The notes under the pieces: generated by a model
Told to the model about the DNA's origin: nothing
The model's database searches: none
Seen by the model: only the letters and a program-made list of their open reading frames with translations
Assembly: GCF_010728155.1 (NCBI RefSeq)
Contig: NZ_AP022605.1
Coordinates: 2,914,001-2,978,000, forward strand
Direction: 5' to 3'
From: Mycolicibacterium doricum
GTDB taxonomy: Bacteria; Actinomycetota; Actinomycetes; Mycobacteriales; Mycobacteriaceae
DNA: 64,000 nucleotides
Made by a program: the position numbers and the translations under genes
Shown here: one piece after another, positions 1-64,000 of the stretch
Layout: every line of letters begins with the position of its first letter
Position numbering within the stretch: the first letter of the stretch is position 1

Positions 1-373
1 AGAACAGTTGGCGCAGTACAGCATCGGGATCGTCCACCGAACACAGCACCAGCGAGCAGACGACGGCGTCGAACGGCTCGGCCGGGCTCAAGTGCTCGAC
101 GCTGTCCATGGTGACGGTCACCGGGACAGGCGCATTCGCCGCAGCCTCACGGGCGCGCGCGGCCAGGCGGCGCTCCGGTTCGATGGCGACCACTTCGGTC
201 ACCGACGGCGGATAGTGCGCGAAGTTGGTCCCGGTGCCCGCGCCGACCTCCAGCACCCGGCCTGCGAGGCCGGCGAGGTTGTCGCCGCGCAGCCGCCGCA
301 TCTCCTCGGTTTCATGACCGGACATGGCCGTCCACAGGCGGGCGAAGAAGGGGTTGTCGACGTCGGCGCTCAC
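1..373 (-). CDS. class I SAM-dependent methyltransferase (5' part; runs off window)
   Basis: The N-terminal 124 residues of a SAM-dependent methyltransferase are inside the window; the gene continues past base 1. The glycine-rich SAM-binding motif I, VLEVGAGTGTN, lies at about residues 40-50. It is followed by a VVAIEPE strand with the acidic ribose-binding residue and a DAVVCSLVLCSV strand (motif IV region), an arrangement typical of UbiE/type-11 methyltransferases. The start is the GTG at 371-373, because the nearby upstream ATG frame stops at once. The substrate cannot be told from this part. The neighbours do not form an operon with it. Confidence 0.85.
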   Translation of the reverse strand, partial: MSADVDNPFFARLWTAMSGHETEEMRRLRGDNLAGLAGRVLEVGAGTGTNFAHYPPSVTEVVAIEPERRLAARAREAAANAPVPVTVTMDSVEHLSPAEPFDAVVCSLVLCSVDDPDAVLRQLF

Positions 374-630
374 CGGTCCATCCTCTACTCACCTCGGGCG
401 CGCCGCCACCGGTTCGGGCAAAGACGGGATCCGCGGATTCGCCGATGCCGAATCGTTCGTGCAGGCTTGCCGGCCTGGGTGACCACGAGTTCCAGCGCCC
501 CGACAGATGCATGAAGGCGGGAAACCAGCGGCATGCGGGCCCACCACACCTACTGGCTAGAAACCTACCCAGAAGTAGGATTGCCACCATTTTCCGAATC
601 GTGACTCAATGATTCCTTAATGGTGACTCA

Positions 631-636
631 TACGCT
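631..636 (+). promoter_or_regulatory. -10 element TACGCT, leaderless start
   Basis: TACGCT fits the mycobacterial -10 TANNNT and lies 7 nt before the ATG at 644. Transcription would therefore start at or next to the start codon, which supports a leaderless mRNA and the choice of the internal ATG. No clear -35 is seen. Confidence 0.4.
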
Positions 637-643
637 CAGTCTC

Positions 644-775
644 ATGTGGATCGACGACACCAGTGCCGATGTCATCAAGGTTGATTTCGAGGCTCTCTAC
701 CACGGCGATTTCCTTGTCGAGGGGGACACCTCGGAGCAGCTCGACGACTGGAGCCCGCTCGCTCAAGCCGGATGA
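644..775 (+). CDS. small acidic hypothetical protein (43 aa)
   Basis: This short ORF encodes 43 residues beginning MWIDDTSADVIKVDFEALY. It is strongly acidic (Asp/Glu throughout, a single Lys, no Arg), with aromatic residues spread along it and no membrane segment or signal peptide. An alternative ATG in the same frame at 620 would add eight residues. I prefer 644 because a TANNNT box precedes it by 7 nt. The ORF ends just before a strong GC-rich hairpin shared with the convergent dehydrogenase gene, as expected for a real transcription unit. I do not recognise the family, so function is unknown. The remaining non-coding sequence between 381 and 643 shows only an imperfect inverted repeat at about 549-579. 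Confidence 0.45.
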   Translation: MWIDDTSADVIKVDFEALYHGDFLVEGDTSEQLDDWSPLAQAG

Positions 776-777
776 AA

Positions 778-801
778 ACGCGCGCCCGAGTAGGCGCGCG
801 T
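778..801. terminator. bidirectional GC hairpin terminator
   Basis: Arms ACGCGCGCC (778-786) and GGCGCGCGT (793-801) pair perfectly around a 6-nt loop. The hairpin lies between two convergent genes ending at 775 (+) and 818 (-). There is no U-tract, which is usual for mycobacterial terminators. Confidence 0.65.
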
Positions 802-817
802 GTCCATCAGCTGTTGC

Positions 818-1576
818 TCATCGGGGCGCCATGCGGATTGCACCGTCGAGACGGATCACCTCGCCGTTGAGCATCGGGTTCTCGATGATGTGGGTCGCCA
901 GCGCGCCGTACTCGTCGGGATCGCCGAGCCGCGCCGGGTGCGGAACCTGCTGGCCGAGCGACTTCTGCGCCTCCTCGGGTAGTGCACCGAGCAGCGGCGT
1001 CTTGAACAGTCCGGGGGCGATGGTGCAAACGCGGATCAGCTCACGCGACAGGTCGCGGGCGATCGGAAGCGTCATCCCGACGACGCCGCCCTTGGACGCC
1101 GAGTACGCCGCCTGCCCGATCTGGCCCTCGAATGCCGCGACGGAGGCGGTGTTGACGATGACACCGCGCTCTTCACCGATGGGTTCTGTCTTGGCGATCC
1201 GCTCGGCGGCCAGGCGCAGCACGTTGAAGGTGCCGACGAGGTTGACCTGGATGACCTTGTTGAACTCGTCGAGCGGGAAGGCGCCGTTCTTGCTCAGCGT
1301 CTTGATCGCGTTGCCGATGCCGGCGCAGTTGACGTTGATGCGCAGCGGGCCCATCTCCTCCGCGGCGTCCAGCGCAGCGCTGACCTGCTCCGGGTCGACG
1401 ACGTTGGCCTGCACGAACTTTGCCCGGTCGCCGAGTCCGGCCACGACCTCCTCACCTTTGAGGTCGAGCACCACGACGGAGGCCCCCCGGTCGAGCAGCC
1501 GCTTCGTGGTGGCCAGGCCGAGACCCGATGCTCCGCCGGTGACGACGGCGGCAGCGTTTTTGATTTCCACTCGCAT
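818..1576 (-). CDS. short-chain dehydrogenase, 3-hydroxyacyl-CoA dehydrogenase type (Rv1144-like)
   Basis: This classical SDR has 252 residues. The Rossmann motif TGGASGLG is at residues 13-20, NCAG at about 83-86, and the catalytic set is Asn112, Ser145, Tyr158 and Lys162 (YSASK). The sequence resembles the 17-beta-HSD10/3-hydroxyacyl-CoA dehydrogenase branch, which oxidises 3-hydroxyacyl-CoA or hydroxysteroids with NAD. It follows mcr on the same strand after a 49-nt spacer that contains three 14-bp repeats and an AGAAAGG ribosome site before the ATG. The same pair (mcr, Rv1144) exists in M. tuberculosis. Co-transcription suggests a shared role in branched-chain or sterol side-chain acyl-CoA oxidation (inferred). 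Confidence 0.9.
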
Positions 1577-1584
1577 GTACCTTT

Positions 1585-1626
1585 CTGTTGGTTGAGGTCT
1601 GTTGGTTGAGGTCTGTTGGTTGAGGT
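1585..1626. repeat. three perfect 14-bp tandem repeats between mcr and the SDR gene
   Basis: The unit CTGTTGGTTGAGGT occurs three times without mismatch at 1585-1598, 1599-1612 and 1613-1626. The array fills almost the whole spacer and touches the mcr stop codon. Read on the coding strand, the unit is pyrimidine/A-rich and lies just upstream of the AGAAAGG ribosome site of the next gene, so copy number would set the intercistronic distance. Confidence 0.95.
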
Positions 1627-2717
1627 CAAACCCACTCGTCGAGGACTGCTTCGGTGTCGGCGCCTGGTGCGCCGGGCGGCTTCGGTGCCGCAGGCACGGT
1701 TCGGGAGAACCGCGGCGCGGGCGCCGGGAACAGGTTTTCGCCTTCGCGGTAGAACGTGCCGCGGTCGGTGTTGTGCGGTTCGCTTTCCACCTCGCCGAAT
1801 GACAGCACTGGTGTCACGCACGCGTCGCTGCCGGTGAACACCTTCGTCCAGTGGTCGCGGTCGTGTTCGGCGAACGCCGCGGTGAGGCGGGCGCGCAGTG
1901 CGGGCCAGCCGCTCATGTCATGCTGGTCGGGCAGCTCGACCGGGTCGAGGCCGAGCTTGTCGAGCATCTCGGCGTAGAACTGCGGTTCGATCGCTCCGAC
2001 GGCGACGTAGCGGCCGTCGGAGGTCTCGTAGGTGTCGTAGAAGGGGGCGCCGGTGTCGAGCATGTTGACGCCGCGCTCGTCGGACCACATCCCCATCGCG
2101 CGGAAGGCCCACATCATCTGCGCCAGCACGCTGGACCCGTCGACCATCGCGGCGTCGATGACCTGCCCCGTGCCCGAACGCTCCCGCTCCCACAGGGCGG
2201 CCAGGATGCCGACCAGCAGGAACATCGACCCGCCGCCGAAGTCGCCGGCGAGGTTCAGCGGGGGCACCGGACGTTCGCCGGCGTGGCCGACGGCGTGCAG
2301 CACACCGTTGAGCGAGATGTAGTTGATGTCGTGCCCAGCCTGCTGGCTGCGCGGGCCGGTCTGGCCCCAGCCCGTCATCCGCCCGTAGATCAGCCGCTCG
2401 TTGACCTTGGCGCAGTCCTCGGGGCCGAGCCCGAGCCGCTCGGTGACGCCGGGCCGAAACCCCTCGATGAGCACGTCGGCCTTGGCGATCAGCTTGAGCA
2501 CCAGTTCACGGCCCTCGTCGGTCTTGAGGTTGGCGGCGACCGATCGACGGTTACGGAGCAGTTGGTCGCGTCCCTTGATCGGGATCCCGGGCCCGTTGCC
2601 GGGCCGTTCGATACGGACCACGTCCGCACCCAGGTCACCGAGGATCATCGCCGCGTGGGGGCCTGGTCCGATACCGGCCAATTCCACGACACGCAGGCCT
2701 TGCAGTGGTCCCGCCAT
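1626..2717 (-). CDS. mcr: alpha-methylacyl-CoA racemase
   Basis: The 363-residue protein is a CoA-transferase family III (CaiB/BaiF) enzyme that interconverts 2R- and 2S-methylacyl-CoA, needed for beta-oxidation of methyl-branched acids and cholesterol side chains. The catalytic residues of M. tuberculosis MCR (His126, Asp156) have clear counterparts here: the GHD motif at 128-130 and Asp159 in NLAGDF. The N-terminal [12 protein letters not shown] and the RNRRS segment for CoA binding are also intact, and the length matches the 360-residue M. tuberculosis enzyme. It is the first gene of a two-gene unit with the downstream SDR. It is divergent from echA10, leaving a 100-bp shared promoter region that is AT-rich near 2757-2770. 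Confidence 0.95.
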
Positions 2718-2817
2718 TTTCTACCGCCCCTTCGGAGTAGTTCACCGCGACATAGCTTACTTATATAACCTTCTCGACCGGCCACGGGCATCATCCCACC
2801 CGTGCGAAGGTGTAGCC

Positions 2818-3636
2818 GTGACGACCACCGACCCCGGTACCGGCGCATACGTCAGCATTGACGACCTCACCGTGCAGCTCGACGACGGGGTGCTGTCGGT
2901 GACGCTGAATCGGCCGGACAGCCTCAACTCCCTGACTCCCGAGATGCTCGACGGGGTCGCCCAAACGCTCGATCGGGCCGCCGACGACCCGGCGGTGAAG
3001 GTGGTGCGGCTCGGTGGCGCCGGGCGCGGGTTCAGCTCCGGTGCGAGCATCAGCGAAGAAGATCAGACGAAGAAGGCGGAGATCGGCATCAACGCCGTTC
3101 TCGACGCGACCAACCGCGCGGTCCGGGCGATCGTCTCGGTGCCGAAACCGGTGGTCGCGGTAGTGCAGGGTCCGGCGGCCGGTGTCGGCGCCTCACTGGC
3201 GTTGGCATCGGACGTCGTCATGGCTTCGGAGAAGGCGTTTTTCATGCTGGCGTTCACCAAGATCGGGTTGATGCCCGACGGCGGTGCGTCGGCGCTGTTC
3301 GCCGCGGCGGTGGGGCGGATCCGCACGATGCGGATGGCGTTGCTGGCGGAGCGGATCTCGGCGGCCGAGGCGTTTGACTGGGGTCTGGTGACCGCCGTGT
3401 ATCCCGCCGGCGAGTTCGACGGCGAGGTCGACAAGGTGCTGGCGACGCTGAAGTCGGGCCCCGTCGTGGCGCTGCGGAAAACCAAGCAGGCCATCAACGC
3501 GACGACGCTGACCGAACTCGAAGGCGCCCTGGGGCGGGAGACCGAATGGCAGTTGGCGCTGCTGTCGGCGCACGACTTCCGCGAGGGTGCCCGGGCGTTC
3601 CGGGAACGCCGTAGCCCCTCCTTCACCGATCACTGA
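2818..3636 (+). CDS. echA10: enoyl-CoA hydratase/isomerase family protein (EchA10-like)
   Basis: This crotonase-fold protein has 272 residues. The VTLNRPDSLNSL start of the fold, an oxyanion loop at GRGFSSGASI and the AGVGASLALASD helix are visible, followed by KIGLMPDGG. The first hydratase glutamate (GGGCEL in classical ECH) is replaced by Ala/Ser, and the second site carries Asp in PDGG, so isomerase, hydrolase or another acyl-CoA reaction is more likely than simple hydration. The GTG at 2818 is chosen because GAAGG lies 8 nt upstream and an upstream extension would run through the divergent promoter. Its place next to mcr matches Rv1142c in M. tuberculosis, which is the basis for the name. 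Confidence 0.85.
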   Translation: MTTTDPGTGAYVSIDDLTVQLDDGVLSVTLNRPDSLNSLTPEMLDGVAQTLDRAADDPAVKVVRLGGAGRGFSSGASISEEDQTKKAEIGINAVLDATNRAVRAIVSVPKPVVAVVQGPAAGVGASLALASDVVMASEKAFFMLAFTKIGLMPDGGASALFAAAVGRIRTMRMALLAERISAAEAFDWGLVTAVYPAGEFDGEVDKVLATLKSGPVVALRKTKQAINATTLTELEGALGRETEWQLALLSAHDFREGARAFRERRSPSFTDH

Positions 3637-3661
3637 GCGTCGTCTCACGAGCTCTTCTGAC

Positions 3662-3689
3662 CGGAAAGGTCGACCGCCCATCCTTTCCG
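3662..3689. terminator. candidate bidirectional terminator hairpin
   Basis: CGGAAAGG (3662-3669) and CCTTTCCG (3682-3689) form an 8-bp perfect stem with a 12-nt loop. The hairpin lies between the convergent crotonase gene (ends 3636) and the protease gene (ends 3698). Confidence 0.5.
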
Positions 3690-3697
3690 CTGACGGG

Positions 3698-4459
3698 TCA
3701 GACCCCGAAGATCGCGGGCAGTGCGAGCACCATGACCAGGCCCCAGAAGAAGTGGGTGAGCATGGGTGCGAGCACTCCCCCGGTCGCGCGGCGTTCGAAG
3801 GCGCATACCGTGCCCAGCACGATCGCCGCGATGGCCAGCATGAAGTTCTGAGTGCTCACACCCGTCACCACGACGTACACCGCCGTCGACCAGAGCACCG
3901 CCCACCATCCGTTCCAACGGTTGCCGAGCGAGGTGTACAGGGCGCCCCGGAAGAACAGTTCCTCGGCCAGACCGTTGACCACCGTGATGATCACGACCAG
4001 CCACAGCGCCCCCACGTTGGCGTGTTCGAGCACGCGCACGGCGTACTCCCGCATCAGTGGGATCTCCCGGGCCACCAGACCGGCGACCAGGAACGCGCCT
4101 CCGAGGACCAGCCCGACGGCGGTGCCGGTGATCACTGGCCGCTGATTGCGTCCACGAAAACAGATGCGCCCCAAGTGGAGCGGCCCGGACAGGAAGGCAC
4201 CCGCGGTCCACCAGACGGCCAGTGCCGCGGTGAACCAGTAGAAGTCCGGGTCGCCCGGTGGGATCGACAAGGAGTAGCCGAGCAGGCCGAAACCGACCAC
4301 GACGAACACCGCGACGACGATCCTGCGGCGGCGGATCACCGCGGGCCACTCGCCGGCCGGGGAGGCGACGCTCATGACGACATCGCGTGCCGCATGGAAC
4401 AAACCGGTCCGTTCGTCGCACGGCGCGGGCGTCGGTGACGATCGGCCGGTTTCGGTCAT
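3698..4459 (-). CDS. CPBP family intramembrane metalloprotease
   Basis: The protein has 253 residues with about seven or eight hydrophobic segments. The CPBP/Abi signature is present: EELFFRG (EExxxR motif 1) in the second half, then VVVTGVS, and HFFWGLV near the C-terminus supplying the motif-3 histidine. These residues bind the metal inside the membrane. The start is the ATG at 4457-4459, which overlaps the stop codon of the upstream gene in an ATGA arrangement, so the two are translationally coupled. The substrate is unknown. In other bacteria CPBP proteins process prenylated or signal-like peptides or act in bacteriocin immunity. Confidence 0.85.
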   Translation of the reverse strand: MTETGRSSPTPAPCDERTGLFHAARDVVMSVASPAGEWPAVIRRRRIVVAVFVVVGFGLLGYSLSIPPGDPDFYWFTAALAVWWTAGAFLSGPLHLGRICFRGRNQRPVITGTAVGLVLGGAFLVAGLVAREIPLMREYAVRVLEHANVGALWLVVIITVVNGLAEELFFRGALYTSLGNRWNGWWAVLWSTAVYVVVTGVSTQNFMLAIAAIVLGTVCAFERRATGGVLAPMLTHFFWGLVMVLALPAIFGV

Positions 4460-5607
4460 GCCGAATGCCCTTTCGGTATCAGGTTGACGAAGGTGTCCAG
4501 ACCGGTGCGCATCGCGCCCGCCACCGGTCCGGGTACCAGGCCGAGAAGTCCGAGCGCCGGCCGCGCGATGGGCGGGGTGACGCTGCGGACCAGCTGAGTG
4601 ATGCGCTGGTTGTCCCCGCCGGCCCACTGTGGATCGGTGTCGGCGAGGTGGTGCACGTCGACCAGCGTGTTGACCGGTCGTGGCCATTGCGGGGACAGGG
4701 AACGCCGGATCGCCTCGTCGATTCCGGTCAACCCGCCGACCGGGTCTTCCACGATGTCGCGCAGTCCCTCCTTGGAGGCGGTCATCGGGTGGTCGAGGCT
4801 TTCGATCAGGTCACCCGCCAGCCCGCCGGGCACCGGCAGCACCAGGCCGCTCAGGCGCGAGACCACCGAGGTGTCGATACCGCGCACCGGCAGTGGGGCG
4901 CGCTTCCTGCCGGCCAGCCGGGCGTAGGACTGCAGCAGTTCGCCGTAGGTGGTGGTCTCGGGGCCGTGGATGTCGTACGCGCCGGCGGGGACGTTCTCGA
5001 TGTCGGCCGCGGCCACCAGATAGTGCAGCACGTCGCGGATGGAGATGGGGTCGATCGGGTTGGCCGCCCACTTCGGCATCGGGAGCACCAGGAAGCGGTC
5101 GGCGACATACCGCACCATCTCGAACGAGGTCGAGCCCGCACCGATGATGATCGCCGCCCCCAACCACACCACCTCGGGTCCTAACGGGACGGTGAGCGCC
5201 TCGGCGACCTCGGCGCGGCCGGCCAGATGCTCGGACAGGGTCTCGTCGGTGGGAACGAAACCGCCGAGGTAGACGATCCTTTTGACGCCGGCCTCTCGAG
5301 CGGCTTCGGCGACGTTGGCGGCGGCCCGGTTGTCGGTGTCGCGGAAGCCCGGTTGGCCGATCGCGTGCACCAGGTAGTAGATGACTTCGACGGACCCGGC
5401 GTCGGCGAGCGCCTGCTTCACCGTCTGCGGTTGCTCGGCGTCGAGCGCCAGGCACGTCACATCCTCGTACCAACCGAAGGAGCGCAGCCGGTCAGGGTTC
5501 CGGCTGGCCACCACCACGTCGGCACCCACGTCCACCAGCGCGCTTGTCAGGCGCGACCCGACATATCCGGTGGCGCCGGTGACCAGGACTCGCACGTTTT
5601 TCACCAT
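4456..5607 (-). CDS. atypical/extended SDR, NAD(P)H-binding epimerase-like protein
   Basis: The 383-residue protein begins VRVLVTGATGYVGSRL, the TGxxGxxG dinucleotide motif of extended or atypical SDRs (YbjT/NmrA-like). The usual NAD-binding ASRNPDRL and YYLVHA segments follow, then an AEALTVPLG core and a C-terminal tail of about 100 residues. A canonical catalytic YxxxK is not evident, which fits the atypical NAD(P)-binding class found in redox sensors and quinone or ubiquinone-associated proteins. The ATG at 5607 (MVKNVRVL) is preferred to a more distal start because the dinucleotide motif then lies at the very N-terminus. It is coupled to the downstream CPBP protease by an ATGA overlap. 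Confidence 0.8.
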   Translation of the reverse strand: MVKNVRVLVTGATGYVGSRLTSALVDVGADVVVASRNPDRLRSFGWYEDVTCLALDAEQPQTVKQALADAGSVEVIYYLVHAIGQPGFRDTDNRAAANVAEAAREAGVKRIVYLGGFVPTDETLSEHLAGRAEVAEALTVPLGPEVVWLGAAIIIGAGSTSFEMVRYVADRFLVLPMPKWAANPIDPISIRDVLHYLVAAADIENVPAGAYDIHGPETTTYGELLQSYARLAGRKRAPLPVRGIDTSVVSRLSGLVLPVPGGLAGDLIESLDHPMTASKEGLRDIVEDPVGGLTGIDEAIRRSLSPQWPRPVNTLVDVHHLADTDPQWAGGDNQRITQLVRSVTPPIARPALGLLGLVPGPVAGAMRTGLDTFVNLIPKGHSA

Positions 5608-5666
5608 AGCCAGGTACCCTGGCCCGCCCACTGGGAACCGTCGGAAAGCCGTTTGCTACGCCACAC

Positions 5667-6185
5667 TCACTGCTGGCGGTGCATATCCACGAGATGCTGG
5701 TAGAGCAGCGCGTTGGTCCGGTTGCCGTCGATCTCCTGCTCAGTCAGTTCGCGGCGGACCTTGCCCGGAACCCCGGCGACCAGCGATCCGGGCGGAACCT
5801 GGACACCCTGGGCGACCACCGCTCCCGCGGCGACCAGCGAACCGCGACCGATCCGGGCTCCGTTGAGGACGACCGCGCCCATCCCGATCAGGCAGCCGTC
5901 CTCGACCGTGCACCCGTGCAGCACGGCGTTGTGCCCGACACTGACGTTGGCTCCGATGGCGGCGGGGAACCCGGGGTCGACGTGGATGGTCACCCCGTCC
6001 TGGATATTGCTGCCGGTGCCGATCCCGATGGGCTCGATCTCGGCGCGCAGGGTGGCGCCGTACCAGACACTGGCCTTGTCTGACAGTGTCACCCGGCCGA
6101 TCACGGCGGCGTTCGGCGCCACCCACGCCGTGTCGTGGAGTTCGGGTGCGTACTCGCCCAGGGCGAGAATCAGCGGTTGCGGCAT
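5667..6185 (-). CDS. gamma-class carbonic anhydrase-like protein (left-handed beta-helix)
   Basis: The 172-residue protein is made of hexapeptide repeats that form a left-handed beta-helix, closed by a short C-terminal alpha-helix (QEIDGNRTNALLYQHL). The three zinc-ligand histidines of the gamma class are present as His68 (GVTIHVD), His85 and His90 (VGHNAVLHG), with the expected 5-residue spacing of the last two. It probably hydrates CO2 or acts as a related acyltransferase-fold scaffold. M. tuberculosis has a similar protein (Rv3525c), but at another locus. A TACGAT box 6 nt before the ATG indicates a leaderless transcript. Confidence 0.9.
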   Translation of the reverse strand: MPQPLILALGEYAPELHDTAWVAPNAAVIGRVTLSDKASVWYGATLRAEIEPIGIGTGSNIQDGVTIHVDPGFPAAIGANVSVGHNAVLHGCTVEDGCLIGMGAVVLNGARIGRGSLVAAGAVVAQGVQVPPGSLVAGVPGKVRRELTEQEIDGNRTNALLYQHLVDMHRQQ

Positions 6186-6191
6186 GGCGTC

Positions 6192-6197
6192 ATCGTA
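6192..6197 (-). promoter_or_regulatory. -10 element TACGAT for the gamma-carbonic anhydrase gene
   Basis: TACGAT on the minus strand is separated by 6 nt from the ATG at 6185. This spacing places the transcription start at the start codon. Confidence 0.6.
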
Positions 6198-6393
6198 AGC
6201 GGCTCCAGAGACTGTGAGACAACCAACGTTACAAACCGCATCGCCCCAGGTCAGGCCCTTTCACGCGGCTTCGGGGACGGCGACGAGTTGGCCGTGACCA
6301 TTTCGTGCCCTTACGATCCGAGACGGCGCCGCATAGGTAGCCGGCCCGGCGCCGCCCCATCGGCAGGCGTCCTGACGAGCTGAGGAGCCGATC

Positions 6394-7200
6394 GTGAAGA
6401 CCCGTACCAGGACACTGGGCGCCGCTGTGGGCGCCGCCGCCATCGCGGTGTCACTGCCCCTGTCGATCACCGCCCACGCCGAACCGGCGACCGTGGAGAC
6501 CCCACTGCCCAACCTCGAGGGCGACTGCGATCCCTTCCGGGCCGCGGTGCCGACCTGGAAGAGCTTCATCGACCAGCCGGTCAGCCAGGTGCTGACCCAG
6601 ATCCCCGACATCAGCACCTTCAGCGCCGCGATCTCCGGCGGGCTCAATCCCGCGGTGAACGTCGCCCCGGTGCTGGACAACGGCCCCTACGTCGTGTTCG
6701 CCCCGACGGACGAGGCGTTCGCGAAGCTTCCGCCGGAGCAGCTGGAGGCGCTCAAGAGCGACCCGGCCGCGTTGACCGACCTGGACTACTACCACGTGTT
6801 CCTCGGACTGCTCGGTCCCGGCGACGTGAAGGGGCAGCGCGCCACCCAGCAGGGCGCCGAGATCAAAATCGTGGGCACCAACGGCGACATCAAGGTCAAC
6901 GACACCGCCAAGGTGATCTGCGGCGGCATCCCGGCCGCCAACGCCCGCATCTACCTGATCGACACGGTGCTCGATCCGGCGGCGGCGCCCGATGCGGTCA
7001 CGCCGTCGGGCACCTCGTCGACCTCGACCTCCACCTCTACCACTCCGACGACCTCTACCACTCCGACGACCTCGAGCACCCCGGCCACCTCGAGCACCCC
7101 GGCCACCTCGACAGCCCCGGCCACCGAACCCGCTCCACTGCCGGCCGAGACCCCTGCCGCTGCGGCCGACATCCCGGCCGCGGATGCCCCGATCGGCTGA
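6394..7200 (+). CDS. secreted fasciclin (FAS1) domain protein with Ser/Thr-rich tail
   Basis: The protein has 268 residues. A Sec signal peptide (KTRTR basic start, Ala-rich core) is cleaved near AHA/EP at about residue 29. One FAS1 domain follows: NGPYVVFAPTDEAFAKLP is the H1 box, then a YYHVFLG segment, IKVNDTAKVI, and an H2-like RIYLIDTVLDP. The last 70 residues are low-complexity Thr/Ser/Pro/Ala with short repeats (TSSTPA), probably O-mannosylated or cell-wall spanning. It resembles the MPB70/MPT83 family but lacks a lipobox. The GTG start has GAGGAG 6 nt upstream. GGCGCCG arms at 6325-6331 and 6347-6353 could fold in the leader. A role in adhesion or matrix is inferred only from the family. 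Confidence 0.85.
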   Translation: MKTRTRTLGAAVGAAAIAVSLPLSITAHAEPATVETPLPNLEGDCDPFRAAVPTWKSFIDQPVSQVLTQIPDISTFSAAISGGLNPAVNVAPVLDNGPYVVFAPTDEAFAKLPPEQLEALKSDPAALTDLDYYHVFLGLLGPGDVKGQRATQQGAEIKIVGTNGDIKVNDTAKVICGGIPAANARIYLIDTVLDPAAAPDAVTPSGTSSTSTSTSTTPTTSTTPTTSSTPATSSTPATSTAPATEPAPLPAETPAAAADIPAADAPIG

Positions 7201-7232
7201 GTTCCTTCCCGGGCAAGCGGGGCCAGATCGGG

Positions 7233-8375
7233 CTAGACCCCCAAGTCGCGGCCGATGATCTCCTTCATGATCTCGGTGGTGCCACCGAAGATGGTCTGGA
7301 TGCGTCCGTCGACGTAGGCGCGCGCGACACGGTACTCGAGCATGTAGCCGTAACCACCGTGTAGCTGCACGCACTGGTCGACGACCTTCTTGGCGACCTC
7401 GGTGGCCCACCATTTCGCCTTGGCCGCCTCGACCGCGGTCAGCTCCCCGTCGACGACGCCCTGCAGGCAGCGGTCGACGTAGTTCTCGGTGACTTCAAGC
7501 TCTGTCTCCATCTCGGCGAGCAGGAAGCGGTTGTGCTGAAAACTGCCGATCGGCTGGCCGAACGCCTTGCGGTCTTTGGCGTACTGCAGCGTCTCCTGGA
7601 ACACCGCACGGGCCCCGGCGATCGCCGAGATGGCGATCGACAGCCGCTCCGACGGCAGGTTGGTCATCAGGTGGTAGAAACCGCGACCCTCCTTACCGAG
7701 GAGATTGGCGCCCGGCACCCGCACGTTCTCGAAGTGCAGCTCCGAGGTGTCCTGGCTGTGCAGACCCATCTTGTCGAGCTTGCGACCTCGGTTGAAACCC
7801 TCCATGTCGCGCTCGACCACGAACAGCGAGAAGCCCTTGTGCCCGGCTTCCGGGTCGGTCCGGGCCACGACGACGCACAGGTCGCAGTTGATGCCCGATG
7901 AGATGAAGGTCTTGGAGCCGTTGAGGATCCAGTCGTCGCCGTCACGCACCGCCGAGGTGCGGATGCCGGCCAGGTCGCTGCCCGCGCCCGGTTCGGTCAT
8001 GGCAACCGCGATGATCGTCTCGCCGCTGGCGATGCCGGGCAGCCAACGCTGCTTCTGCTCGTCGTTGGTGAGGTTCTTGAAGTAGGGCCCGACCACGTCG
8101 TTGTGCAGGCTCAGCGCGGGGCCGTGCACACCGGCCTTCGCGATCTCCTCGTCGATGACGGCGTTGAACCGGAAGTCGTCCGAACCGCCGCCGCCGTACT
8201 CCTCGGGCATGTTGAACCCGACCAGCCCGTACTTGCCTGCCGCGGAGTACGCCGAGCGGTCGACGATGCGTTCGTTCTCCCACCTGTCGTGGTTGGGGAC
8301 GAGCTCACGCTCGATGTATTCCTTGACCGTCTCGCGGAACGCCTCGTGTTCGGCGTCGTAGATCGTTCGCTTCAT
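7233..8375 (-). CDS. acyl-CoA dehydrogenase
   Basis: This FAD-dependent acyl-CoA dehydrogenase has 380 residues and performs the first oxidation step of beta-oxidation. The signatures AMTEPGAGSDL (FAD/substrate loop), WILNGSKTFISSG, RKAFGQPIGSFQ and QLHGGYGYM are all present, and the catalytic Glu sits in IFGGTTEIMKEI near the C-terminus, as in short/medium-chain enzymes. It is the last gene of a three-gene unit: thiolase, hydratase, then this gene after 30 nt. The three enzymes cover most of a beta-oxidation cycle; the 3-hydroxyacyl-CoA dehydrogenase is absent. The regulator at 10536 is the likely controller. Confidence 0.93.
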   Translation of the reverse strand: MKRTIYDAEHEAFRETVKEYIERELVPNHDRWENERIVDRSAYSAAGKYGLVGFNMPEEYGGGGSDDFRFNAVIDEEIAKAGVHGPALSLHNDVVGPYFKNLTNDEQKQRWLPGIASGETIIAVAMTEPGAGSDLAGIRTSAVRDGDDWILNGSKTFISSGINCDLCVVVARTDPEAGHKGFSLFVVERDMEGFNRGRKLDKMGLHSQDTSELHFENVRVPGANLLGKEGRGFYHLMTNLPSERLSIAISAIAGARAVFQETLQYAKDRKAFGQPIGSFQHNRFLLAEMETELEVTENYVDRCLQGVVDGELTAVEAAKAKWWATEVAKKVVDQCVQLHGGYGYMLEYRVARAYVDGRIQTIFGGTTEIMKEIIGRDLGV

Positions 8376-8405
8376 CGCTGAGTCCTCATGTCCCCATGTA
8401 TTCGC

Positions 8406-9215
8406 TTACTTGGCTTTCCAGACGGGCTGGCGCTTCTGCGCGAACGCGAGCGGTCCTTCCTTGGCATCTTCGGTGGCGAAGACCGTTGCCACTTCCCGCA
8501 TGGTGCGTGACCAACCCGGTTCGTCGGCCGCCACGACGCCGTCGTCGGCGCCCATCGCCACGCGCTTGCTGGCCTGAACCGCCAGCGGCGCGTTGACGGT
8601 GATCCGCTCGGCGAGTGCCAGCGCGGCGTCGAGCACTGCGCCTTCTTCGCCGTCGGGCACGACCTCGTTGACCAAGCCAAGCCGCAGTGCCTCACCGGAG
8701 GTGATGGGCTCTCCGGTGAACATCATCTGCAAGGCGACCTTGCGTGGGATCTGGTCGACGAGGCGGAAGACCCCGCCGGCAGCGGCGATCAGCCCTCGCT
8801 TCACTTCCGGCAGACCGAATATGGCACTCTCACCGGCGACGACGAGATCGCTTGCCAGCACGAGTTCGGTACCGCCTCCCAGCGCGGTGCCGTTGACCGC
8901 CGCGATCGTCGGCTTGTCGATGAAGTGACGGACGTACCCGGCGAAGCCCCACTTGGGGTGGTCGGGGTGACCGAGGTTCTCACCGCGGGACAGCGCCTTG
9001 AGATCGGCTCCGGCGCAGAACGATTTGTCTCCTGCCCCGGTGACCACGACCACCCAGACATCGGGGTCCTGCTGCGCCTCCTCGAGCGCGTCACCCAGGG
9101 CGATGGAGACGGCGGAATTGACGGCGTTGCGGGCCTCGGGCCGGTTGATCGTCACGACCATGACGTTGCCCCGGCGCTCGACGAGAGCGCCCGGCGCGGT
9201 GGACGTTTCGGTCAC
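8406..9215 (-). CDS. enoyl-CoA hydratase
   Basis: This crotonase-family enzyme has 269 residues. Both catalytic glutamates of true hydratases appear conserved, in LGGGTELVLASD and GLPEVKRGLIAAAGG. The oxyanion-hole segment DKSFCAGADLKALS is also typical. It would hydrate trans-2-enoyl-CoA. The GTG start at 9215 overlaps the thiolase stop codon as GTGA, so translation is coupled to that of the upstream gene. The terminal QKRQPVWKAK motif is common in mycobacterial EchA proteins. The chain-length preference cannot be read from sequence. Confidence 0.93.
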   Translation of the reverse strand: MTETSTAPGALVERRGNVMVVTINRPEARNAVNSAVSIALGDALEEAQQDPDVWVVVVTGAGDKSFCAGADLKALSRGENLGHPDHPKWGFAGYVRHFIDKPTIAAVNGTALGGGTELVLASDLVVAGESAIFGLPEVKRGLIAAAGGVFRLVDQIPRKVALQMMFTGEPITSGEALRLGLVNEVVPDGEEGAVLDAALALAERITVNAPLAVQASKRVAMGADDGVVAADEPGWSRTMREVATVFATEDAKEGPLAFAQKRQPVWKAK

Positions 9216-10357
9216 AGCAGCTCGAGGATGGTGGCGTTGGCCTGGCCGCCGCCCTCACACATGGTCTGCAGGCCGTACTGAATGCCGTTGTCGCGCATGT
9301 GGTAGAGCAACGTGGTCATGATGCGCGCACCCGAACCGCCGAGCGGGTGGCCGAGCGCGATCGCGCCGCCATTGGGGTTGAGCTTCTTCTCGTCGGCGCC
9401 GATGTCCTTGAGCCACGACATGGGAACCGGAGCGAACGCCTCGTTCACCTCGAACGCGCCGATCTGGTCGATGGTGAGTCCGGACCGCTTGAGCGCCTTC
9501 TGGGTCGCCGGGATCGGCGCGGTGAGCATGATGACCGGGTCGGCAGCGGCGAGCACCGCGGTGTGCACCTTCGCCAGCGGCTTGAGACCGAGTTCCTTGG
9601 CTTTCTCGGCGGACATGAACAGCAGCGCCGCCGAGCCGTCGGAGATCTGCGAGGAGTTCCCCGCGTGGATCACGCCGTCCTCCTTGAAAGCCGGCTTGAG
9701 CTGACCCATCTTCTCCAGCGTGGTGCCGCGACGGATGCCCTCATCCTTGAGAACGGCATTTCCTTCGGAGTCCTTGATCGCCACGATTTGATCGTCGAAC
9801 GCGCCGGCATCCTGCGCGGCGGCGGCCTTCTCGTGTGAGTTCAGGGAGAACTGGTCGAGATCGGTGCGGCTGAAGCCCCACTGCTCGGCGATCATCTCGG
9901 CGCCGACACCCTGGTTCGGGGTCTGCTGGTAGCGGTCCTTGAAGCCCTGCGGGAAGGGGTTGCCGCCGTTGGCCAGCGACGCGCCCATCGGGGTCCGCGA
10001 CATCGACTCGACACCGCCGGCGACGACCACGTCGTAGTGCCCGGCCACCACACCGGCGGCGGCGAAGTGCACCGACTGCTGGCTGGATCCGCACTGCCGG
10101 TCGACAGTCACGCCCGGCACGCTGTCGGGCCAGCCGGCGGTCAGCACAGCGGTGCGGCCGATGTCGACAGCCTGCTCGCCGGCCTGCATGACGCAGCCCC
10201 AGATCACGTCGTCCACGAGCGCCGGGTCGACACCCGCGCGCTGCACCAGCCCGTTGAGCACCTGGGCGGACAGTTCGGCCGGATGCACCCCCGACAGCCC
10301 ACCGTTGCGCTTGCCGACGGGCGACCGCACTGCCTCGACGATGACGGCTTCAGCCAT
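9212..10357 (-). CDS. acetyl-CoA acetyltransferase (thiolase)
   Basis: This degradative thiolase has 381 residues. The nucleophilic Cys is in TVDRQCGSSQQ at about residue 90, the conserved GHPLGGSGAR carries the catalytic His, and the second Cys is in TMCEGGGQANA at the C-terminus. The ATG at 10357 is chosen because AAGGAGAAG lies upstream at proper spacing; a longer ORF has no such site. It leads the thiolase-hydratase-dehydrogenase operon and is divergent from a FadR-like regulator. The shared 178-bp intergenic region contains palindromic and repeated motifs that may be the regulator's operator. Confidence 0.93.
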   Translation of the reverse strand: MAEAVIVEAVRSPVGKRNGGLSGVHPAELSAQVLNGLVQRAGVDPALVDDVIWGCVMQAGEQAVDIGRTAVLTAGWPDSVPGVTVDRQCGSSQQSVHFAAAGVVAGHYDVVVAGGVESMSRTPMGASLANGGNPFPQGFKDRYQQTPNQGVGAEMIAEQWGFSRTDLDQFSLNSHEKAAAAQDAGAFDDQIVAIKDSEGNAVLKDEGIRRGTTLEKMGQLKPAFKEDGVIHAGNSSQISDGSAALLFMSAEKAKELGLKPLAKVHTAVLAAADPVIMLTAPIPATQKALKRSGLTIDQIGAFEVNEAFAPVPMSWLKDIGADEKKLNPNGGAIALGHPLGGSGARIMTTLLYHMRDNGIQYGLQTMCEGGGQANATILELL

Positions 10358-10410
10358 GACACTTCTCCTTCGAAGTCGGATACTCCACACGCTTGGAACC
10401 GACGGTAGAT

Positions 10411-10438
10411 GACCAGGTTTACTAGGTCAACCTACTGG
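10411..10438. promoter_or_regulatory. candidate operator between thiolase operon and FadR-type regulator
   Basis: The inverted repeat AGGTT (10415-10419) / AACCT (10429-10433) is nested inside the outer arms ACCAG (10412-10416) / CTGGT (10435-10439). The word GGTTTACT at 10416-10423 recurs at 10477-10484, closer to the regulator gene. FadR-type GntR proteins usually bind such short palindromes and often autoregulate. Confidence 0.4.
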
Positions 10439-10535
10439 TTGGTGGCGTCAGGCCGCGGCTCGACGCCCGGTCAGATGGTTTACTGAGTTGTATAGCTGGC
10501 CGCCGGCCGGCATTGCGCAGGACCCGGGAGATCAG

Positions 10536-11321
10536 GTGGCTCGAACGACACCGCTGGCCCCCATGATCGGGGCGGGCCCTTCGACGACCGCTGTTCGCTC
10601 CCCCAAGACAGCCGAGCTGGTCGCCGGGACCCTTCGCCGCATGGTCGTCGACGGCAAGCTCAACGAGGGCGACTTCCTGCCCAACGAAGCGGAGTTGATG
10701 GCCCACTTCGGCGTCAGCAGACCGACGCTGCGCGAGGCGGTGCGGGTGCTCGAATCCGAGCGCCTCGTCGAGGTCCGCCGCGGTTCGCGCACCGGCGCCC
10801 GAGTCCGGGTCCCCGGCCCGGAGATCGTCGCGCGTCCGGCGGGCCTGCTGCTGGAGTTGTCCGGCGCCACGATCGCCGACGTGATGACCGCCCGCTCCGG
10901 CATCGAACCCATGGCTGTGCGCCTGCTCACCGAATCGGGCAACGCCGCGGCCTTCGACGAGCTCGAGCAGACCCTCGACGAGCACGTCGCCCACAGCTGG
11001 CAGTCCGGCCGGCTCGCCGAGACGACCGGCGACTTCCACCGCCGCATGGTCGAGCTGTCGGGCAACGCCACGCTGACCATCATGGCTGGCATGCTGCACG
11101 AGATCACCGTGCGCCACACGGCGTTCGCGATGAAGGAGAGCAACCCGCCGTCGAAGGCCGACTACGAGAAGCTGATGCGCTCCTACCGCAGGCTGGTGCA
11201 GCTGATGCGATCCGGCGACGGCGCGGCAGCCGAGGCGCACTGGCGTAAACACCTCGACACCGCGCGCGCATTGCTGCTTCAGGGCCTGGAGACGGTCAAG
11301 GTCCGCGACGTGATGGGCTGA
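10536..11321 (+). CDS. GntR family transcriptional regulator, FadR subfamily
   Basis: The protein has 261 residues. The N-terminal winged helix-turn-helix contains GDFLPNEAELMAHFGVSRPT and LREAVRVLESERLVEVRRGS, the GntR signature. The C-terminal all-helical FCD domain follows, with ARSGIEPMAVRLL, DFHRRMVELSGN and HWRKHLDTA supplying the His/Asp metal- or effector-binding residues. FadR-subfamily proteins sense acyl-CoA or carboxylic acids. The GTG at 10536 (VARTTPLAP) has GGGAG upstream; an earlier in-frame start lies inside the promoter. Its divergent position implies control of the thiolase-hydratase-dehydrogenase operon (inferred). Confidence 0.88.
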   Translation: MARTTPLAPMIGAGPSTTAVRSPKTAELVAGTLRRMVVDGKLNEGDFLPNEAELMAHFGVSRPTLREAVRVLESERLVEVRRGSRTGARVRVPGPEIVARPAGLLLELSGATIADVMTARSGIEPMAVRLLTESGNAAAFDELEQTLDEHVAHSWQSGRLAETTGDFHRRMVELSGNATLTIMAGMLHEITVRHTAFAMKESNPPSKADYEKLMRSYRRLVQLMRSGDGAAAEAHWRKHLDTARALLLQGLETVKVRDVMG

Positions 11322-11358
11322 GCCTTTTGCGTACCGCTCGCGCCCCTTCCCGCCGAAC

Positions 11359-11880
11359 TCAGGCGCCGGTCTTGGCCGGTGGGCGGTAGAAGATGACCAG
11401 CTGCCCGATGCCGCCACCGAGGCCGAGGGCCAGCGCGATCACCAGACCCCACCAGCCCTGCACCACGTCCCACATCGCGGTGCCGTGGAAGAGCGCGTAG
11501 TCCAGGCTGAGCCTGCCCGGCCCGATGGCGGGGATGGCGACGGCCCCCGCGGCGAGGACGAGGTTGTACTCCCACCCCTGATTGACGACGAAGAAGCCGT
11601 TGGCCCGGTGCACGGTCCATGCGGCGACCAGCATCAGCGCGACGAAACCAGCAGCGGGCACCGGGGTGAGCAGGCCGACCGCCAGGCCGATGCCCGCGGC
11701 CATCTCCGTGGTCGCCGCGACCCTGGCGTGGAACATGCCCGGTTTCATGCCGATGCTGTCGAACCAGCTGGCGGTGCCGGGGATCCGGCCGCCGCCGAAG
11801 AACTTGTTGTAGCCGTGCGCGGCCATGGTCAGGCCCAGCACCACGCGCAGGATCAGAACGCCGACGTCGAGGGCAGTCAT
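11359..11880 (-). CDS. DoxX family membrane protein
   Basis: The protein has 173 residues with about four transmembrane segments. The N-terminal LILRVVLGLTMAAHGYNKFF and the central TTEMAAGIGLAVGLLTP are the DoxX/SURF4 signatures. Mycobacterial DoxX proteins take part in thiol and redox homeostasis (the membrane oxidoreductase complex with SodA and SseA), but paralogues are many and this one is not next to those partners. The minus-strand upstream sequence TAGATTCT lies 6-8 nt before the ATG, which suggests a very short or absent leader. It converges on the GntR regulator gene. Confidence 0.85.
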   Translation of the reverse strand: MTALDVGVLILRVVLGLTMAAHGYNKFFGGGRIPGTASWFDSIGMKPGMFHARVAATTEMAAGIGLAVGLLTPVPAAGFVALMLVAAWTVHRANGFFVVNQGWEYNLVLAAGAVAIPAIGPGRLSLDYALFHGTAMWDVVQGWWGLVIALALGLGGGIGQLVIFYRPPAKTGA

Positions 11881-11928
11881 GCAAACAGAATCTAGGCCAT
11901 CTGTAAGCCGGCGACCACCCCACGCCGG

Positions 11929-13194
11929 CTAAGCATGCCGGTCCAGCGCATCGGCCAACCGGTCGACGTAGGCGTCGACATCTCCGACGGCCGACTCGGC
12001 CGCGTGCACACTGACCGCGACGGTGTCACCGATGCCGTGGATGCCGTGGGTCAGGCCCATCATCGGCGACAACGACGGGCAGCCGGTCGTCAGCACCACC
12101 GGTGCACCACCGAAGCGTAGGTCGGCCGCGCCTCGGCGGACGCTCGACACCACCGTGTTCCCGATCACCGTCGGTGAGCGCACCGTCGGGTCGAATGCCG
12201 CGACACCCCACCGCATCAACGGCGCCGGGACCGCGGCCGACGCCAGGCCGGCGGCCGACATGGCGGGGTGGGCGGCCCGCTGTCGGCGCTGGGCCAACTC
12301 CCCGGCGATACGGGTGCTGCGCTCGGCGTACGGCAGCTCGGGGTGCAGCCCGATGCCGACGTTGCCGAAGTGGTTGTGCGCCCGGCGCGGCCCCTGGCTC
12401 GCCATCGGCACTTCGGCGCCGAGCGTGGCCGGGTCGTCGCCGAGACCGCGCAGATGGTCGGCCATGGCGCGCGAGACGGCGGCCAGCACCGCGACGGTGA
12501 CGGTGCCGTCCGGCAGTTCGGTGCGGTGCCGGATCACGGTGCGCAGACTTCGGGCGCCGTTCGGGTGGCTGTTGCTTCGCAGGGCCGGACGCCGATCAGC
12601 CTGCGCCGCGACGGCTCCGGCTTCCACATCGCGCATCAGCTGCCGGTGGGCGCGAGCCGCGCGCACCGCGCGCACCGGGAGTGTCGCGGTTTCCCAACCC
12701 GGGATCGCCGGTGCGGCGGTCATCGGTGTGCACTTGCCGAACAACCACGCCGCCAGCGCCGCGGAGCGGACGCCGTCGGCAAGCGCGTGCGACATCTGCA
12801 CCACCGCCACCACACCAGGACCCTCGACTCCGGGCACTCCGCGCACGGGGGCGAACACGTGCAGCCGCCAGGTCGACTTCCCCGCGTCGAGCTGGTGAGC
12901 GGTGAGCGAGGTGATCGCCGCGAGGCACCTCGCCCAGTCGCCGACCGCGTGCGTGCACACCTGGCTTTCCTCGACACCGCCGTCGACCCACTGCGGATAC
13001 CGCAGCCACCCACGGTCGCACGCCCGCAGCCGCAAATCCCCGCAGACCCGGGCCCGGTCCAGAACTGCCGCCAGCGTGCCGGGCAGGTCGTCCGGAACCC
13101 CGGCGAAGCCGTAGACCAGGAACTGGTCGTTCGGGATCTTGGCCGACATCCACAGGTTCTGGGCGTCGACCGCCGCGAGCCGGCGTGCCGTCAT
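11929..13194 (-). CDS. WS/DGAT-like acyltransferase (wax ester synthase family, variant motif)
   Basis: The 421-residue protein has the two-lobed plan of the WS/DGAT (triacylglycerol/wax ester synthase) superfamily. The active-site HHxxxDG appears as SHALADG in VQMSHALADGVRS at about residue 136, so the first His is replaced by Ser. The second catalytic His, which does the chemistry, is kept. The C-terminal lobe shows NHFGNVGIGL and VIGNTVVSSVRRG, similar to the family's structural motifs. The ATG at 13194 (MTARRLAAVDAQ) fits the family start. Acyl-CoA-dependent lipid synthesis is the best guess; a diverged non-storage role is possible. Confidence 0.7.
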   Translation of the reverse strand: MTARRLAAVDAQNLWMSAKIPNDQFLVYGFAGVPDDLPGTLAAVLDRARVCGDLRLRACDRGWLRYPQWVDGGVEESQVCTHAVGDWARCLAAITSLTAHQLDAGKSTWRLHVFAPVRGVPGVEGPGVVAVVQMSHALADGVRSAALAAWLFGKCTPMTAAPAIPGWETATLPVRAVRAARAHRQLMRDVEAGAVAAQADRRPALRSNSHPNGARSLRTVIRHRTELPDGTVTVAVLAAVSRAMADHLRGLGDDPATLGAEVPMASQGPRRAHNHFGNVGIGLHPELPYAERSTRIAGELAQRRQRAAHPAMSAAGLASAAVPAPLMRWGVAAFDPTVRSPTVIGNTVVSSVRRGAADLRFGGAPVVLTTGCPSLSPMMGLTHGIHGIGDTVAVSVHAAESAVGDVDAYVDRLADALDRHA

Positions 13195-13341
13195 AGCGCC
13201 CGAGGTTAAGCTGTGCCGCATGCTTGCGGCAGCACCGCCGGGGTGGCGCTTGTCACCGGATCATGCTGCCGCCATTCAGGTGGCCGCGGCGGTTGGTCGT
13301 GCCGATCTTGGCCGCACCCAGGCCGGCATGAAGCGCGCTCC

Positions 13342-14244
13342 TCAGCGGGCGGCCCCGATGAAGTCCAGGATGTGGTGACCGACCACGTCGGGTTCTTCGA
13401 GCGCCAGGAAGTGCCCGGCGTTGTCGACCACCGCGACCGCGCTCCCCTCGGGCAGCGCCCGCTCCACCCAGGGCGTGAACTCTGGTCCGGCACAACCGTC
13501 GTCGCGCCCATGCAGGTACAGCGTCGGCAGAGCCGGCGCTGACAGCCAGTACCGATGTAGCTCGGCATACTGTGCGGGCGGCCGCGAATTGCGGACGGTT
13601 GCGCGGTAGTAGCCCAGCGCGGCCCGCCAACGCCGGCGCGCACCGATGGCGGCATCGACATGCCGCAGATCCTCGGCGGCGTGGTAGCCGGGCGACCACT
13701 GTCGCCACAGCCGGGGCACCACCCATGACGCGGACCGGTCCGGCAGCCATGGCAGCTGGAAGTACATGATGTACCAGCTGCGCAGCGTCTGCCGGGGCAG
13801 CTGGGCGGCCAGCCGCAACCCGTCCGGGACACGGCCGAGGGGGCGGAACGCGGCGGCCGGTGGCACCGACATGATGACGGCCCGCCGGAAGGGGCTGTGG
13901 GGCATCGCCGCCAGGCCGGTACCGGCGACGGCGCCCCAGTCGTGTCCGATGACGACGTCGCGGTCCGTCGGCCCCGCCGCCGCGTGTACGCGGAGGGCAT
14001 CGTCCATCAACGCCCCCACGTGGTAGCTGCGGTCGGACGGAACCGACGACGGCACGTATCCGCGCATGAACGGCGCCACCACCCGCCAGCCGGCGTCGGC
14101 CAGCACGGGGGCTAGCTTGCGCCATCCGTACGCGGTGTCGGGGAAGCCGTGCAGGCACAACGCGATCGGGCCCTCCGCTGGGCCCCAGACCAATGCCCGC
14201 AGTTGCCCTGCAGGGGTGGCCACGTCCAACCAGCGCGGCGTCAT
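13342..14244 (-). CDS. ephC: alpha/beta hydrolase, epoxide hydrolase (EphC-like)
   Basis: The 300-residue alpha/beta-hydrolase has the epoxide hydrolase signature: HGFPDTAYGW (oxyanion loop), the nucleophile Asp in GHDWGA, the acid in LYLHGRDDGC and the base His in NAGHF. A Tyr in the lid (SWYIMYFQLPW) would polarise the epoxide. The position next to bpoB, and divergent from it, matches ephC (Rv1124). I take the ATG at 14244 because it overlaps, as ATGA, the stop codon of the decayed upstream reading frame; this suggests that the gene was once translationally coupled to it. A GTG at 14274 is the alternative. Confidence 0.85.
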   Translation of the reverse strand: MTPRWLDVATPAGQLRALVWGPAEGPIALCLHGFPDTAYGWRKLAPVLADAGWRVVAPFMRGYVPSSVPSDRSYHVGALMDDALRVHAAAGPTDRDVVIGHDWGAVAGTGLAAMPHSPFRRAVIMSVPPAAAFRPLGRVPDGLRLAAQLPRQTLRSWYIMYFQLPWLPDRSASWVVPRLWRQWSPGYHAAEDLRHVDAAIGARRRWRAALGYYRATVRNSRPPAQYAELHRYWLSAPALPTLYLHGRDDGCAGPEFTPWVERALPEGSAVAVVDNAGHFLALEEPDVVGHHILDFIGAAR

Positions 14245-14482
14245 CGGATCGGCTGCAATTCGGAGATCAGCCACTGGTCGCCGACCGTGTCAAGGGTGAC
14301 CCGGACGCTGGAGGCGGTGTCAGCAGCAGCACCACCGCATGATCGGCCTCCGCGCTGACCGATGCGGCCGCGGGGACGTCGACCACGGCCGCGATCCGCT
14401 GTTCCTTGGCCTCGCGCGCCCGGTTCTCCGTCGGCTGCGGGGGCATGGTCTGCCACATCTGCTCCTCTGCCGCACCCGGCAT
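14241..14482 (-). pseudogene. remnant of an Mce-associated membrane protein
   Basis: Two minus-strand frames read together look like the C-terminal half of an Mce-associated protein. In the first frame (from an ATG at 14482) the AKEQRIAAVVDVPAAASVSA helix and strand are followed by ADHAVVLLL, the usual hydrophobic strand. The expected loop (VNQ-type) is missing. The end of the domain, DTASSVRVTLDTVGDQWLI then SELQPIR, is in another frame ending at 14241. A deletion with a frameshift at about 14316-14322 explains this. The N-terminal transmembrane part is absent. It lies directly upstream of the epoxide hydrolase. Assignment rests on pattern resemblance only. Confidence 0.5.
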
Positions 14483-14591
14483 CCTCGTCCCGACCTTCCG
14501 CCAAACGTTACGTGGCGGCCGCAGGCCACAGGCGGCGACATGCCTGGCGGTGCGTGAACCAATCGCGATCGGACCGATCGGAGCGGGTAAC

Positions 14592-15458
14592 GTGACGCCG
14601 GTGTCCGTGAGTACCGCAAAGACCGTGTCATTCCGGGGTGCAGAAGGGCTCACCCTGGTGGGCGACGAATGGAACCGCGGCGCCGAGTCGGCCGCCGCCA
14701 GGCCCACCGTGCTGATGTTGCACGGCGGCGGCCAGAACCGATTCTCGTGGAAGAACACCGGGCAGGTGCTGGCCGACGCCGGCCTGCACGTGGTCGCGCT
14801 CGACAGCCGGGGCCACGGCGACAGCGACCGCTCACCGCAGGCCAACTACTCGGTGGAGACGCTGTGCGCAGACACCCTGGAGGTGCTCGACCAGATCGGC
14901 AGGCCGGTGGCGCTTATCGGGGCCAGCATGGGCGGGCTGACCGGCATCCTCGTCGCCCGCGCGGCGGGCCCGCAGCGGGTCACGCAATTGGTGCTCGTCG
15001 ACGTCGTGCCCCGCTACGAGAAGGACGGCAGCGCGCGCATCCGCGAGTTCATGTTCAACCACGTCCACGGGTTCGACACCCTGGACGAGGCCGCCGAGGC
15101 GGTGGCGTCCTACCTGCCGCACCGGCCCAAACCGAAGAGCCCGGAGGGGCTCAAGAAGAATCTGCGCCAGCGCGACGGGCGGTGGTACTGGCACTGGGAT
15201 CCGGCATTCCTGACCAAACCCGGCGACGACCCGCTCATCCGGGTCGAGAAGCTCGAGCAGGCCGCGGTGGAGCTGACCATTCCGATTCTGCTCATCCGTG
15301 GCAAGCTCTCCGACGTGGTCAGTTCCGAAGGGGTGGAGGAGTTCCTGCGCCTGGTGCCCGATGCGGAGCTCGTCGAGCTGTCCGGAGCCGGGCACACCGC
15401 TGCCGGTGACGACAATGACGCGTTCACCGACGCTGTCGTCGGTTTCGTCAGCCGGTGA
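14592..15458 (+). CDS. bpoB: alpha/beta hydrolase, non-heme peroxidase-like (BpoB-like)
   Basis: The alpha/beta-hydrolase has 288 residues. HGGGQNRFSW forms the oxyanion region, GASMGG carries the catalytic Ser, LIRGKLSDVV the acid and GAGHTAAGDD the His. The family is named after bacterial bromoperoxidases, but the true reaction is usually hydrolysis of esters or C-C bonds. The order and orientation relative to ephC match Rv1123c. The GTG at 14592 is chosen because GGAG lies about 9 nt before it; the longer frame upstream overlaps the Mce-associated remnant and has no ribosome site. A second GTG at 14601 is possible. Confidence 0.85.
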   Translation: MTPVSVSTAKTVSFRGAEGLTLVGDEWNRGAESAAARPTVLMLHGGGQNRFSWKNTGQVLADAGLHVVALDSRGHGDSDRSPQANYSVETLCADTLEVLDQIGRPVALIGASMGGLTGILVARAAGPQRVTQLVLVDVVPRYEKDGSARIREFMFNHVHGFDTLDEAAEAVASYLPHRPKPKSPEGLKKNLRQRDGRWYWHWDPAFLTKPGDDPLIRVEKLEQAAVELTIPILLIRGKLSDVVSSEGVEEFLRLVPDAELVELSGAGHTAAGDDNDAFTDAVVGFVSR

Positions 15459-15588
15459 CCGCCAGGCGTCGCGGCGACCCACTCTTGCCTGGGCAGTCCG
15501 GCAGGACAAGAACTTCCTGGTGCGCCGCAACGGCCCGGTGAGCTGGGTGTGGTCGTCTTCGGATACGGCCTGACCGAGCAGGAGTCGG

Positions 15589-16245
15589 CTACTGTTCTGT
15601 GCGCAGTGCTGCGGTGACACTGGCGTACATCGTCGACTTGATCTTGCTCAACGTGCCCGGGTCCTTGCCGATGATGGGTTGGAGCCGAGCGGCTGCCGCA
15701 GTGACGATTTCCGGTTCGGGGGCGGTCTCGTCGACCAGCGCGGCGCTGACTGCTTCCGGACCGCCGTAGCGGTGTCCGGTGGTCATCGCGGTGACGGCGG
15801 TCTGCGGCAAGAGCTTGGCCTGGATCATTGCGGCCATGCCGACAGTAAATGGGATGTTGATGTCGACCTCCGGAAAGCAGAAATAGCCTCGGTCGACGCG
15901 CATGACGCGGTAGTCGTGCGCGATCGCCAGCATGGAGCCCGCCCCGAAGGCATGGCCGTTCACGGCGGCGACGGTGGGCCGCGGAAACGTCAGGATGCGG
16001 CTGAACAGTTCCTGCACTCGACCGACGTACCACTGAGTTCGTTCACCGTTCGCCGTCAGCCAGTCGAGGTCCAGACCGTTGGAGTAGAACTTCCCCAGCC
16101 CGGTGGTGACGAGGCCGTGAGCATCTTCCTCGATGTCATCCAGTTTCTCGTTGACGGCGTCGAGCCAGCCCGGAGAGAGCCGGTTCTCGTCGTCTCCGAG
16201 CGTCAGCACGGCGATCTGGTCGCGGTATTCGAGCGTGGGCGCCAT
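15589..16245 (-). CDS. short enoyl-CoA hydratase/isomerase-like protein
   Basis: This crotonase-fold protein has 218 residues, shorter than the usual 255-270 and close to the compact enoyl-CoA isomerase (ECI/PEX-like) class. HAFGAGSMLAIAHD lacks the first hydratase Glu, while CFPEVDINIPF keeps the second, the pattern of delta3-delta2-enoyl-CoA isomerases. The oxyanion segment reads TTGLGKFYSNGLDLDWL. The ATG at 16245 is preceded by GAAAGGAC at good spacing; the longer ORF upstream has no coding support. The gene is convergent with the BpoB-like gene. Isomerisation of 3-enoyl-CoA during unsaturated fatty-acid breakdown is likely. Confidence 0.85.
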   Translation of the reverse strand: MAPTLEYRDQIAVLTLGDDENRLSPGWLDAVNEKLDDIEEDAHGLVTTGLGKFYSNGLDLDWLTANGERTQWYVGRVQELFSRILTFPRPTVAAVNGHAFGAGSMLAIAHDYRVMRVDRGYFCFPEVDINIPFTVGMAAMIQAKLLPQTAVTAMTTGHRYGGPEAVSAALVDETAPEPEIVTAAAARLQPIIGKDPGTLSKIKSTMYASVTAALRTEQ

Positions 16246-16548
16246 GAATGGGTCCTTTCGACGGTGGTGCGAGTTGAGGTCTCGGCCGGCGGGTTCGTCG
16301 GTACCGCGCACGGCGACCGACAGGCCGCGCAATGTCGGCGTCGCTGTCGTCGGCTGACACCGGGACGCGCCGGCTGTCGAGCGGCCGAAAGTGGCGCAAG
16401 GTGTCGGATCCCTCGGGCGGCGCGGATAACTCGCCTGCCACCGCGGGCGCCTCGATCCGGAGAACTCGGCGACCTTGCGCACGGATGTCCCCGCGGGGGC
16501 GGGTATGGACGGCATGGTCACGATGATGCACCACCTCACCCATAGCCG

Positions 16549-16869
16549 GTGTCCAACCGCAACGACGTGGTGATGTCCCCGCAGGGCGCGCTGATCGCGG
16601 TATCTCCCCCGCCACCTCCTGTGGACCCGTCGCGTGATGGCGCACTCGCTGATCGGCGAGCCGGCGAGCCCGTCGCCGCGGCCCTCGGGGCCAACCGGTC
16701 GGTAGCGGTAAATGTGAAGGCCTGCAATCTGAACGGCAACGGATTCGTCTGGGTGTCCCTGCGACATCCGTCGCGCGGCAACTGGTCGTCACCGAAGTGC
16801 ACTTACCTGCGCGACGTGGTCGTCCCGGCCATCACCAACGGGCGGGCGATGGCGCTCGCCGGAGTGTGA
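16549..16869 (+). CDS. hypothetical protein (doubtful)
   Basis: This 106-residue ORF starts with GTG and ends just before the ychF stop region. Third positions are mostly G/C, as in real genes here, and the second half (VNVKACNLNGNGFVWVSL, then two further segments with a Cys) looks like globular protein. The first half is Pro/Ala/Arg-rich and may not be translated. There is no convincing ribosome site, signal peptide or known motif. The rest of the stretch 16246-16548 holds nothing I can support. The ORF may be the tail of a decayed gene. Confidence 0.3.
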   Translation: MSNRNDVVMSPQGALIAVSPPPPPVDPSRDGALADRRAGEPVAAALGANRSVAVNVKACNLNGNGFVWVSLRHPSRGNWSSPKCTYLRDVVVPAITNGRAMALAGV

Positions 16870-16891
16870 TCTTTCCGCCCGATTCCGACGC

Positions 16892-17983
16892 CTACTGCTT
16901 GGTCTTAGACGCTTGTCCGAACCTGAACTCCACCACGTCACCGTCGGCCATCACGTAGTCCTTGCCCTCCATGCGGACTTTGCCCGCCGCCTTGGCAGCC
17001 GCCATCGCGCCGGCTTCCACCAGATCGTCGAAGGACACGATCTCCGCCTTGATGAACCCCTTCTCGAAGTCGGAGTGGATCACTCCGGCGGCCTTCGGCG
17101 CGGTGTCGCCCTGGTGGATCGTCCACGCCCGTGACTCCTTGGGCCCGGCCGTCAGGAAGGTCTGCAGCTTCAAGGTGTTAAACCCGGCGCGCGCCAGCGC
17201 ATCGAGTCCGCGTTCGGTCTGGCCGATCGACTCGAGCAGCTCCGCCGCCGACTCGTCGTCGAGTTCCTGCAGTTCTGCCTCGATCTTCGCGTCGAGGAAC
17301 ACGCAGTCCGCCGGGGCCACCAGCTCGCGCAGTTCGGCCTTGCGGGCCTCGTCGGTCAGCACCGTCTCATCGGCGTTGAACACGTACAGGAACGGTTTGG
17401 TCGTCATCAAGTTGAGCTCGCGCAGCAGGCTGACGTCCGTTCCGGCCCCGAACAGCGTCGTACCCGAATTCAGCACCTCCTGCGCCGTGACCGCCGCATC
17501 GAGTACCGGCTTGCGGTCCTTGTGCGTGCGGACTTCCTTCTCGAGCCGCGGCACGGCCTTCTCCAGCGTCTGCATGTCGGCGAGGATCAGCTCCGTCTCG
17601 ACGATCTCGATGTCGGATTCGGGATCCACCTTGCCGTCGACGTGGACGACGTCGTCGTCGGCGAACACGCGCACCACCTGACAGACAGCGTCACATTCGC
17701 GGATGTTGGCCAGGAACTTGTTACCCAGCCCGGCGCCCTCGGAAGCGCCCTTCACGATGCCGGCGATGTCGACGAACGTCACCGGCGCAGGCACAATCTT
17801 GTCGGAATGGAAGATCTTCGCCAGCACGTCGAGCCGGGGATCCGGCAGCGCAACCACACCCTCGTTGGGCTCGATCGTCGCGAACGGGTAGTTCGCCGCG
17901 AGCACGTCGTTGCGCGTCAGCGCGTTGAACAGAGTCGACTTACCGACATTCGGCAGTCCGACGATTCCCAGGTTGAGCCCCAC
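16892..17983 (-). CDS. ychF: redox-regulated ATPase/GTPase YchF (Ola1-like)
   Basis: The protein has 363 residues. The P-loop GLPNVGKST is at residues 8-16, Switch II reads FVDIAGIVKGAS, and the usual NKxD specificity motif is replaced by FNADE, the mark of YchF, which prefers ATP. A coiled-coil insert (residues about 125-190) and a C-terminal TGS-like domain (AWTIHQGDTAPKAAG, KVRMEGKDYVMADGDVVEF) follow. YchF associates with ribosomes and responds to oxidative stress. The GTG at 17983 gives the family N-terminus LNLGIVGLP; a longer frame adds unrelated residues. It is divergent from the DUF6542 gene. Orthologue of Rv1112. Confidence 0.95.
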   Translation of the reverse strand: MGLNLGIVGLPNVGKSTLFNALTRNDVLAANYPFATIEPNEGVVALPDPRLDVLAKIFHSDKIVPAPVTFVDIAGIVKGASEGAGLGNKFLANIRECDAVCQVVRVFADDDVVHVDGKVDPESDIEIVETELILADMQTLEKAVPRLEKEVRTHKDRKPVLDAAVTAQEVLNSGTTLFGAGTDVSLLRELNLMTTKPFLYVFNADETVLTDEARKAELRELVAPADCVFLDAKIEAELQELDDESAAELLESIGQTERGLDALARAGFNTLKLQTFLTAGPKESRAWTIHQGDTAPKAAGVIHSDFEKGFIKAEIVSFDDLVEAGAMAAAKAAGKVRMEGKDYVMADGDVVEFRFGQASKTKQ

Positions 17984-18055
17984 AGGGACCACAGTCTGCC
18001 AGAGCGCGCGGGGCACGCCCGCGCGCGCTGGACACACGCAGTGGAGATCAGCCGG

Positions 18056-18061
18056 TACGGT
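18056..18061 (+). promoter_or_regulatory. -10 element TACGGT, leaderless start
   Basis: TACGGT is followed after exactly 6 nt by the GTG at 18068. This is the typical arrangement of a mycobacterial leaderless mRNA and fixes the start codon. Confidence 0.6.
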
Positions 18062-18067
18062 CTACCT

Positions 18068-19243
18068 GTGTCAGGACAGCGCGCACGGTCGGCAGTGCCG
18101 GCCGACCACCGCTCTGTGCACCCCTTTCTCCCGGGGCTGCCGTGGTGGGGTGCAGTGGTGCTCGCGTTCACCGTCACCGCGGTCGGTTTCGCCTTCGACG
18201 CCGGTTCGGGCAGCCGAGAGCTCGGTTTCGTCTTCTCTGCCTGCTACGTGCTCGGCTGCCTGCTCGCCGTACTCGCCGTCCGCCAGTCGGGCATCTTCAC
18301 CGCGGTGATCCAGCCGCCGCTGCTGCTGTTCGTCACCGTGCCGGGCGCGTACTTCCTATTCCACAGCTCTGAGATCCACGGCCTCAAGGACCTGGCGATC
18401 AACTGCGGGTATCCGCTCATCGAGCGGTTCCCGCTGATGTTCTTCACCTCCGCGGCGACCCTGCTCGTCGGGATGGGCCGCTGGTATCTGGGGATGTCGT
18501 CGCGCCGGGCGACGGCCACATCGGCGACGGCCGCCACCAAGGAAAAATCCGAGGCGGGTCCTACAACTGCGGCGGCCAGCGGACTGGTCTCGAAGCTCAA
18601 GCGCAAGGTGTCCGGCGTCCTCGCCGCACCCGCCGCACCCGCCACCGACGACGCCGCAGACCACGAGCCGCCACCCCGCAGCCGCGGCGCCCAACGGCCA
18701 CGGCGCACCGCCAGACCAGCCGCCGAGCGGACACGTTCGGGCCGTGACACCGCACGCGGCGCAGCGGCACGCAAACCGGCCGAACGCACGCCGTCACGTT
18801 CGCGGCACAGCCGCCCGCCCGAGACCGAGATCATCGAACCGGTCGTCGACCGACCGCGCCGGTCCCGCTCGACGCCGCGCACCCCGGACACCCCCGAGCC
18901 GCGCCGGCGGCCCCGTGCCCAGGCGTCGCGTGAAGCCCGGGAGACCCGCGAACCGCGCGAGGCCCGCAAGATGCCGCCGCAACGCCGCTCCACCTATGAA
19001 CGGCCCGAACGGCGGTCGGAACGCCGCAGCCGCGTCGAGGGCTACCAACCGTACGAGCCCTATGGGCCGCTGGAACCGCACACTCCCAACGGCAGCTCGA
19101 GCTACCACCCGGTCTCGCGGGTGCGCTACCGCGGCGCGGAGGACGACGACGAGCGCACCGGGGACCACAGCCGCACCCGTGCGCGACGCAGCTGGGAAGC
19201 CGACGCCTGGGAGTACGACGTCTGGCCTTCAGCCCGCGACTGA
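18068..19243 (+). CDS. DUF6542-type membrane protein with long Arg/Pro-rich cytoplasmic tail (Rv1111c-like)
   Basis: The protein has 391 residues. The first 145 contain four hydrophobic segments (WWGAVVLAFTVTAVGF; VFSACYVLGCLLAVLAV; PPLLLFVTVPGAYFLF; MFFTSAATLLVGMG). The remaining 245 residues are highly charged and disordered, rich in Arg, Pro, Glu and Ala (EPREAR, RRPRA and RRSERRSR runs), and would lie in the cytoplasm. The place between ychF and ispH matches Rv1111c. The function is unknown. Its 3' end overlaps, on the other strand, the relic zinc-ribbon frame downstream of ispH. Confidence 0.8.
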   Translation: MSGQRARSAVPADHRSVHPFLPGLPWWGAVVLAFTVTAVGFAFDAGSGSRELGFVFSACYVLGCLLAVLAVRQSGIFTAVIQPPLLLFVTVPGAYFLFHSSEIHGLKDLAINCGYPLIERFPLMFFTSAATLLVGMGRWYLGMSSRRATATSATAATKEKSEAGPTTAAASGLVSKLKRKVSGVLAAPAAPATDDAADHEPPPRSRGAQRPRRTARPAAERTRSGRDTARGAAARKPAERTPSRSRHSRPPETEIIEPVVDRPRRSRSTPRTPDTPEPRRRPRAQASREARETREPREARKMPPQRRSTYERPERRSERRSRVEGYQPYEPYGPLEPHTPNGSSSYHPVSRVRYRGAEDDDERTGDHSRTRARRSWEADAWEYDVWPSARD

Positions 19244-19353
19244 CGCATCCGCGTCCATTGCGTGGTGTTGTGGCAGCGCGGACAGGTGCGGGTCTGCCCG
19301 GCGCCGAGGTACTGCTGCTTGGTGCTGAGGCCGCCGAACAGGAAGAAGAACAC
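19126..19353 (-). pseudogene. truncated zinc-ribbon protein fragment downstream of ispH
   Basis: A minus-strand frame starting at the GTG at 19353 reads FFFLFGGLSTKQQYLGAGQ and then TRTCPRCHNTTQWTRM. This is the N-terminus of a small actinobacterial zinc-ribbon family, with one CPxC pair in the TCPRCHNTT box. In intact members a hydrophobic stretch and a second CxxC pair follow. Here the frame runs into the 3' end of the convergent DUF6542 gene and ends as Ser/Arg-rich nonsense, so the second half of the metal site is missing. It begins 19 nt after the ispH stop. Probably a relic; expression is not excluded. Confidence 0.5.
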
Positions 19354-19372
19354 GCCCAGCCCAGGGAACGGC

Positions 19373-20374
19373 TCAGCTGCGGGCGGGACGGATCTCCCGG
19401 GGCAGGGCGAACACCAGTGTCTCGTTGGCGGTGGTCACCGGCTGCACGGTGGCGAAACCGTACTCGGCGAGCCGGTCGAGCACGCCGCGCACCAGTACCT
19501 CGGGCACCGACGCCCCGGAGGTGACGCCGACCGTGGTGACACCATGGAGCCACGCCGGGTCGATGTCCTCGGCGTAGTCGACCAGGTGCGCCGCGTCCGA
19601 CCCGGCGCCGAGGGCCACCTCGACCAACCGCACCGAGTTCGACGAGTTCTTCGAGCCGACGACGACGACCAGGTCACACTCCGGGGCCATCGCCTTGACG
19701 GCGACCTGGCGGTTCTGGGTGGCGTAGCAGATGTCGTCGCTGGGGGGATCCTGCAGCGTCGGGAACTTCTCCCGCAGCCGGCGCACCGTCTCCATCGTCT
19801 CGTCGACGCTCAGCGTGGTCTGGGACAGCCAGATGACCTTGTTCGGGTCGCGTACGGTGACCTTGTCCACCGCGTCGGGGTTGTCGACGACTTGGACGTG
19901 GTCAGGTGCCTCGCCGGCGGTACCGACCACCTCCTCGTGGCCCTCGTGGCCGACGAGCAGGATGTCGTAGTCGTCGCGGGCGAAGCGCTTGGCCTCGTTG
20001 TGCACCTTCGTCACCAGCGGACAGGTGGCGTCGATCGTCTTCAGGTTGCGGGCGGCCGCCTCGACGTGCACGGTCGGCGCGACCCCGTGGGCGGAGAAGA
20101 CGACGATGGCACCCTCGGGTACCTCGTCGGTCTGCTCCACGAATACGGCGCCGGCCTTGGCGAGGGTCTCCACGACGTAGCGGTTGTGCACGATCTCGTG
20201 GCGCACGTAGACGGGAGCGCCGTGCTTCTCGAGTGCGCGCTCCACGGTCTCCACCGCGCGGTCCACGCCGGCGCAGTAACCGCGCGGCTCCGCCAGCAGA
20301 ACTCGCTTACCGGAGACGCCGCCCGTCACCGAGCTGGACGCGCCCGGAATCCCCATGTTGATCGTCGACGGCAT
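19373..20374 (-). CDS. ispH: 4-hydroxy-3-methylbut-2-enyl diphosphate reductase
   Basis: The 333-residue enzyme makes IPP and DMAPP in the last step of the MEP isoprenoid pathway, using a [4Fe-4S] cluster. The three cluster cysteines are in [16 protein letters not shown] and [11 protein letters not shown]. Substrate-binding residues are seen in [20 protein letters not shown] and GSKNSSNS. The N-terminal extension [13 protein letters not shown] resembles that of M. tuberculosis LytB2. A TACCCT box 7 nt before the ATG suggests a leaderless transcript. It is divergent from a lipid-droplet-associated protein gene, as around Rv1110 in M. tuberculosis. Confidence 0.97.
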
Positions 20375-20381
20375 GACACCC

Positions 20382-20387
20382 AGGGTA
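20382..20387 (-). promoter_or_regulatory. -10 element TACCCT for ispH
   Basis: TACCCT on the minus strand lies 7 nt before the ispH ATG, so transcription probably begins at the start codon. Confidence 0.55.
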
Positions 20388-20415
20388 CTGACCGATGTCG
20401 CCGTCCGCCCGGCCG

Positions 20416-20421
20416 TAGGCT
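20416..20421 (+). promoter_or_regulatory. -10 element TAGGCT, leaderless start
   Basis: TAGGCT ends 6 nt before the ATG at 20428. With the ispH box on the other strand it defines a compact divergent promoter of about 50 bp. Confidence 0.55.
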
Positions 20422-20427
20422 GTCGGC

Positions 20428-20991
20428 ATGGCTACCGCACCCTATGGGGTTCGCCTGCTGGTCGGCGCCGCCGCCACCGCGGTCGAGGAAACCCGCAAGC
20501 TGCCACACACCATCCTGATGTATCCGATGACCGTGGCCAGTCAGGTCGCGAGCATCGTGATCCATCTGCAGCAGAACCTCGCCGACCTGGTGAACAAGGG
20601 CGACGAAACCTTGGAGAACCTCTTCCCACCCAAGGACGAGCAGCCCGAGTGGGCCACGTTCGACGAGGACGACGCCGATTCCGGGGCAGCGGGGGGCGAC
20701 GGCGAACGGCGCACCGAGGGACGGTTCGCACTGTTTACCAGCGGTGAACCGGAGACGTCGCAGGACGGCGAATCGAGCACGCCGCGGCGTGCATCGGCGG
20801 CGACCCAAACCCCGGCGATCGTCATTGAGCTGGACTACGAGTCGCTGACCCTGGCGCAGCTGCGCGCGCGGCTGCCGTCGCTGGGGGTCGACGATCTCGA
20901 GGCGCTGCTCGCCTACGAGGGCGCCACCCGCTCACGCGCACCATTCCTCACCCTGCTGGCCAACCGGATCACCCGCGCCACGGCGAAGTGA
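20428..20991 (+). CDS. lipid droplet-associated protein (Rv1109c-like)
   Basis: The 187-residue protein starts with an amphipathic or hydrophobic stretch ([20 protein letters not shown], then a [20 protein letters not shown] helix) that would bind a lipid surface. A charged, disordered middle (residues about 60-125) follows, and then a small C-terminal domain with [27 protein letters not shown], an SAP/Rho-N-like helix pair. The position next to xseA and ispH matches Rv1109c, annotated as lipid droplet-associated. Its stop codon overlaps the GTG of xseA (GTGA), so the genes form an operon. Confidence 0.75.
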
Positions 20992-22238
20992 GCACCCCGG
21001 CGGGCCGGGAAGTGACTGACGAGCAGGGCCGCTCACCCGACAACCCGTGGCCGGTCCGGGCTGTCGCCACCCGGGTAGCCAAGTACATCGACCGGCTGGG
21101 CATGGTGTGGATCGAAGGCCAGCTCACCGAGCTGAAGGTCCGCCAGACGACGGCCTGGATGGTGCTACGCGACCCCGCCGCCGACATGTCGCTGTCGATG
21201 AGCTGCCCGCGTGACCTCGTTGCGAACGCCCCGGTGCCGCTGGCGGAAGGCGCCCAGGTCGTCGTGCTTGGCAAGCCGCAGTTCTACACCCGCAACGGCT
21301 CGTTCAGCCTGCGGATCAGCGAGATCCGGGCCGTCGGCATCGGGGAGCTGCTGGCCCGGATCGACCGCCTGCGCCGGCTGCTCGACGCCGAAGGACTCTT
21401 CGATTCCCGGCTCAAGCGACCCATTCCGTTCCTGCCCGGCACGGTCGGCCTGATCACCGGCCGGGCCAGCCACGCCGAGCGCGACGTGATGACGGTCGCG
21501 GCGAACCGGTGGCCCGCGGTCCGGTTCGCCGTCCGCAACACCATCGTGCAGGGCCCCAATGCGGTGCCGCAGATCGTCGGCGCGCTTCGCGAACTGGACC
21601 GGGATCCGGGCGTGGACGTCATCGTGCTGGCCCGGGGCGGCGGCAGTGTCGAGGATCTCCTGCCGTTCTCCGACGAGACGCTGTGCCGGGAGATCGCCGG
21701 GTGCACCACCCCGGTGATCAGCGCCGTCGGCCACGAACCCGACAACCCGCTCTGCGACCTGGTCGCCGACCTGCGCGCCGCCACCCCCACCGACGCCGCC
21801 AAACGGGTCGTGCCCGACGCCGCGGCCGAACAGGCCTTCGTCGCCGACCTGCGCCGCCGCAGCGCCCGCGCCCTGCGTCACTGGGTGCACCGCGAACAGC
21901 ACCACCTCGACCAGTTGCGGAGCCGGCCGGTGCTGGCCCGTCCCCTGCAGGCGATCGATGCCCGCGCCGACGAGGTGCGCCGCGCCCGGTCCGCCGCGCG
22001 CCGCGACGTCAAGCGGATGCTCACGGTGGAGACAGAACGGGTCGGCCACCTCACCGCCCGGCTGACGACCCTGGGCCCGGCCGCCACCCTGGCGCGCGGC
22101 TACGCGGTCGTCCAGACGATGCCCGATACCCATGTGCTGCGGACGACTGCTGATGCGCCGGCGGGTACGCGCCTGCGCATCCGGGTGGCCGACGGTGCGA
22201 TCACAGCGGTGAGTGAGGGAACCGATGAAGCCCATTAG
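20988..22238 (+). CDS. xseA: exodeoxyribonuclease VII large subunit
   Basis: The 416-residue catalytic subunit of ExoVII degrades single-stranded DNA from both ends. The N-terminal OB fold ([36 protein letters not shown]) binds DNA. The nuclease core shows [39 protein letters not shown] and [21 protein letters not shown], and a long helical tail binds the small subunits and ends in ARGYAVV. The GTG start overlaps the preceding gene (GTGA), and the 3' end overlaps xseB by 14 nt. Orthologue of Rv1108c. Confidence 0.96.
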
Positions 22239-22434
22239 CGATTTGGGGTACGAAGAGGCGCGCGACGAACTCGTCGCCGTCGTGCAGCAGCTAGAACAGG
22301 GCGGCCTCGATCTCGATGCGTCGCTGAAGCTCTGGGAACGCGGCGAGGAACTGGCCCGATGCTGTGAGCAGCACTTAGCCGGGGCCCGTCAGCGCATCGA
22401 GTCGGCATTGGCTGAACGCGACATCGACGATTGA
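22225..22434 (+). CDS. xseB: exodeoxyribonuclease VII small subunit
   Basis: The 69-residue protein has the XseB signature [20 protein letters not shown] followed by [18 protein letters not shown] and [12 protein letters not shown]. It forms a helical hairpin that oligomerises on the XseA tail. The ATG at 22225 is chosen over the GTG at 22213 because GAGGGAA lies just upstream at the right spacing. The gene overlaps the end of xseA, which is normal for this pair. Confidence 0.95.
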
Positions 22435-22486
22435 CGACGCAACCGGATCACGTCGAGTCGCAGAGTCACCCCTCGCGGACTCGGGA

Positions 22487-22492
22487 TAGGGT
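22487..22492 (+). promoter_or_regulatory. -10 element TAGGGT, leaderless start
   Basis: TAGGGT is separated by 6 nt from the GTG at 22499. The gene therefore probably has its own leaderless promoter within the 64-nt gap after xseB. Confidence 0.55.
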
Positions 22493-22498
22493 GCTGCC

Positions 22499-23710
22499 GT
22501 GTCGACCGGAGACGAGCGGGCGCCTGACGACATCGGCAGGCGCCTGACCTCCACGCAGCAACGCGCGCTCGCGGTGTTCACCGTGTTGGGCATCGCCTTC
22601 GGGGCGTACTTCCTGCGCGCCTTCTTCATTCTCATCGTGGTGGCCGCTGTGGCGGCCTACCTGTTCGCACCGCTCTACGAACGGCTTCAGCGACGGCTCG
22701 GCACCGGTTTGTCGGCGACGTTGACGCTGTTGGCCGCGGTCCTCGTCGTGATCGTCCCGGTCAGCCTGGTGGTGTTCTTGGCGATCGTCGAGATCACCCA
22801 GATGGTTGACACCGTCAGCCAGTGGATGGAGGAGACCGACGTCAGCACCCTGGGCGACCGCGCCCTCGAGGTGGTCAACGACACCGCCGCCGAATTGCCC
22901 TATCTCGACATCCACGTCACCCCCGACACGTTGCGCAACGGTGTGGTGACCGTGTCGCAGCGCGTCGGCGAGTGGCTGCTCGCGGTGCTGCAGGGCGCGC
23001 TGGGCGGCGTGGTGGGCGCGCTCGCGGCGACGATGATCTTCCTCTATGTGTTCATCTCACTGCTCACCAAACGAGACCAACTGCGCACGCTGATCGGACA
23101 GCTCAATCCGCTGGGCGAAGAGATCACCGATCTGTACCTGGAGAAGACCGGCGCGATGGTGCGCGGCACGGTCATGGGTCAGTTCGTCATCGCGGTGGCA
23201 CAGGGCGTGGCCGGCGCCATCTCGATCTATGTCGCGGGTTTCCACGAGGGCATCTTCTTCTTCGCCGTCATCTTGAGCACGCTGTCGGTGATCCCGCTCG
23301 GCAGCGGCGTGGTCACCATCCCGTTCGGTATCGGGATGGCGCTGTTCGGCAACGTGGTCGGGGGACTCTTCGTCGTGGGATTCCACCTCATCGCGGTCAC
23401 CAACATCGACAACTTCCTGCGGCCCATCCTGGTTCCGAGGGCGGCGCGCCTGGACCCGGCGCTGATGCTGCTCGCGGTGTTCTCGGGCATCGCGATGTTC
23501 GGGTTCTGGGGCATCGTGCTGGGCCCGGTGATGATGATCATCATCGTCACCACGATCAGCGTGTATCTGGCGGTCTACCGGGGTGTTCCGTTGACCGCGG
23601 ACGACGACACCGCGCCACGGCCCGCGGACACGCCACGGTGGTGGCGTTGGGTGCGGGAGCGGTTCGGCCGACGGCAGCCGGCCGCTACGCCTCGACCAGC
23701 CGCTGGGTGA
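22499..23710 (+). CDS. AI-2E family transporter / permease (Rv1101c-like)
   Basis: The 403-residue membrane protein has about eight hydrophobic segments in the AI-2E (PerM/YdiK) pattern: LGIAFGAYFLRAFFILIVVA near the N-terminus, a soluble loop (residues about 105-150), GTVMGQFVIAVAQGVAGA, LSTLSVIPLGSGVVTIPFG and the C-terminal SGIAMFGFWGIVLGPVMMII. Such exporters move small molecules or ions; the name from autoinducer-2 need not apply. It is downstream of xseB and overlaps the convergent hydrolase gene by 26 bp. A second, broken member of the family lies at 58.9 kb. Confidence 0.85.
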   Translation: MSTGDERAPDDIGRRLTSTQQRALAVFTVLGIAFGAYFLRAFFILIVVAAVAAYLFAPLYERLQRRLGTGLSATLTLLAAVLVVIVPVSLVVFLAIVEITQMVDTVSQWMEETDVSTLGDRALEVVNDTAAELPYLDIHVTPDTLRNGVVTVSQRVGEWLLAVLQGALGGVVGALAATMIFLYVFISLLTKRDQLRTLIGQLNPLGEEITDLYLEKTGAMVRGTVMGQFVIAVAQGVAGAISIYVAGFHEGIFFFAVILSTLSVIPLGSGVVTIPFGIGMALFGNVVGGLFVVGFHLIAVTNIDNFLRPILVPRAARLDPALMLLAVFSGIAMFGFWGIVLGPVMMIIIVTTISVYLAVYRGVPLTADDDTAPRPADTPRWWRWVRERFGRRQPAATPRPAAG

Positions 23711-24518
23711 GGAACTCGACGACCCGCTTACGGGCTTCGTAGGCGGGGTGACCGTCGACCTCACGGATCTGGTCGGTGAGCACCGAATGGGCAGCCGGCG
23801 AGATCCCGTGCGGATTTCCCTTGGCCGAGTCGATCTCGATGACCTCGAACGCGTCGCCCAACCGAGCCTTGAGCGTGCTGAACCGTTCCCCCGGCGACAA
23901 CATGTCCTTGCTGAACCGCAACCCGAGTGCGCACAACCCGTCCTCGGCGGCGCGCTGTTCGATGATCCGCAGTTCGCCTTCGGACAGTCCGGGATCGCGC
24001 CGGTGCTTGGGCGTGACCGGCAGCGGCAGCGCCGGCTGGCTGAGCACGGGCGCCAGCACGCTGTCGTCGACGGCGGCGGCCAGCGCGAAACCGCCCGTGA
24101 AGCACTGCCCGATGACGCCGACGCCCTTGCCCGGGGTGCGGGCGTTGAGGTCGCGGGCCAGTGCGCGAAGGTAGTGTGCCACCGGGCGGTCGGCGTTGGT
24201 CGCGAACGCGGCGAACTCCTTGGACACGCAGCCCTTGAGCAGCACAGCAGCCATGCCGGGCCGCATCGCCGGCGCACCGGGCGTGCCGAACAGCGACGGG
24301 GCCGCGACGGTGAACCCGTTGTCGACCAGATGGTTGCCCAGCGCCAGCACGTGCGGGTGCAACCCGGGCATCTCGGGGATGAGGACGACGCCGGGGCCGT
24401 CGCCCTTGCGGTAGACGTCGTGGGTGTAGCCGGCGGCGGTGAACGGTTCGGCGGTCCAGCCCGTGAGGTCTGACTGCGGAGCCGCCCCGGCGGCGACTCC
24501 TGGCTTGCGTGCGGTCAT
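23685..24518 (-). CDS. dienelactone hydrolase family protein
   Basis: The 277-residue alpha/beta-hydrolase has the dienelactone hydrolase pattern: VVLIPEMPGLHPHV for the N-terminal strand, GVIGQCFTGGFALAAA with the nucleophilic Cys, and a GNPHGIS segment supplying the His. The GxCxGG elbow with Cys rather than Ser is diagnostic. It probably hydrolyses a lactone or ester. The ATG at 24518 is preceded by GAGAGGA. Its last 26 bp overlap the 3' end of the AI-2E transporter gene on the other strand. Confidence 0.85.
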   Translation of the reverse strand: MTARKPGVAAGAAPQSDLTGWTAEPFTAAGYTHDVYRKGDGPGVVLIPEMPGLHPHVLALGNHLVDNGFTVAAPSLFGTPGAPAMRPGMAAVLLKGCVSKEFAAFATNADRPVAHYLRALARDLNARTPGKGVGVIGQCFTGGFALAAAVDDSVLAPVLSQPALPLPVTPKHRRDPGLSEGELRIIEQRAAEDGLCALGLRFSKDMLSPGERFSTLKARLGDAFEVIEIDSAKGNPHGISPAAHSVLTDQIREVDGHPAYEARKRVVEFLTQRLVEA

Positions 24519-24535
24519 GTGCGTCGTCCTCTCGC

Positions 24536-25195
24536 CTACCTCGGTGTCAGTGGCTGCTGCCGCTGTGTCGCGGCCGCCAGCGTACGGAACTCGTCGGGGT
24601 TGCCGGCGCCGGTGATGGCGATCTGGGCGGAGTCGGGTAGGCGCGTCGTCCACACCGGCTCGATGCCCTCACCGCCTTGGTAGACCACCCAGCCCACACC
24701 GTCGACGTCCTGCGCGCCGGAGGCGACCAGTCCCGGGGTGATGGACTCGACGAGCTGCTCCTCCTCGGCGTTGCTCTGGGTGAGGCTCAGGTATCTACCG
24801 CTCGGAGCCAGATAGCCGACCCTCGAGACCACCGCGCGCGTCGGCGCCCCGGTGCCCGGGTCCAGGGCGCCCGCCTCGATGCCCGATCGGCCGCCCGAGT
24901 TCGACCTCCAGCCGTCCGGCAGCGCGGGCAGGCGGACCGGGATCTCGAGGGCGTCTGCGTCCGCCTGCAGTGCGGCCGGCGCGTCATAGGAGGGTGCGGG
25001 ACCCTCGGTCGGGCCCCGGCCCTGGAAGGAGCACATCCCCAGCAGACCCGCCAGCACGATGCACACCACGACCAACGGGGCCAGTGACCAGAACATGTCT
25101 CGGCCGTCCTGAAACGCCCGCGGCTTGGCCTCCTTGGGCGCAGGCCCGGACCACTCCTGCGGGGGCGGTTCCGGCCGCCCGGGGTCGACGCTCAT
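24536..25195 (-). CDS. DUF4245 domain-containing membrane-anchored protein (Rv1100-like)
   Basis: The 219-residue protein has a Pro-rich cytoplasmic start (PGRPEPPPQEWSGP), one membrane helix (SLAPLVVVCIVLAGLLGMC, about residues 37-55) and an extracytoplasmic domain with YDAPAALQADADALEIPVRL and LPDGWRSNSG, typical of DUF4245. No catalytic motif is seen. It is divergent from glpX over 55 bp, and both appear to have very short leaders (a GATACT box 7 nt before this ATG). Orthologue of Rv1100 by position. The role is unknown. Confidence 0.8.
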   Translation of the reverse strand: MSVDPGRPEPPPQEWSGPAPKEAKPRAFQDGRDMFWSLAPLVVVCIVLAGLLGMCSFQGRGPTEGPAPSYDAPAALQADADALEIPVRLPALPDGWRSNSGGRSGIEAGALDPGTGAPTRAVVSRVGYLAPSGRYLSLTQSNAEEEQLVESITPGLVASGAQDVDGVGWVVYQGGEGIEPVWTTRLPDSAQIAITGAGNPDEFRTLAAATQRQQPLTPR

Positions 25196-25250
25196 AGGTG
25201 CCAGTATCCCAGCTCCCCGATAGTGACCGGCTTCTGGGACAATCATCGGC

Positions 25251-26312
25251 ATGCCTGCTGACCCCGATGCCGTTCGCGCAAGCGGCTCATCGCGACGCCG
25301 CGAACCCCCGGACCGCAACCTCGCCCTCGAACTTGTCCGCGTCACCGAAGCCGGCGCCATGGCGGCGGGCCGCTGGGTAGGGCGCGGAGACAAAGAGGGC
25401 GGCGACGGTGCGGCCGTCGATGCCATGCGCGAGCTGGTCAACTCGGTCTCCATGCGCGGCATCGTGGTGATCGGAGAGGGCGAGAAGGACAACGCCCCGA
25501 TGCTCTACAACGGCGAAGAGGTCGGCAACGGCGACGGGCCGGACTGCGACTTCGCCGTCGACCCGATCGACGGCACCACGCTGATGAGCAAAGGCATGCC
25601 CAACGCGATCTCGGTACTCGCGGTGGCCGAACGCGGTGCGATGTTCGACCCGTCAGCGGTGTTCTACATGAACAAGATCGCCGTGGGCCCGGACGCCGTC
25701 GACGCCATCGACATCACCGCACCGATCGGCGAGAACGTGCGCGCCGTCGCCAAGGTCAAGGGCCTGTCGGTGCGCGACGTGACGGTCTGCATTCTCGACC
25801 GGCCGCGTCACGAACAACTCATCGCCGACGTCCGGGACGCCGGGGCGCGCATCCGGCTCATCTCCGACGGTGACGTCGCGGGCGCGATCTCGGCGTGCCG
25901 ACCCAACTCCGGCACCGACATGCTGGCCGGTATCGGCGGCACTCCCGAGGGCATCATCACCGCCGCCGCCATCCGCTGCATGGGTGGTGCCATCCACGCC
26001 CAGCTCGCCCCCAAGGACGACGAGGAACGCCAGCAGGCCGTCGACGCCGGCCACGACACCGACCGGGTGCTCACGACCGAGGACCTGGTGTCCGGGGAAA
26101 ACGTGTTCTTCTGCGCCACCGGCGTCACCGACGGCGACCTGCTGCAGGGTGTTCGCTACTTCGGCGGCGGCTGCACCACCCAGTCGATCGTGATGCGGTC
26201 GAAGTCGGGCACGGTCCGCATGATCGAAGCGTATCACCGCCTGTCCAAACTCAACGAATACTCCGCTGTCGACTTCACCGGCGACAGCAACGCCGCCTAT
26301 CCGCTGCCGTAA
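25251..26312 (+). CDS. glpX: fructose-1,6-bisphosphatase class II
   Basis: The 353-residue GlpX-type enzyme hydrolyses fructose-1,6-bisphosphate, the essential step of gluconeogenesis in mycobacteria growing on fatty acids. Metal-binding motifs [10 protein letters not shown] and DPIDGTT (with the catalytic Thr) are present, as are the substrate-binding [12 protein letters not shown] and [12 protein letters not shown] segments. The length agrees with M. tuberculosis GlpX (Rv1099c, 362). It is followed after 17 nt by fumarase, so the two genes probably form an operon for carbon metabolism. Confidence 0.96.
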
Positions 26313-26329
26313 CCGATCAGAAGGGCATC

Positions 26330-27751
26330 ATGACCGCCGACAGCGCTGTCGACCAGAACACCGAGTACCGCATCGAGCACGACACCATGGGCGAGGTTCG
26401 CGTGCCCAGGGATGCGCTGTGGCGGGCTCAGACCCAGCGGGCCGTCGAGAACTTCCCGATCTCGGGCCGTGGTCTGGAGCGCACCCAGATCCGCGCGCTC
26501 GGGCTGCTCAAAGGTGCCTGCGCACAGGTGAACAAGGACCTCGGACTGCTCGCCCCGGAGAAGGCGGACGCGATCATCGCCGCGGCCGCCGAGATCGCCG
26601 ACGGGCAGCACGACGACCAATTTCCGATCGACGTGTTCCAGACCGGTTCGGGCACCAGCTCGAACATGAACACCAACGAGGTCATCGCGTCGATCGCGGC
26701 GGCCGGCGGGGTCACCGTGCACCCCAACGACGACGTGAACATGTCGCAGAGCTCCAACGACACGTTCCCGACCGCCACCCACATCGCGGCCACCGAAGCC
26801 GCTGTCCGCCACCTGATCCCGGCGCTGGAGGTGCTGCACGAGTCACTGGCCGGAAAGGCGCGGCAGTGGCGCACCGTGGTGAAGTCCGGGCGCACGCACC
26901 TGATGGATGCGGTGCCGGTGACGCTGGGCCAGGAGTTCGGCGGGTACGCCCGTCAGATCGAGGCCGGTATAGAGAGGGTGCGCGCGACGCTGCCCCGGCT
27001 CGGTGAGCTGGCCATCGGCGGTACCGCCGTGGGCACCGGACTCAACGCCCCGGACGGCTTCGGCGCCAAGGTCGTCGAGGTGCTCGTCGACCAGACCGGC
27101 CTCGGCGAATTGACCACGGCGAAAAACTCTTTCGAGGCCCAGGCCGCCCGCGACGGGATGGTCGAGGCGTCCGGTGCGCTGCGCGTGATCGCGGTGTCGC
27201 TGACCAAGATCGCCAACGACATCCGCTGGATGGGCTCCGGTCCGCTGACCGGGCTGGCCGAGATCCAGCTGCCGGATCTGCAGCCGGGCAGCTCGATCAT
27301 GCCGGGCAAGGTCAACCCCGTCCTGCCCGAGGCGGTCACGCAGGTCGCCGCCCAGGTGGTCGGCAACGACGCCGCCGTCGCCTGGGGTGGCGCGGCCGGC
27401 GCGTTCGAGCTCAACGTGTACATCCCGATGATGGCCCGCAACCTGCTCGAGTCGTTCAAGCTGCTGACCAACGTGTCGCGGTTGTTCGCCGGGCGTTGTA
27501 TCGACGGGCTGGTGGCCAACGAGGCGCACATGCGCGAGCAGGCGGAGTCGTCGCCGTCGATCGTGACGCCGCTGAATTCGGCGATCGGTTACGAGGAGGC
27601 GGCCAAGGTCGCCAAGGAGGCACTCAAAGAGAAGAAGACGATCCGCCAGACGGTCATCGACCGCGGGCTGATCGGCGACAAGCTCTCCGAGGAGGAACTC
27701 GACCGGCGCCTCGACGTGCTCGCGATGGCGAAGGTCAAGGACGGCGACTGA
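26330..27751 (+). CDS. fumC: class II fumarate hydratase
   Basis: The 473-residue class II fumarase (iron-independent homotetramer) interconverts fumarate and malate in the TCA cycle. Signatures include [37 protein letters not shown] and the family loop [11 protein letters not shown] with the catalytic Ser. The C-terminal [18 protein letters not shown] helix is also typical. The ATG at 26330 has AGAAGGG upstream. M. tuberculosis Fum (Rv1098c) has 474 residues. It is coupled with glpX. Confidence 0.97.
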
Positions 27752-27819
27752 GTGGCGATTCGGTGACCGTGAGGCCGTCACCATGGCTGCGCTCCGGCCT
27801 TCGGATCACATACAGGCCT

Positions 27820-27839
27820 TTGTGCCCTACCGTCCCTGT
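27820..27839. promoter_or_regulatory. weak DevR/DosR-box-like site
   Basis: By hand alignment about 12 of 20 positions fit the remembered DosR consensus TTSGGGACTWWRGTCCCSAA, mainly the TT start and the right half GTCCC. The site lies at about -44 to -25 of the probable start at 27864, where DevR boxes overlap the -35. Tentative. Confidence 0.25.
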
Positions 27840-27863
27840 GCTCGGCGGGACCATTCTCGAGCG

Positions 27864-28820
27864 GTGACCACGCGCCCCGACGCCGAGACGTTGCGTACCG
27901 CGCTGGCGTCGGCGGTACGGGCCCCGTCGGTGCACAACAGCCGGCCATGGCGTTGGCAGGTCGGCGCCGACCAGCTGGATCTGCTCGCCGTGCCCGATCT
28001 TCGTCTGCATCACGTCGACCCCGGCGGCCGCGACTTCATGCTCAGTTGCGGTGCGACGCTACACCACGCCGTCGTCGCGCTCGCGGCGCTCGGCTGGCAG
28101 GCGCGTGTGCACCGGTTCCCCGAACCCTCGGACCCCGATCACCTTGCGAAGCTGACGTTTTCCCCGCGCCCACCGACCGAACCCGACCTGGCGCTCGCCG
28201 CGGCAATACCGCGCCGGCGCACCGACCGCAGGCGCTACGTCAGCCGCGAGGTCTCCCCCGCCGACATCGCCGTTATGGGGGCACGCGCGGCGCGGGGCGG
28301 GGTGTCGCTGCGCCGGGTGGAGTCGCTGACCGGGCTGCACACCGCCGTGGACCGCGCGGTGCGTGAACACCTGCACGATGACGCCTACCTGCACGAGCTC
28401 ACCAGATGGAGCTTCCGGCACGGGTCGGTGGCCGGCGTTCCGGAGGCCAACGTCGCGCCGGCCGACATCGCCGCCGCGGCACCAACACGACTGTTCGCCG
28501 ACACCCCGATGGCTGCTCCGTCGCCGTCCGCCGACGACCCCGACAACGCGGCGATCCTAGCGCTGGGCACCCGGGACGACGATGCACTGGCCCGGTTACG
28601 CGCCGGGGAGGCGACCAGCGTGGTGCTGCTCACGGCGGCGTCGATCGGCCTGGCCGGATGCCCGGTCACCGAACCGCTGGAGGTGCCCGAGACCCGGGCG
28701 ACGTTGCGCGAGGAGATCTTCGAGTCGCAGGCCCACCCGCAGATGCTGCTCCGCATCGGCTGGGCGCCCGAGGAGGCGGACACACTGCCCGCCACACCGC
28801 GGGGCCCGCTGTCGGTCTGA
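27864..28820 (+). CDS. Acg-family nitroreductase-like FMN-binding protein
   Basis: The 318-residue protein belongs to the Acg/Rv3131 branch of nitroreductase-fold proteins. The N-terminal SAVRAPSVHNSRPWRWQV, the FMLSCGATLHHAVVALAALG segment and RRRTDRRRY are shared with the nitroreductase at 30109. Acg-type proteins are strongly induced by DevR under hypoxia in M. tuberculosis. They have a lid that occludes the FMN site and may sequester FMN rather than reduce nitro-compounds. The GTG at 27864 is used; a CATTCT box 6 nt upstream suggests a leaderless start. It ends exactly where the convergent devS relic ends. Weak DevR-box-like sequence lies upstream. Confidence 0.82.
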   Translation: MTTRPDAETLRTALASAVRAPSVHNSRPWRWQVGADQLDLLAVPDLRLHHVDPGGRDFMLSCGATLHHAVVALAALGWQARVHRFPEPSDPDHLAKLTFSPRPPTEPDLALAAAIPRRRTDRRRYVSREVSPADIAVMGARAARGGVSLRRVESLTGLHTAVDRAVREHLHDDAYLHELTRWSFRHGSVAGVPEANVAPADIAAAAPTRLFADTPMAAPSPSADDPDNAAILALGTRDDDALARLRAGEATSVVLLTAASIGLAGCPVTEPLEVPETRATLREEIFESQAHPQMLLRIGWAPEEADTLPATPRGPLSV

Positions 28821-29440
28821 TCAGGGCAGCGGCGCGCACCACCGCAACAGCGTTCCGCCGCCGGCCCTGCCGCCGACGGTGAATATGCCGGCAGCGTCGT
28901 CCGCCCTGGTGCGCAAGTTGTGCAGTCCGCTCTCGGTGATCGACCCGTCGATGCCGCGGCCGTTGTCGGCCACCTCGATGCACAGGTCGTCGGCGACGGT
29001 GTCCCGCACTGTCAACTCGGTGGCATCGGCGTGCCGGACGGCATTGCTCACCGCTTCGCGCACGACCGCCTCGGCATGGTCGGCCAGCGTCGCGTCGACC
29101 ACCGAGAGCGGTCCGACGAACTGACTGGTGGCGTGCAATCCGGCGCCGGCGAACTGCCCGATCGCCTGGTCGACGCGCTGACGCAGGCGGGTCGCCCCCG
29201 GCGCGCCGCCGCCAAGCTGGATCGCGGTGTGCCCGATGGTGCGCAGCGTGACGTCCAGGTCGAGACCCGCGGTGACGACGAGCATGGCTTCGACCAGCCC
29301 GTCGAGGCGATCGCGCCCTTCGACGAGCTGATCGATGCGGTCCTGCACCTCGGTGAGCAGTTCCCGCAGCCGCAACCCGGACAGAGTGTCGCGCAGGGGA
29401 CGTGGTCCGCGGATTCGTCGGGTCCGACCGGCTCGGTCAC
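28821..29440 (-). pseudogene. devS: devS (dosS) sensor kinase with internal deletion and frameshift
   Basis: The frame begins 9 nt after devR at GTG 29440 (VTEPVGPDESADHV). It shifts at about 29390-29400 into the frame that reads PLRDTLSGLRLRELLTEVQD, the DevS N-terminus. It follows DevS up to VVTAGLDLDVTLRTI, the start of GAF-A, then jumps near 29213-29220 to GGAPGATRLRQRV, which in intact kinases follows the H-box. The heme GAF-A, GAF-B and the His phospho-acceptor (RDLHDHV) are gone, about 370 of some 580 residues. The ATPase domain remains: EAVSNAVRHA (N box), DNGRGI (G1) and the C-terminal GGGTLLRWCAPLP. A 184-residue HATPase-only product from an internal TTG is conceivable. Confidence 0.82.
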
Positions 29441-29449
29441 CCCTGCAAC

Positions 29450-30097
29450 CTAGCCGTCGTCGCGTGTGGGGCGATCGAGCTTCGACACGAACACCGCGGC
29501 CTGGGTGCGCCGTTCCATACCCAGTTTGGTCAGCAGCCGCGACACGTAGTTCTTGACCGTCTTCTCCGCCAGGAACATCCGCGCGGCGATCTGCTTGTTG
29601 GTCAGGCCCTCACCGAGCAGGTCGAGCAGCACCCGTTCCTGGGCGGACAGCCCCGACAGCGGATCCGACCGTTCGGCGTCGCCGCGCAGCTTGGACATCA
29701 GCGCGGCGGCGGCGCGGTTGTCCAGCAGCGAGCGCCCGGCCCCGACGTCCTTGATCGCCTTGGCCAGTTCCATCCCCTTGATGTCTTTGACGACGAATCC
29801 GCTGGCACCGGCGAGGATCGCGTCGAGCAGCGCCTCGTCGGAGGTGAACGAGGTCAGCATCAGGCACCGCAGGTCCGGTAGCCGTGCGAGCAGATCCCGG
29901 CACAGTTCGATGCCGTTGCCGTCGGGCAGCCGCACGTCGAGAACCGCGACGTCGGGTTGCAGTGCGGGGATGCGGGCCAGCGCCGAGGCCACCGAATCGG
30001 CTTCGCCCACCACGTCGAGTTCCGGGTCGGCGCTCAGCAGGTCGGTGAGCCCACGACGCACCACCTCGTGGTCGTCGACCAGAAAGACCCGGACCAT
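29450..30097 (-). CDS. devR: dormancy response regulator DevR/DosR (NarL family)
   Basis: The 215-residue response regulator is nearly identical in pattern to DosR of M. tuberculosis. The receiver has [13 protein letters not shown] (acidic pocket), the phospho-acceptor Asp54 in [13 protein letters not shown] and Lys104 in FVVKDIKG. The C-terminal LuxR-type HTH contains [20 protein letters not shown] and [20 protein letters not shown], with the DNA-contact residues. It controls the hypoxia/NO dormancy regulon. The ATG at 30097 is 11 nt after the nitroreductase stop, so a nitroreductase-devR-devS operon is likely. The gene looks intact, although its partner devS is broken. Confidence 0.95.
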
Positions 30098-30108
30098 GGT
30101 CGACAGTG

Positions 30109-31107
30109 TCACAACCCACGCGGCCGATCGCAAACCTCGTGCCGGACGAACTGCAGGACGTGCTCGAGCGGCCTGCGTGGCGTGGGAGGCGGCACCTGCT
30201 CGACGGCGGGGGCCAACCCGATGCGGATGAGCACCTGCGGCCGCGCCGCCCGCTCGAGCAGCCCGCCGACCAGCGCGCGGCTGGACGGCAGTTCGGTCAC
30301 GTGGGTCACAGTGCAGGTACCCAATCCGGCCATGGTGGCCTCGAGTAGGACCGCCGACATCGCCTCACCGCTGCGCAACGCGTCGAGGCGATCGTCGCCG
30401 TCGGTGGACAGCACCACGATGGTGGCGCGGTCCCCCTCGATGGTCGGCCGCCGCTCGCCGCCCCGGGTGACGGTGAAGCTGCGGCCCAGGTCGACGCGTT
30501 CACTCTCGGCGGCGGACACCAGCGAGCTCTGCGGGATGCCTTCGCCGATCTCGAACGGTGCTGTCCACCAGCCCAGTTCGGCATGGTAGGAGCAGTCGTA
30601 GAGGCGCAGCGCCTCGGTCAGCTGCGAGGCCTCGGCGAGCTCGGGATGGACGTCGTCGGGCAGGACGTCGAGTTGGACGTCGGACTCGAGGCGGGCGCGC
30701 ATCAACGGCTCGAAGGACTCCCAGTCGGGCACGGTCGCCATGGGCAGGCGGTCGGTGCGACGCAAGAGGATCGCGTCCGCGCGCCGGCGATCCGCCTCGG
30801 TGACGAACTCCATCGGTGTCACGGTGACGGTCGCCAAGTGGTCGCGATGGTTACGGTCCGGCAGCCGGTCGATGTGCGCGGTCCATCCGGCGGCAGCCAA
30901 CGAGACGCGCAGATGGTCGAGCACCGCGCCGCAGCTGATCACAGCTTCGCGGCCGGAGCGGTCCGCCGAATGCAACAGTCGCGCCGGGTCGAGGAACAGG
31001 CGGAGCTGGTCGCCCTCGACGACCCAACGCCACGGTTGGCTGTTGTGCAATGACGGCGCGCGGCAGGCCAGTTGGACGGCGTCGCGGATGACCTGGGAAT
31101 CGACCAT
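30109..31107 (-). CDS. Acg/Rv3131-family nitroreductase-like protein
   Basis: The 332-residue protein is a paralogue of the one at 27864. It shares [38 protein letters not shown] and LRRTDRLPM, and has a C-terminal FMN/lid half with [20 protein letters not shown]. These are FMN-fold proteins of the dormancy regulon; M. tuberculosis keeps Rv3131 just next to devRS. It leads the devR operon with only 11 nt before devR. GAAGGC precedes the ATG. A reasonable DevR-box-like site at 31140-31159 lies 33 nt before the start, which would give auto-induction of the regulator. Confidence 0.85.
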
Positions 31108-31139
31108 GCCTTCAGCATCGCCAGCGCCGGTCCACCGGG

Positions 31140-31159
31140 CTAGGGCCTTAGGTCACTCG
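31140..31159. promoter_or_regulatory. candidate DevR/DosR box upstream of the nitroreductase-devR unit
   Basis: By eye 13 of 20 bases fit TTSGGGACTWWRGTCCCSAA, including the uninterrupted core CTTAGGTC and a GGG in the left half. It lies 33-52 bp before the nitroreductase ATG, a suitable promoter position for DevR activation. Confidence 0.4.
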
Positions 31160-31160
31160 C

Positions 31161-31178
31161 GATTTCGGCACCGAAATC
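31161..31178. terminator. perfect palindrome after phoH2 (terminator or operator)
   Basis: GATTTCGG and CCGAAATC form an 8-bp perfect stem with a 2-nt loop. It begins 7 nt downstream of the phoH2 stop codon, so it could end that transcript; its nearness to the DevR-box-like site also allows an operator role. Confidence 0.45.
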
Positions 31179-31184
31179 ACCACG

Positions 31185-32498
31185 TCATGGGAGCGCGCCG
31201 GGGCTGATCTCCTCGAGCATCTCGGTGACCAGCGCGGCGATCGGCGAGCGTTCGCTGCGCTGCAGCGTGATGTGGGCGAACAGCGGATGGCCCTTGAGCT
31301 TCTCGATTACCGCCGCCACGCCGTCGTGACGCCCGACCCGCAGGTTGTCGCGCTGGGCGACGTCGTGGGTGAGCACCACCCGCGACCCGGCGCCAAGGCG
31401 GGACAGCACCGTCAGCAGGACGTTGCGTTCCAGCGACTGCGCCTCGTCGACGATCACGAAGGAATCGTGCAGCGAGCGACCGCGAATGTGGGTGAGTGGC
31501 AGCACTTCCAGCATGCCGCGGGCGAGCACCTCTTCGAGCACCGCGGGGCTGGCGAGCCCTTCGAGGGTGTCGAAGACGGCTTGCGCCCACGGGCCCATCT
31601 TGTCGCTCTCACTGCCGGGCAGGTAGCCGAGGTCCTGTCCGCCGACGGCGTAGAGCGGCCGGAACACCACGACCTTGCGCTGTGTGCGCCGCTCGAGCAC
31701 CGCCTCCAGGCCCGCGCACAGTGCCAGCGCGGACTTGCCGGTGCCGGCCTTCCCGCCGAGCGAGACGATGCCGACGGATTCGTCCTGCAGCAGGTCCAGA
31801 GCGACTCGTTGTTCGGCCGACCTTCCCCGAAGGCCGAACACTTCGCGATCACCCCGCACCAGCTGCACGTGTTTGGCGGCGTTGACCCGTCCGAGCGCGT
31901 GTGAAGTTCCGCCCAGCAGCCGAATACCGGTGTGGCAGGGCAGATCCCGTGCTGCCGCCAGATCGATCTCGCCGTCGGAGAACAGCGCGTCCACCTCGTC
32001 GGCCGCCACGTCGATCTCGTCCATCCCGGTCCAGCCGGAGACCACGACGTCCTGGGCGTGGTACTCGTCGGCGTCCAGGCCGACGGCGCCGGCCTTCACA
32101 CGCAGGGGGATGTCCTTGCTGACCAGTGTGACCCGTTTCCCATCGGCGGCGAGATTGGCTGCCACCGTGAGGATCCTGGCATCGTTGGTGTCGTTGCGGA
32201 ACCCGGCCGGCAGCACCGACGGGTCGCTGTGGTTCAACTCGACGTGCAGCGTTCCCCCTTCGGCCCCAACTGGAATGGGCCGATCGAGGCGGCCGTACTG
32301 GAGTCGGAGGTCGTCGAGCAGGCGCAACGCCTGCCGGGCGAACCAGCCAAGCTCGTGGTGGTGCCGTTTGGCTTCCAATTCACTGATGACCACCAGCGGG
32401 ACGACCACCTCGTGTTCGGCGAACCGCGTCGCTGCCCAGGGATCAGACAGCAATACGGAGGTGTCGAGCACGTAGGTCCGGAGAGGCGAATCGGTCAC
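31185..32498 (-). CDS. phoH2: PIN-PhoH fusion protein, RNA helicase/RNase toxin PhoH2
   Basis: The 437-residue protein has two domains. The N-terminal PIN ribonuclease domain (residues 1-140) shows [11 protein letters not shown] and conserved acids in [15 protein letters not shown] and [10 protein letters not shown]. The C-terminal PhoH ATPase domain (about 220-437) shows the P-loop [17 protein letters not shown], Walker [13 protein letters not shown] and [10 protein letters not shown]. The combination is the mycobacterial PhoH2, a sequence-specific RNA-unwinding and cleaving toxin. The GTG start has AGGAG upstream and overlaps (GTGA) the end of a small upstream frame that may encode the PhoAT antitoxin. 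Orthologue of Rv1095 (433 residues). Confidence 0.94.
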
Positions 32499-32695
32499 GT
32501 AGCGCTCCTGCTATCCGCGGGTCCCCCGCGAACCTGTCGGCGGACACTGCGGCACCAGGGCCGGGGCCGGCCCTCTCGTGATCGCAACGATCGGGTGCCG
32601 CCCGGACAGCAGAGCAATTCGCTAGCCATCGGAGCCGACGCTACTCTCGTCGCGGGGACTGCGCCGCGTCGACGCGCCGGGTGCGCGGCGCGCAT
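32495..32695 (-). CDS. candidate PhoAT antitoxin (small ORF overlapping phoH2)
   Basis: A 66-codon frame from the ATG at 32695 ends in TGA that overlaps the phoH2 GTG by 4 nt (GTGA), the arrangement reported for phoAT-phoH2 in mycobacteria. The product is basic (many Arg) and has no recognised domain; an internal ATG at 32629 would give a 44-residue version. It fills the 200-bp space between desA2 and phoH2. Identity is inferred from position and overlap, not from sequence similarity, since PhoAT proteins are poorly conserved. Confidence 0.4.
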
Positions 32696-32699
32696 GAAG

Positions 32700-33527
32700 T
32701 TAAGCGTTCGTGAACTTGCGCAACGACGGCTCGTCGGCCAGGTCCCAGGCGGTGATCCGGTCGCAGATGACGGTTCGCAACCGGCCCTTGTCGAAAATGC
32801 CGTGCTCGGCCATCGCGGCGATCTTGTCGCGGTAGGCGTCGATGTCGGCGCCGACCACGTCGAGTTCCGCCGCACGCTGCGCGATGGCCGCCACGGTCTC
32901 GTCGCGGTGGCTCTGCAGGCAGTGCGCCACCAGGTTGGAGAAGAACATCTCGTGGCGTTCTTCGTCGGCGGCGATGCGGCCGATCAGCGATTTGAGCACC
33001 GGTTCGGTGATCTGGGCTTCGAGGTTGCGGCAGAACACGGCGTGGGAACGCTCGAAGAACGCCATGAACGCCAACGTCTCGATCTGGCTGAAGCGGTCGG
33101 CGCGGTAGCCATTCATCACGTGCTCGACGCGCACGTCCTCGTTGGCGGCCGGGTCCACCTCGCGGGTGACCACGAGGTAGTTGCGCAGCGCGACGGCGTG
33201 CAGGTGCTCCTCGGCGGTCCAGCGGCCGATCCAGCGACCCCACTTTTCCTCGAGGATGAAGTGCTCGACGAGTTCGCGGTGGTAGCCGGCGAGGTTGTCC
33301 TTGGTGATCAAGAGGATCTCGAGCGCGTCGGTGATCTGCTCGGGCAGTGTGACCTGCGACCGATCCCAGTCCCGACCGCCGAGGAACGCGAAGTTCTCAC
33401 CCTGGTCGAACGGCACGTAGTCGTGCGCGTACCACAGGTCCTCGGAGTCGAGGTGGCGCCGCAGTTCGTCCTTGACGACCGGCTCCAGCTCGACGGTGAG
33501 CGCATTAGGAACAGGTTTCTGTGCCAT
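32700..33527 (-). CDS. desA2: acyl-[acyl-carrier-protein] desaturase DesA2
   Basis: The 275-residue soluble diiron desaturase equals M. tuberculosis DesA2 (Rv1094, 275). The iron ligands are carried by ELVEHFILEEKWGRW, TAEEHLHAVALRNYL and ADEERHEMFFSNL (the two ExxH motifs). The enzyme family introduces a double bond into ACP-bound fatty acids, likely on the way to mycolic acids; DesA2 itself may be atypical in metal binding. The ATG at 33527 gives the family start MAQKPVPNALT. A 13-bp palindrome lies 2 nt upstream of the ATG and suggests repressor control. Confidence 0.95.
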   Translation of the reverse strand: MAQKPVPNALTVELEPVVKDELRRHLDSEDLWYAHDYVPFDQGENFAFLGGRDWDRSQVTLPEQITDALEILLITKDNLAGYHRELVEHFILEEKWGRWIGRWTAEEHLHAVALRNYLVVTREVDPAANEDVRVEHVMNGYRADRFSQIETLAFMAFFERSHAVFCRNLEAQITEPVLKSLIGRIAADEERHEMFFSNLVAHCLQSHRDETVAAIAQRAAELDVVGADIDAYRDKIAAMAEHGIFDKGRLRTVICDRITAWDLADEPSLRKFTNA

Positions 33528-33529
33528 CC

Positions 33530-33542
33530 GGTTACAGTAACC
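33530..33542. promoter_or_regulatory. palindromic operator GGTTAC-a-GTAACC in the desA2 promoter
   Basis: The arms pair perfectly around a single base. The palindrome lies between the probable -10 (TACGAT, minus strand, 33556-33561) and the desA2 start codon, covering about +6 to +18, a common repressor position. A TetR-type desaturase regulator such as MadR is a plausible binder (inferred). Confidence 0.5.
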
Positions 33543-33555
33543 CAATCCTGTGGGG

Positions 33556-33561
33556 ATCGTA
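33556..33561 (-). promoter_or_regulatory. -10 element TACGAT for desA2
   Basis: TACGAT on the minus strand sits 28 nt before the desA2 ATG in an AT-rich patch (AAATTTTACGAT), which suggests a leader of about 20 nt. Confidence 0.45.
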
Positions 33562-33585
33562 AAATTTCGCGACGGCGCGTCGTCC

Positions 33586-35064
33586 CTAAAGTGTGAGACC
33601 CGGGTAGAGCGGATTGGCCGCGAGTATCTCGGCCGACGCCGCCTGTACGCGTTCGGCGGTTCCGTCGGCCAGCGTGTACTTGGCCTTGGAGAACCCGGTC
33701 GGTCCCGTCGATGCCGGCTGAGTGTTGTTCAGCACGTCGACGACCAGCTCGGCGACCCGGTCGAACTCCGCTGAACCGAAGCCGCGGGTGGTCAGCGCCG
33801 GGGTGCCGAACCGGATCCCGCTGGTGTACCAGGCGCCGTTGGGGTCGGCGGGAATCGAATTGCGGTTGGTCACGACGCCGGCGTCGAGCAGCGCGGACTC
33901 GGCCTGGCGGCCGGTCAGTCCGAAACTGGTCACGTCGAGCAGCACGATGTGGTTGTCGGTGCCGCCAGTGACCAGGCGGGCGCCGCGATTGAGGAAGCCC
34001 TCCGCGAGCGCCTTGGCGTTGTCGGCGACGCGCTGCGCGTACGCCTGGAACGACGGCTGACGGGCCTCGGCGAGCGCGACCGCCTTGGCGGCCATCACGT
34101 GGGACAGCGGTCCGCCCAGCACCATCGGGCAGCCTTTGTCGACGGCGTCGGAGTATTCGGGCTGGGCAAGCACGAGCCCGCCGCGGGGGCCGCGCAGCGA
34201 TTTGTGCGTGGTGGTGGTCGTGACGTGGGCGTGCGGCACCGGGTTCTCGTCGCCGGTGAAGACCTTGCCGGCGACCAGACCGGCGAAGTGCGCCATGTCC
34301 ACCATCAGCGTGGCGCCGACCTCGTCGGCGATCTCGCGCAGTTTGGCGAAGTTCACCCGTCGCGGGTAGGCCGAGTAGCCGCCGACGAGGATCAGCGGTT
34401 TGAACTCGCGGGCGGCGGCGGCGAGCTTGTCGTAGTCGAGCAGCCCGGTCTCCGGGTCAGTGCCGTAGCTGCGCTGGTGGAACATCTTGCCGCTGATGTT
34501 GGGGCGGAAACCGTGGGTGAGGTGACCGCCGGCGTCGAGCGACATGCCGAGCAACCGCTGGTTGCCCAACTTGTTGCGCAGCGTCTCCCAGTCCGCCTCG
34601 GACAGGTCGTTGACGTGCTTGGCGCCGAGCTCGGCGAGCTCGGGGGCCTCGACGCGGGTGGCCAGAACCGCCCAGAAGGCGACCAGGTTGGCGTCGATGC
34701 CGGAGTGCGGCTGGGCATAGGCGTACGGCGCGCCGAACAGTTCACGGGCGTGTTCGGCAGCGACACTCTCGACCACGTCGACGTTCTGGCAGCCCGCGTA
34801 GAAGCGGTGGCCGATGGTGCCCTCGGCGTATTTGTCGCTCAGCCAGGTGCCCATGGTCAGCAGCACGGCCGGTGAGGCGTAGTTCTCGCTGGCGATCAGC
34901 TTGAGCGAACCCCGTTGGTCGGCCAGCTCTTTGCGGGTGGCCGCCGCAATCCGGGGCTCGACGGACTCGATGACCCGAAGAGCGGCCTGGTAGGCGGCGC
35001 TCGCGGTGTCGGCGTACTCGGCGCCGGGAGCGGCCGCCGACGAGGTCACGGAGTCTGCAGTCAT
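33586..35064 (-). CDS. glyA: serine hydroxymethyltransferase, long form
   Basis: The 492-residue PLP enzyme converts serine and tetrahydrofolate to glycine and methylene-THF. Conserved parts are [56 protein letters not shown] and the PLP-lysine loop [15 protein letters not shown]. It is longer than the 425-residue GlyA1 of M. tuberculosis: an insert of about 50 residues ([20 protein letters not shown] onward) follows the PHSG segment, as in the long SHMTs of other actinobacteria. It occupies the Rv1093 position. A TACCCT box 7 nt before the ATG at 35064 suggests a leaderless transcript. Confidence 0.93.
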
Positions 35065-35071
35065 GCTGTCG

Positions 35072-35077
35072 AGGGTA
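35072..35077 (-). promoter_or_regulatory. -10 element TACCCT for glyA
   Basis: TACCCT on the minus strand lies 7 nt from the ATG at 35064, consistent with a leaderless transcript. No glycine riboswitch is seen upstream. Confidence 0.5.
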
Positions 35078-35179
35078 ATCGCGCAGCGCGACCGCCCGAT
35101 AATCAGGCACCTGCCGCTCCGATGTGCGAACTGACACACCCCGCCCGCGCGTTCGGTCCGAAATCGCACACTCGGCGAG

Positions 35180-36421
35180 TCAGACGACGCGCAGCGCCGA
35201 CGGGATCAACGGCTCGTCGAGCAGCCGCCCGAACCGCTCGGTCAATCCCACACCCGAGGGCCGCGTATCGAGCCATCCGCGCAGCAGCCGGTACCCCTCG
35301 ACGTACGTGCTGGTGTAAGCCCGCCACAGCGGGGACGACAGGAACCGCAGCATCTGCCGCGCCCGGTCGTCGTCGACGAGCAGCCACCGCCGGAGGAACG
35401 CCACGACCTCGTCCACCGGGCGGTGTTCGTCGTGCAGCATGATCGCCGCGTCCTGCCGCACGTCGGCCAGCGCGGTCGTCGCCGCCGACACCGCCTCGGC
35501 CCGCGCGCCGTCGAACCGCAACCCGAGGTCTGCGTAGATCTCGGATGCCCAACTCCCCCAGCCCTGCCCATCCCCTGTCGCCTCGCCCGGCCCGGGACCG
35601 ATCGCCGCGTACAGCGCCAGATCCGCGAGCCCTTCGGCCATCAGACACTGCGGCGTGTTGACCAGGAAGATGGTCTGCTCGATCTGGCCCTTACCCGCCA
35701 CCAGCCCGGCCTCCTTGCGGCAGTGCTCGGTGTGGTGACCCGGATACGACTCGTGGGCGACCAGCCGCGGCAGGTTGGCCATCTGCTGTTTGAGGTCCGC
35801 GTTCACCGCGACCGTCGACCGGTAGTCGCCCAGGTAGTAGTTGAATCCCGACCACGGTTTGTCGGTGACGACCTGGTAGGTGACGGTCTCCGAATCGGGC
35901 AGCGGATACATGGCCCGAACCCGGTCGCGCAACGCGCTGGAGAACGCGTGGATGCACTCCTCGAGCCGCTCGGGCGGGATCTCGTCGGCGACGCGGTGCG
36001 CCCGGATCCGCTCGGCCAGCGGCCCGGTGCCGCCGAGCGCCTCGTCCAGCGCGACGTGCGCCTGGCGGTAGGCATCCGGATCGCCTTTGGCGATCCGCAC
36101 GTCGAAGTACGCCTCGACCTCGTCGAGGAACTTGACGTCTTCGCCGCCGAACTTGCGCCCGGCCAGCTCCAGCGCCCGCAGATGCGCGGCGAGATAGTCG
36201 GCGCGCGCTTCGTCGAACCCACCGGTGCGCGGCGTGTCGGGCAGTGCGGCCAGCAGTCGCCGGGCCTGGCGGGCCAGATCTGCGGGGTCAGGGGCGGCCT
36301 CGTCGGCCACCGCGCGCCGTAGTGCGGGGTCACCGGTGAAGGAGTCGACGTAGCCGTGCTCCACGCGGTCGAAGCGCAGACCGAGGAGCAGATACTCGCG
36401 GATGAAGGTGTCGGGCTCCAT
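35180..36421 (-). CDS. DUF885 family putative metallopeptidase
   Basis: The 413-residue soluble protein belongs to the DUF885 family. The metal-binding motif reads [14 protein letters not shown] (HExxxxHH type) at about residue 230, followed by a downstream Glu in [10 protein letters not shown]. These fit a zinc peptidase of mostly helical fold. No signal peptide is present. The ATG at 36421 has TAGCGT 7 nt upstream, a leaderless arrangement. It lies between glyA and coaA, with coaA divergent; the role is unknown. Confidence 0.8.
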
Positions 36422-36428
36422 GCCTGCC

Positions 36429-36434
36429 ACGCTA
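36429..36434 (-). promoter_or_regulatory. -10 element TAGCGT for the DUF885 gene
   Basis: TAGCGT on the minus strand is followed by 7 nt and the ATG at 36421. On the other strand AAGACT lies 6 nt before coaA, so the 65-bp gap may hold two leaderless promoters. Confidence 0.45.
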
Positions 36435-36486
36435 ATCGGATCGCCCCAGACGTTCACGCATGAGCCCGTGCTGCAAGACTGACCGC

Positions 36487-37425
36487 ATGGCGCGGCTGAG
36501 CGAACCGAGCCCCTACGTCGAGTTCGACCGCACCGAGTGGGGTGCGCTGCGGATGTCGACGCCGCTGAAGCTGACCGAAGGCGAGCTGAAGAAGCTTCGG
36601 GGTATCGGCGAGAAACTCGACCTCCTCGAGGTCGAAGAGGTGTATCTGCCGTTGGCCCGACTGATCCACCTGCAGGTGGCCGCACGGCAGCGGTTGTTCG
36701 CCGCGACGGCGGAGTTCCTCGGCGAACCGCAGCAGAACCCGGACCGGCCGGTGCCGTTCATCATCGGCGTCGCGGGCAGCGTGGCCGTCGGCAAGTCCAC
36801 CACTGCCCGGGTGCTGCAGGCGCTGTTGGCCCGCTGGGGCGACCACGCCCGCGTCGACCTGGTCACCACGGACGGTTTCCTCTACCCCAACGCCGAGTTG
36901 GCCCGCCGCAATCTCATGCACCGCAAGAGCTTTCCGGAAAGTTACGACCGCAGGGCGCTCATGCGGTTCGTCACCGCGGTGAAGTCTGGTGCCGACTACG
37001 CATGCGCACCGGTGTACTCGCATCTGCTCTACGACATCGTGCCCGGCGAGGAGCAGGTCATCCGTCATCCGGACATCCTCATTCTCGAGGGTCTGAACGT
37101 GTTGCAGACCGGGCCGGCGCTGATGGTCTCGGACCTGTTCGACTTCTCCGTCTATGTCGACGCCCGCCTCGAGGACATCGAGGGCTGGTACATTTCCCGG
37201 TTCCTGGCGATGCGGTCGACGGCGTTCGCCGATCCGGCGTCGCACTTCCATCACTATGCGACGCTGACCGACGAACAGGCCGTCTTCGCCGCACGCGACA
37301 TCTGGCATTCGATCAACCGCCCCAACCTCATCGAGAACATCCTGCCGACCAGGCCGCGAGCGACGCTGGTGCTGCGCAAAGACGCCGACCACGCGATCAA
37401 CCGCCTGCGCCTGCGCAAGCTCTAG
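36487..37425 (+). CDS. coaA: pantothenate kinase type I
   Basis: The 312-residue kinase is the same length as M. tuberculosis CoaA (Rv1092c). It phosphorylates pantothenate, the first and regulated step of CoA synthesis. The P-loop [14 protein letters not shown], the substrate segment [23 protein letters not shown] and the CoA-feedback/ATP region SHFHHYATL are all conserved. The ATG at 36487 ([13 protein letters not shown]) matches the family start. The gene converges on the prenyltransferase gene with only 11 nt between the stop codons. Confidence 0.97.
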
Positions 37426-37436
37426 CGCTGCGCATC

Positions 37437-38234
37437 TCAGACGCCGTACCGCCGATCCCGGCGCGTGTAGTCGCGCAGTGCGCGCAGGAAGTCCACCCGC
37501 CGGAACGCGGGCCAGTACGCCTCGGTGAACCACATCTCCGAATAGGCGCTCTGCCACAGCAGGAATCCCGACAGCCGCTGCTCACCGGAGGTCCGGATCA
37601 CCAGGTCCGGGTCCGGCTGGCCGGAGGTGTAGAGGTTCTCCGAGATCGCCTCTGCGGTGACCGCGTCGACCAACTGGTCCCCGGATGCGCCGTCGGCCAG
37701 TTTCTTGCTGAGCAGGGCGCGCACCGCGTCGACGATCTCCTGCCTGCCGCCGTAGGCGACCGCGACGTTGACATGGAGGCAGCCGGCAGTCTTCTCCGTC
37801 CGTGCCGATTCGACGGCGTCGCGCAGCCGGCGCGCGGGTTCCTCACCGAGCAGCGAGAGATCGCCGACAGTGCGAACGCTCCACTGGTTGGCCGGTGCGC
37901 AGATCTCCTCGACGACGTCGGTGATGATCTCGATGAGTTCTGTGAGTTCGTCCGCGTCGCGCTGCAGGTTCTCGGTCGAGAGCAGATAGACGGTGGCCAT
38001 CTCGATGCCGGCGGCCTGACACCAGCGCAGCATCTCGGCGATCTTCGCCGCGCCCATGCGGTAGCCGAAACTGACATCGTGGTGACCAGCATCACGGGCC
38101 CAACGGCGGTTACCGTCGCACAGTACCGCAATGTGCCGCGGTAGTTGTGATTTGGACCGCATCAGCTCGTGACGCAACCGCATCTCGTAGAGCCGGTATG
38201 CGGGCTCCTTGAGGTCACGGGGAATGATGTCCAT
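37437..38234 (-). CDS. short-chain cis-prenyltransferase, (2Z,6E)-farnesyl diphosphate synthase type (Rv1086-like)
   Basis: The 265-residue UppS-fold protein contains [19 protein letters not shown] (pyrophosphate-binding Asp), [25 protein letters not shown] and the C-terminal [20 protein letters not shown], then SEMWF. It resembles Rv1086, which condenses one IPP with GPP to give omega,E,Z-farnesyl diphosphate for decaprenyl phosphate synthesis, rather than the long-chain UppS (Rv2361c). Position and N-terminal region ([20 protein letters not shown]) agree. It is divergent from the hemolysin III-like gene. Confidence 0.92.
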
Positions 38235-38289
38235 AGGCGTCCAGACTACTGTGGCGGCGGAGTGGCTCACCCGGGTTGAGGGAGGTGAC

Positions 38290-39033
38290 ATGACAAACCG
38301 GTGCACGCCGATCGACGCGGACGAGTCGCGTCCGCAGCCAGATCCGGAGGACTTCCCCGAGGCGGTCGCCGAGCGGGTGGCCAGCTTCATCGGCAGGCCG
38401 CGTGCGCGCGGCTGGATCCACGTCTACTCCGCGGTCGTCGCGCTCATCTGCGGCGCGACGCTGGTCTCCGTGTCGTGGGCGGTGGTGTCCACCCGTGCGG
38501 GTATCGCCACGCTGATCTACACGTTCACGATCGTCGCGATGTTCACCGTGAGCGGCACCTACCACCGGGTTGCCTGGCGCTCCCCGACGGCGCGCAAATG
38601 GATGAAGCGCGCCGACCACTCGATGATCTTCGTCTTCATCGCGGGCAGCTACACGCCGTTCGCCCTGCTGGCACTTCCGCAGGAGAAGGGCATGGTGCTG
38701 TTCTGGATCGTCTGGGGCGGCGCGATCGCGGGTGTGCTGCTGAAGATGTTCTGGCCGTCGGCCCCCGCGTGGGTCGGGGTGCCGCTGTACCTGCTGCTCG
38801 GCTGGGTCGCCGCGTGGTTCATCGGGCCCATCATGGACGGAGCGGGCGTCGCCGCGGTGGTGCTGCTGATCGTGGGCGGAGCGTTGTACAGCATCGGCGG
38901 GGTGCTTTACGGACTGAAGTGGCCGAACCCGTGGCCGACGACCTTCGGCCACCACGAGTTCTTCCACGCCTGCACCGCGATCGCGGCGATCTGCCACTAC
39001 ATCGCGATGTGGTTCGCGGTCTTCTCCAGCTAG
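38290..39033 (+). CDS. hemolysin III / PAQR family membrane protein
   Basis: The 247-residue protein has a charged N-terminus followed by seven hydrophobic segments. PAQR metal-site motifs are visible: [10 protein letters not shown] in the first half, [17 protein letters not shown] in the middle and [15 protein letters not shown] near the end. These supply the three conserved His plus Asp that bind zinc. The ATG has a very strong ribosome site, GGGAGGTGAC, immediately upstream. Equivalent to Rv1085c. The true activity is unknown; lytic function is doubtful. Its stop codon is inside a perfect 12-bp palindrome (GCTAGCGCTAGC, 39029-39040). Confidence 0.88.
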
Positions 39034-39053
39034 CGCTAGCGACCGCAGTAGGC

Positions 39054-41046
<1,993 letters not shown>

Positions 41047-41063
<17 letters not shown>

Positions 41064-41367
41064 GCGGTGGTTTCCGGTTCTCGGCCACGGCGCCGGAGTC
41101 GGTGCCAGGGGCGGTGCCGAGGTCGACGGTGCCGAGGTCGACGGTGCCGTCGTCCACGGCCTGATCGGGCTCGGGATGCTCCGGGTCGAACGACTCCGGC
41201 AGCCGCTTGAGGTGGCGGTTCATCGACCACACCAGCAGGAAGGCCGCGACCAGCAGGACCGCGACGATGAGCAGACCGAACGGGCTGGCCTTACCGAAGT
41301 CCGGGCCGGTCTCGCGGGGCTGCTCCTGGGCGAGCCACACCGTCGCGAGCAGCACGGTCTCGATCAT
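41047..41367 (-). CDS. single-pass membrane protein (Rv1083-like)
   Basis: The 106-residue protein has one clear membrane helix ([20 protein letters not shown], about residues 30-49) followed by a basic [15 protein letters not shown] segment and an acidic tail with a VDLGT repeat. The ATG overlaps the mca stop codon as ATGA, and its 3' end overlaps the next gene, so it is translated from the mca mRNA. The place matches Rv1083. The function is unknown; a role linked to mycothiol detoxification is only suggested by the operon. Confidence 0.78.
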
Positions 41368-42236
41368 CGGTCCACCTCGACACCTTCGAACAAGTCGGTC
41401 TCGGGCAGGGTGACCGGGACGCGGGAGCGGGCCAGTTCGAATTCCTCCGTCGGCCACAGCCGTTCCTGCCACTCCATCGGCGCCGCGAAGAAGAAGCTGT
41501 TCGGGTCGATCTGGGTGGCGTGCGCGCGCAACGCATCGTCCCGCTGCGGGAAGTACTTGGCGCACTCCACCCGGGTGGTCACCCGCTTGGCGAAGAGGTC
41601 CCGGTCGGGGTCCCAGTGCTCCAACCACTTGGCGTAGGGCCCTTCGAGCCCGTGCTTGGCGAACTCGTCCTGCAGCAGCTGCATACGATCCCGCAGGAAC
41701 CCGTGGATGTAGTACAGCTTCGACACGTTCCACGGCTCACCCGCGTCGGGATACCGGCGGTAATCGCCGGCCGCCTCGTAGGCGGCCACCGACACCCCAT
41801 GGCAGCGGATGTGATCGGGGTGCGGATAGCCGCCCGTCTCGTCATAAGTGGTCATGACGTGTGGTTTGAACTCCCGTATCACCCGCACCAGCGCTTCGGT
41901 GGACTCCTCCAGCGGCGCCAGGGCGAAGCAGCCTTCGGGCAGCCGCGGCGGCGGATCACCCTCGGGAAGACCGGAGTCGACGAACCCCAGCCACCGGTGT
42001 TCGACGCCAAGGATCTCGGCCGCCTTGGCCATCTCGTCCCGCCGGATCTCGGCCATCCGCCCGCGTACCTCGGGGATGTCCATCGCCGGGTTCAGGATGT
42101 CGCCGCGCTCACCGCCGGTGAGCGTCACCACCATCACCCGGGCGCCGGCGTCGGCGTATTTGGCCATGGTGGCGGCACCCTTGCTCGACTCGTCGTCGGG
42201 GTGCGCATGCACCGCCATCAAGCGCAGTTCACTCAT
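41364..42236 (-). CDS. mca: mycothiol S-conjugate amidase
   Basis: The 290-residue zinc amidase cleaves mycothiol conjugates of toxins so that the mercapturic acid can be exported. The LmbE/PIG-L zinc motif is [13 protein letters not shown] at residues 8-20, and the third ligand is in [21 protein letters not shown]-type family features and DVVQ-like substrate loops are as in Mca rather than MshB. The length agrees with Rv1082 (288). The ATG is preceded by a GATGAGATGAG run that may serve as ribosome site. A 22-bp tandem duplication lies 22 nt upstream. Confidence 0.95.
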
Positions 42237-42257
42237 CTCATCTCATCTAACTACGAC

Positions 42258-42301
42258 TTCGTCGCGACTATGCCCCGGGTTCGTCGCGACTATGCCCCGG
42301 G
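42258..42301. repeat. perfect 22-bp tandem duplication upstream of mca
   Basis: A 22-bp unit starting TTCGTCGCGACTATG and ending CCCCGGG occurs twice without mismatch at 42258-42279 and 42280-42301. It lies in the promoter region between mca and the divergent DUF4307 gene, so it may duplicate a regulatory element. Confidence 0.95.
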
Positions 42302-42357
42302 CCGGTCCCCGTCCGTTTCCTGCCCGGGCTCGTCTTCGGATCGCACCCGTTGCGCTC

Positions 42358-42363
42358 TATAGT
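42358..42363 (+). promoter_or_regulatory. -10 element TATAGT
   Basis: TATAGT is a near-ideal -10 for the primary sigma factor. It would start transcription about 38 nt before the ATG at 42408. Confidence 0.5.
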
Positions 42364-42407
42364 CTCAGTCCTGACAGAGCCGACCGACCGACGGGCACCC
42401 CAAACGC

Positions 42408-42830
42408 ATGATCGAACGTCCCGCCGCCCGTTACGGGCGGCAGCGGGTATCGCGCCGGACGCGTCGACTGGTGGTCGCCGTCCTGGCCGCGGGAGTCGTG
42501 GTCGCCGGGGTGGTCGTGGCGATCGTGGCCGCCCAGAGGTTGGGCCCCCAGGACGTCGAGGGCGAGCTGGGCGCCTATCGGCTCATCGACGACCGGACCG
42601 TCGAGGTGACGCTCAGCGTCACTCGGCAGCACCCGTCGCAACCCGCGGTGTGCATCGTGCGGGCCCGCTCCAGGGACGGCAGCGAGACCGGCCGCCGAGA
42701 GATCCTCGTTCCCCCCTCAGAGCAGGCGACAGTGCAGGTCACCACCGTTGTCGAGGCCAGCAGGCCACCTGCGGTCGGCGACGTGTACGGGTGCGGACTC
42801 GACGTCCCGCCCTACCTGGTGGCGCCCTAG
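42408..42830 (+). CDS. DUF4307 membrane-anchored protein (Rv1081c-like)
   Basis: The 140-residue protein has a basic start (ARYGRQRVSRRTRR), one membrane helix (LVVAVLAAGVVVAGVVVAIV, about residues 21-41) and an extracytoplasmic beta domain with VEVTLSVTRQHPSQPAVCIV and VGDVYGCGLD, whose two Cys may form a disulphide. The family is DUF4307, always found next to mca in mycobacteria. Orthologue of Rv1081c (144 residues). The function is unknown. Confidence 0.82.
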   Translation: MIERPAARYGRQRVSRRTRRLVVAVLAAGVVVAGVVVAIVAAQRLGPQDVEGELGAYRLIDDRTVEVTLSVTRQHPSQPAVCIVRARSRDGSETGRREILVPPSEQATVQVTTVVEASRPPAVGDVYGCGLDVPPYLVAP

Positions 42831-43081
42831 CCCGGCCCGGCCGCGCGGCGAACGGCTGACAGCGAAATCGTGAACGTCCGCTGTCGCGTCGGTGGTACGA
42901 TCGACTGGTACACGGTTCCGGCTGGGGCCGTGTATTGCTGCATTTGCACGCATCTTCGTGCCCCGGGCAACGCACGAGCAGGGGGCCGCAGCGATACACG
43001 CCACCCGCGCCCGGCCCTCGACCTCAACAAGACTTCCTACGGGAACACGGCGCGAGAAACGACGACAGGAGCGCGAAGGAC

Positions 43082-43576
43082 ATGACTGACACTCAGGTCA
43101 CGTGGTTGACCCAGGAGTCATACGACCGGCTGAAGGCGGAGCTGGACCAGCTGATTGCCAACCGCCCCGTCATCGCCGCCGAGATCAACGACCGTCGCGA
43201 GGAGGGCGACCTCCGCGAGAACGGCGGTTACCACGCCGCCCGAGAGCAGCAGGGCCAGGAAGAGGCGCGCATCCGTCAGCTGCAGGAGCTGCTCAACAAC
43301 GCCAAGGTCGGCGAGGCACCCGAGCAGTCGGGCGTCGCGCTGCCCGGGTCCGTGGTGAAGGTCTATTACGACGGTGACGAGAACGACACCGAGACATTCC
43401 TGATCGGCACCCGTGAGCAGGCCGTCAACGACGGCAAGCTCGAGGTGTACTCCCCCGCGTCGCCGCTCGGCGCCGCGCTGATCGACGCCAAGGTGGGCGA
43501 GACGCGCACCTACACCGTCCCCAGCGGCAGCACCGTCGAAGTCACCCTCGTCAGCGCGGAGCCGTACCACTCCTGA
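43082..43576 (+). CDS. greA: transcription elongation factor GreA
   Basis: The 164-residue factor rescues stalled RNA polymerase by stimulating transcript cleavage. The N-terminal coiled coil includes [20 protein letters not shown], with the acidic tip at [18 protein letters not shown]. The C-terminal FKBP-like domain has [20 protein letters not shown] and [14 protein letters not shown]. Identical in length to M. tuberculosis GreA (Rv1080c). The ATG at 43082 is preceded by AGGAG and GAAGGA. The 250-nt region upstream (42831-43081) has no ORF and may be a long leader. Confidence 0.97.
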
Positions 43577-43582
43577 CCGTCC

Positions 43583-44245
43583 ATGGCGCGCATCGCCGAA
43601 GAGTTGTTGCTGCTGCTGCTGGACAACGCGTCCGCTCAGCCGTGCCTGGACAATCCTCGTCGCGAGCGGGTACTCGCCGCCGCGGTGCTGCTCGACCTCG
43701 CACACGCCTGCCTCATCCGGCCGGCTGTCGACGGTGACCCCGCGCCGGCAGGACGACTCGTCGCGCTGAGGCGTCGCGGTCCCCTCGACCCGGTCGCCGA
43801 ACCGGCCTTCCGGCTGCTGCAGCGGCGAGCCCTGCGTCCGCTGTCGGCGATCGACAAACTTCGCGGGCACACCGAGGCAGCGCTGCTCGCCCACCTCGCG
43901 GACACCGGTCAGATCGGGCGGGTGGAGCTTCCCGGTAAGCGGATCGGCCAGAACTACGGATGGCCGGTGGCCAACCGCGACCGGGCGGCGCACTCACGCT
44001 CGCAGGTGCTCTCGGCGCTGTTCGACCGCACCCCACCGACCCCTTCCACCGCGGCGGTCATCACGCTGCTGCATGCGGTGGACGGGTTGGGTGCGCTGCT
44101 CAGCCTCAACGACCGGGGTTGGCGATGGGTGCACGGCAGGGCCGGGGAGATCTCGCTCGGCAGCTGGGTCGACGAATCACCGACGGGGCTGGCCGAGGTG
44201 AACCTCGCCGTCACCGCCGCGGCGATACGCGCCGCGTTAGCCTAG
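43583..44245 (+). CDS. GPP34 family phosphoprotein (GOLPH3-like)
   Basis: The 220-residue protein has the GPP34 pattern: AEELLLLLLDNASAQP at the N-terminus, RVLAAAVLLDLAHACLI, LRHR-like helices and the C-terminal WRWVHGRAGEISLGSWV. In eukaryotes this fold binds PI4P at the Golgi; bacterial versions are of unknown role and often occur in actinobacteria. It follows greA after 6 nt, so co-transcription is likely. Its last 9 nt overlap the convergent metB gene. Confidence 0.82.
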   Translation: MARIAEELLLLLLDNASAQPCLDNPRRERVLAAAVLLDLAHACLIRPAVDGDPAPAGRLVALRRRGPLDPVAEPAFRLLQRRALRPLSAIDKLRGHTEAALLAHLADTGQIGRVELPGKRIGQNYGWPVANRDRAAHSRSQVLSALFDRTPPTPSTAAVITLLHAVDGLGALLSLNDRGWRWVHGRAGEISLGSWVDESPTGLAEVNLAVTAAAIRAALA

Positions 44246-45391
44246 CGCCTGCTCCAGGTCGGCGATCAGGTCGGCACGATCCTCGATGCCGACGGACAAC
44301 CGCACCAGATCCTCGGGCACCTCCAGCTGCGAACCGGCGGTGGAAGCATGCGTCATCGCCCCCGGGTGCTCGATCAGCGACTCCACCCCGCCGAGCGATT
44401 CGGCGAGAATGAAAAGCCTTGTGCGCGAGCAGAAGTCCCGCGCAGCCTGGGGGCCGCCGCGCAACCGCACCGACACCATGCCGCCGAATCCGGCCATCTG
44501 CTTGGCGGCCACCTCGTGTCCGGGGTGGCTGGGCAGACCGGGATAGCGCACCGATTCGATCGCCGGGTGGGAGTCGAGGAATTCGGCGACCGCCGCGGCG
44601 TTCTCGCTGTGCCGCTGCATTCGCACCACCAGCGTCTTGAGTCCGCGCAGGGTGAGGTATGCGTCGAACGGGCCGGGGACGGCGCCCGACCCATTCTGGA
44701 GGAACGCGAACGCCGAGTCGAGTTCCTCGTCGTTGGTCAGCAGTGCGCCACCGACGACGTCGGAGTGTCCGCCGATGTACTTCGTGGTGGAGTGCAGCAC
44801 GATGTCAGCGCCGAGTGTCAACGGCTGCTGCAACGCCGGTGAGGCGAAAGTGTTGTCCACCAAGACTTTGAGGCCCGCGCCGGACGCGATGCCGGCGATG
44901 TCGGAGATGTCGGCGATCGACAGCAACGGGTTGGTCGGCGTCTCCACCCACACCATGCGGGTCTGCGGCGTGATCGCCGCGCCCACCGCGTCGAGGTCTG
45001 ACAGCGCCACCGCGGTGTAGGTGACGCCCCACTGGGAGAACACCTTGTCGATCAGCCGGAAGGTTCCGCCGTAGGCGTCGTCGGGTATGACCAGGTGGTC
45101 GCCCGGACGCAGGACGGCGCGCAGCGCACAGTCGGTGGCGGCCATCCCGGAGGCGAAGGCGCGGCCGTAGGCTGCTTCCTCCACTGCCGCCAACGCCGAC
45201 TCGAGTGATTGGCGCGTCGGGTTGCCGGTGCGGGCGTACTCGAAGCCACCTCGTAGGCCGCCGACGCCGTCCTGGGCGAAGGTGGAGCTGGCGTAGATGG
45301 GCGTGTTCACCGCACCGGTGCGAGGGTCGGGGGCGTACCCGGCGTGGATCGCTTTGGTCGCCAGTCCGTGGGCGTTGCGCTGTTCGGTCAT
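44237..45391 (-). CDS. metB: cystathionine gamma-synthase / gamma-lyase (PLP)
   Basis: The 384-residue PLP enzyme of the Cys/Met metabolism family shows IYASSTFAQDGVGG, FEYARTGNPTR, SGMAATDCALRAVL, VETPTNPLL, the PLP Lys in LHSTTKYIGGHSD, and SLGGVESLIEHPGAMTH. It joins O-succinylhomoserine (or acetyl) with cysteine, or cleaves cystathionine in the reverse path. cbs lies 2.3 kb away in the same orientation, as in M. tuberculosis (Rv1077, Rv1079), so the pair performs transsulphuration. The ATG at 45391 is preferred to one at 45427, but both are possible. Confidence 0.95.
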   Translation of the reverse strand: MTEQRNAHGLATKAIHAGYAPDPRTGAVNTPIYASSTFAQDGVGGLRGGFEYARTGNPTRQSLESALAAVEEAAYGRAFASGMAATDCALRAVLRPGDHLVIPDDAYGGTFRLIDKVFSQWGVTYTAVALSDLDAVGAAITPQTRMVWVETPTNPLLSIADISDIAGIASGAGLKVLVDNTFASPALQQPLTLGADIVLHSTTKYIGGHSDVVGGALLTNDEELDSAFAFLQNGSGAVPGPFDAYLTLRGLKTLVVRMQRHSENAAAVAEFLDSHPAIESVRYPGLPSHPGHEVAAKQMAGFGGMVSVRLRGGPQAARDFCSRTRLFILAESLGGVESLIEHPGAMTHASTAGSQLEVPEDLVRLSVGIEDRADLIADLEQALG

Positions 45392-45433
45392 AACACCGTC
45401 GAGCGTATCGAAACGCGGTGTAGACATGGGTTC

Positions 45434-46615
<1,182 letters not shown>

Positions 46616-46621
46616 CCTTGG

Positions 46622-47575
46622 CTACTGCTGCTTCGGCGCGACCTGACCGCCGGTGAGGACGCGGTAGGTGTAGACGAGGATCAGTGTGGCGACGGGGGCG
46701 GCCACGAGCAGGCCGACGCCGCAGAGCAGTGCCCCGACGAACACGGTGACGACCATCACCAGCCAGGCCAGGAAGACGTTTCCGAAATGCGCCTTGCTGA
46801 TGTTGAAACTGGTCTTGACGGCGTCGAGCGGCGCGATGTTGCGGTCGATGAGGCTGACCACCGTGAACATCAGCATGATGCTCGCGATCAGGCCGGGGAT
46901 GACGCACAGCAAGAGGCCGACCGTGGTGATGACGCCCACGATCAGGCCCGCGACGATGACGCCGCCGATGTTGCGTGGGCGGAAGAAGGACCCTATCGAG
47001 ACCTCCCGACCGTCGGCGATGTCGAGCACGCCGCCGAGGTATGCGGACTGCACCGCGGCGGCGACCACGAGCGAGACCAGCCAACCGATGAACGCGACGA
47101 TGACGCCGGCAGGGCTGTCGACGCTGTAGGAGAACGCGAAGCCGCTGCCATCGGACATGGAGTTGGTGGAATCACCCGGATCCACTGCCGCCGACAGCGC
47201 ATTGGTCAGCGCCTGGATCGCGATGACGATGACTCCGTACGCCAGTGTGGCGACGATGAGTGGGACGGCGTTCTTGCTGAACTTGTTCCACGCCCACGAG
47301 AACGCGTCGCCGACGCTGTACCCACCGGGCCCGAAGTTGGCAGACGGGTAACCGCCTTGGGGGCCAGGGGGATAGCCGTCCGGGGGGTAATTTCCCTGCG
47401 GCGGCGGATACCCGCCCTGCGGCGGCGGTGGCGGATACCCGCCCTGCGGCGGCGGGGGCGGCGGGTAACCACCGGGCGGCGGGGGTGGGTATCCACCGGG
47501 CGGCGGGGGCGGCGGGTAACCACCGGGCGGCGGGGGCGGGTAACCACCGGGCGGCGGGGGCGGTTGGTCGGTCAT
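46622..47575 (-). CDS. proline/glycine-rich four-TM membrane protein (Rv2560-like) at the pra locus
   Basis: The 317-residue protein begins with about 85 residues of GGYPPPPP-type repeats, then a short YSVGDAFSWAWNKF motif and four to six hydrophobic segments (PLIVATLAYGVIVIAIQAL; GVIVAFIGWLVSLVVAAAVQ; GLIVGVITTVGLLLCVIPGL; FLAWLVMVVTVFVGALLCGV). The membrane part looks like a DUF975-type domain, as in Rv2560, and not the RDD domain of Pra, although Pra occupies this place in M. tuberculosis (Rv1078). The Pro-rich tail is probably cytoplasmic. The function is unknown. Confidence 0.75.
   Translation of the reverse strand: MTDQPPPPPGGYPPPPPGGYPPPPPPGGYPPPPPGGYPPPPPPQGGYPPPPPQGGYPPPQGNYPPDGYPPGPQGGYPSANFGPGGYSVGDAFSWAWNKFSKNAVPLIVATLAYGVIVIAIQALTNALSAAVDPGDSTNSMSDGSGFAFSYSVDSPAGVIVAFIGWLVSLVVAAAVQSAYLGGVLDIADGREVSIGSFFRPRNIGGVIVAGLIVGVITTVGLLLCVIPGLIASIMLMFTVVSLIDRNIAPLDAVKTSFNISKAHFGNVFLAWLVMVVTVFVGALLCGVGLLVAAPVATLILVYTYRVLTGGQVAPKQQ
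47395..47575. repeat. coding tandem repeats for GGYPPPPP units
   Basis: The DNA consists of imperfect 21-27-bp repeats of the type GGCGGCGGGGGCGG plus GGTAACC, coding for the Pro/Gly/Tyr units of the membrane protein. Such tracts change in length by slippage. Confidence 0.85.
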
Positions 47576-47689
47576 GGACGCTCTCCGATGTGCGGTCAGC
47601 TGGGAACGAGCGAGCTAACAGTACCGGAGTTCACGGCCGTCGCAGGGAATTCATCACCCCGGCAGAAGGCAGGGCCTAGTTCGCCCACG

Positions 47690-49084
47690 CTAACGGCGTG
47701 TGCCGCCATCCGACAGGAAGCCCAGCAGGTCGTGACGGGTCAGCACACCGACCGGCTTACCGTCCTCGACCACCATCAGCGCATCGCACTCGCGCAGGGT
47801 CTTGGCAGCAGTGGTGACCAACTCGCCGGCACCGACCAGCGGCATGGGCGGGCTCATGTGTTCGGCTACCGCATCGGCCAGCTTCGCGCGGCCCTCGAAC
47901 ACCGCCGAAAGCAGTTCGCGTTCGGAGACGCTGCCCGCAACCTCACCCGCCATCACCGGCGGTTCGGCGCCGACGACGGGCATCTGCGAGACGCCGTACT
48001 CGCGCAGGATGCCGATCGCGTCGCGCACGGTCTCCGACGGATGGGTGTGCACCAGGTCCGGCAGCGCACCGGACTTGCGGCGCAACACATCGCCGACGGT
48101 GGGCTGTTCGATCGACCCGTCGAGCCGGTTGCGCAGGAAGCCGTAGGACGACATCCACGCGTCGTTGAAGATCTTCGACAGGTAGCCGCGGCCGCCGTCG
48201 GGCAGCAGTACCACCACCAACGCGTCCGGGCCCGCTTTCTGGGCGACCTCGATGGCGGCCACCACAGCCATCCCGCACGAGCCGCCGACCAGCAGCCCCT
48301 CTTCGCGGGCCAGCCGCCGCGTCATGTCGAACGAGTCTGCGTCCGAGACGGCGATGATCTCGTCCGGCACCGCGGGGTCGTAGGCCGAGGGCCAAAAGTC
48401 CTCTCCGACGCCCTCGACCAGGTACGGCCTGCCGGTGCCGCCGGAGTACACCGAACCCTCGGGGTCGGCGCCGATGACCCTGACCTTGCCGTCGGACACC
48501 TCCTTGAGGTACCGCCCGGCGCCGGTGATGGTGCCGCCGGTTCCCACGCCGGCCACGAAGTGGGTGACCTTGCCGTCGGTGTCGCGCCAGATCTCCGGCC
48601 CGGTGGTCTCGTAGTGCGACTCCGGCCCCATCGGGTTGGAGTACTGGTCGGGCTTCCAGGCACCCTCGATCTCGGTGACCAGCCGGTTGGAGACGCTGTA
48701 GTAGCTGTCCGGGTCGCTCGGGGCGACCGCCGTCGGGCATACCACGACGTCCGCGCCATAGGCGCGCAGCACGTTGCGCTTGTCCTCGCTGACCTTGTCG
48801 GGGCAGACGAAGATGCACTTGTAGCCGCGCTGCTGGGCGACCAGCGCCAGCCCGACACCGGTGTTGCCCGAGGTGGGTTCGACGATGGTGCCGCCGGGCT
48901 TCAGCTCACCGCTGGCCTCGGCGGCGTCGATCATCTTGACCGCGATGCGGTCCTTGGAGCTGCCGCCGGGGTTGAGGTATTCGATCTTGGCCGCGACGGT
49001 GCCCGCACCCGCAGGGACCACCGAATTCAGCTGTACCAGGGGGGTGTTGCCGATGAGGTCACTGACGTGCCTGGCGATACGCAT
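47690..49084 (-). CDS. cbs: cystathionine beta-synthase
   Basis: The 464-residue enzyme equals M. tuberculosis Cbs (Rv1077, 464). The PLP domain has IGNTPLVQLNSV, the PLP Lys in LNPGGSSKDRIAVKMI, EPTSGNTGVGLALVA, and AGVGTGGTITGAGRYLKE. A pair of CBS domains forms the last 130 residues (VHTHPSETVRDAIGILREYG; MPLVGAGELVTTAAKTLREC), which could bind SAM. No N-terminal heme domain is present. It condenses serine with homocysteine in the transsulphuration path, together with metB. The 114-nt stretch to the next gene shows nothing notable. Confidence 0.96.
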   Translation of the reverse strand: MRIARHVSDLIGNTPLVQLNSVVPAGAGTVAAKIEYLNPGGSSKDRIAVKMIDAAEASGELKPGGTIVEPTSGNTGVGLALVAQQRGYKCIFVCPDKVSEDKRNVLRAYGADVVVCPTAVAPSDPDSYYSVSNRLVTEIEGAWKPDQYSNPMGPESHYETTGPEIWRDTDGKVTHFVAGVGTGGTITGAGRYLKEVSDGKVRVIGADPEGSVYSGGTGRPYLVEGVGEDFWPSAYDPAVPDEIIAVSDADSFDMTRRLAREEGLLVGGSCGMAVVAAIEVAQKAGPDALVVVLLPDGGRGYLSKIFNDAWMSSYGFLRNRLDGSIEQPTVGDVLRRKSGALPDLVHTHPSETVRDAIGILREYGVSQMPVVGAEPPVMAGEVAGSVSERELLSAVFEGRAKLADAVAEHMSPPMPLVGAGELVTTAAKTLRECDALMVVEDGKPVGVLTRHDLLGFLSDGGTRR

Positions 49085-49136
49085 GTGTCCATCGTCTCAG
49101 GCCCGAAACACTGCATCCAGTCGGCCTCCGGCCGGT

Positions 49137-50189
49137 CTACCAGGTGGCCTCGCGGATGTACTCGCCGATCTGGCGCAGCGAGCGCTGCGCCTCCGACACC
49201 AACGGCGACCACAGCTGGAAGACGTGTATCTGCCCCGGCCACACGCGGATCTCGACCGGCACGCCGGCGGCCGCCAGCAGCCGCGCGGCCTTTCGCGCAT
49301 CGCTGATCAGCACCTCGGAGCCGGATACGTGGATCAGCGTCCGCGGCAGCCCGGGTTCGATGTGGTCGAGCGGCTCGTACACCGGTTCCGGGCGGCCGTC
49401 GACGAGGTGCTTGCCGGCGGCGTGCTCGATGAGCTCCACGAGTGCGTGGAAGGCGCGCTGCGGGAACATCGCGTCGCTGCGGACGTTCGGGTGGTCGGCG
49501 CGGGCCTCGTTGTCCAGCTCGAACAGCGGCGACATGGCGACCACCGCGGCAGGCGTCTCATCCTCGAGCTGCAACCGCTCGGCGAGCGCCAGCGCCAGGT
49601 AGCCGCCGGCGGAATCGCCGGCCAGCACGATCTGGTCGGGCTCGTAACCCTTGCGGCGCAGCCACTGGTAGCCGTCGTAGCAGTCGTCGAGGGCCTGACC
49701 CACCGAATGCTCCGGGATCATCCGGTAGTTGACGATCAGCGCCGGGCTGTCAGCGAACTTCGACAGTGCCGTGACCAGCCGGCTGTGCGAGTTCACCCCG
49801 CAGGTCAAAAACGCTCCACCGTGCAGATACAGAATGACGCTGCGTTTGCCGTCGGCCGGGAGCACGCCCGGTGCGCGGACCAGCTGAGCGGTGCAGTTCT
49901 GCAGTGCGATGGTGGCGCGGACGGTGCCCGGGACCGGACGGAGGATGCGGCCAGCGAAGTCCAACGCACCCCATGGCCAGGGCAACTTGGGAGCGCGGCT
50001 ACCGATCGACAGCGCCGGCTTGATGGTCATCAGCGCGGCCAGGGCCATCACCCGACCGCCGATACTGGGCCCGTCCTCGACGACCTCGACGGGTGCGCCG
50101 TCACTGCCGGGAAAGCGCCGCCACCTGCGGGCATTGCCTACTCGGAGGCCAGCAAACGAAGAGCTGGGGACCCTCATCGGTGCCGTCAT
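49137..50189 (-). CDS. lipU: HSL-family lipase/esterase (LipU-like)
   Basis: The 350-residue alpha/beta-hydrolase of the hormone-sensitive lipase family has the HGGAF oxyanion motif (VILYLHGGAFLTCG), the nucleophile in LAGDSAGGYLALALAE, and a downstream His in VWPGQIHVFQLWSP; the acid is in VSGSEVLISDAR. A hydrophobic N-terminal segment (VMALAALMTIKP) may touch the membrane. It matches Rv1076 in position; that protein is shorter (297). The ATG at 50189 has AGAAGGTGG upstream, better than a GTG at 50201. The upstream region has a perfect GCTCAG/CTGAGC palindrome (50226-50240). Confidence 0.88.
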   Translation of the reverse strand: MTAPMRVPSSSFAGLRVGNARRWRRFPGSDGAPVEVVEDGPSIGGRVMALAALMTIKPALSIGSRAPKLPWPWGALDFAGRILRPVPGTVRATIALQNCTAQLVRAPGVLPADGKRSVILYLHGGAFLTCGVNSHSRLVTALSKFADSPALIVNYRMIPEHSVGQALDDCYDGYQWLRRKGYEPDQIVLAGDSAGGYLALALAERLQLEDETPAAVVAMSPLFELDNEARADHPNVRSDAMFPQRAFHALVELIEHAAGKHLVDGRPEPVYEPLDHIEPGLPRTLIHVSGSEVLISDARKAARLLAAAGVPVEIRVWPGQIHVFQLWSPLVSEAQRSLRQIGEYIREATW

Positions 50190-50225
50190 CGCCACCACCA
50201 CCTTCTACGTCGCTGTAGTTTAGGT

Positions 50226-50240
50226 GCTCAGCTACTGAGC
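50226..50240. promoter_or_regulatory. palindrome in the lipU/SGNH divergent promoter
   Basis: GCTCAG and CTGAGC pair perfectly around CTA. It lies 37 nt before the lipU ATG, a position suitable for a repressor or for a leader hairpin. Confidence 0.35.
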
Positions 50241-50357
50241 CGATCTCCGTAACCCAGCTTCGCACGTTTAACCGATACTACAAGTGTTCAAACAAAATTC
50301 GTTCCGGGTTTGATACCGCACCGTGATCACTGTCGAATCTGGCCCGCCGAGCGTCCG

Positions 50358-50363
50358 TAAAAT
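50358..50363 (+). promoter_or_regulatory. -10 element TAAAAT, leaderless start
   Basis: TAAAAT is followed by 6 nt and the GTG at 50370, a very strong leaderless arrangement in an otherwise GC-rich region. Confidence 0.7.
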
Positions 50364-50369
50364 ACTCTT

Positions 50370-51320
50370 GTGCGAACATCACGCGGTGCCCTGGCAGCGG
50401 CGGCCACACTCGCATCGACGGGTTCGGCCTATGTCGGGGTGCGCAATCTGCTGACCGGCCAGGCCGAACAGGCCCGTCAGGTCATCCCGAAGGCCTGGGA
50501 CGTCCCGCCGCGCGCAGACGGCGTCTACTCCCCCGGCGGCGGCGCCGTCGAGCGCTGGCATCGCGGCGACCCGTTCGACCTGCACCTGATGATCTTCGGC
50601 GACTCCACTGCGACCGGCTACGGCTGCCGCACCGCCGACGAAGTGCCCGGCGTGCTCATCGCGCGTGGACTCGCCGAGCAGTCCGGGAAGCGGATCCGGC
50701 TGAGCACCAAGGCGATCGTCGGGGCCACGTCCAAGGGGCTGGCCGGTCAGATCGACGCGATGTTCGTGGCCGGCCCGCCGCCGGACACCGCGGTCATCAT
50801 GATCGGTGCCAACGACATCACCGCCCTCAACGGCATCCCGCAGTCGGCCCGCAGGGTGGGTAAGGCCGTCGCCCGCCTGCGGTCGAGTGGCGCCGTCGTC
50901 GTCGTCGGCACCTGCCCGGACTTCGGGGTGATCACCGCGATTCCGCAACCCCTACGCACGGTCGCCCGGACGCTGGGACTGCGCCTGGCGCGGGCGCAGG
51001 CGTCGGCGGTGCGCGCCGCAGGCGGTGTGCCGGTGCCCTTCTCAGACCTACTCGCGCCGCACTTCTACAAGCAGCCCGACGTGCTGTTCTCCGAGGACAT
51101 GTTCCACCCGTCGGCGGCGGGGTACGCGCTGGCTGCCAGCCAGCTGCTGCCTGCGCTGTGCGAGGCGCTCGGCGAGCAGAGTCCCCAGGGCGCCTCCCAG
51201 CAGGCGCTGCGGACCCGCGCCGCCGATGTCAGCACGCTGCTGGCCAAGGTCGGTGGGATCACCCGGTTGTGGCGTCGGACCACCGGGGTGCCCGCGCCGG
51301 TGATCGCGTCGGCACGCTAG
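50370..51320 (+). CDS. SGNH/GDSL-type lipid hydrolase (Rv1075c-like)
   Basis: The 316-residue SGNH hydrolase has block I in LMIFGDSTATGYG (catalytic Ser), block III in VIMIGANDITAL and block V in FSEDMFHPSAAGYALA (Asp and His). An N-terminal hydrophobic stretch (ALAAAATLASTGSAYVGV) is a signal peptide or anchor, so it works at the cell envelope. Rv1075c was reported as a GDSL lipase/esterase. The gene is followed by fadA3 after 31 nt; a joint role in lipid use is possible. Confidence 0.88.
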   Translation: MRTSRGALAAAATLASTGSAYVGVRNLLTGQAEQARQVIPKAWDVPPRADGVYSPGGGAVERWHRGDPFDLHLMIFGDSTATGYGCRTADEVPGVLIARGLAEQSGKRIRLSTKAIVGATSKGLAGQIDAMFVAGPPPDTAVIMIGANDITALNGIPQSARRVGKAVARLRSSGAVVVVGTCPDFGVITAIPQPLRTVARTLGLRLARAQASAVRAAGGVPVPFSDLLAPHFYKQPDVLFSEDMFHPSAAGYALAASQLLPALCEALGEQSPQGASQQALRTRAADVSTLLAKVGGITRLWRRTTGVPAPVIASAR

Positions 51321-51351
51321 TTTCTCCGTGTCACCCGAACGAGGAGCCGTC

Positions 51352-52569
51352 ATGCCTGAAGCCGTCATCGTCTCGACCGCGCGTTCGCCGATCGGCCGCG
51401 CCAACAAGGGGTCGCTGGTCGACATGCGGCCCGACGACCTCGCCGCCCAAATGGTGCGCGCAGCGCTGGACAAGGTCCCCTCGCTCGACCCGCACGACAT
51501 CGACGACCTGATCATGGGCTGCGGCCAGCCCGCCGGCGAGTCCGGCTTCAACATCGGCCGCACGGTGGCCGTTGCGCTGGGCTACGACTTCATGCCGGGC
51601 GCCACCGTGAACCGGTACTGCTCGTCGTCTCTGCAGACCTCCCGGATGGCGTTCCACGCGATCAAGGCCGGCGAGGGCCACGCGTTCATCTCGGCGGGTG
51701 TGGAGACGGTGTCGCGCTTCGCGAAGGGCAGCGCCGACGGCTGGCCCGACACCATGAACCCGATGTTCGCCGAGGCTGCGGAACGGTCCAACCAGGCCGC
51801 CACCGGTGGCGACGAGTGGCACGACCCGCGCGAGGACGGCAACCTGCCGGACGTCTACATCGCGATGGGCCAGACCGCCGAGAACGTCGCACTCTACACC
51901 GGCATCAGCCGAGAGGACCAGGACCACTGGGGGGTGCGGTCGCAGAACCGTGCCGAGGAGGCCATCAACAGCGGCTTCTTCGAGCGCGAGATCTCGCCGG
52001 TGACGTTGCCGGACGGCACGGTCGTGTCCAAGGACGACGGTCCGCGAGCTGGCACCACGTACGAGAAGATCAGCCAGCTCAAACCGGTCTTCCGGCCCAA
52101 CGGCACGATCACGGCGGGCAATGCGTGCCCGCTGAACGACGGCGCCGCCGCGGTGGTCATCATGAGCGACGAGAAGGCCGGTCAGCTCGGGCTGACCCCG
52201 CTGGCCCGCATCGTCGCGACCGGGGTGTCGGGGTTGTCGCCCGAAATCATGGGGCTCGGTCCGATCGAGGCGTCGAAGAGGGCGCTGGCCAACGCCGGGA
52301 TGGGCATCGGCGACATCGACCTCTACGAGATCAACGAGGCGTTCGCCGTCCAGGTGCTGGGGTCCGCGCGGGAGCTGGGCATGGACGAGGACAAGCTCAA
52401 CGTGTCCGGCGGCGCAATCGCGCTGGGGCATCCGTTCGGAATGACCGGCGCCCGCATCACCGCGACGCTGCTGAACAACCTGCAGACCCACGACAAGCAG
52501 TTCGGTCTGGAGACGATGTGTGTGGGTGGTGGACAGGGCATGGCGATGATCATCGAGCGGCTTTCCTAG
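51352..52569 (+). CDS. fadA3: acetyl-CoA acetyltransferase (FadA3-like thiolase)
   Basis: The 405-residue thiolase equals M. tuberculosis FadA3 (Rv1074c, 405). The nucleophilic Cys is in TVNRYCSSSLQTSRMA, the His in GGAIALGHPFGMTGAR and the second Cys in LETMCVGGGQGMAMI. Loop features (GGDEWHDPREDG) are typical of long-chain trifunctional-type thiolases. It cleaves 3-ketoacyl-CoA. GAGGAG lies before the ATG at 51352. The stop codon is followed at once by two 17-bp tandem repeats and then a strong terminator. Confidence 0.95.
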   Translation: MPEAVIVSTARSPIGRANKGSLVDMRPDDLAAQMVRAALDKVPSLDPHDIDDLIMGCGQPAGESGFNIGRTVAVALGYDFMPGATVNRYCSSSLQTSRMAFHAIKAGEGHAFISAGVETVSRFAKGSADGWPDTMNPMFAEAAERSNQAATGGDEWHDPREDGNLPDVYIAMGQTAENVALYTGISREDQDHWGVRSQNRAEEAINSGFFEREISPVTLPDGTVVSKDDGPRAGTTYEKISQLKPVFRPNGTITAGNACPLNDGAAAVVIMSDEKAGQLGLTPLARIVATGVSGLSPEIMGLGPIEASKRALANAGMGIGDIDLYEINEAFAVQVLGSARELGMDEDKLNVSGGAIALGHPFGMTGARITATLLNNLQTHDKQFGLETMCVGGGQGMAMIIERLS

Positions 52570-52603
52570 CCTTCCCTTCCGGGGAACCTTCCCTTCCGGG
52601 GAA
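52570..52603. repeat. two perfect 17-bp tandem repeats after fadA3
   Basis: CCTTCCCTTCCGGGGAA occurs twice without mismatch at 52570-52586 and 52587-52603. Each copy has TTCCC/GGGAA arms that can fold into a small hairpin, so it may be a duplicated 3' processing or termination element. Confidence 0.95.
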
Positions 52604-52621
52604 CAGGGCCTGCACAGCAGA

Positions 52622-52648
52622 AAGCCCGGCACCGCCGGTGCCGGGCTT
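52622..52648. terminator. strong bidirectional terminator
   Basis: AAGCCCGGCACC (52622-52633) and GGTGCCGGGCTT (52637-52648) form a 12-bp perfect stem with a 3-nt loop between the convergent fadA3 and Bax-inhibitor-like genes. Confidence 0.85.
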
Positions 52649-52661
52649 CCCTAGAGGGCTG

Positions 52662-53510
52662 CTAGTCGTTCTGGAAGTAACTCAGCAGCCGCAGGATCTC
52701 GATGTACAGCCAGACCAGCGTGACGGTCAGGCCGAGGGCGACGCCCCAGGCGGCCTTCTCGGGCGCACCGGCACGGATCATCTGGTCGGCGGCGTCGAAG
52801 TCGAGCAGGAAGCTGAACGCAGCGAGGCCGATGCAGACGAGCGAGAAGATGATCGCGATGGTTCCACCGCTGCGCAGGCCCATGCCTTCGCCGCCGCCCA
52901 CACCGAACATCGCGAGCACCAAGTTGCCGAGCATCAGCACCAGCACGCCGAACAAGCCGGCGACGATCATGCGAGTGAACTTCGGCGTGACGCGGATGGC
53001 GCCGGTCTTGTAGACGACGAGCATGCCGAAGAACACGCCCAGCGTGGCGAGCACCGCCTGGGTGATCAGCGCGCCCGCGCTGCCGCCCGCGACGACGACA
53101 TTGCCGAACAACCACGAGATCGCGCCCAAAAACAGGCCCTCAAGGCCCGCGTAGGTCAGCACGATGGCGGGGTTGTCCTGCTTGCGGCCGAAGGTCGCGA
53201 TCAGAACCATCACCAGGCCGCCGATGGCGCCGATCATGGTCAGCGGGGCGGCCAGCCCCGGGTTCATCCCGACCAGGAAGTAGGAGACGACGGCGACGGC
53301 CGACAGCACGGCCAGCGTGATGCCGGTCTTCGTGACGACGTCGTCGATGGTCATCGGCCGGGCGACGCCGGTCTGCTCCGGGTACCGGGTCGTATACGGC
53401 TCAGCCTGTACCTGCTGGGTACCGTAGCCGGCGGCTCCGGTACCGAATGTCGCGTATCCGCCCTGCGTCTTCGGCAGGGAGCGGAATACCGGGTTGCTGC
53501 TCTCGCGCAC
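52662..53510 (-). CDS. Bax inhibitor-1/YccA family membrane protein
   Basis: The 282-residue protein has a 50-residue Gly/Tyr/Gln-rich soluble start and then seven membrane segments typical of BI-1/YccA (TMBIM) proteins: GITLAVLSAVAVVSYFLVG, MIGAIGGLVMVLIATFG, GLEGLFLGAISWLFG, AVLATLGVFFGMLVVY, MIVAGLFGVLVLMLGNLVL, IIFSLVCIGLAAFSFLLDF and the re-entrant WGVALGLTVTLVWLYIEILR. An Asp in FLLDFDAAD could be the pH-sensing residue of the calcium-leak channel. The GTG at 53510 has GAGAGGA before it. Confidence 0.88.
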   Translation of the reverse strand: MRESSNPVFRSLPKTQGGYATFGTGAAGYGTQQVQAEPYTTRYPEQTGVARPMTIDDVVTKTGITLAVLSAVAVVSYFLVGMNPGLAAPLTMIGAIGGLVMVLIATFGRKQDNPAIVLTYAGLEGLFLGAISWLFGNVVVAGGSAGALITQAVLATLGVFFGMLVVYKTGAIRVTPKFTRMIVAGLFGVLVLMLGNLVLAMFGVGGGEGMGLRSGGTIAIIFSLVCIGLAAFSFLLDFDAADQMIRAGAPEKAAWGVALGLTVTLVWLYIEILRLLSYFQND

Positions 53511-53663
53511 CGTCGGGTCCTCTCGTAGGTGGTTCGATGACGAACACACGGTCAACGATCGACGGTCCGGCGTGAGTTCCCGAAATCGAACAACATCTCA
53601 CGGGAACTTCCCAGGACGTCGAGCAAGACCTTACCCGTCGCGCGCGGGCTGCGGGCGACGATC

Positions 53664-53669
53664 TACATT
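53664..53669 (+). promoter_or_regulatory. -10 element TACATT, leaderless start
   Basis: TACATT lies 7 nt before the GTG at 53677 and determines the start chosen for the EchA9-like gene. Confidence 0.55.
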
Positions 53670-53676
53670 GCTTCCC

Positions 53677-54714
53677 GTGGCGCAAAACGGGGATGTCCTA
53701 GTTTCTGTTGAGAACGGCGTTGGACTCCTCACCCTGAACCGGCCGAAGGCGATCAACTCGCTGACCCACGGCATGGTGACCACGCTGGCGAACGCGTTGC
53801 GCGCCTGGGAAAAGGACGACGGTGTGCACGCCGTGCTGCTCTCCGGTACGGGTGAACGCGGCCTGTGCGCCGGTGGCGACGTGATCGCGCTTTACCACAG
53901 CGCCAAAGCCGGCGGCGAGGACGCGCGGCGGTTCTGGTACGACGAGTATCAGCTCAACTCCTACATCGGCCGCTATCCCAAACCGTATGTGGCCGTGATG
54001 GACGGCATCGTCATGGGCGGTGGCGTCGGCGTCAGCGCGCACGGCGACGTGCGTGTGGTCACCGATACCACGAAGATGGGTATGCCCGAGGTGGGCATCG
54101 GCTTCATCCCGGACGTCGGCGGCACCTACTTGCTCTCCCGTGCCCCCGGGCGCCTCGGTCTCCACGCCGCCCTGACCGGCGCCCCGTTCTCCGGTGCCGA
54201 CGCGATCGCCATGGGCTTCGCCGACCACTTCGTGCCGCAGGACACGCTGGACGACTTCAAGGCCGCGGTCATCGCCGACGGTGTCGCTGCGGCGCTGGCC
54301 GCCCACGCGGTCGAGCCACCCGCGAGTGCACTGCTGTCCCAACGTGACTGGATCGACGAGTGCTACGCGGGTGACACCGTCGCAGACATCGTCGCCGCCC
54401 TGCGCGGTCACGACGCCGGCCCGGCGAACGACGCCGCCGACCTCATCGCTTCGCGCTCCCCCGTCGCGCTGGCCGTCGCGCTGGAATCCGTCCGCCGGGC
54501 GGCCCGACTGGACACACTGGAAGACGTGCTCCGCGACGAATACCGCGTCTCATGTGCATCGCTGCGTTCCCACGACTTCGTCGAGGGCATCCGCGCCCAA
54601 CTCGTCGACAAGGATCGCAACCCGAAGTGGTCGCACCAGTCGGTCTCGGAGGTCACCGCCGCGGACGTCGACGCCTACTTCGTACCCGCCGACCCCGAAC
54701 TCACGTTCCCCTAA
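53677..54714 (+). CDS. echA9: 3-hydroxyisobutyryl-CoA hydrolase-type crotonase (EchA9-like)
   Basis: The 345-residue protein has the same length as EchA9 (Rv1071c). The HIBCH pattern is clear: RGLCAGGDVIALYHSAK, DGIVMGGGVGVSAHGDVRVV, MPEVGIGFIPDVGGTYLLSR and a long C-terminal extension absent from plain hydratases (SVRRAARLDTLEDVLRDEYR; SHDFVEGIRAQLVDKDRNP). It probably hydrolyses 3-hydroxyisobutyryl-CoA in valine breakdown. Nine nt separate it from echA8, which has its own AAGGAG site. Confidence 0.93.
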   Translation: MAQNGDVLVSVENGVGLLTLNRPKAINSLTHGMVTTLANALRAWEKDDGVHAVLLSGTGERGLCAGGDVIALYHSAKAGGEDARRFWYDEYQLNSYIGRYPKPYVAVMDGIVMGGGVGVSAHGDVRVVTDTTKMGMPEVGIGFIPDVGGTYLLSRAPGRLGLHAALTGAPFSGADAIAMGFADHFVPQDTLDDFKAAVIADGVAAALAAHAVEPPASALLSQRDWIDECYAGDTVADIVAALRGHDAGPANDAADLIASRSPVALAVALESVRRAARLDTLEDVLRDEYRVSCASLRSHDFVEGIRAQLVDKDRNPKWSHQSVSEVTAADVDAYFVPADPELTFP

Positions 54715-54723
54715 GGAGTAGTC

Positions 54724-55497
54724 ATGGATTACGAGACCATCCTCGTCACCCGCGACGGCCGCGTCGGCACGATCATGTTGAACCGACCCAAGGCCCTCAA
54801 CGCGCTCAACTCGCGGGTGATGGTCGAAGTCACCACGGCCGCAGCCGAATTCGATGCGGACGAGAGGATCGGCGCCATCGTCATCACCGGCAGCGAAAAG
54901 GCCTTCGCGGCGGGCGCCGACATCAAGGAGATGGCGGGGCTGTCCTTCGCCGAGGTGTTCACCTCCGACTTCTTCGCGCTCTGGGGCAGATTCGCCGCCA
55001 CTCGCACCCCCACCATCGCCGCCGTCGCCGGCTACGCGCTCGGCGGTGGGTGTGAGCTGGCGATGATGTGCGACATCCTCATCGCCGCCGACACCGCGAA
55101 GTTCGGGCAGCCCGAGATCAAACTCGGCGTGCTGCCGGGTATGGGTGGTTCCCAGCGTCTCACCCGCGCCATCGGCAAGGCCAAGGCGATGGACCTGATC
55201 CTGACCGGCCGCACGATCGGCGCCGAGGAGGCCGAGCGCAGCGGTCTGGTATCGCGGGTGGTGCCCGCTGACCGGCTGCTCGACGAGGCCAACGAGGTCG
55301 CCGCGACGATTGCTGCGATGTCGCGCAACGCATCCCGGATGGCCAAGGAAGCGGTCGACCGTGCCTTCGAATCAACGCTGACCGAGGGCCTGCTCTACGA
55401 GCGCCGGCTCTTTCATTCCACTTTCGCGACGGAGGACCAGAAGGAAGGTATGGCGGCGTTCAGCGAGAAGCGCCCCGCCAACTTCACCCATCGCTAA
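54724..55497 (+). CDS. echA8: enoyl-CoA hydratase EchA8
   Basis: The 257-residue hydratase equals M. tuberculosis EchA8 (Rv1070c, 257). Both catalytic glutamates are present, in [14 protein letters not shown] and [17 protein letters not shown], together with the oxyanion segment [15 protein letters not shown]. The C-terminal [18 protein letters not shown] is typical of mitochondrial-type short-chain hydratases. It hydrates 2-enoyl-CoA in beta-oxidation. AAGGAG lies 5 nt before the ATG. Confidence 0.96.
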
Positions 55498-55500
55498 TCT
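55495..55500 (+). promoter_or_regulatory. -10 element TAATCT overlapping the echA8 stop codon
   Basis: TAATCT starts at the TAA stop of echA8 and is followed by 6 nt and the GTG at 55507. The downstream gene could thus have its own leaderless promoter besides operon transcription. Confidence 0.45.
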
Positions 55501-55506
55501 GCTCTG

Positions 55507-57204
55507 GTGAGCGATACCGCGGAGGTCACCGAGCAGGCGCTGCCGCAGGAACGGCGACCACAGCAGCGGGCGTGGTGGCTGCGCCACTACACGTTCTTCG
55601 GCACTGCCGTCGGGCTGGTGTTCCTATGGTTCTCCCTCACCCCGTCACTGTTGCCGCGCGGCCCCCTTTTCCAGGGCCTGGTCAGCGGCGGGGCCGGTGC
55701 CGCCGGGTATGGGATCGGCGTGTTCGCGGTCTGGCTCGTGCGCTACATGCTCTCCAAGGGCACCAGTCCACCGGCGCCGCGGTGGGCATGGCTGGTGCTG
55801 GTCGTGGTCGGCGTCGTCGGCCAGGTGCTGATGATCGTGTACTTCCACGTCTGGCAGGGCCAAGTCCGCGACGCGATGGGCGTGCCGAGGATGGGGTTCT
55901 GGGCGTACCCGCTCACCGCGGCGCTGGCGATCGTCGTGCTGTTCGCGCTCGTCGAGGTGGGCCAGCAGATCGGGAGACTGGTCCGGTTCCTGGTGCGCCA
56001 GCTCGATCGTGTTGCCCCACCGCGGGTCTCGGCTGTCATCGTGGTCGCCCTGCTGGTGGCGCTGACCATCGCACTGTTGAACGGTGTCGTGGTCCGCGGG
56101 GCGATGAGCGCGATCAACAACACGTTCGAGACCGTCAACGACGAGACCGACCCGGACACCCCCGCCCCGGCCAGCGCACTGCGTTCGGGCGGTCCGCAGT
56201 CACTGGTGAGCTGGGAGTCGCTGGGCCATCAGGGCCGCATCTTCGTCTCGGGCGGTCCGACGGTCGCCGAACTGAGCGCCTTCAACGGGGCACCCGCGAT
56301 CGAACCGATCCGCGTCTACGCCGGGCTCAATTCAGCGGACGGCATCCGGGCCACCGCAACTCTGGCCGCCCAGGAGCTCCTGCGCACCGGCGGCCTGAAC
56401 CGTTCGGTGATCGCCGTCGCCACCACCACCGGCACAGGGTGGATCAACGAGGCCGAGGCCTCTGCGCTGGAGTACATGTTCAACGGCGACACCGCGATCG
56501 TGTCGATGCAGTACTCGTTCCTGCCCAGCTGGCTGTCGTTCCTCGTCGACAAGGAGAATGCCCGACAGGCCGGACAGGCGTTGTTCGAGGCGGTTGACGA
56601 ATTGATCCGCGAGCGGCCCGAGGCGCAGCGGCCCCGTCTCGTCGTCTTCGGTGAGAGCCTGGGATCCTTCGGGGGCGAGGCGCCGTTCCTGGCGCTCAAC
56701 AACCTGATCGCGCGCACCGACGGAGCGCTGTTCTCCGGACCGACCTTCAACAACACCATCTGGACCGAGCTCACCCGCCAACGTGATCCCGGATCACCGG
56801 AGTGGCTGCCGATCTACGACGACGGTGAGAACGTCCGCTTCGCCGCCCGCCCCGACGACCTCGAGCGACCCCAAGACCCCTGGGGCACACCACGGGTGGT
56901 GTACCTGCAGCACGCTTCCGACCCGATCGCCTGGTGGAATCCCGACTTGTTGTTCGCCCGCCCGGACTGGCTGAGGGAGCCTCCGGGTTACGGCCGCACG
57001 GCCCGGATGAAGTGGATACCGGTGGTGACATTCCTGCAGGTGTCGGCGGATATGGCGGTCGCGGTCGACGTCCCCGACGGCCACGGTCACCGCTACGTGA
57101 AGGACGTTGCCAACGGCTGGGCGGCGGTTCTGCAGCCGCCCGGCTGGACGCCGGAGAAGACCGGGCGGCTGCGCCCTCTGCTGCACGCCGACGAGAAGAG
57201 CTAA
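55507..57204 (+). CDS. membrane-anchored alpha/beta hydrolase (Rv1069c-like)
   Basis: The 565-residue protein has an N-terminal membrane domain of four or five helices (FFGTAVGLVFLWFSLTPSLL; LVSGGAGAAGYGIGVFAVWL; AWLVLVVVGVVGQVLMIVYF; PLTAALAIVVLFALVEVG; VSAVIVVALLVALTIALLNG) and a C-terminal alpha/beta-hydrolase domain. The Ser is in VVFGESLGSFGGEAP, with Asp in LQHASDPIAWWNP and a His near the end in VPDGHGHRYVKDV. SLTPSLLPRGPLFQGLVSG is the signature of this two-domain family. It follows echA8 by 9 nt. A lipid-related esterase is inferred. Confidence 0.87.
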   Translation: MSDTAEVTEQALPQERRPQQRAWWLRHYTFFGTAVGLVFLWFSLTPSLLPRGPLFQGLVSGGAGAAGYGIGVFAVWLVRYMLSKGTSPPAPRWAWLVLVVVGVVGQVLMIVYFHVWQGQVRDAMGVPRMGFWAYPLTAALAIVVLFALVEVGQQIGRLVRFLVRQLDRVAPPRVSAVIVVALLVALTIALLNGVVVRGAMSAINNTFETVNDETDPDTPAPASALRSGGPQSLVSWESLGHQGRIFVSGGPTVAELSAFNGAPAIEPIRVYAGLNSADGIRATATLAAQELLRTGGLNRSVIAVATTTGTGWINEAEASALEYMFNGDTAIVSMQYSFLPSWLSFLVDKENARQAGQALFEAVDELIRERPEAQRPRLVVFGESLGSFGGEAPFLALNNLIARTDGALFSGPTFNNTIWTELTRQRDPGSPEWLPIYDDGENVRFAARPDDLERPQDPWGTPRVVYLQHASDPIAWWNPDLLFARPDWLREPPGYGRTARMKWIPVVTFLQVSADMAVAVDVPDGHGHRYVKDVANGWAAVLQPPGWTPEKTGRLRPLLHADEKS

Positions 57205-57292
57205 AGCGGGCGCGTCGGCAGGGGCAGGGGTGGGCGTAGACCCGACAACATCCAGAACCGCGGTCGGCTCCATCACGGTGGCCGCTGTTGCA

Positions 57293-57298
57293 TAGATT
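57293..57298 (+). promoter_or_regulatory. -10 element TAGATT, leaderless start
   Basis: TAGATT is followed by 6 nt and the ATG at 57305. Confidence 0.6.
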
Positions 57299-57304
57299 GC
57301 GGGT

Positions 57305-57763
57305 ATGCGCAGGTACCCCGCCGTCCCCCTGGCCACCCTTGCCCTCTCGGCTGCCACCGCGCTCGCCGGCTGTTCCTCCGGTGGCGAAAGTGCCCCTGCG
57401 CCCACGGAGTCGCCGGCCGCGACCTCGGACACGACCTCGAATACGACGGCGACCACCACGGCGGCCCGCACCGCGGCGCCCGGCACGGTCGGCACGTCGC
57501 CGGACGGAGTCACCACAGCGGTGGGGGCGCCCGCGGAGTCGACCGAAGAAGAATACTTCCAGGCCTGTAACGCCGCCCGCATCTGGATCACCGAACGCGG
57601 CGGCGATCCGAAGACGAAGGTCGAGCCGTATCTCGCGGAGCTGCAGCGCAGCGACTCGGCGGGGCCGGGCACCTTCGGCACGCCGTGGTCCCAGCTGGAG
57701 CCGGCCCGGCAAGCCGCGGTCATCGTCGCCGTCGAGGCCGCCGCGGACCAGCTCTGCGGCTGA
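57305..57763 (+). CDS. lpqV: lipoprotein LpqV
   Basis: The 152-residue lipoprotein has a signal peptide ending in the lipobox LAGC (Cys about 22), so it is lipidated and held at the outer face of the membrane. A Thr/Ala-rich linker (residues 30-65) leads to a conserved domain with VGTSPDGVTTAVGAPAESTE, EEYFQACNAARIWI and the C-terminal PARQAAVIVAVEAAADQLCG. This matches LpqV (Rv1064c), including the two Cys that could form a disulphide. The function is unknown. Confidence 0.9.
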   Translation: MRRYPAVPLATLALSAATALAGCSSGGESAPAPTESPAATSDTTSNTTATTTAARTAAPGTVGTSPDGVTTAVGAPAESTEEEYFQACNAARIWITERGGDPKTKVEPYLAELQRSDSAGPGTFGTPWSQLEPARQAAVIVAVEAAADQLCG

Positions 57764-57825
57764 CACTACGCGCTGACCCGGCTCCGGCGGGGACCCGTGG
57801 TCGGCGGCGGGCGCACAATGACGCC

Positions 57826-58872
57826 ATGAGCAAGCGTGTCGCCCTGGTGCTCGGCAGCGGGGGTGCCCGCGGGTACGCGCACATCGGCGTCATCGATGAA
57901 CTACGCGCCCGTGGCTACGAGATCGTGGGTATCGCGGGGTCGTCGATGGGCGCGCTGGTCGGCGGCCTTCAGGCGGCGGGCAAGCTCGACGAGTACACCG
58001 AGTGGGCGAAATCGCTGACGCAGCGGGCGGTGCTGCGCTTGCTGGACCCGTCGATCACCGCGGCCGGGGTGCTGCGGGCCGAAAAGATCCTCGACGCGGT
58101 CCGCGATGTCCTCGGCGACGTCTGCATCGAGGATCTGCCGGTGCCCTTCACCGCGGTCGCCACCGATCTGATCGCCGGCCGGTCGGTGTGGTTGCAGCGA
58201 GGGCCCGTCGATGCCGCCATCCGCGCCTCGATCGCCATCCCCGGCGTCATCACCCCGCACGTGCTCGACGGCCGATTGCTCGCCGACGGCGGGATTCTCG
58301 ACCCGCTGCCGATGGCCCCGGTCGCCGCGGTCAACGCCGATGTGACGATCGCGGTGAGCCTCGGCGGCAGCGAATCCGGTGGCCGTGCCGGACCGGACTA
58401 CGCTGGCGTCAATCCCAGCGCCGACTGGCTGAACCGTCTGCTGCGCAGCACCTCTGCGCTGCTGGATTCGAAATCGGCACGTGCGGTGTTGGACACGCCC
58501 GCGGTGCAGTCCATGATCAACCGTTTCGGCACGGTCGGTGAAGACGACGCGCGCGCGGCCGCCGAAGCCGGGGAACCGGCCGACGGTGACAGCAGCGCCG
58601 AACAACTCGTCGACGCAGCCCGGGAAGCCTCGGTGCCCAAACTGGGCAGCTTCGAGGTAATGAACCGCACCATCGACATCGCGCAGGCCGCGCTCGCCCG
58701 CCACACGCTGGCCGCCTACCCGCCCGACCTGCTGATCGAGGTTCCGCGGTCGGTCAGTCGCAGCCTGGACTTCCACCGGGCGGCCGAGGTCGTCGAGGCG
58801 GGCCGGTCGGTGGCCGAAGAGGTGCTCGACCAGTACGAGAAGTCGGGGTTCTCGCCGCTGCCGGCGCCGTGA
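57826..58872 (+). CDS. patatin-like phospholipase (Rv1063c-like)
   Basis: The 348-residue patatin has the oxyanion loop LGSGGARGYAHIG at residues 9-21, the nucleophile in AGSSMGALVGGL and the catalytic Asp in LLADGGILDPLP; this is the Ser-Asp dyad of patatin phospholipases (RssA type). A C-terminal helical part with SLDFHRAAEVVEAGR completes it. No signal peptide is seen, so it acts in the cytoplasm. A CACAAT box lies 6 nt before the ATG. Its stop overlaps (GTGA) the start of the broken AI-2E transporter, so the two were an operon. Confidence 0.9.
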   Translation: MSKRVALVLGSGGARGYAHIGVIDELRARGYEIVGIAGSSMGALVGGLQAAGKLDEYTEWAKSLTQRAVLRLLDPSITAAGVLRAEKILDAVRDVLGDVCIEDLPVPFTAVATDLIAGRSVWLQRGPVDAAIRASIAIPGVITPHVLDGRLLADGGILDPLPMAPVAAVNADVTIAVSLGGSESGGRAGPDYAGVNPSADWLNRLLRSTSALLDSKSARAVLDTPAVQSMINRFGTVGEDDARAAAEAGEPADGDSSAEQLVDAAREASVPKLGSFEVMNRTIDIAQAALARHTLAAYPPDLLIEVPRSVSRSLDFHRAAEVVEAGRSVAEEVLDQYEKSGFSPLPAP

Positions 58873-59380
58873 CTCGGCCGAGGAACGCGGCGAGCTCGCC
58901 GGCCTACCCGCCGGCCACCACGAATGTGCGGGTGCTGACAGGCCGCAGTGTGCCAGGCGGCGTCGTGGTAATTGCGGGGATGAAGGCGTCGGCGAGCATC
59001 CTCGGGCCGGCGTTCTTCGCGCTGATGCTCGTGATCGCCGCCCATCCGATGCAGGAGTGGTTGCGCCGCCGAGGCTCGCCTTCGTGGGCCGCGGTGTGTC
59101 TCACGCTGCTCATGGTGTATGGTGCGCCATCAACTTCGTGGTGCAAACGGTGATCCAACCGAAGGTCGTCGGGGACAGCGCCGGCCTGTCGGTAACGCTG
59201 GCGATGGCCGCGCTGATCTTCTGGGGCTGGGTGCTCGGCGCGTTCGGTGCGCTGCTGGCGATCCCGTTGACCCTGCTCGCCAAGACGCTGCTGGTGGACG
59301 TCGACCCGGCCGCCCGGTGGTCGGACGTGCTGCTGAGCAGCAAGGCCGCCGAACCGGACCGGGAGGGCATCCACGGTTGA
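58869..59380 (+). pseudogene. AI-2E family transporter with large internal deletion and frameshift
   Basis: The GTG at 58869 opens a frame with SASILGPAFFALMLVIAAHP and MQEWLRRRGSPSWAAVCLTL, then LMVYG, the first two helices of an AI-2E transporter. At about 59119-59124 the sequence jumps, in another frame, to CAINFVVQTVIQPKVVGDS, the start of the C-terminal helices, and goes on with LSVTLAMAALIFWGWVLGAF to a normal end at 59380. About 200 residues of the middle are missing, and the frames do not match, so the first frame stops at 59153. It is a clear deletion relic. Confidence 0.85.
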
Positions 59381-59404
59381 CCGGTGCACCCGGCCCACGG
59401 GTTT

Positions 59405-59410
59405 TACCCT
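59405..59410 (+). promoter_or_regulatory. -10 element TACCCT, leaderless start
   Basis: TACCCT is followed by 6 nt and the GTG at 59417, which fixes the start of the MOSC gene. Confidence 0.6.
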
Positions 59411-59416
59411 GGACCG

Positions 59417-60082
59417 GTGTCACGCGTCCTCTCCGTCAACATCGCCCGGCCACGTCCCAACCCCGCCAAGACCACCGGGCTCACCGGCATCGACAAGGTG
59501 CCCACCGGCGACGCGGTCACGGTGCGGGCGCCCGGCCCGATGCGCAGCGGCCTCGGCAGCGGTCTGACCGACGACGTCATCGGCAACAAGAAGCTGCACG
59601 GCGGCGACGATCAGGCGGTCTATGCCTACGCGCGCGAGGATCTCGACCAGTGGCAGACCAAGCTGCACCGGCCGCTGGCCAACGGCAACTTCGGGGAGAA
59701 CTTCAGCACCTGCGGCGTCGACGTCACCGGTGCTCACATCGGTGAGCGGTGGCAGGTGGGCACCGGAGGTCTGCTGCTCGAGGTGACCGCACCGCGCACC
59801 CCGTGCCGGACCTTCGCGGCGTTCCTCGAGATCCCCGACCTCATCAAGACGTTCACCGCGGCCGCCGTGCCCGGCGCCTATCTCCGGGTGATCCGTCCCG
59901 GCATGGTGCGGGCCGGCGACGAGGTGACGGTGCTCCACCGCCCCGACCACGGCATCACTGTCGGATTCGTGTTCCGCGCGATCACCCGGGAACCCGACCT
60001 GCTCCCGCGGTTACTCGGCATCGACGCCCTGCCCCACGACATCACCAAGATGGCGCGCGAACGCAGCGCGAAGCAGGCCTGA
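59417..60082 (+). CDS. MOSC domain-containing protein (YiiM-like)
   Basis: The 221-residue protein has the MOSC fold found in molybdenum cofactor sulfurases and in YiiM, which detoxifies N-hydroxylated bases and other compounds with the Mo cofactor. Typical motifs are NKKLHGGDDQAVYAYAREDL, NGNFGENFSTCGVD, IGERWQVGTGGLLLEVTAPR and the conserved Cys in TPCRTFAAFLEI. A C-terminal helical extension (GIDALPHDITKMARER) is like that of YiiM. No Mo-cofactor genes are nearby. Confidence 0.88.
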   Translation: MSRVLSVNIARPRPNPAKTTGLTGIDKVPTGDAVTVRAPGPMRSGLGSGLTDDVIGNKKLHGGDDQAVYAYAREDLDQWQTKLHRPLANGNFGENFSTCGVDVTGAHIGERWQVGTGGLLLEVTAPRTPCRTFAAFLEIPDLIKTFTAAAVPGAYLRVIRPGMVRAGDEVTVLHRPDHGITVGFVFRAITREPDLLPRLLGIDALPHDITKMARERSAKQA

Positions 60083-60231
60083 TCCACAAGGGACGACGGC
60101 GCAGTTGCTTGCCGGGAGGTTCCCACCGCCGACTTCTGCATCGGACCCCCACAGCGCCTTCTCCGTGGTGTCACGCCTCTTGACCCCCGAACTGCAATAC
60201 GTTCTACTCGATTCGGCGCAACGTGCGGGTC

Positions 60232-60268
60232 CGTACGCAATACGCCGATATTGGGCGTACGAATACGC
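60232..60268. promoter_or_regulatory. candidate operator upstream of the lipid-transfer thiolase gene
   Basis: CGTACGCAATACGC (60232-60245) is repeated as CGTACGAATACGC (60256-60268). The same stretch holds the inverted pair GTACGC (60233-60238) and GCGTAC (60255-60260). It lies 30-66 nt before the ATG at 60298 in an AT-richer patch with a CGATATTGGG centre; a TetR/MarR-type site is plausible. Confidence 0.4.
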
Positions 60269-60297
60269 ACGCTCGCCGATTCAGAGAAGGTGCGCAC

Positions 60298-61488
60298 ATG
60301 CCACAGAAGGTGTTCGTCGTCGGCGTAGGGATGACGAAGTTCGAGAAGCCCGGCCGCCGGGAGGGCTGGGACTACCCGCAGATGGCCAAGGAGTCGGGCA
60401 CCAACGCGCTCGCCGACGCCGGCATCGACTACTCCGAAGTGGAGCACGGCTTCGTCGGGTACTGCTCGGGTGACTCGACGTCGGGCCAGCGCGCCCTCTA
60501 CGAACTCGGCATGACCGGCATCCCGGTGGTCAACGTCAACAACAACTGCTCGACCGGGTCGACGGCGCTGTACCTTGCCGCGCAGACCATCCGCGGCGGG
60601 TTGGCCGACTGCGCCATCGCCCTGGGCTTCGAGAAGATGCAGCCCGGATCGCTGGGCGGCGGGGCGAGCGACCGGGAGTCGCCGCTGGGCCGCCACGTCA
60701 AGGCGATGGCAGAGATCGACGAGTTCGCGATGCCGGTGGCCCCATGGATGTTCGGTGCGGCTGGGCGCGAACACATGCGTCAGCACGGTTCGACTGCCGA
60801 GCATTTCGCGAAGATCGGCTTCAAGAACCACAAGCATTCGGTCAACAACCCGTACGCCCAGTTCCAGGACGCGTACACCCTCGACGATATCCTGGGCTCG
60901 CGGATGATCTCCGACCCGATTACCAAGCTGCAATGTTCGCCCACTTCCGACGGTTCCGGTGCGGCGATCGTGGCCAGCGAGGCGTTCGTCGACAAGCACG
61001 GCCTCGCCGAGCGCGCCGTCGAGATCGTCGGCCAGGCGATGACCACGGATTTCACCAGCACGTTCGACGGCAGCGCCAAGAACCTCATCGGCTACGACAT
61101 GAACGTCAAAGCCGCGCAACAGGTCTACGAGCAGTCGGGCCTGGGCCCCGCCGACTTTCAGGTCATCGAACTGCACGACTGCTTCTCGGCCAACGAACTC
61201 CTGCTGTACGAGGCGTTGGGCCTGTGCGGCGAGGGTGAGGCGCCCAAACTGATCGACAACGACGACACCACCTACGGCGGGCGGTGGGTGGTCAACCCGT
61301 CGGGCGGCCTGATCTCCAAGGGCCACCCACTCGGCGCGACCGGTCTGGCGCAGTGCGCGGAGTTGACCTGGCAGCTGCGGGGGACCGCCGACGCGCGTCA
61401 GGTCGACGACGTCAACGCGGCGCTGCAGCACAACATCGGGTTGGGGGGTGCGGCGGTGGTCACCGCATACCAGCGGGCCAACCGCTGA
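60298..61488 (+). CDS. thiolase-superfamily lipid-transfer protein (SCP-x thiolase type)
   Basis: The 396-residue protein belongs to the SCP2/SCP-x thiolase branch. The N-terminus [16 protein letters not shown] is diagnostic. The nucleophilic Cys is in [19 protein letters not shown], the HDCF motif ([20 protein letters not shown]) replaces the NEAF of classic thiolases, and the His is in [20 protein letters not shown]. Members cleave branched-chain or sterol side-chain 3-ketoacyl-CoA or act as aldolase partners. AGAAGG lies before the ATG at 60298. No DUF35 partner is adjacent. Confidence 0.9.
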
Positions 61489-61551
61489 CACTGCCGTCCG
61501 ACCGAACCGTTCGAGCCCCGAGGCCGTTATCAGGTCAGGTCCACCACGAGT

Positions 61552-61567
61552 CGGGGAAGCTTTCCCG
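61552..61567. terminator. candidate terminator hairpin after the lipid-transfer gene
   Basis: CGGGGAA and TTTCCCG pair with one mismatch around GC, 64 nt downstream of the stop codon at 61488. Confidence 0.4.
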
Positions 61568-61635
61568 TCCCACGAGCGATGTACTAGGTGGACTGATGTA
61601 GTGGGTGAAATGAACGGATCGATCGGAGATGTGCC

Positions 61636-61941
61636 ATGCGTACCAAGTGGGCTCTCGCCACGGCGACCGCGGCGGCGTGCGGGGTGATCGCGGCACCGGC
61701 GGGCTTGGCGTCGGCGGACGATTCGGCACAGGAGACCATCAATCGGTTGCAGCGTGAGGGCTACACGGTCAACATCGACCGGGTCGGATCGGCCCCGCTG
61801 AGCGAATGCGTGGTGACCAACATCCGCAATCCCCGGACCGTCACATCGTTCGACCGGTTCGGCCTCGACGACGACATCTCCGTGTTCGATCCGGTGGTCG
61901 TCAGGCGGTCGGTGTCGGTCACGCTCAACTGCGCGGGCTGA
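61636..61941 (+). CDS. small secreted protein of unknown function
   Basis: The 101-residue protein has a Sec signal peptide (RTKWALATATAAACGVIAAP, cleavage near ASA/DD at residue 27) and a mature part of about 75 residues with DSAQETINRLQREGYTVNID and two Cys (one in LSECVVT, one in the last LNCAG), which may form a disulphide. It resembles the small DUF-type secreted proteins common in mycobacteria. GGAGAT lies before the ATG. The function is unknown. Confidence 0.82.
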   Translation: MRTKWALATATAAACGVIAAPAGLASADDSAQETINRLQREGYTVNIDRVGSAPLSECVVTNIRNPRTVTSFDRFGLDDDISVFDPVVVRRSVSVTLNCAG

Positions 61942-61976
61942 GACGTCGGAAGACCTGCTGCCAGTGGCGCTGACCG

Positions 61977-63044
61977 TTAGACGGCGGGCGAAAGTTCGCG
62001 CAGGTCGGGCCTGACGATCGGATCGGCCACGCCGAGACGCGAACGTGTCCGCGGTGTGGCCGACGGCACGGCCAGAGAGGTCATGACCCCGGCGAAGTCG
62101 GCGACATAGAGCCGGCGGCCGTCGTCGCGCACGCCCACGCAGGCGGGAGATGATCCGTCGCCGGTGATCTCGTCGAGGATCTTGCAGCTCATCGCGTCGA
62201 ACACGGCGACCCGGTCGTAGTCAACGACGTACGCCCGTGCCCCGTCGGCATCGACGACCAACTGCGTGGGGGCGCCGCCGATCGCGACCGAGTCGATCAC
62301 GGCGTTGGCGCGCAGGTCGACGACGTCGATGCTGCCACCGTGGCGGCGGTCGGAGCGCAGGACGTACGCCAGACCGTCGCGCCCGAGGGCGAGATCGCGG
62401 ATCGGCGACGGGAGCCGCAACCGCCTGACCACCCGCGCGGTCTCCGTGTCGACGGTCAGCAGCGCACTGCCCGCGAGCCCGGTCGTCGCCACGTACAGCC
62501 GACGCCCTGCGGCGTCGACGCGGATGGCATCCAGGGTGGCCCCGGGCCGGTAGCCGATCCCGATGGTGCCGAAGCGCTCCGCCGCGGTGTCGAGTACGGC
62601 GACGTCGACGTCGTGGTCGCCCGTGCGGCCGATGTAGAGCCGCTTACCGTCTGGGGTTATGGCCATCGCCGTCGCTGTTAGGGCCAGCGGGTAGCGGGCG
62701 ATGACGGCGCCCGCCCGCGTGTCGACCACGGTGACCGCGTCGTCGTGCAGCGAGGACGTGGTGACGTAGGCGCGGCCCTCCGCCACGGCGACGAGGCCCG
62801 GGTCACCGCCCACCGCCACCACTTTGGCGCAGGCGAGAGTGTCGGCATCGAGCACGGAGATCGAACGGTCCGCGGAGTTGGTCGTCACCACGAACCCGGA
62901 CGCGGTGTCGATGGCGATGTCGCCGACCGGTCCCCGCGGCAACGCCGCGGCGGCGAGCACCGCGACCCGTGGGTCGTGTGCGGTCAGACCCGTCGCCTCC
63001 GGAGCGGCGACGGGCGTCTGCTTACCCGTGAAAATATTTGCCAT
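61977..63044 (-). CDS. YncE-like beta-propeller protein (Rv1057-like)
   Basis: The 355-residue protein consists of seven repeats of the YVTN/YncE type: GDIAIDTASGFVVTTNSADR, SISVLDADT, GRAYVTTSSLHDDAVTVVDT, ITPDGKRLYIGRTGDHDVDV, RRLYVATTGLAGSALLTVDT, GLAYVLRSD, ARAYVVDYDRVAVFDA and RRLYVADFAGVM. No signal peptide or transmembrane segment is seen. In M. tuberculosis the seven-bladed propeller Rv1057 is a stress-induced gene under MprA, TrcR and SigE, and its place near Rv1063c supports the link. The ATG at 63044 has GGAGGTG upstream. The 450-bp region upstream is non-coding and contains TCTCAG twice. Confidence 0.83.
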   Translation of the reverse strand: MANIFTGKQTPVAAPEATGLTAHDPRVAVLAAAALPRGPVGDIAIDTASGFVVTTNSADRSISVLDADTLACAKVVAVGGDPGLVAVAEGRAYVTTSSLHDDAVTVVDTRAGAVIARYPLALTATAMAITPDGKRLYIGRTGDHDVDVAVLDTAAERFGTIGIGYRPGATLDAIRVDAAGRRLYVATTGLAGSALLTVDTETARVVRRLRLPSPIRDLALGRDGLAYVLRSDRRHGGSIDVVDLRANAVIDSVAIGGAPTQLVVDADGARAYVVDYDRVAVFDAMSCKILDEITGDGSSPACVGVRDDGRRLYVADFAGVMTSLAVPSATPRTRSRLGVADPIVRPDLRELSPAV

Positions 63045-63493
63045 CGTTCTCGGCACCTCCGCCGGTATGGCGTGCACCGGCCGTTGTTCTCAGTCGTTCA
63101 TCGCGCCGGGATGGCACGGTTCCGCTCGAGTCTAGCGACGGTTCAACCAGTGTTATCGCGGCGGTTTCGTCGGGCGTCCGGTCGGCTTGCGCGGAATCTC
63201 AGAGCTCACTTAGGAAAGTGTTCGTTACGCACTTGTGACGATTTGGTGGCGAATTCTGCCAGTTGAGTGACCAGTGTATTAACGCTGTCGGCAAAACGGC
63301 CATGGTCAAACGTCACGATGCCCGCGAACGCGAGTTCTTACCTTTCCGCCGAAAAATGAGCGGTAGATCACACCAGGACACGCAGCAAAACTGACCTGGA
63401 CGATCCTGGCGATGAGGGCTCGTTCCGCGCACCGGGTGCGACGGCGGCCACAGCAACGGGTAACCGGACCTTCGCTGGCGACGTGGTGAGGAC
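63045..63493. other. non-coding region upstream of the beta-propeller gene
   Basis: No ORF here looks coding. The stretch is less GC-rich than its surroundings between 63200 and 63370. The word TCTCAG occurs twice (about 63096 and 63198), and GGAACC appears on the minus strand at about 63118; these could be parts of MprA- and ECF-sigma-controlled promoters, but the match is too weak to assert. Confidence 0.4.
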
Positions 63494-64000
63494 CTACCCG
63501 GTCGTGAACCGTAGCGCCGCGGCGGTGGCCGGCCCGACGATGCCTTCGAGCCGCAGACCCGGCGTTCTGCGCTGGAACTCCCGGACCGCGTCCTCGGTCG
63601 CCGGGCCGTAGACGCCGTCGACGTCGAGGTGTCCCGCGTAACTGCGGTAGGCGTGTTTTAGCCGCCGCTGTACCTTCGCGACCGCCTCGCCCACCGAGCC
63701 GCGGGACAGCTCCAGCCGCATCGAATCGGGCACCGTACCTATCCGGGCTTGCACGTCGGCGCGCAGGATGTCCGTGTCGATGGCGCCGGGGTCCCACTTG
63801 CCCTGGGCCCGTCCCGCGTACTCCCGGTGGCCGATCGTGCGGGCGGCGCTGAAGCCCAGACACCGCATGATCGCCGCACAGCAACCCACCAGAGTGAGGT
63901 ACTGCGCGTCCGGCCAGTTCGTGCGGTGCGGCGCAGTGGCGTTGGTCCCGCTGTTGGCGCATTCGATGCCGATGGTGTGCCGGTTCCCCGTGTCCGCCGG
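63494..64000 (-). CDS. N-acetylmuramoyl-L-alanine amidase with C-terminal peptidoglycan-binding domain (partial)
   Basis: The last 168 residues of a cell-wall amidase are in the window; the start lies beyond base 64000. The amidase_2/PGRP part shows NRHTIGIECANSGTN and IGHREYAGRAQGKWDPGAID, whose His and Asp complete the zinc site, and a NWPDAQYLTLVGCCAAIMRC helix. The C-terminal peptidoglycan-binding domain reads GSVGEAVAKVQRRL, YAGHLDVDGVYGPATEDAVR, EFQRR and VGPATAAAL. This arrangement is found in both chromosomal amidases and mycobacteriophage endolysins; no phage genes are near. It would cleave the bond between MurNAc and L-Ala. Confidence 0.87.
   Translation of the reverse strand, partial: PADTGNRHTIGIECANSGTNATAPHRTNWPDAQYLTLVGCCAAIMRCLGFSAARTIGHREYAGRAQGKWDPGAIDTDILRADVQARIGTVPDSMRLELSRGSVGEAVAKVQRRLKHAYRSYAGHLDVDGVYGPATEDAVREFQRRTPGLRLEGIVGPATAAALRFTTG

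Follow-up and report, generated by a model that had tools for sequence, protein, structure and literature searches.

Known DevRS systems and the genes around devS1

Kinases of the DevS type are sensors of oxygen and nitric oxide (NO). Natural mutants of the DosS/DosT-DosR system in W/Beijing strains of Mycobacterium tuberculosis, reportedly described by Fallow in 2010, are said to carry a frameshift in dosT while the regulator remains; compared with the devS1 gene treated here, a different kinase is concerned, and no large in-frame deletion. According to passages of a review (PMC4082495), the phosphorylation site of DosS is His395, a kinase domain of 201 residues of this protein is active, and the kinase cores of DosS and DosT are closed and devoid of an ATP lid. 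In M. smegmatis, dosR1, named for its nearness to dosS, is accompanied by a second gene, dosR2, as reported in parts of PMC6898941. The DevS/DosT-like kinase OsdK of Streptomyces coelicolor is single and has two cognate response regulators, OsdR and the orphan SCO3818, in the account given by passages of PMC5069765.

The window, i.e. the whole stretch of 64,000 nt that was analysed, is located on the contig NZ_AP022605.1 of Mycolicibacterium doricum (positions 2,914,001-2,978,000, forward strand), and the coordinates below are positions in this window unless they are assigned to the genome or to a relative. The locus resembles the DevS/DosS-DosT/DevR system of M. tuberculosis by an intact DevR1 (structure 3c3w), by a kinase remnant matching the cores 3zxo and 3zxq and by adjoining genes of the Acg/Rv3131 family. 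The gene numbers are reversed, since the review passages (PMC4082495) give two kinases and one regulator for M. tuberculosis, whereas the genome of the window combines two regulators with a single intact kinase. M. smegmatis is similar in its two DosR genes, a content that fits an arrangement of one sensor with two regulators; unlike here, the parts of PMC6898941 considered make no mention of a kinase remnant. S. coelicolor shares the single kinase with two regulators, but it belongs to another genus, and no decayed second kinase is described in the passages of PMC5069765. Within the listings and passages from which the literature was judged, no published description of this devS1 case was recognised.

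The gene devR1 (29450-30097, minus strand) encodes an intact response regulator of 215 aa from ATG 30097. DevR1 comprises a receiver and a LuxR-type HTH, as do the DevR/DosR response regulators, and it matches the M. tuberculosis DevR structure 3c3w with an E-value of 2.9e-110; the residues D8, D9, D54, T82 and K104 are identical in this alignment. Upstream of devR1 and on the same strand is nitB1 (30109-31107, minus strand), and nitA1 (27783-28820, plus strand) is convergent with devS1. Both encode FMN oxidoreductases of the Acg/Rv3131 family, and the homology of nitA1 to its relatives starts near position 27867. The presence of nitB1 beside devR1 varies among the relatives. It adjoins devR1 in the genomes G152, G191 and G306. 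The interval between devR1 and phoH2 contains a nitB in the window, G152 and G191 and none in G253, G094, G244 and G041. This amounts to a gain or a loss of a gene of the Acg family at this position.

A Dos-box-like palindrome, GTGACCTAAGGCCC (31143-31156, minus strand), was detected upstream of nitB1, at a distance of about 35 bp from its start; the palindrome is weak by its score against the consensus that we assumed for the Dos box. Sites resembling it precede nitB1 in two relatives (G191 and G152) and devR1 in G094; the best-scoring sites ahead of devR1 in G253 include none of this kind. When the stretch ahead of nitB1 in the window was scanned for 20-base sites, the highest score went to a site other than this palindrome. 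Before nitB2 in G253 the same kind of site is strong (17/20), compared with at most 14 in 400 stretches of 200 bases drawn at random from the window. The simple Dos-box pattern has 19 matches in the window for a shuffled mean of 59.8 and is thus not enriched. Elsewhere in the window, the small RNA family ASdes (RF01781) is found at 33142-33209 with 63.7 bits (gathering threshold 40), where it lies within the open frame 32700-33545 (minus strand) in antisense orientation; no Rfam family was found at the devS1 locus.

Structure and conservation of the devS1 remnant

The devS1 remnant is a frame of 184 codons with a TTG start (28821-29375, minus strand), in which 54 N-terminal residues of DevS are joined in frame to the last 130 residues of the protein. 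The 5' part (29214-29375) encodes residues 1-54, which form the N-terminus of DevS and end where GAF-A begins. The 3' part (28821-29213) contains residues 55-184 (29213-28824) and the stop codon, and corresponds to the segment following the H-box and to the ATPase (CA) domain. The first 51 residues display 86-92% identity with the DevS N-termini of three relatives; a protein alignment that placed this N-terminus on a kinase helix was dropped in view of these values, obtained with the N-terminal piece alone. Residues 61-183 match the DevS ATPase-core structure 3zxo (E=1e-44), the ATPase part also matches the DosT core structure 3zxq (6.8e-43), and the Pfam family HATPase_c is recognised with 34.9 bits (cut-off 26.4). 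The sequences EAVSNAVRHA (29028-29057), DNGRG (28953-28967) and GGGTLLRW (28839-28862) of the 3' part are presumably its ATP-site motifs. Neither GAF, the family of the GAF-A heme domain and GAF-B of DevS/DosS, nor HisKA_3, which covers their DHp region and phospho-acceptor histidine, gave a match in the remnant at E<=0.001. The missing part thus comprises GAF-A, GAF-B and the DHp/H-box region with the phospho-acceptor helix: the H-box-bearing segment of the relatives falls inside the deleted stretch, and the counterpart of DosS His395 is absent with it.

The deletion junction (29213/29214, minus strand) was placed by comparison with seven syntenic relatives. In their intact genes, 356-363 codons separate the two joined points (363 in five of the relatives). 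Compared with these five, devS1 has lost about 362 codons (1,086 bp, a multiple of three), one extra codon being kept at the junction; compared with the other two, the loss is of 355-358 codons. An obvious direct repeat was rejected as the cause, since in the five relatives compared the two joined points have no clear stretch in common. Relocation of the deleted segment was also rejected, since the genome holds only one DevS-type match at E<=1e-60. The remnant is 71-79% identical (matched part) to DevS1 of the seven relatives and 63% identical to DevS2 of the same genome, and it is therefore devS1.

A separate lesion affects the ancestral start region (29376-29440, minus strand). The start codon of the relatives aligns with GTG 29440, which in the window opens a frame other than the devS frame, so that both start and frame are disrupted relative to the relatives. 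Free of stop codons back to 29609, within devR1, the devS frame contains upstream of 29375 no ATG, GTG or TTG; TTG 29375 is the first of these codons after the upstream stop, and no Shine-Dalgarno sequence is evident ahead of it. The first-pass annotation, made from the letters of the window, had read here N-terminal residues fused to the region after the H-box, a loss of GAF-A, GAF-B and the dimerisation/His helices, a second lesion shifting the frame near the GTG start, and an adjoining devR intact at its key residues, and the comparisons bear out each of these points. Its description of the 184-codon frame as "HATPase-only" is right for the frame and has to be amended for the content, 54 of the 184 residues being DevS N-terminus.

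All seven relatives examined possess a full-length devS in the neighbourhood seen in the window, phoH2-(nitB)-devR-devS-nitA-fumC-glpX, two of them being partly covered (the stretch of G253 ends before fumC/glpX and that of G306 before phoH2). In G306 (L156, 6762-10350), about 3.6 kb separate devR1 from devS1, and another Acg-like gene lies in this interval. The fragment was also compared with 396 genomes of the genus. At E<=1e-52 it has matches in 22 other genomes, and the frames matched, among which there may be paralogues, are all of at least 554 aa; no second genome with the short form was found at this threshold, which would miss short forms of greater divergence. No other match spans residues 1-184 of the remnant, either among the matches listed for 148 genomes or among 80 loci. 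The idea that the short form is a conserved normal gene, for which the earlier annotation had proposed the alignment with related devS genes, was consequently discarded. A plasmid origin of the locus was rejected as well: the matches of eight plasmid records (seven from Rhodococcus, one from Embleya) cover no more than 43% of the query, with 74-77% identity, and they are response regulators where labelled.

Selection was estimated with a codon model on eight genomes, the window branch being compared with the rest of the tree. For 181 codons of the remnant, omega is 0.092 on the window branch and 0.077 elsewhere (p=0.66); the value 1 is rejected (p=6e-8), and the 95% range of the likelihood profile is about 0.04-0.20. 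For the 127 C-terminal codons, the values are 0.142 and 0.094 (p=0.42), and omega 1 is again rejected (p=0.0003). The neighbours give 0.044 against 0.023 for devR1 (p=0.25), far from 1, and 0.184 against 0.115 for nitA1 (p=0.10). The constraint on the remnant codons indicates either that the loss is recent or that the fragment is still used. If the fragment has been neutral since the deletion, simple arithmetic from the omega figures limits the neutral period to roughly 13% of the branch. Seven remnant sites invariant in the seven relatives are changed in the window, V123D among them, compared with ten such sites in G041, the branch of which is about twice as long.

The second devR-devS operon and the loss of kinases in relatives

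The genome of the window (a single contig of 4,029,398 bases) contains a complete second operon, nitB2-devR2-devS2, at 666.7-670.3 kb. DevR2 (genome positions 667819-668445) is 83% identical to DevR1. DevS2 (genome positions 668543-670261) is a protein of 573 aa with matches to GAF, HisKA_3 and HATPase_c, and it retains the GAF domains, the H-box and the ATPase domain. The pair is flanked by two further Acg-like genes. With one DevS match (E<=1e-60) and two DevR matches (E<=1e-50), the genome has the gene content of one kinase and two regulators. DevR1 is thus not without a DevS-type kinase, and the possibility of a kinase-less regulator was ruled out by this operon. The proposal of the first-pass annotation that DevR1 is driven by another kinase is supported; the candidate is not an orphan DosT, as had been imagined, but the kinase of a complete operon.

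The eight genomes were compared with the same thresholds (E<=1e-60 for DevS, E<=1e-50 for DevR). Two devR and two devS are present in G152 and G244, two devR with devS1 only in G094 and G253, two devR with devS2 only in the genome of the window, and a single devR with a single devS in G191, G041 and G306. In G253 (L170, 6072-8995) and G094 (L171, 6008-8852), devR2 is located between nitB2 and nit2 without devS2, the mirror image of the loss in the window, and the ends of devR2 and nit2 are separated by about 10 bp and 50 bp, respectively. In an unrooted tree built from four genes of the neighbourhood (without phoH2 of G306 and fumC of G253), the window falls between G094/G253 and the rest, of which G152 comes first, with supports of 66, 79, 99, 100 and 100. 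For these eight genomes, the simplest history would be an ancestor with both devR-devS pairs, followed by separate losses of different kinases. Both regulators were kept and either kinase was expendable, which points to one sensor serving two DevRs.

Counts over 148 genomes of the genus (DevR-like at E<=1e-80, DevS-like at E<=1e-120) are rough, as a split devS can be counted twice (G012): DevR-like proteins outnumber DevS-like proteins in 19 genomes, including that of the window, they are equal in number in 100 and fewer in 15, and 14 genomes have neither. The 19 genomes with an excess of DevR, which would fit sensor sharing, are matched by the 15 of the reverse kind, a point against this reading. 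Two other types of devS were encountered. In G012 (L174, 1643-3449) and G044 (L175, 1654-3352), the devS beside devR is split over two frames, by sequencing error or by real decay. In G037 (L176, 2479-3612) and G061 (L177, 2531-3661), DevS-like frames of 377 and 376 aa match DevS2 from residue 229 on only and apparently lack the heme GAF-A; the stretches compared around them gave no match to devR. As a construct of M. smegmatis DosS with GAF-B and the kinase is active under all conditions according to the review passages (PMC4082495), these frames could be gas-blind kinases.

Probable fate of devS1 and probable kinase of DevR1

A kinase without phospho-acceptor and dimerisation helices cannot autophosphorylate, and DevS1, which has lost both, is unable to do so. 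The broken start and the missing phospho-acceptor favour a recent pseudogene. We consider it probable that devS1 is such a pseudogene of a duplicated DevS-type kinase and that DevR1 is served by DevS2. The receivers of DevR1 and DevR2 are identical at 101 of 120 positions (84%), with 13 of 14 in the alpha-1 helix, and the DHp region of DevS2 is identical to DevS1 of the seven relatives at 46-50 of 64 positions; from this likeness between the sequences, DevS2 probably phosphorylates both DevRs. In the corresponding scenario, an ancestor of the eight genomes probably had two devR-devS operons, which lay apart from each other and were both bordered by oxidoreductase genes of the Acg family. In the lineage of the window, as its assembly shows, an in-frame deletion removed about 1.1 kb of devS1 and a separate lesion broke its frame near the start, with devR1 remaining intact and constrained. 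DevS2 would then most likely phosphorylate DevR1, one sensor driving two regulators, and the devS1 fragment itself most likely does nothing. Against the pseudogene, the codons are not significantly relaxed, as expected for a protein still in use, and its status comes from one assembly.

DevR1 could instead receive its phosphate from a kinase other than DevS2 or from acetyl phosphate, or it could work unphosphorylated. Other kinases are present, HATPase_c having 22 matches in the genome including the devS1 fragment. Only two kinases of the genome have HisKA_3 (E<=0.001), however, and the one that is not DevS2, at 655 kb, is 27% identical to DevS2 over 246 residues and adjoins its own NarL-type regulator; considering also the resemblance of the two receivers, we regard such a route as unlikely. 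There is a still smaller chance that the organism has a full-length devS1, or that the frame break alone is an error. The assembly is single, and short frame breaks are common assembly errors. Assembly errors are unlikely, though, to remove 1.1 kb from within a gene and leave its two flanks intact, the missing segment was found nowhere else in the 4.03 Mb (one DevS-type match at E<=1e-60), and no convincing frame break was seen in the neighbour genes, the other multi-frame matches being judged antisense or shadow open frames.

The retained ATPase domain, the in-frame junction and an omega of 0.09 without significant relaxation would suit a functional mini-protein translated from TTG 29375 and acting on the DevR/DevS2 pathway, for instance by binding of the ATPase domain to DevR1 or DevS2 and dampening of the signal. 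The DHp helices and the phospho-acceptor are nevertheless absent, no in-frame ATG or GTG exists, no second genome among 396 has the short form at E<=1e-52, and V123, identical in the seven relatives, is replaced by Asp; such a protein is very improbable. The first-pass annotation had thought of a dominant-negative protein, an idea that finds no positive support in the frames of at least 554 aa of all 22 other genomes matched at E<=1e-52, in the apparent lack of a ribosome-binding site or in the loss of the His helices. As the DosS and DosT cores are closed over the ATP site without a lid in the review passages (PMC4082495) and the remnant lacks the His segment, a dominant-negative action is unlikely. 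A translated and selected ATPase-only decoy, derived from the kinase gene and tuning the one sensor of two DevRs, would likewise be very improbable; if this were true, the omega of 0.09 would reflect real selection rather than recency.

The pseudogene with DevS2 serving DevR1 thus remains our preferred reading. The remnant looks like ordinary gene decay and not like a new device, and the surprise appears to lie in the reciprocal loss with both regulators kept. Descended from an ancestor that probably had two pairs, the lineage of the window lost devS1 and a relative of it devS2, and each retained both regulators. This natural experiment allows a test of whether either sensor can replace the other, and of whether it is the regulators, and not the sensors, that selection maintains.
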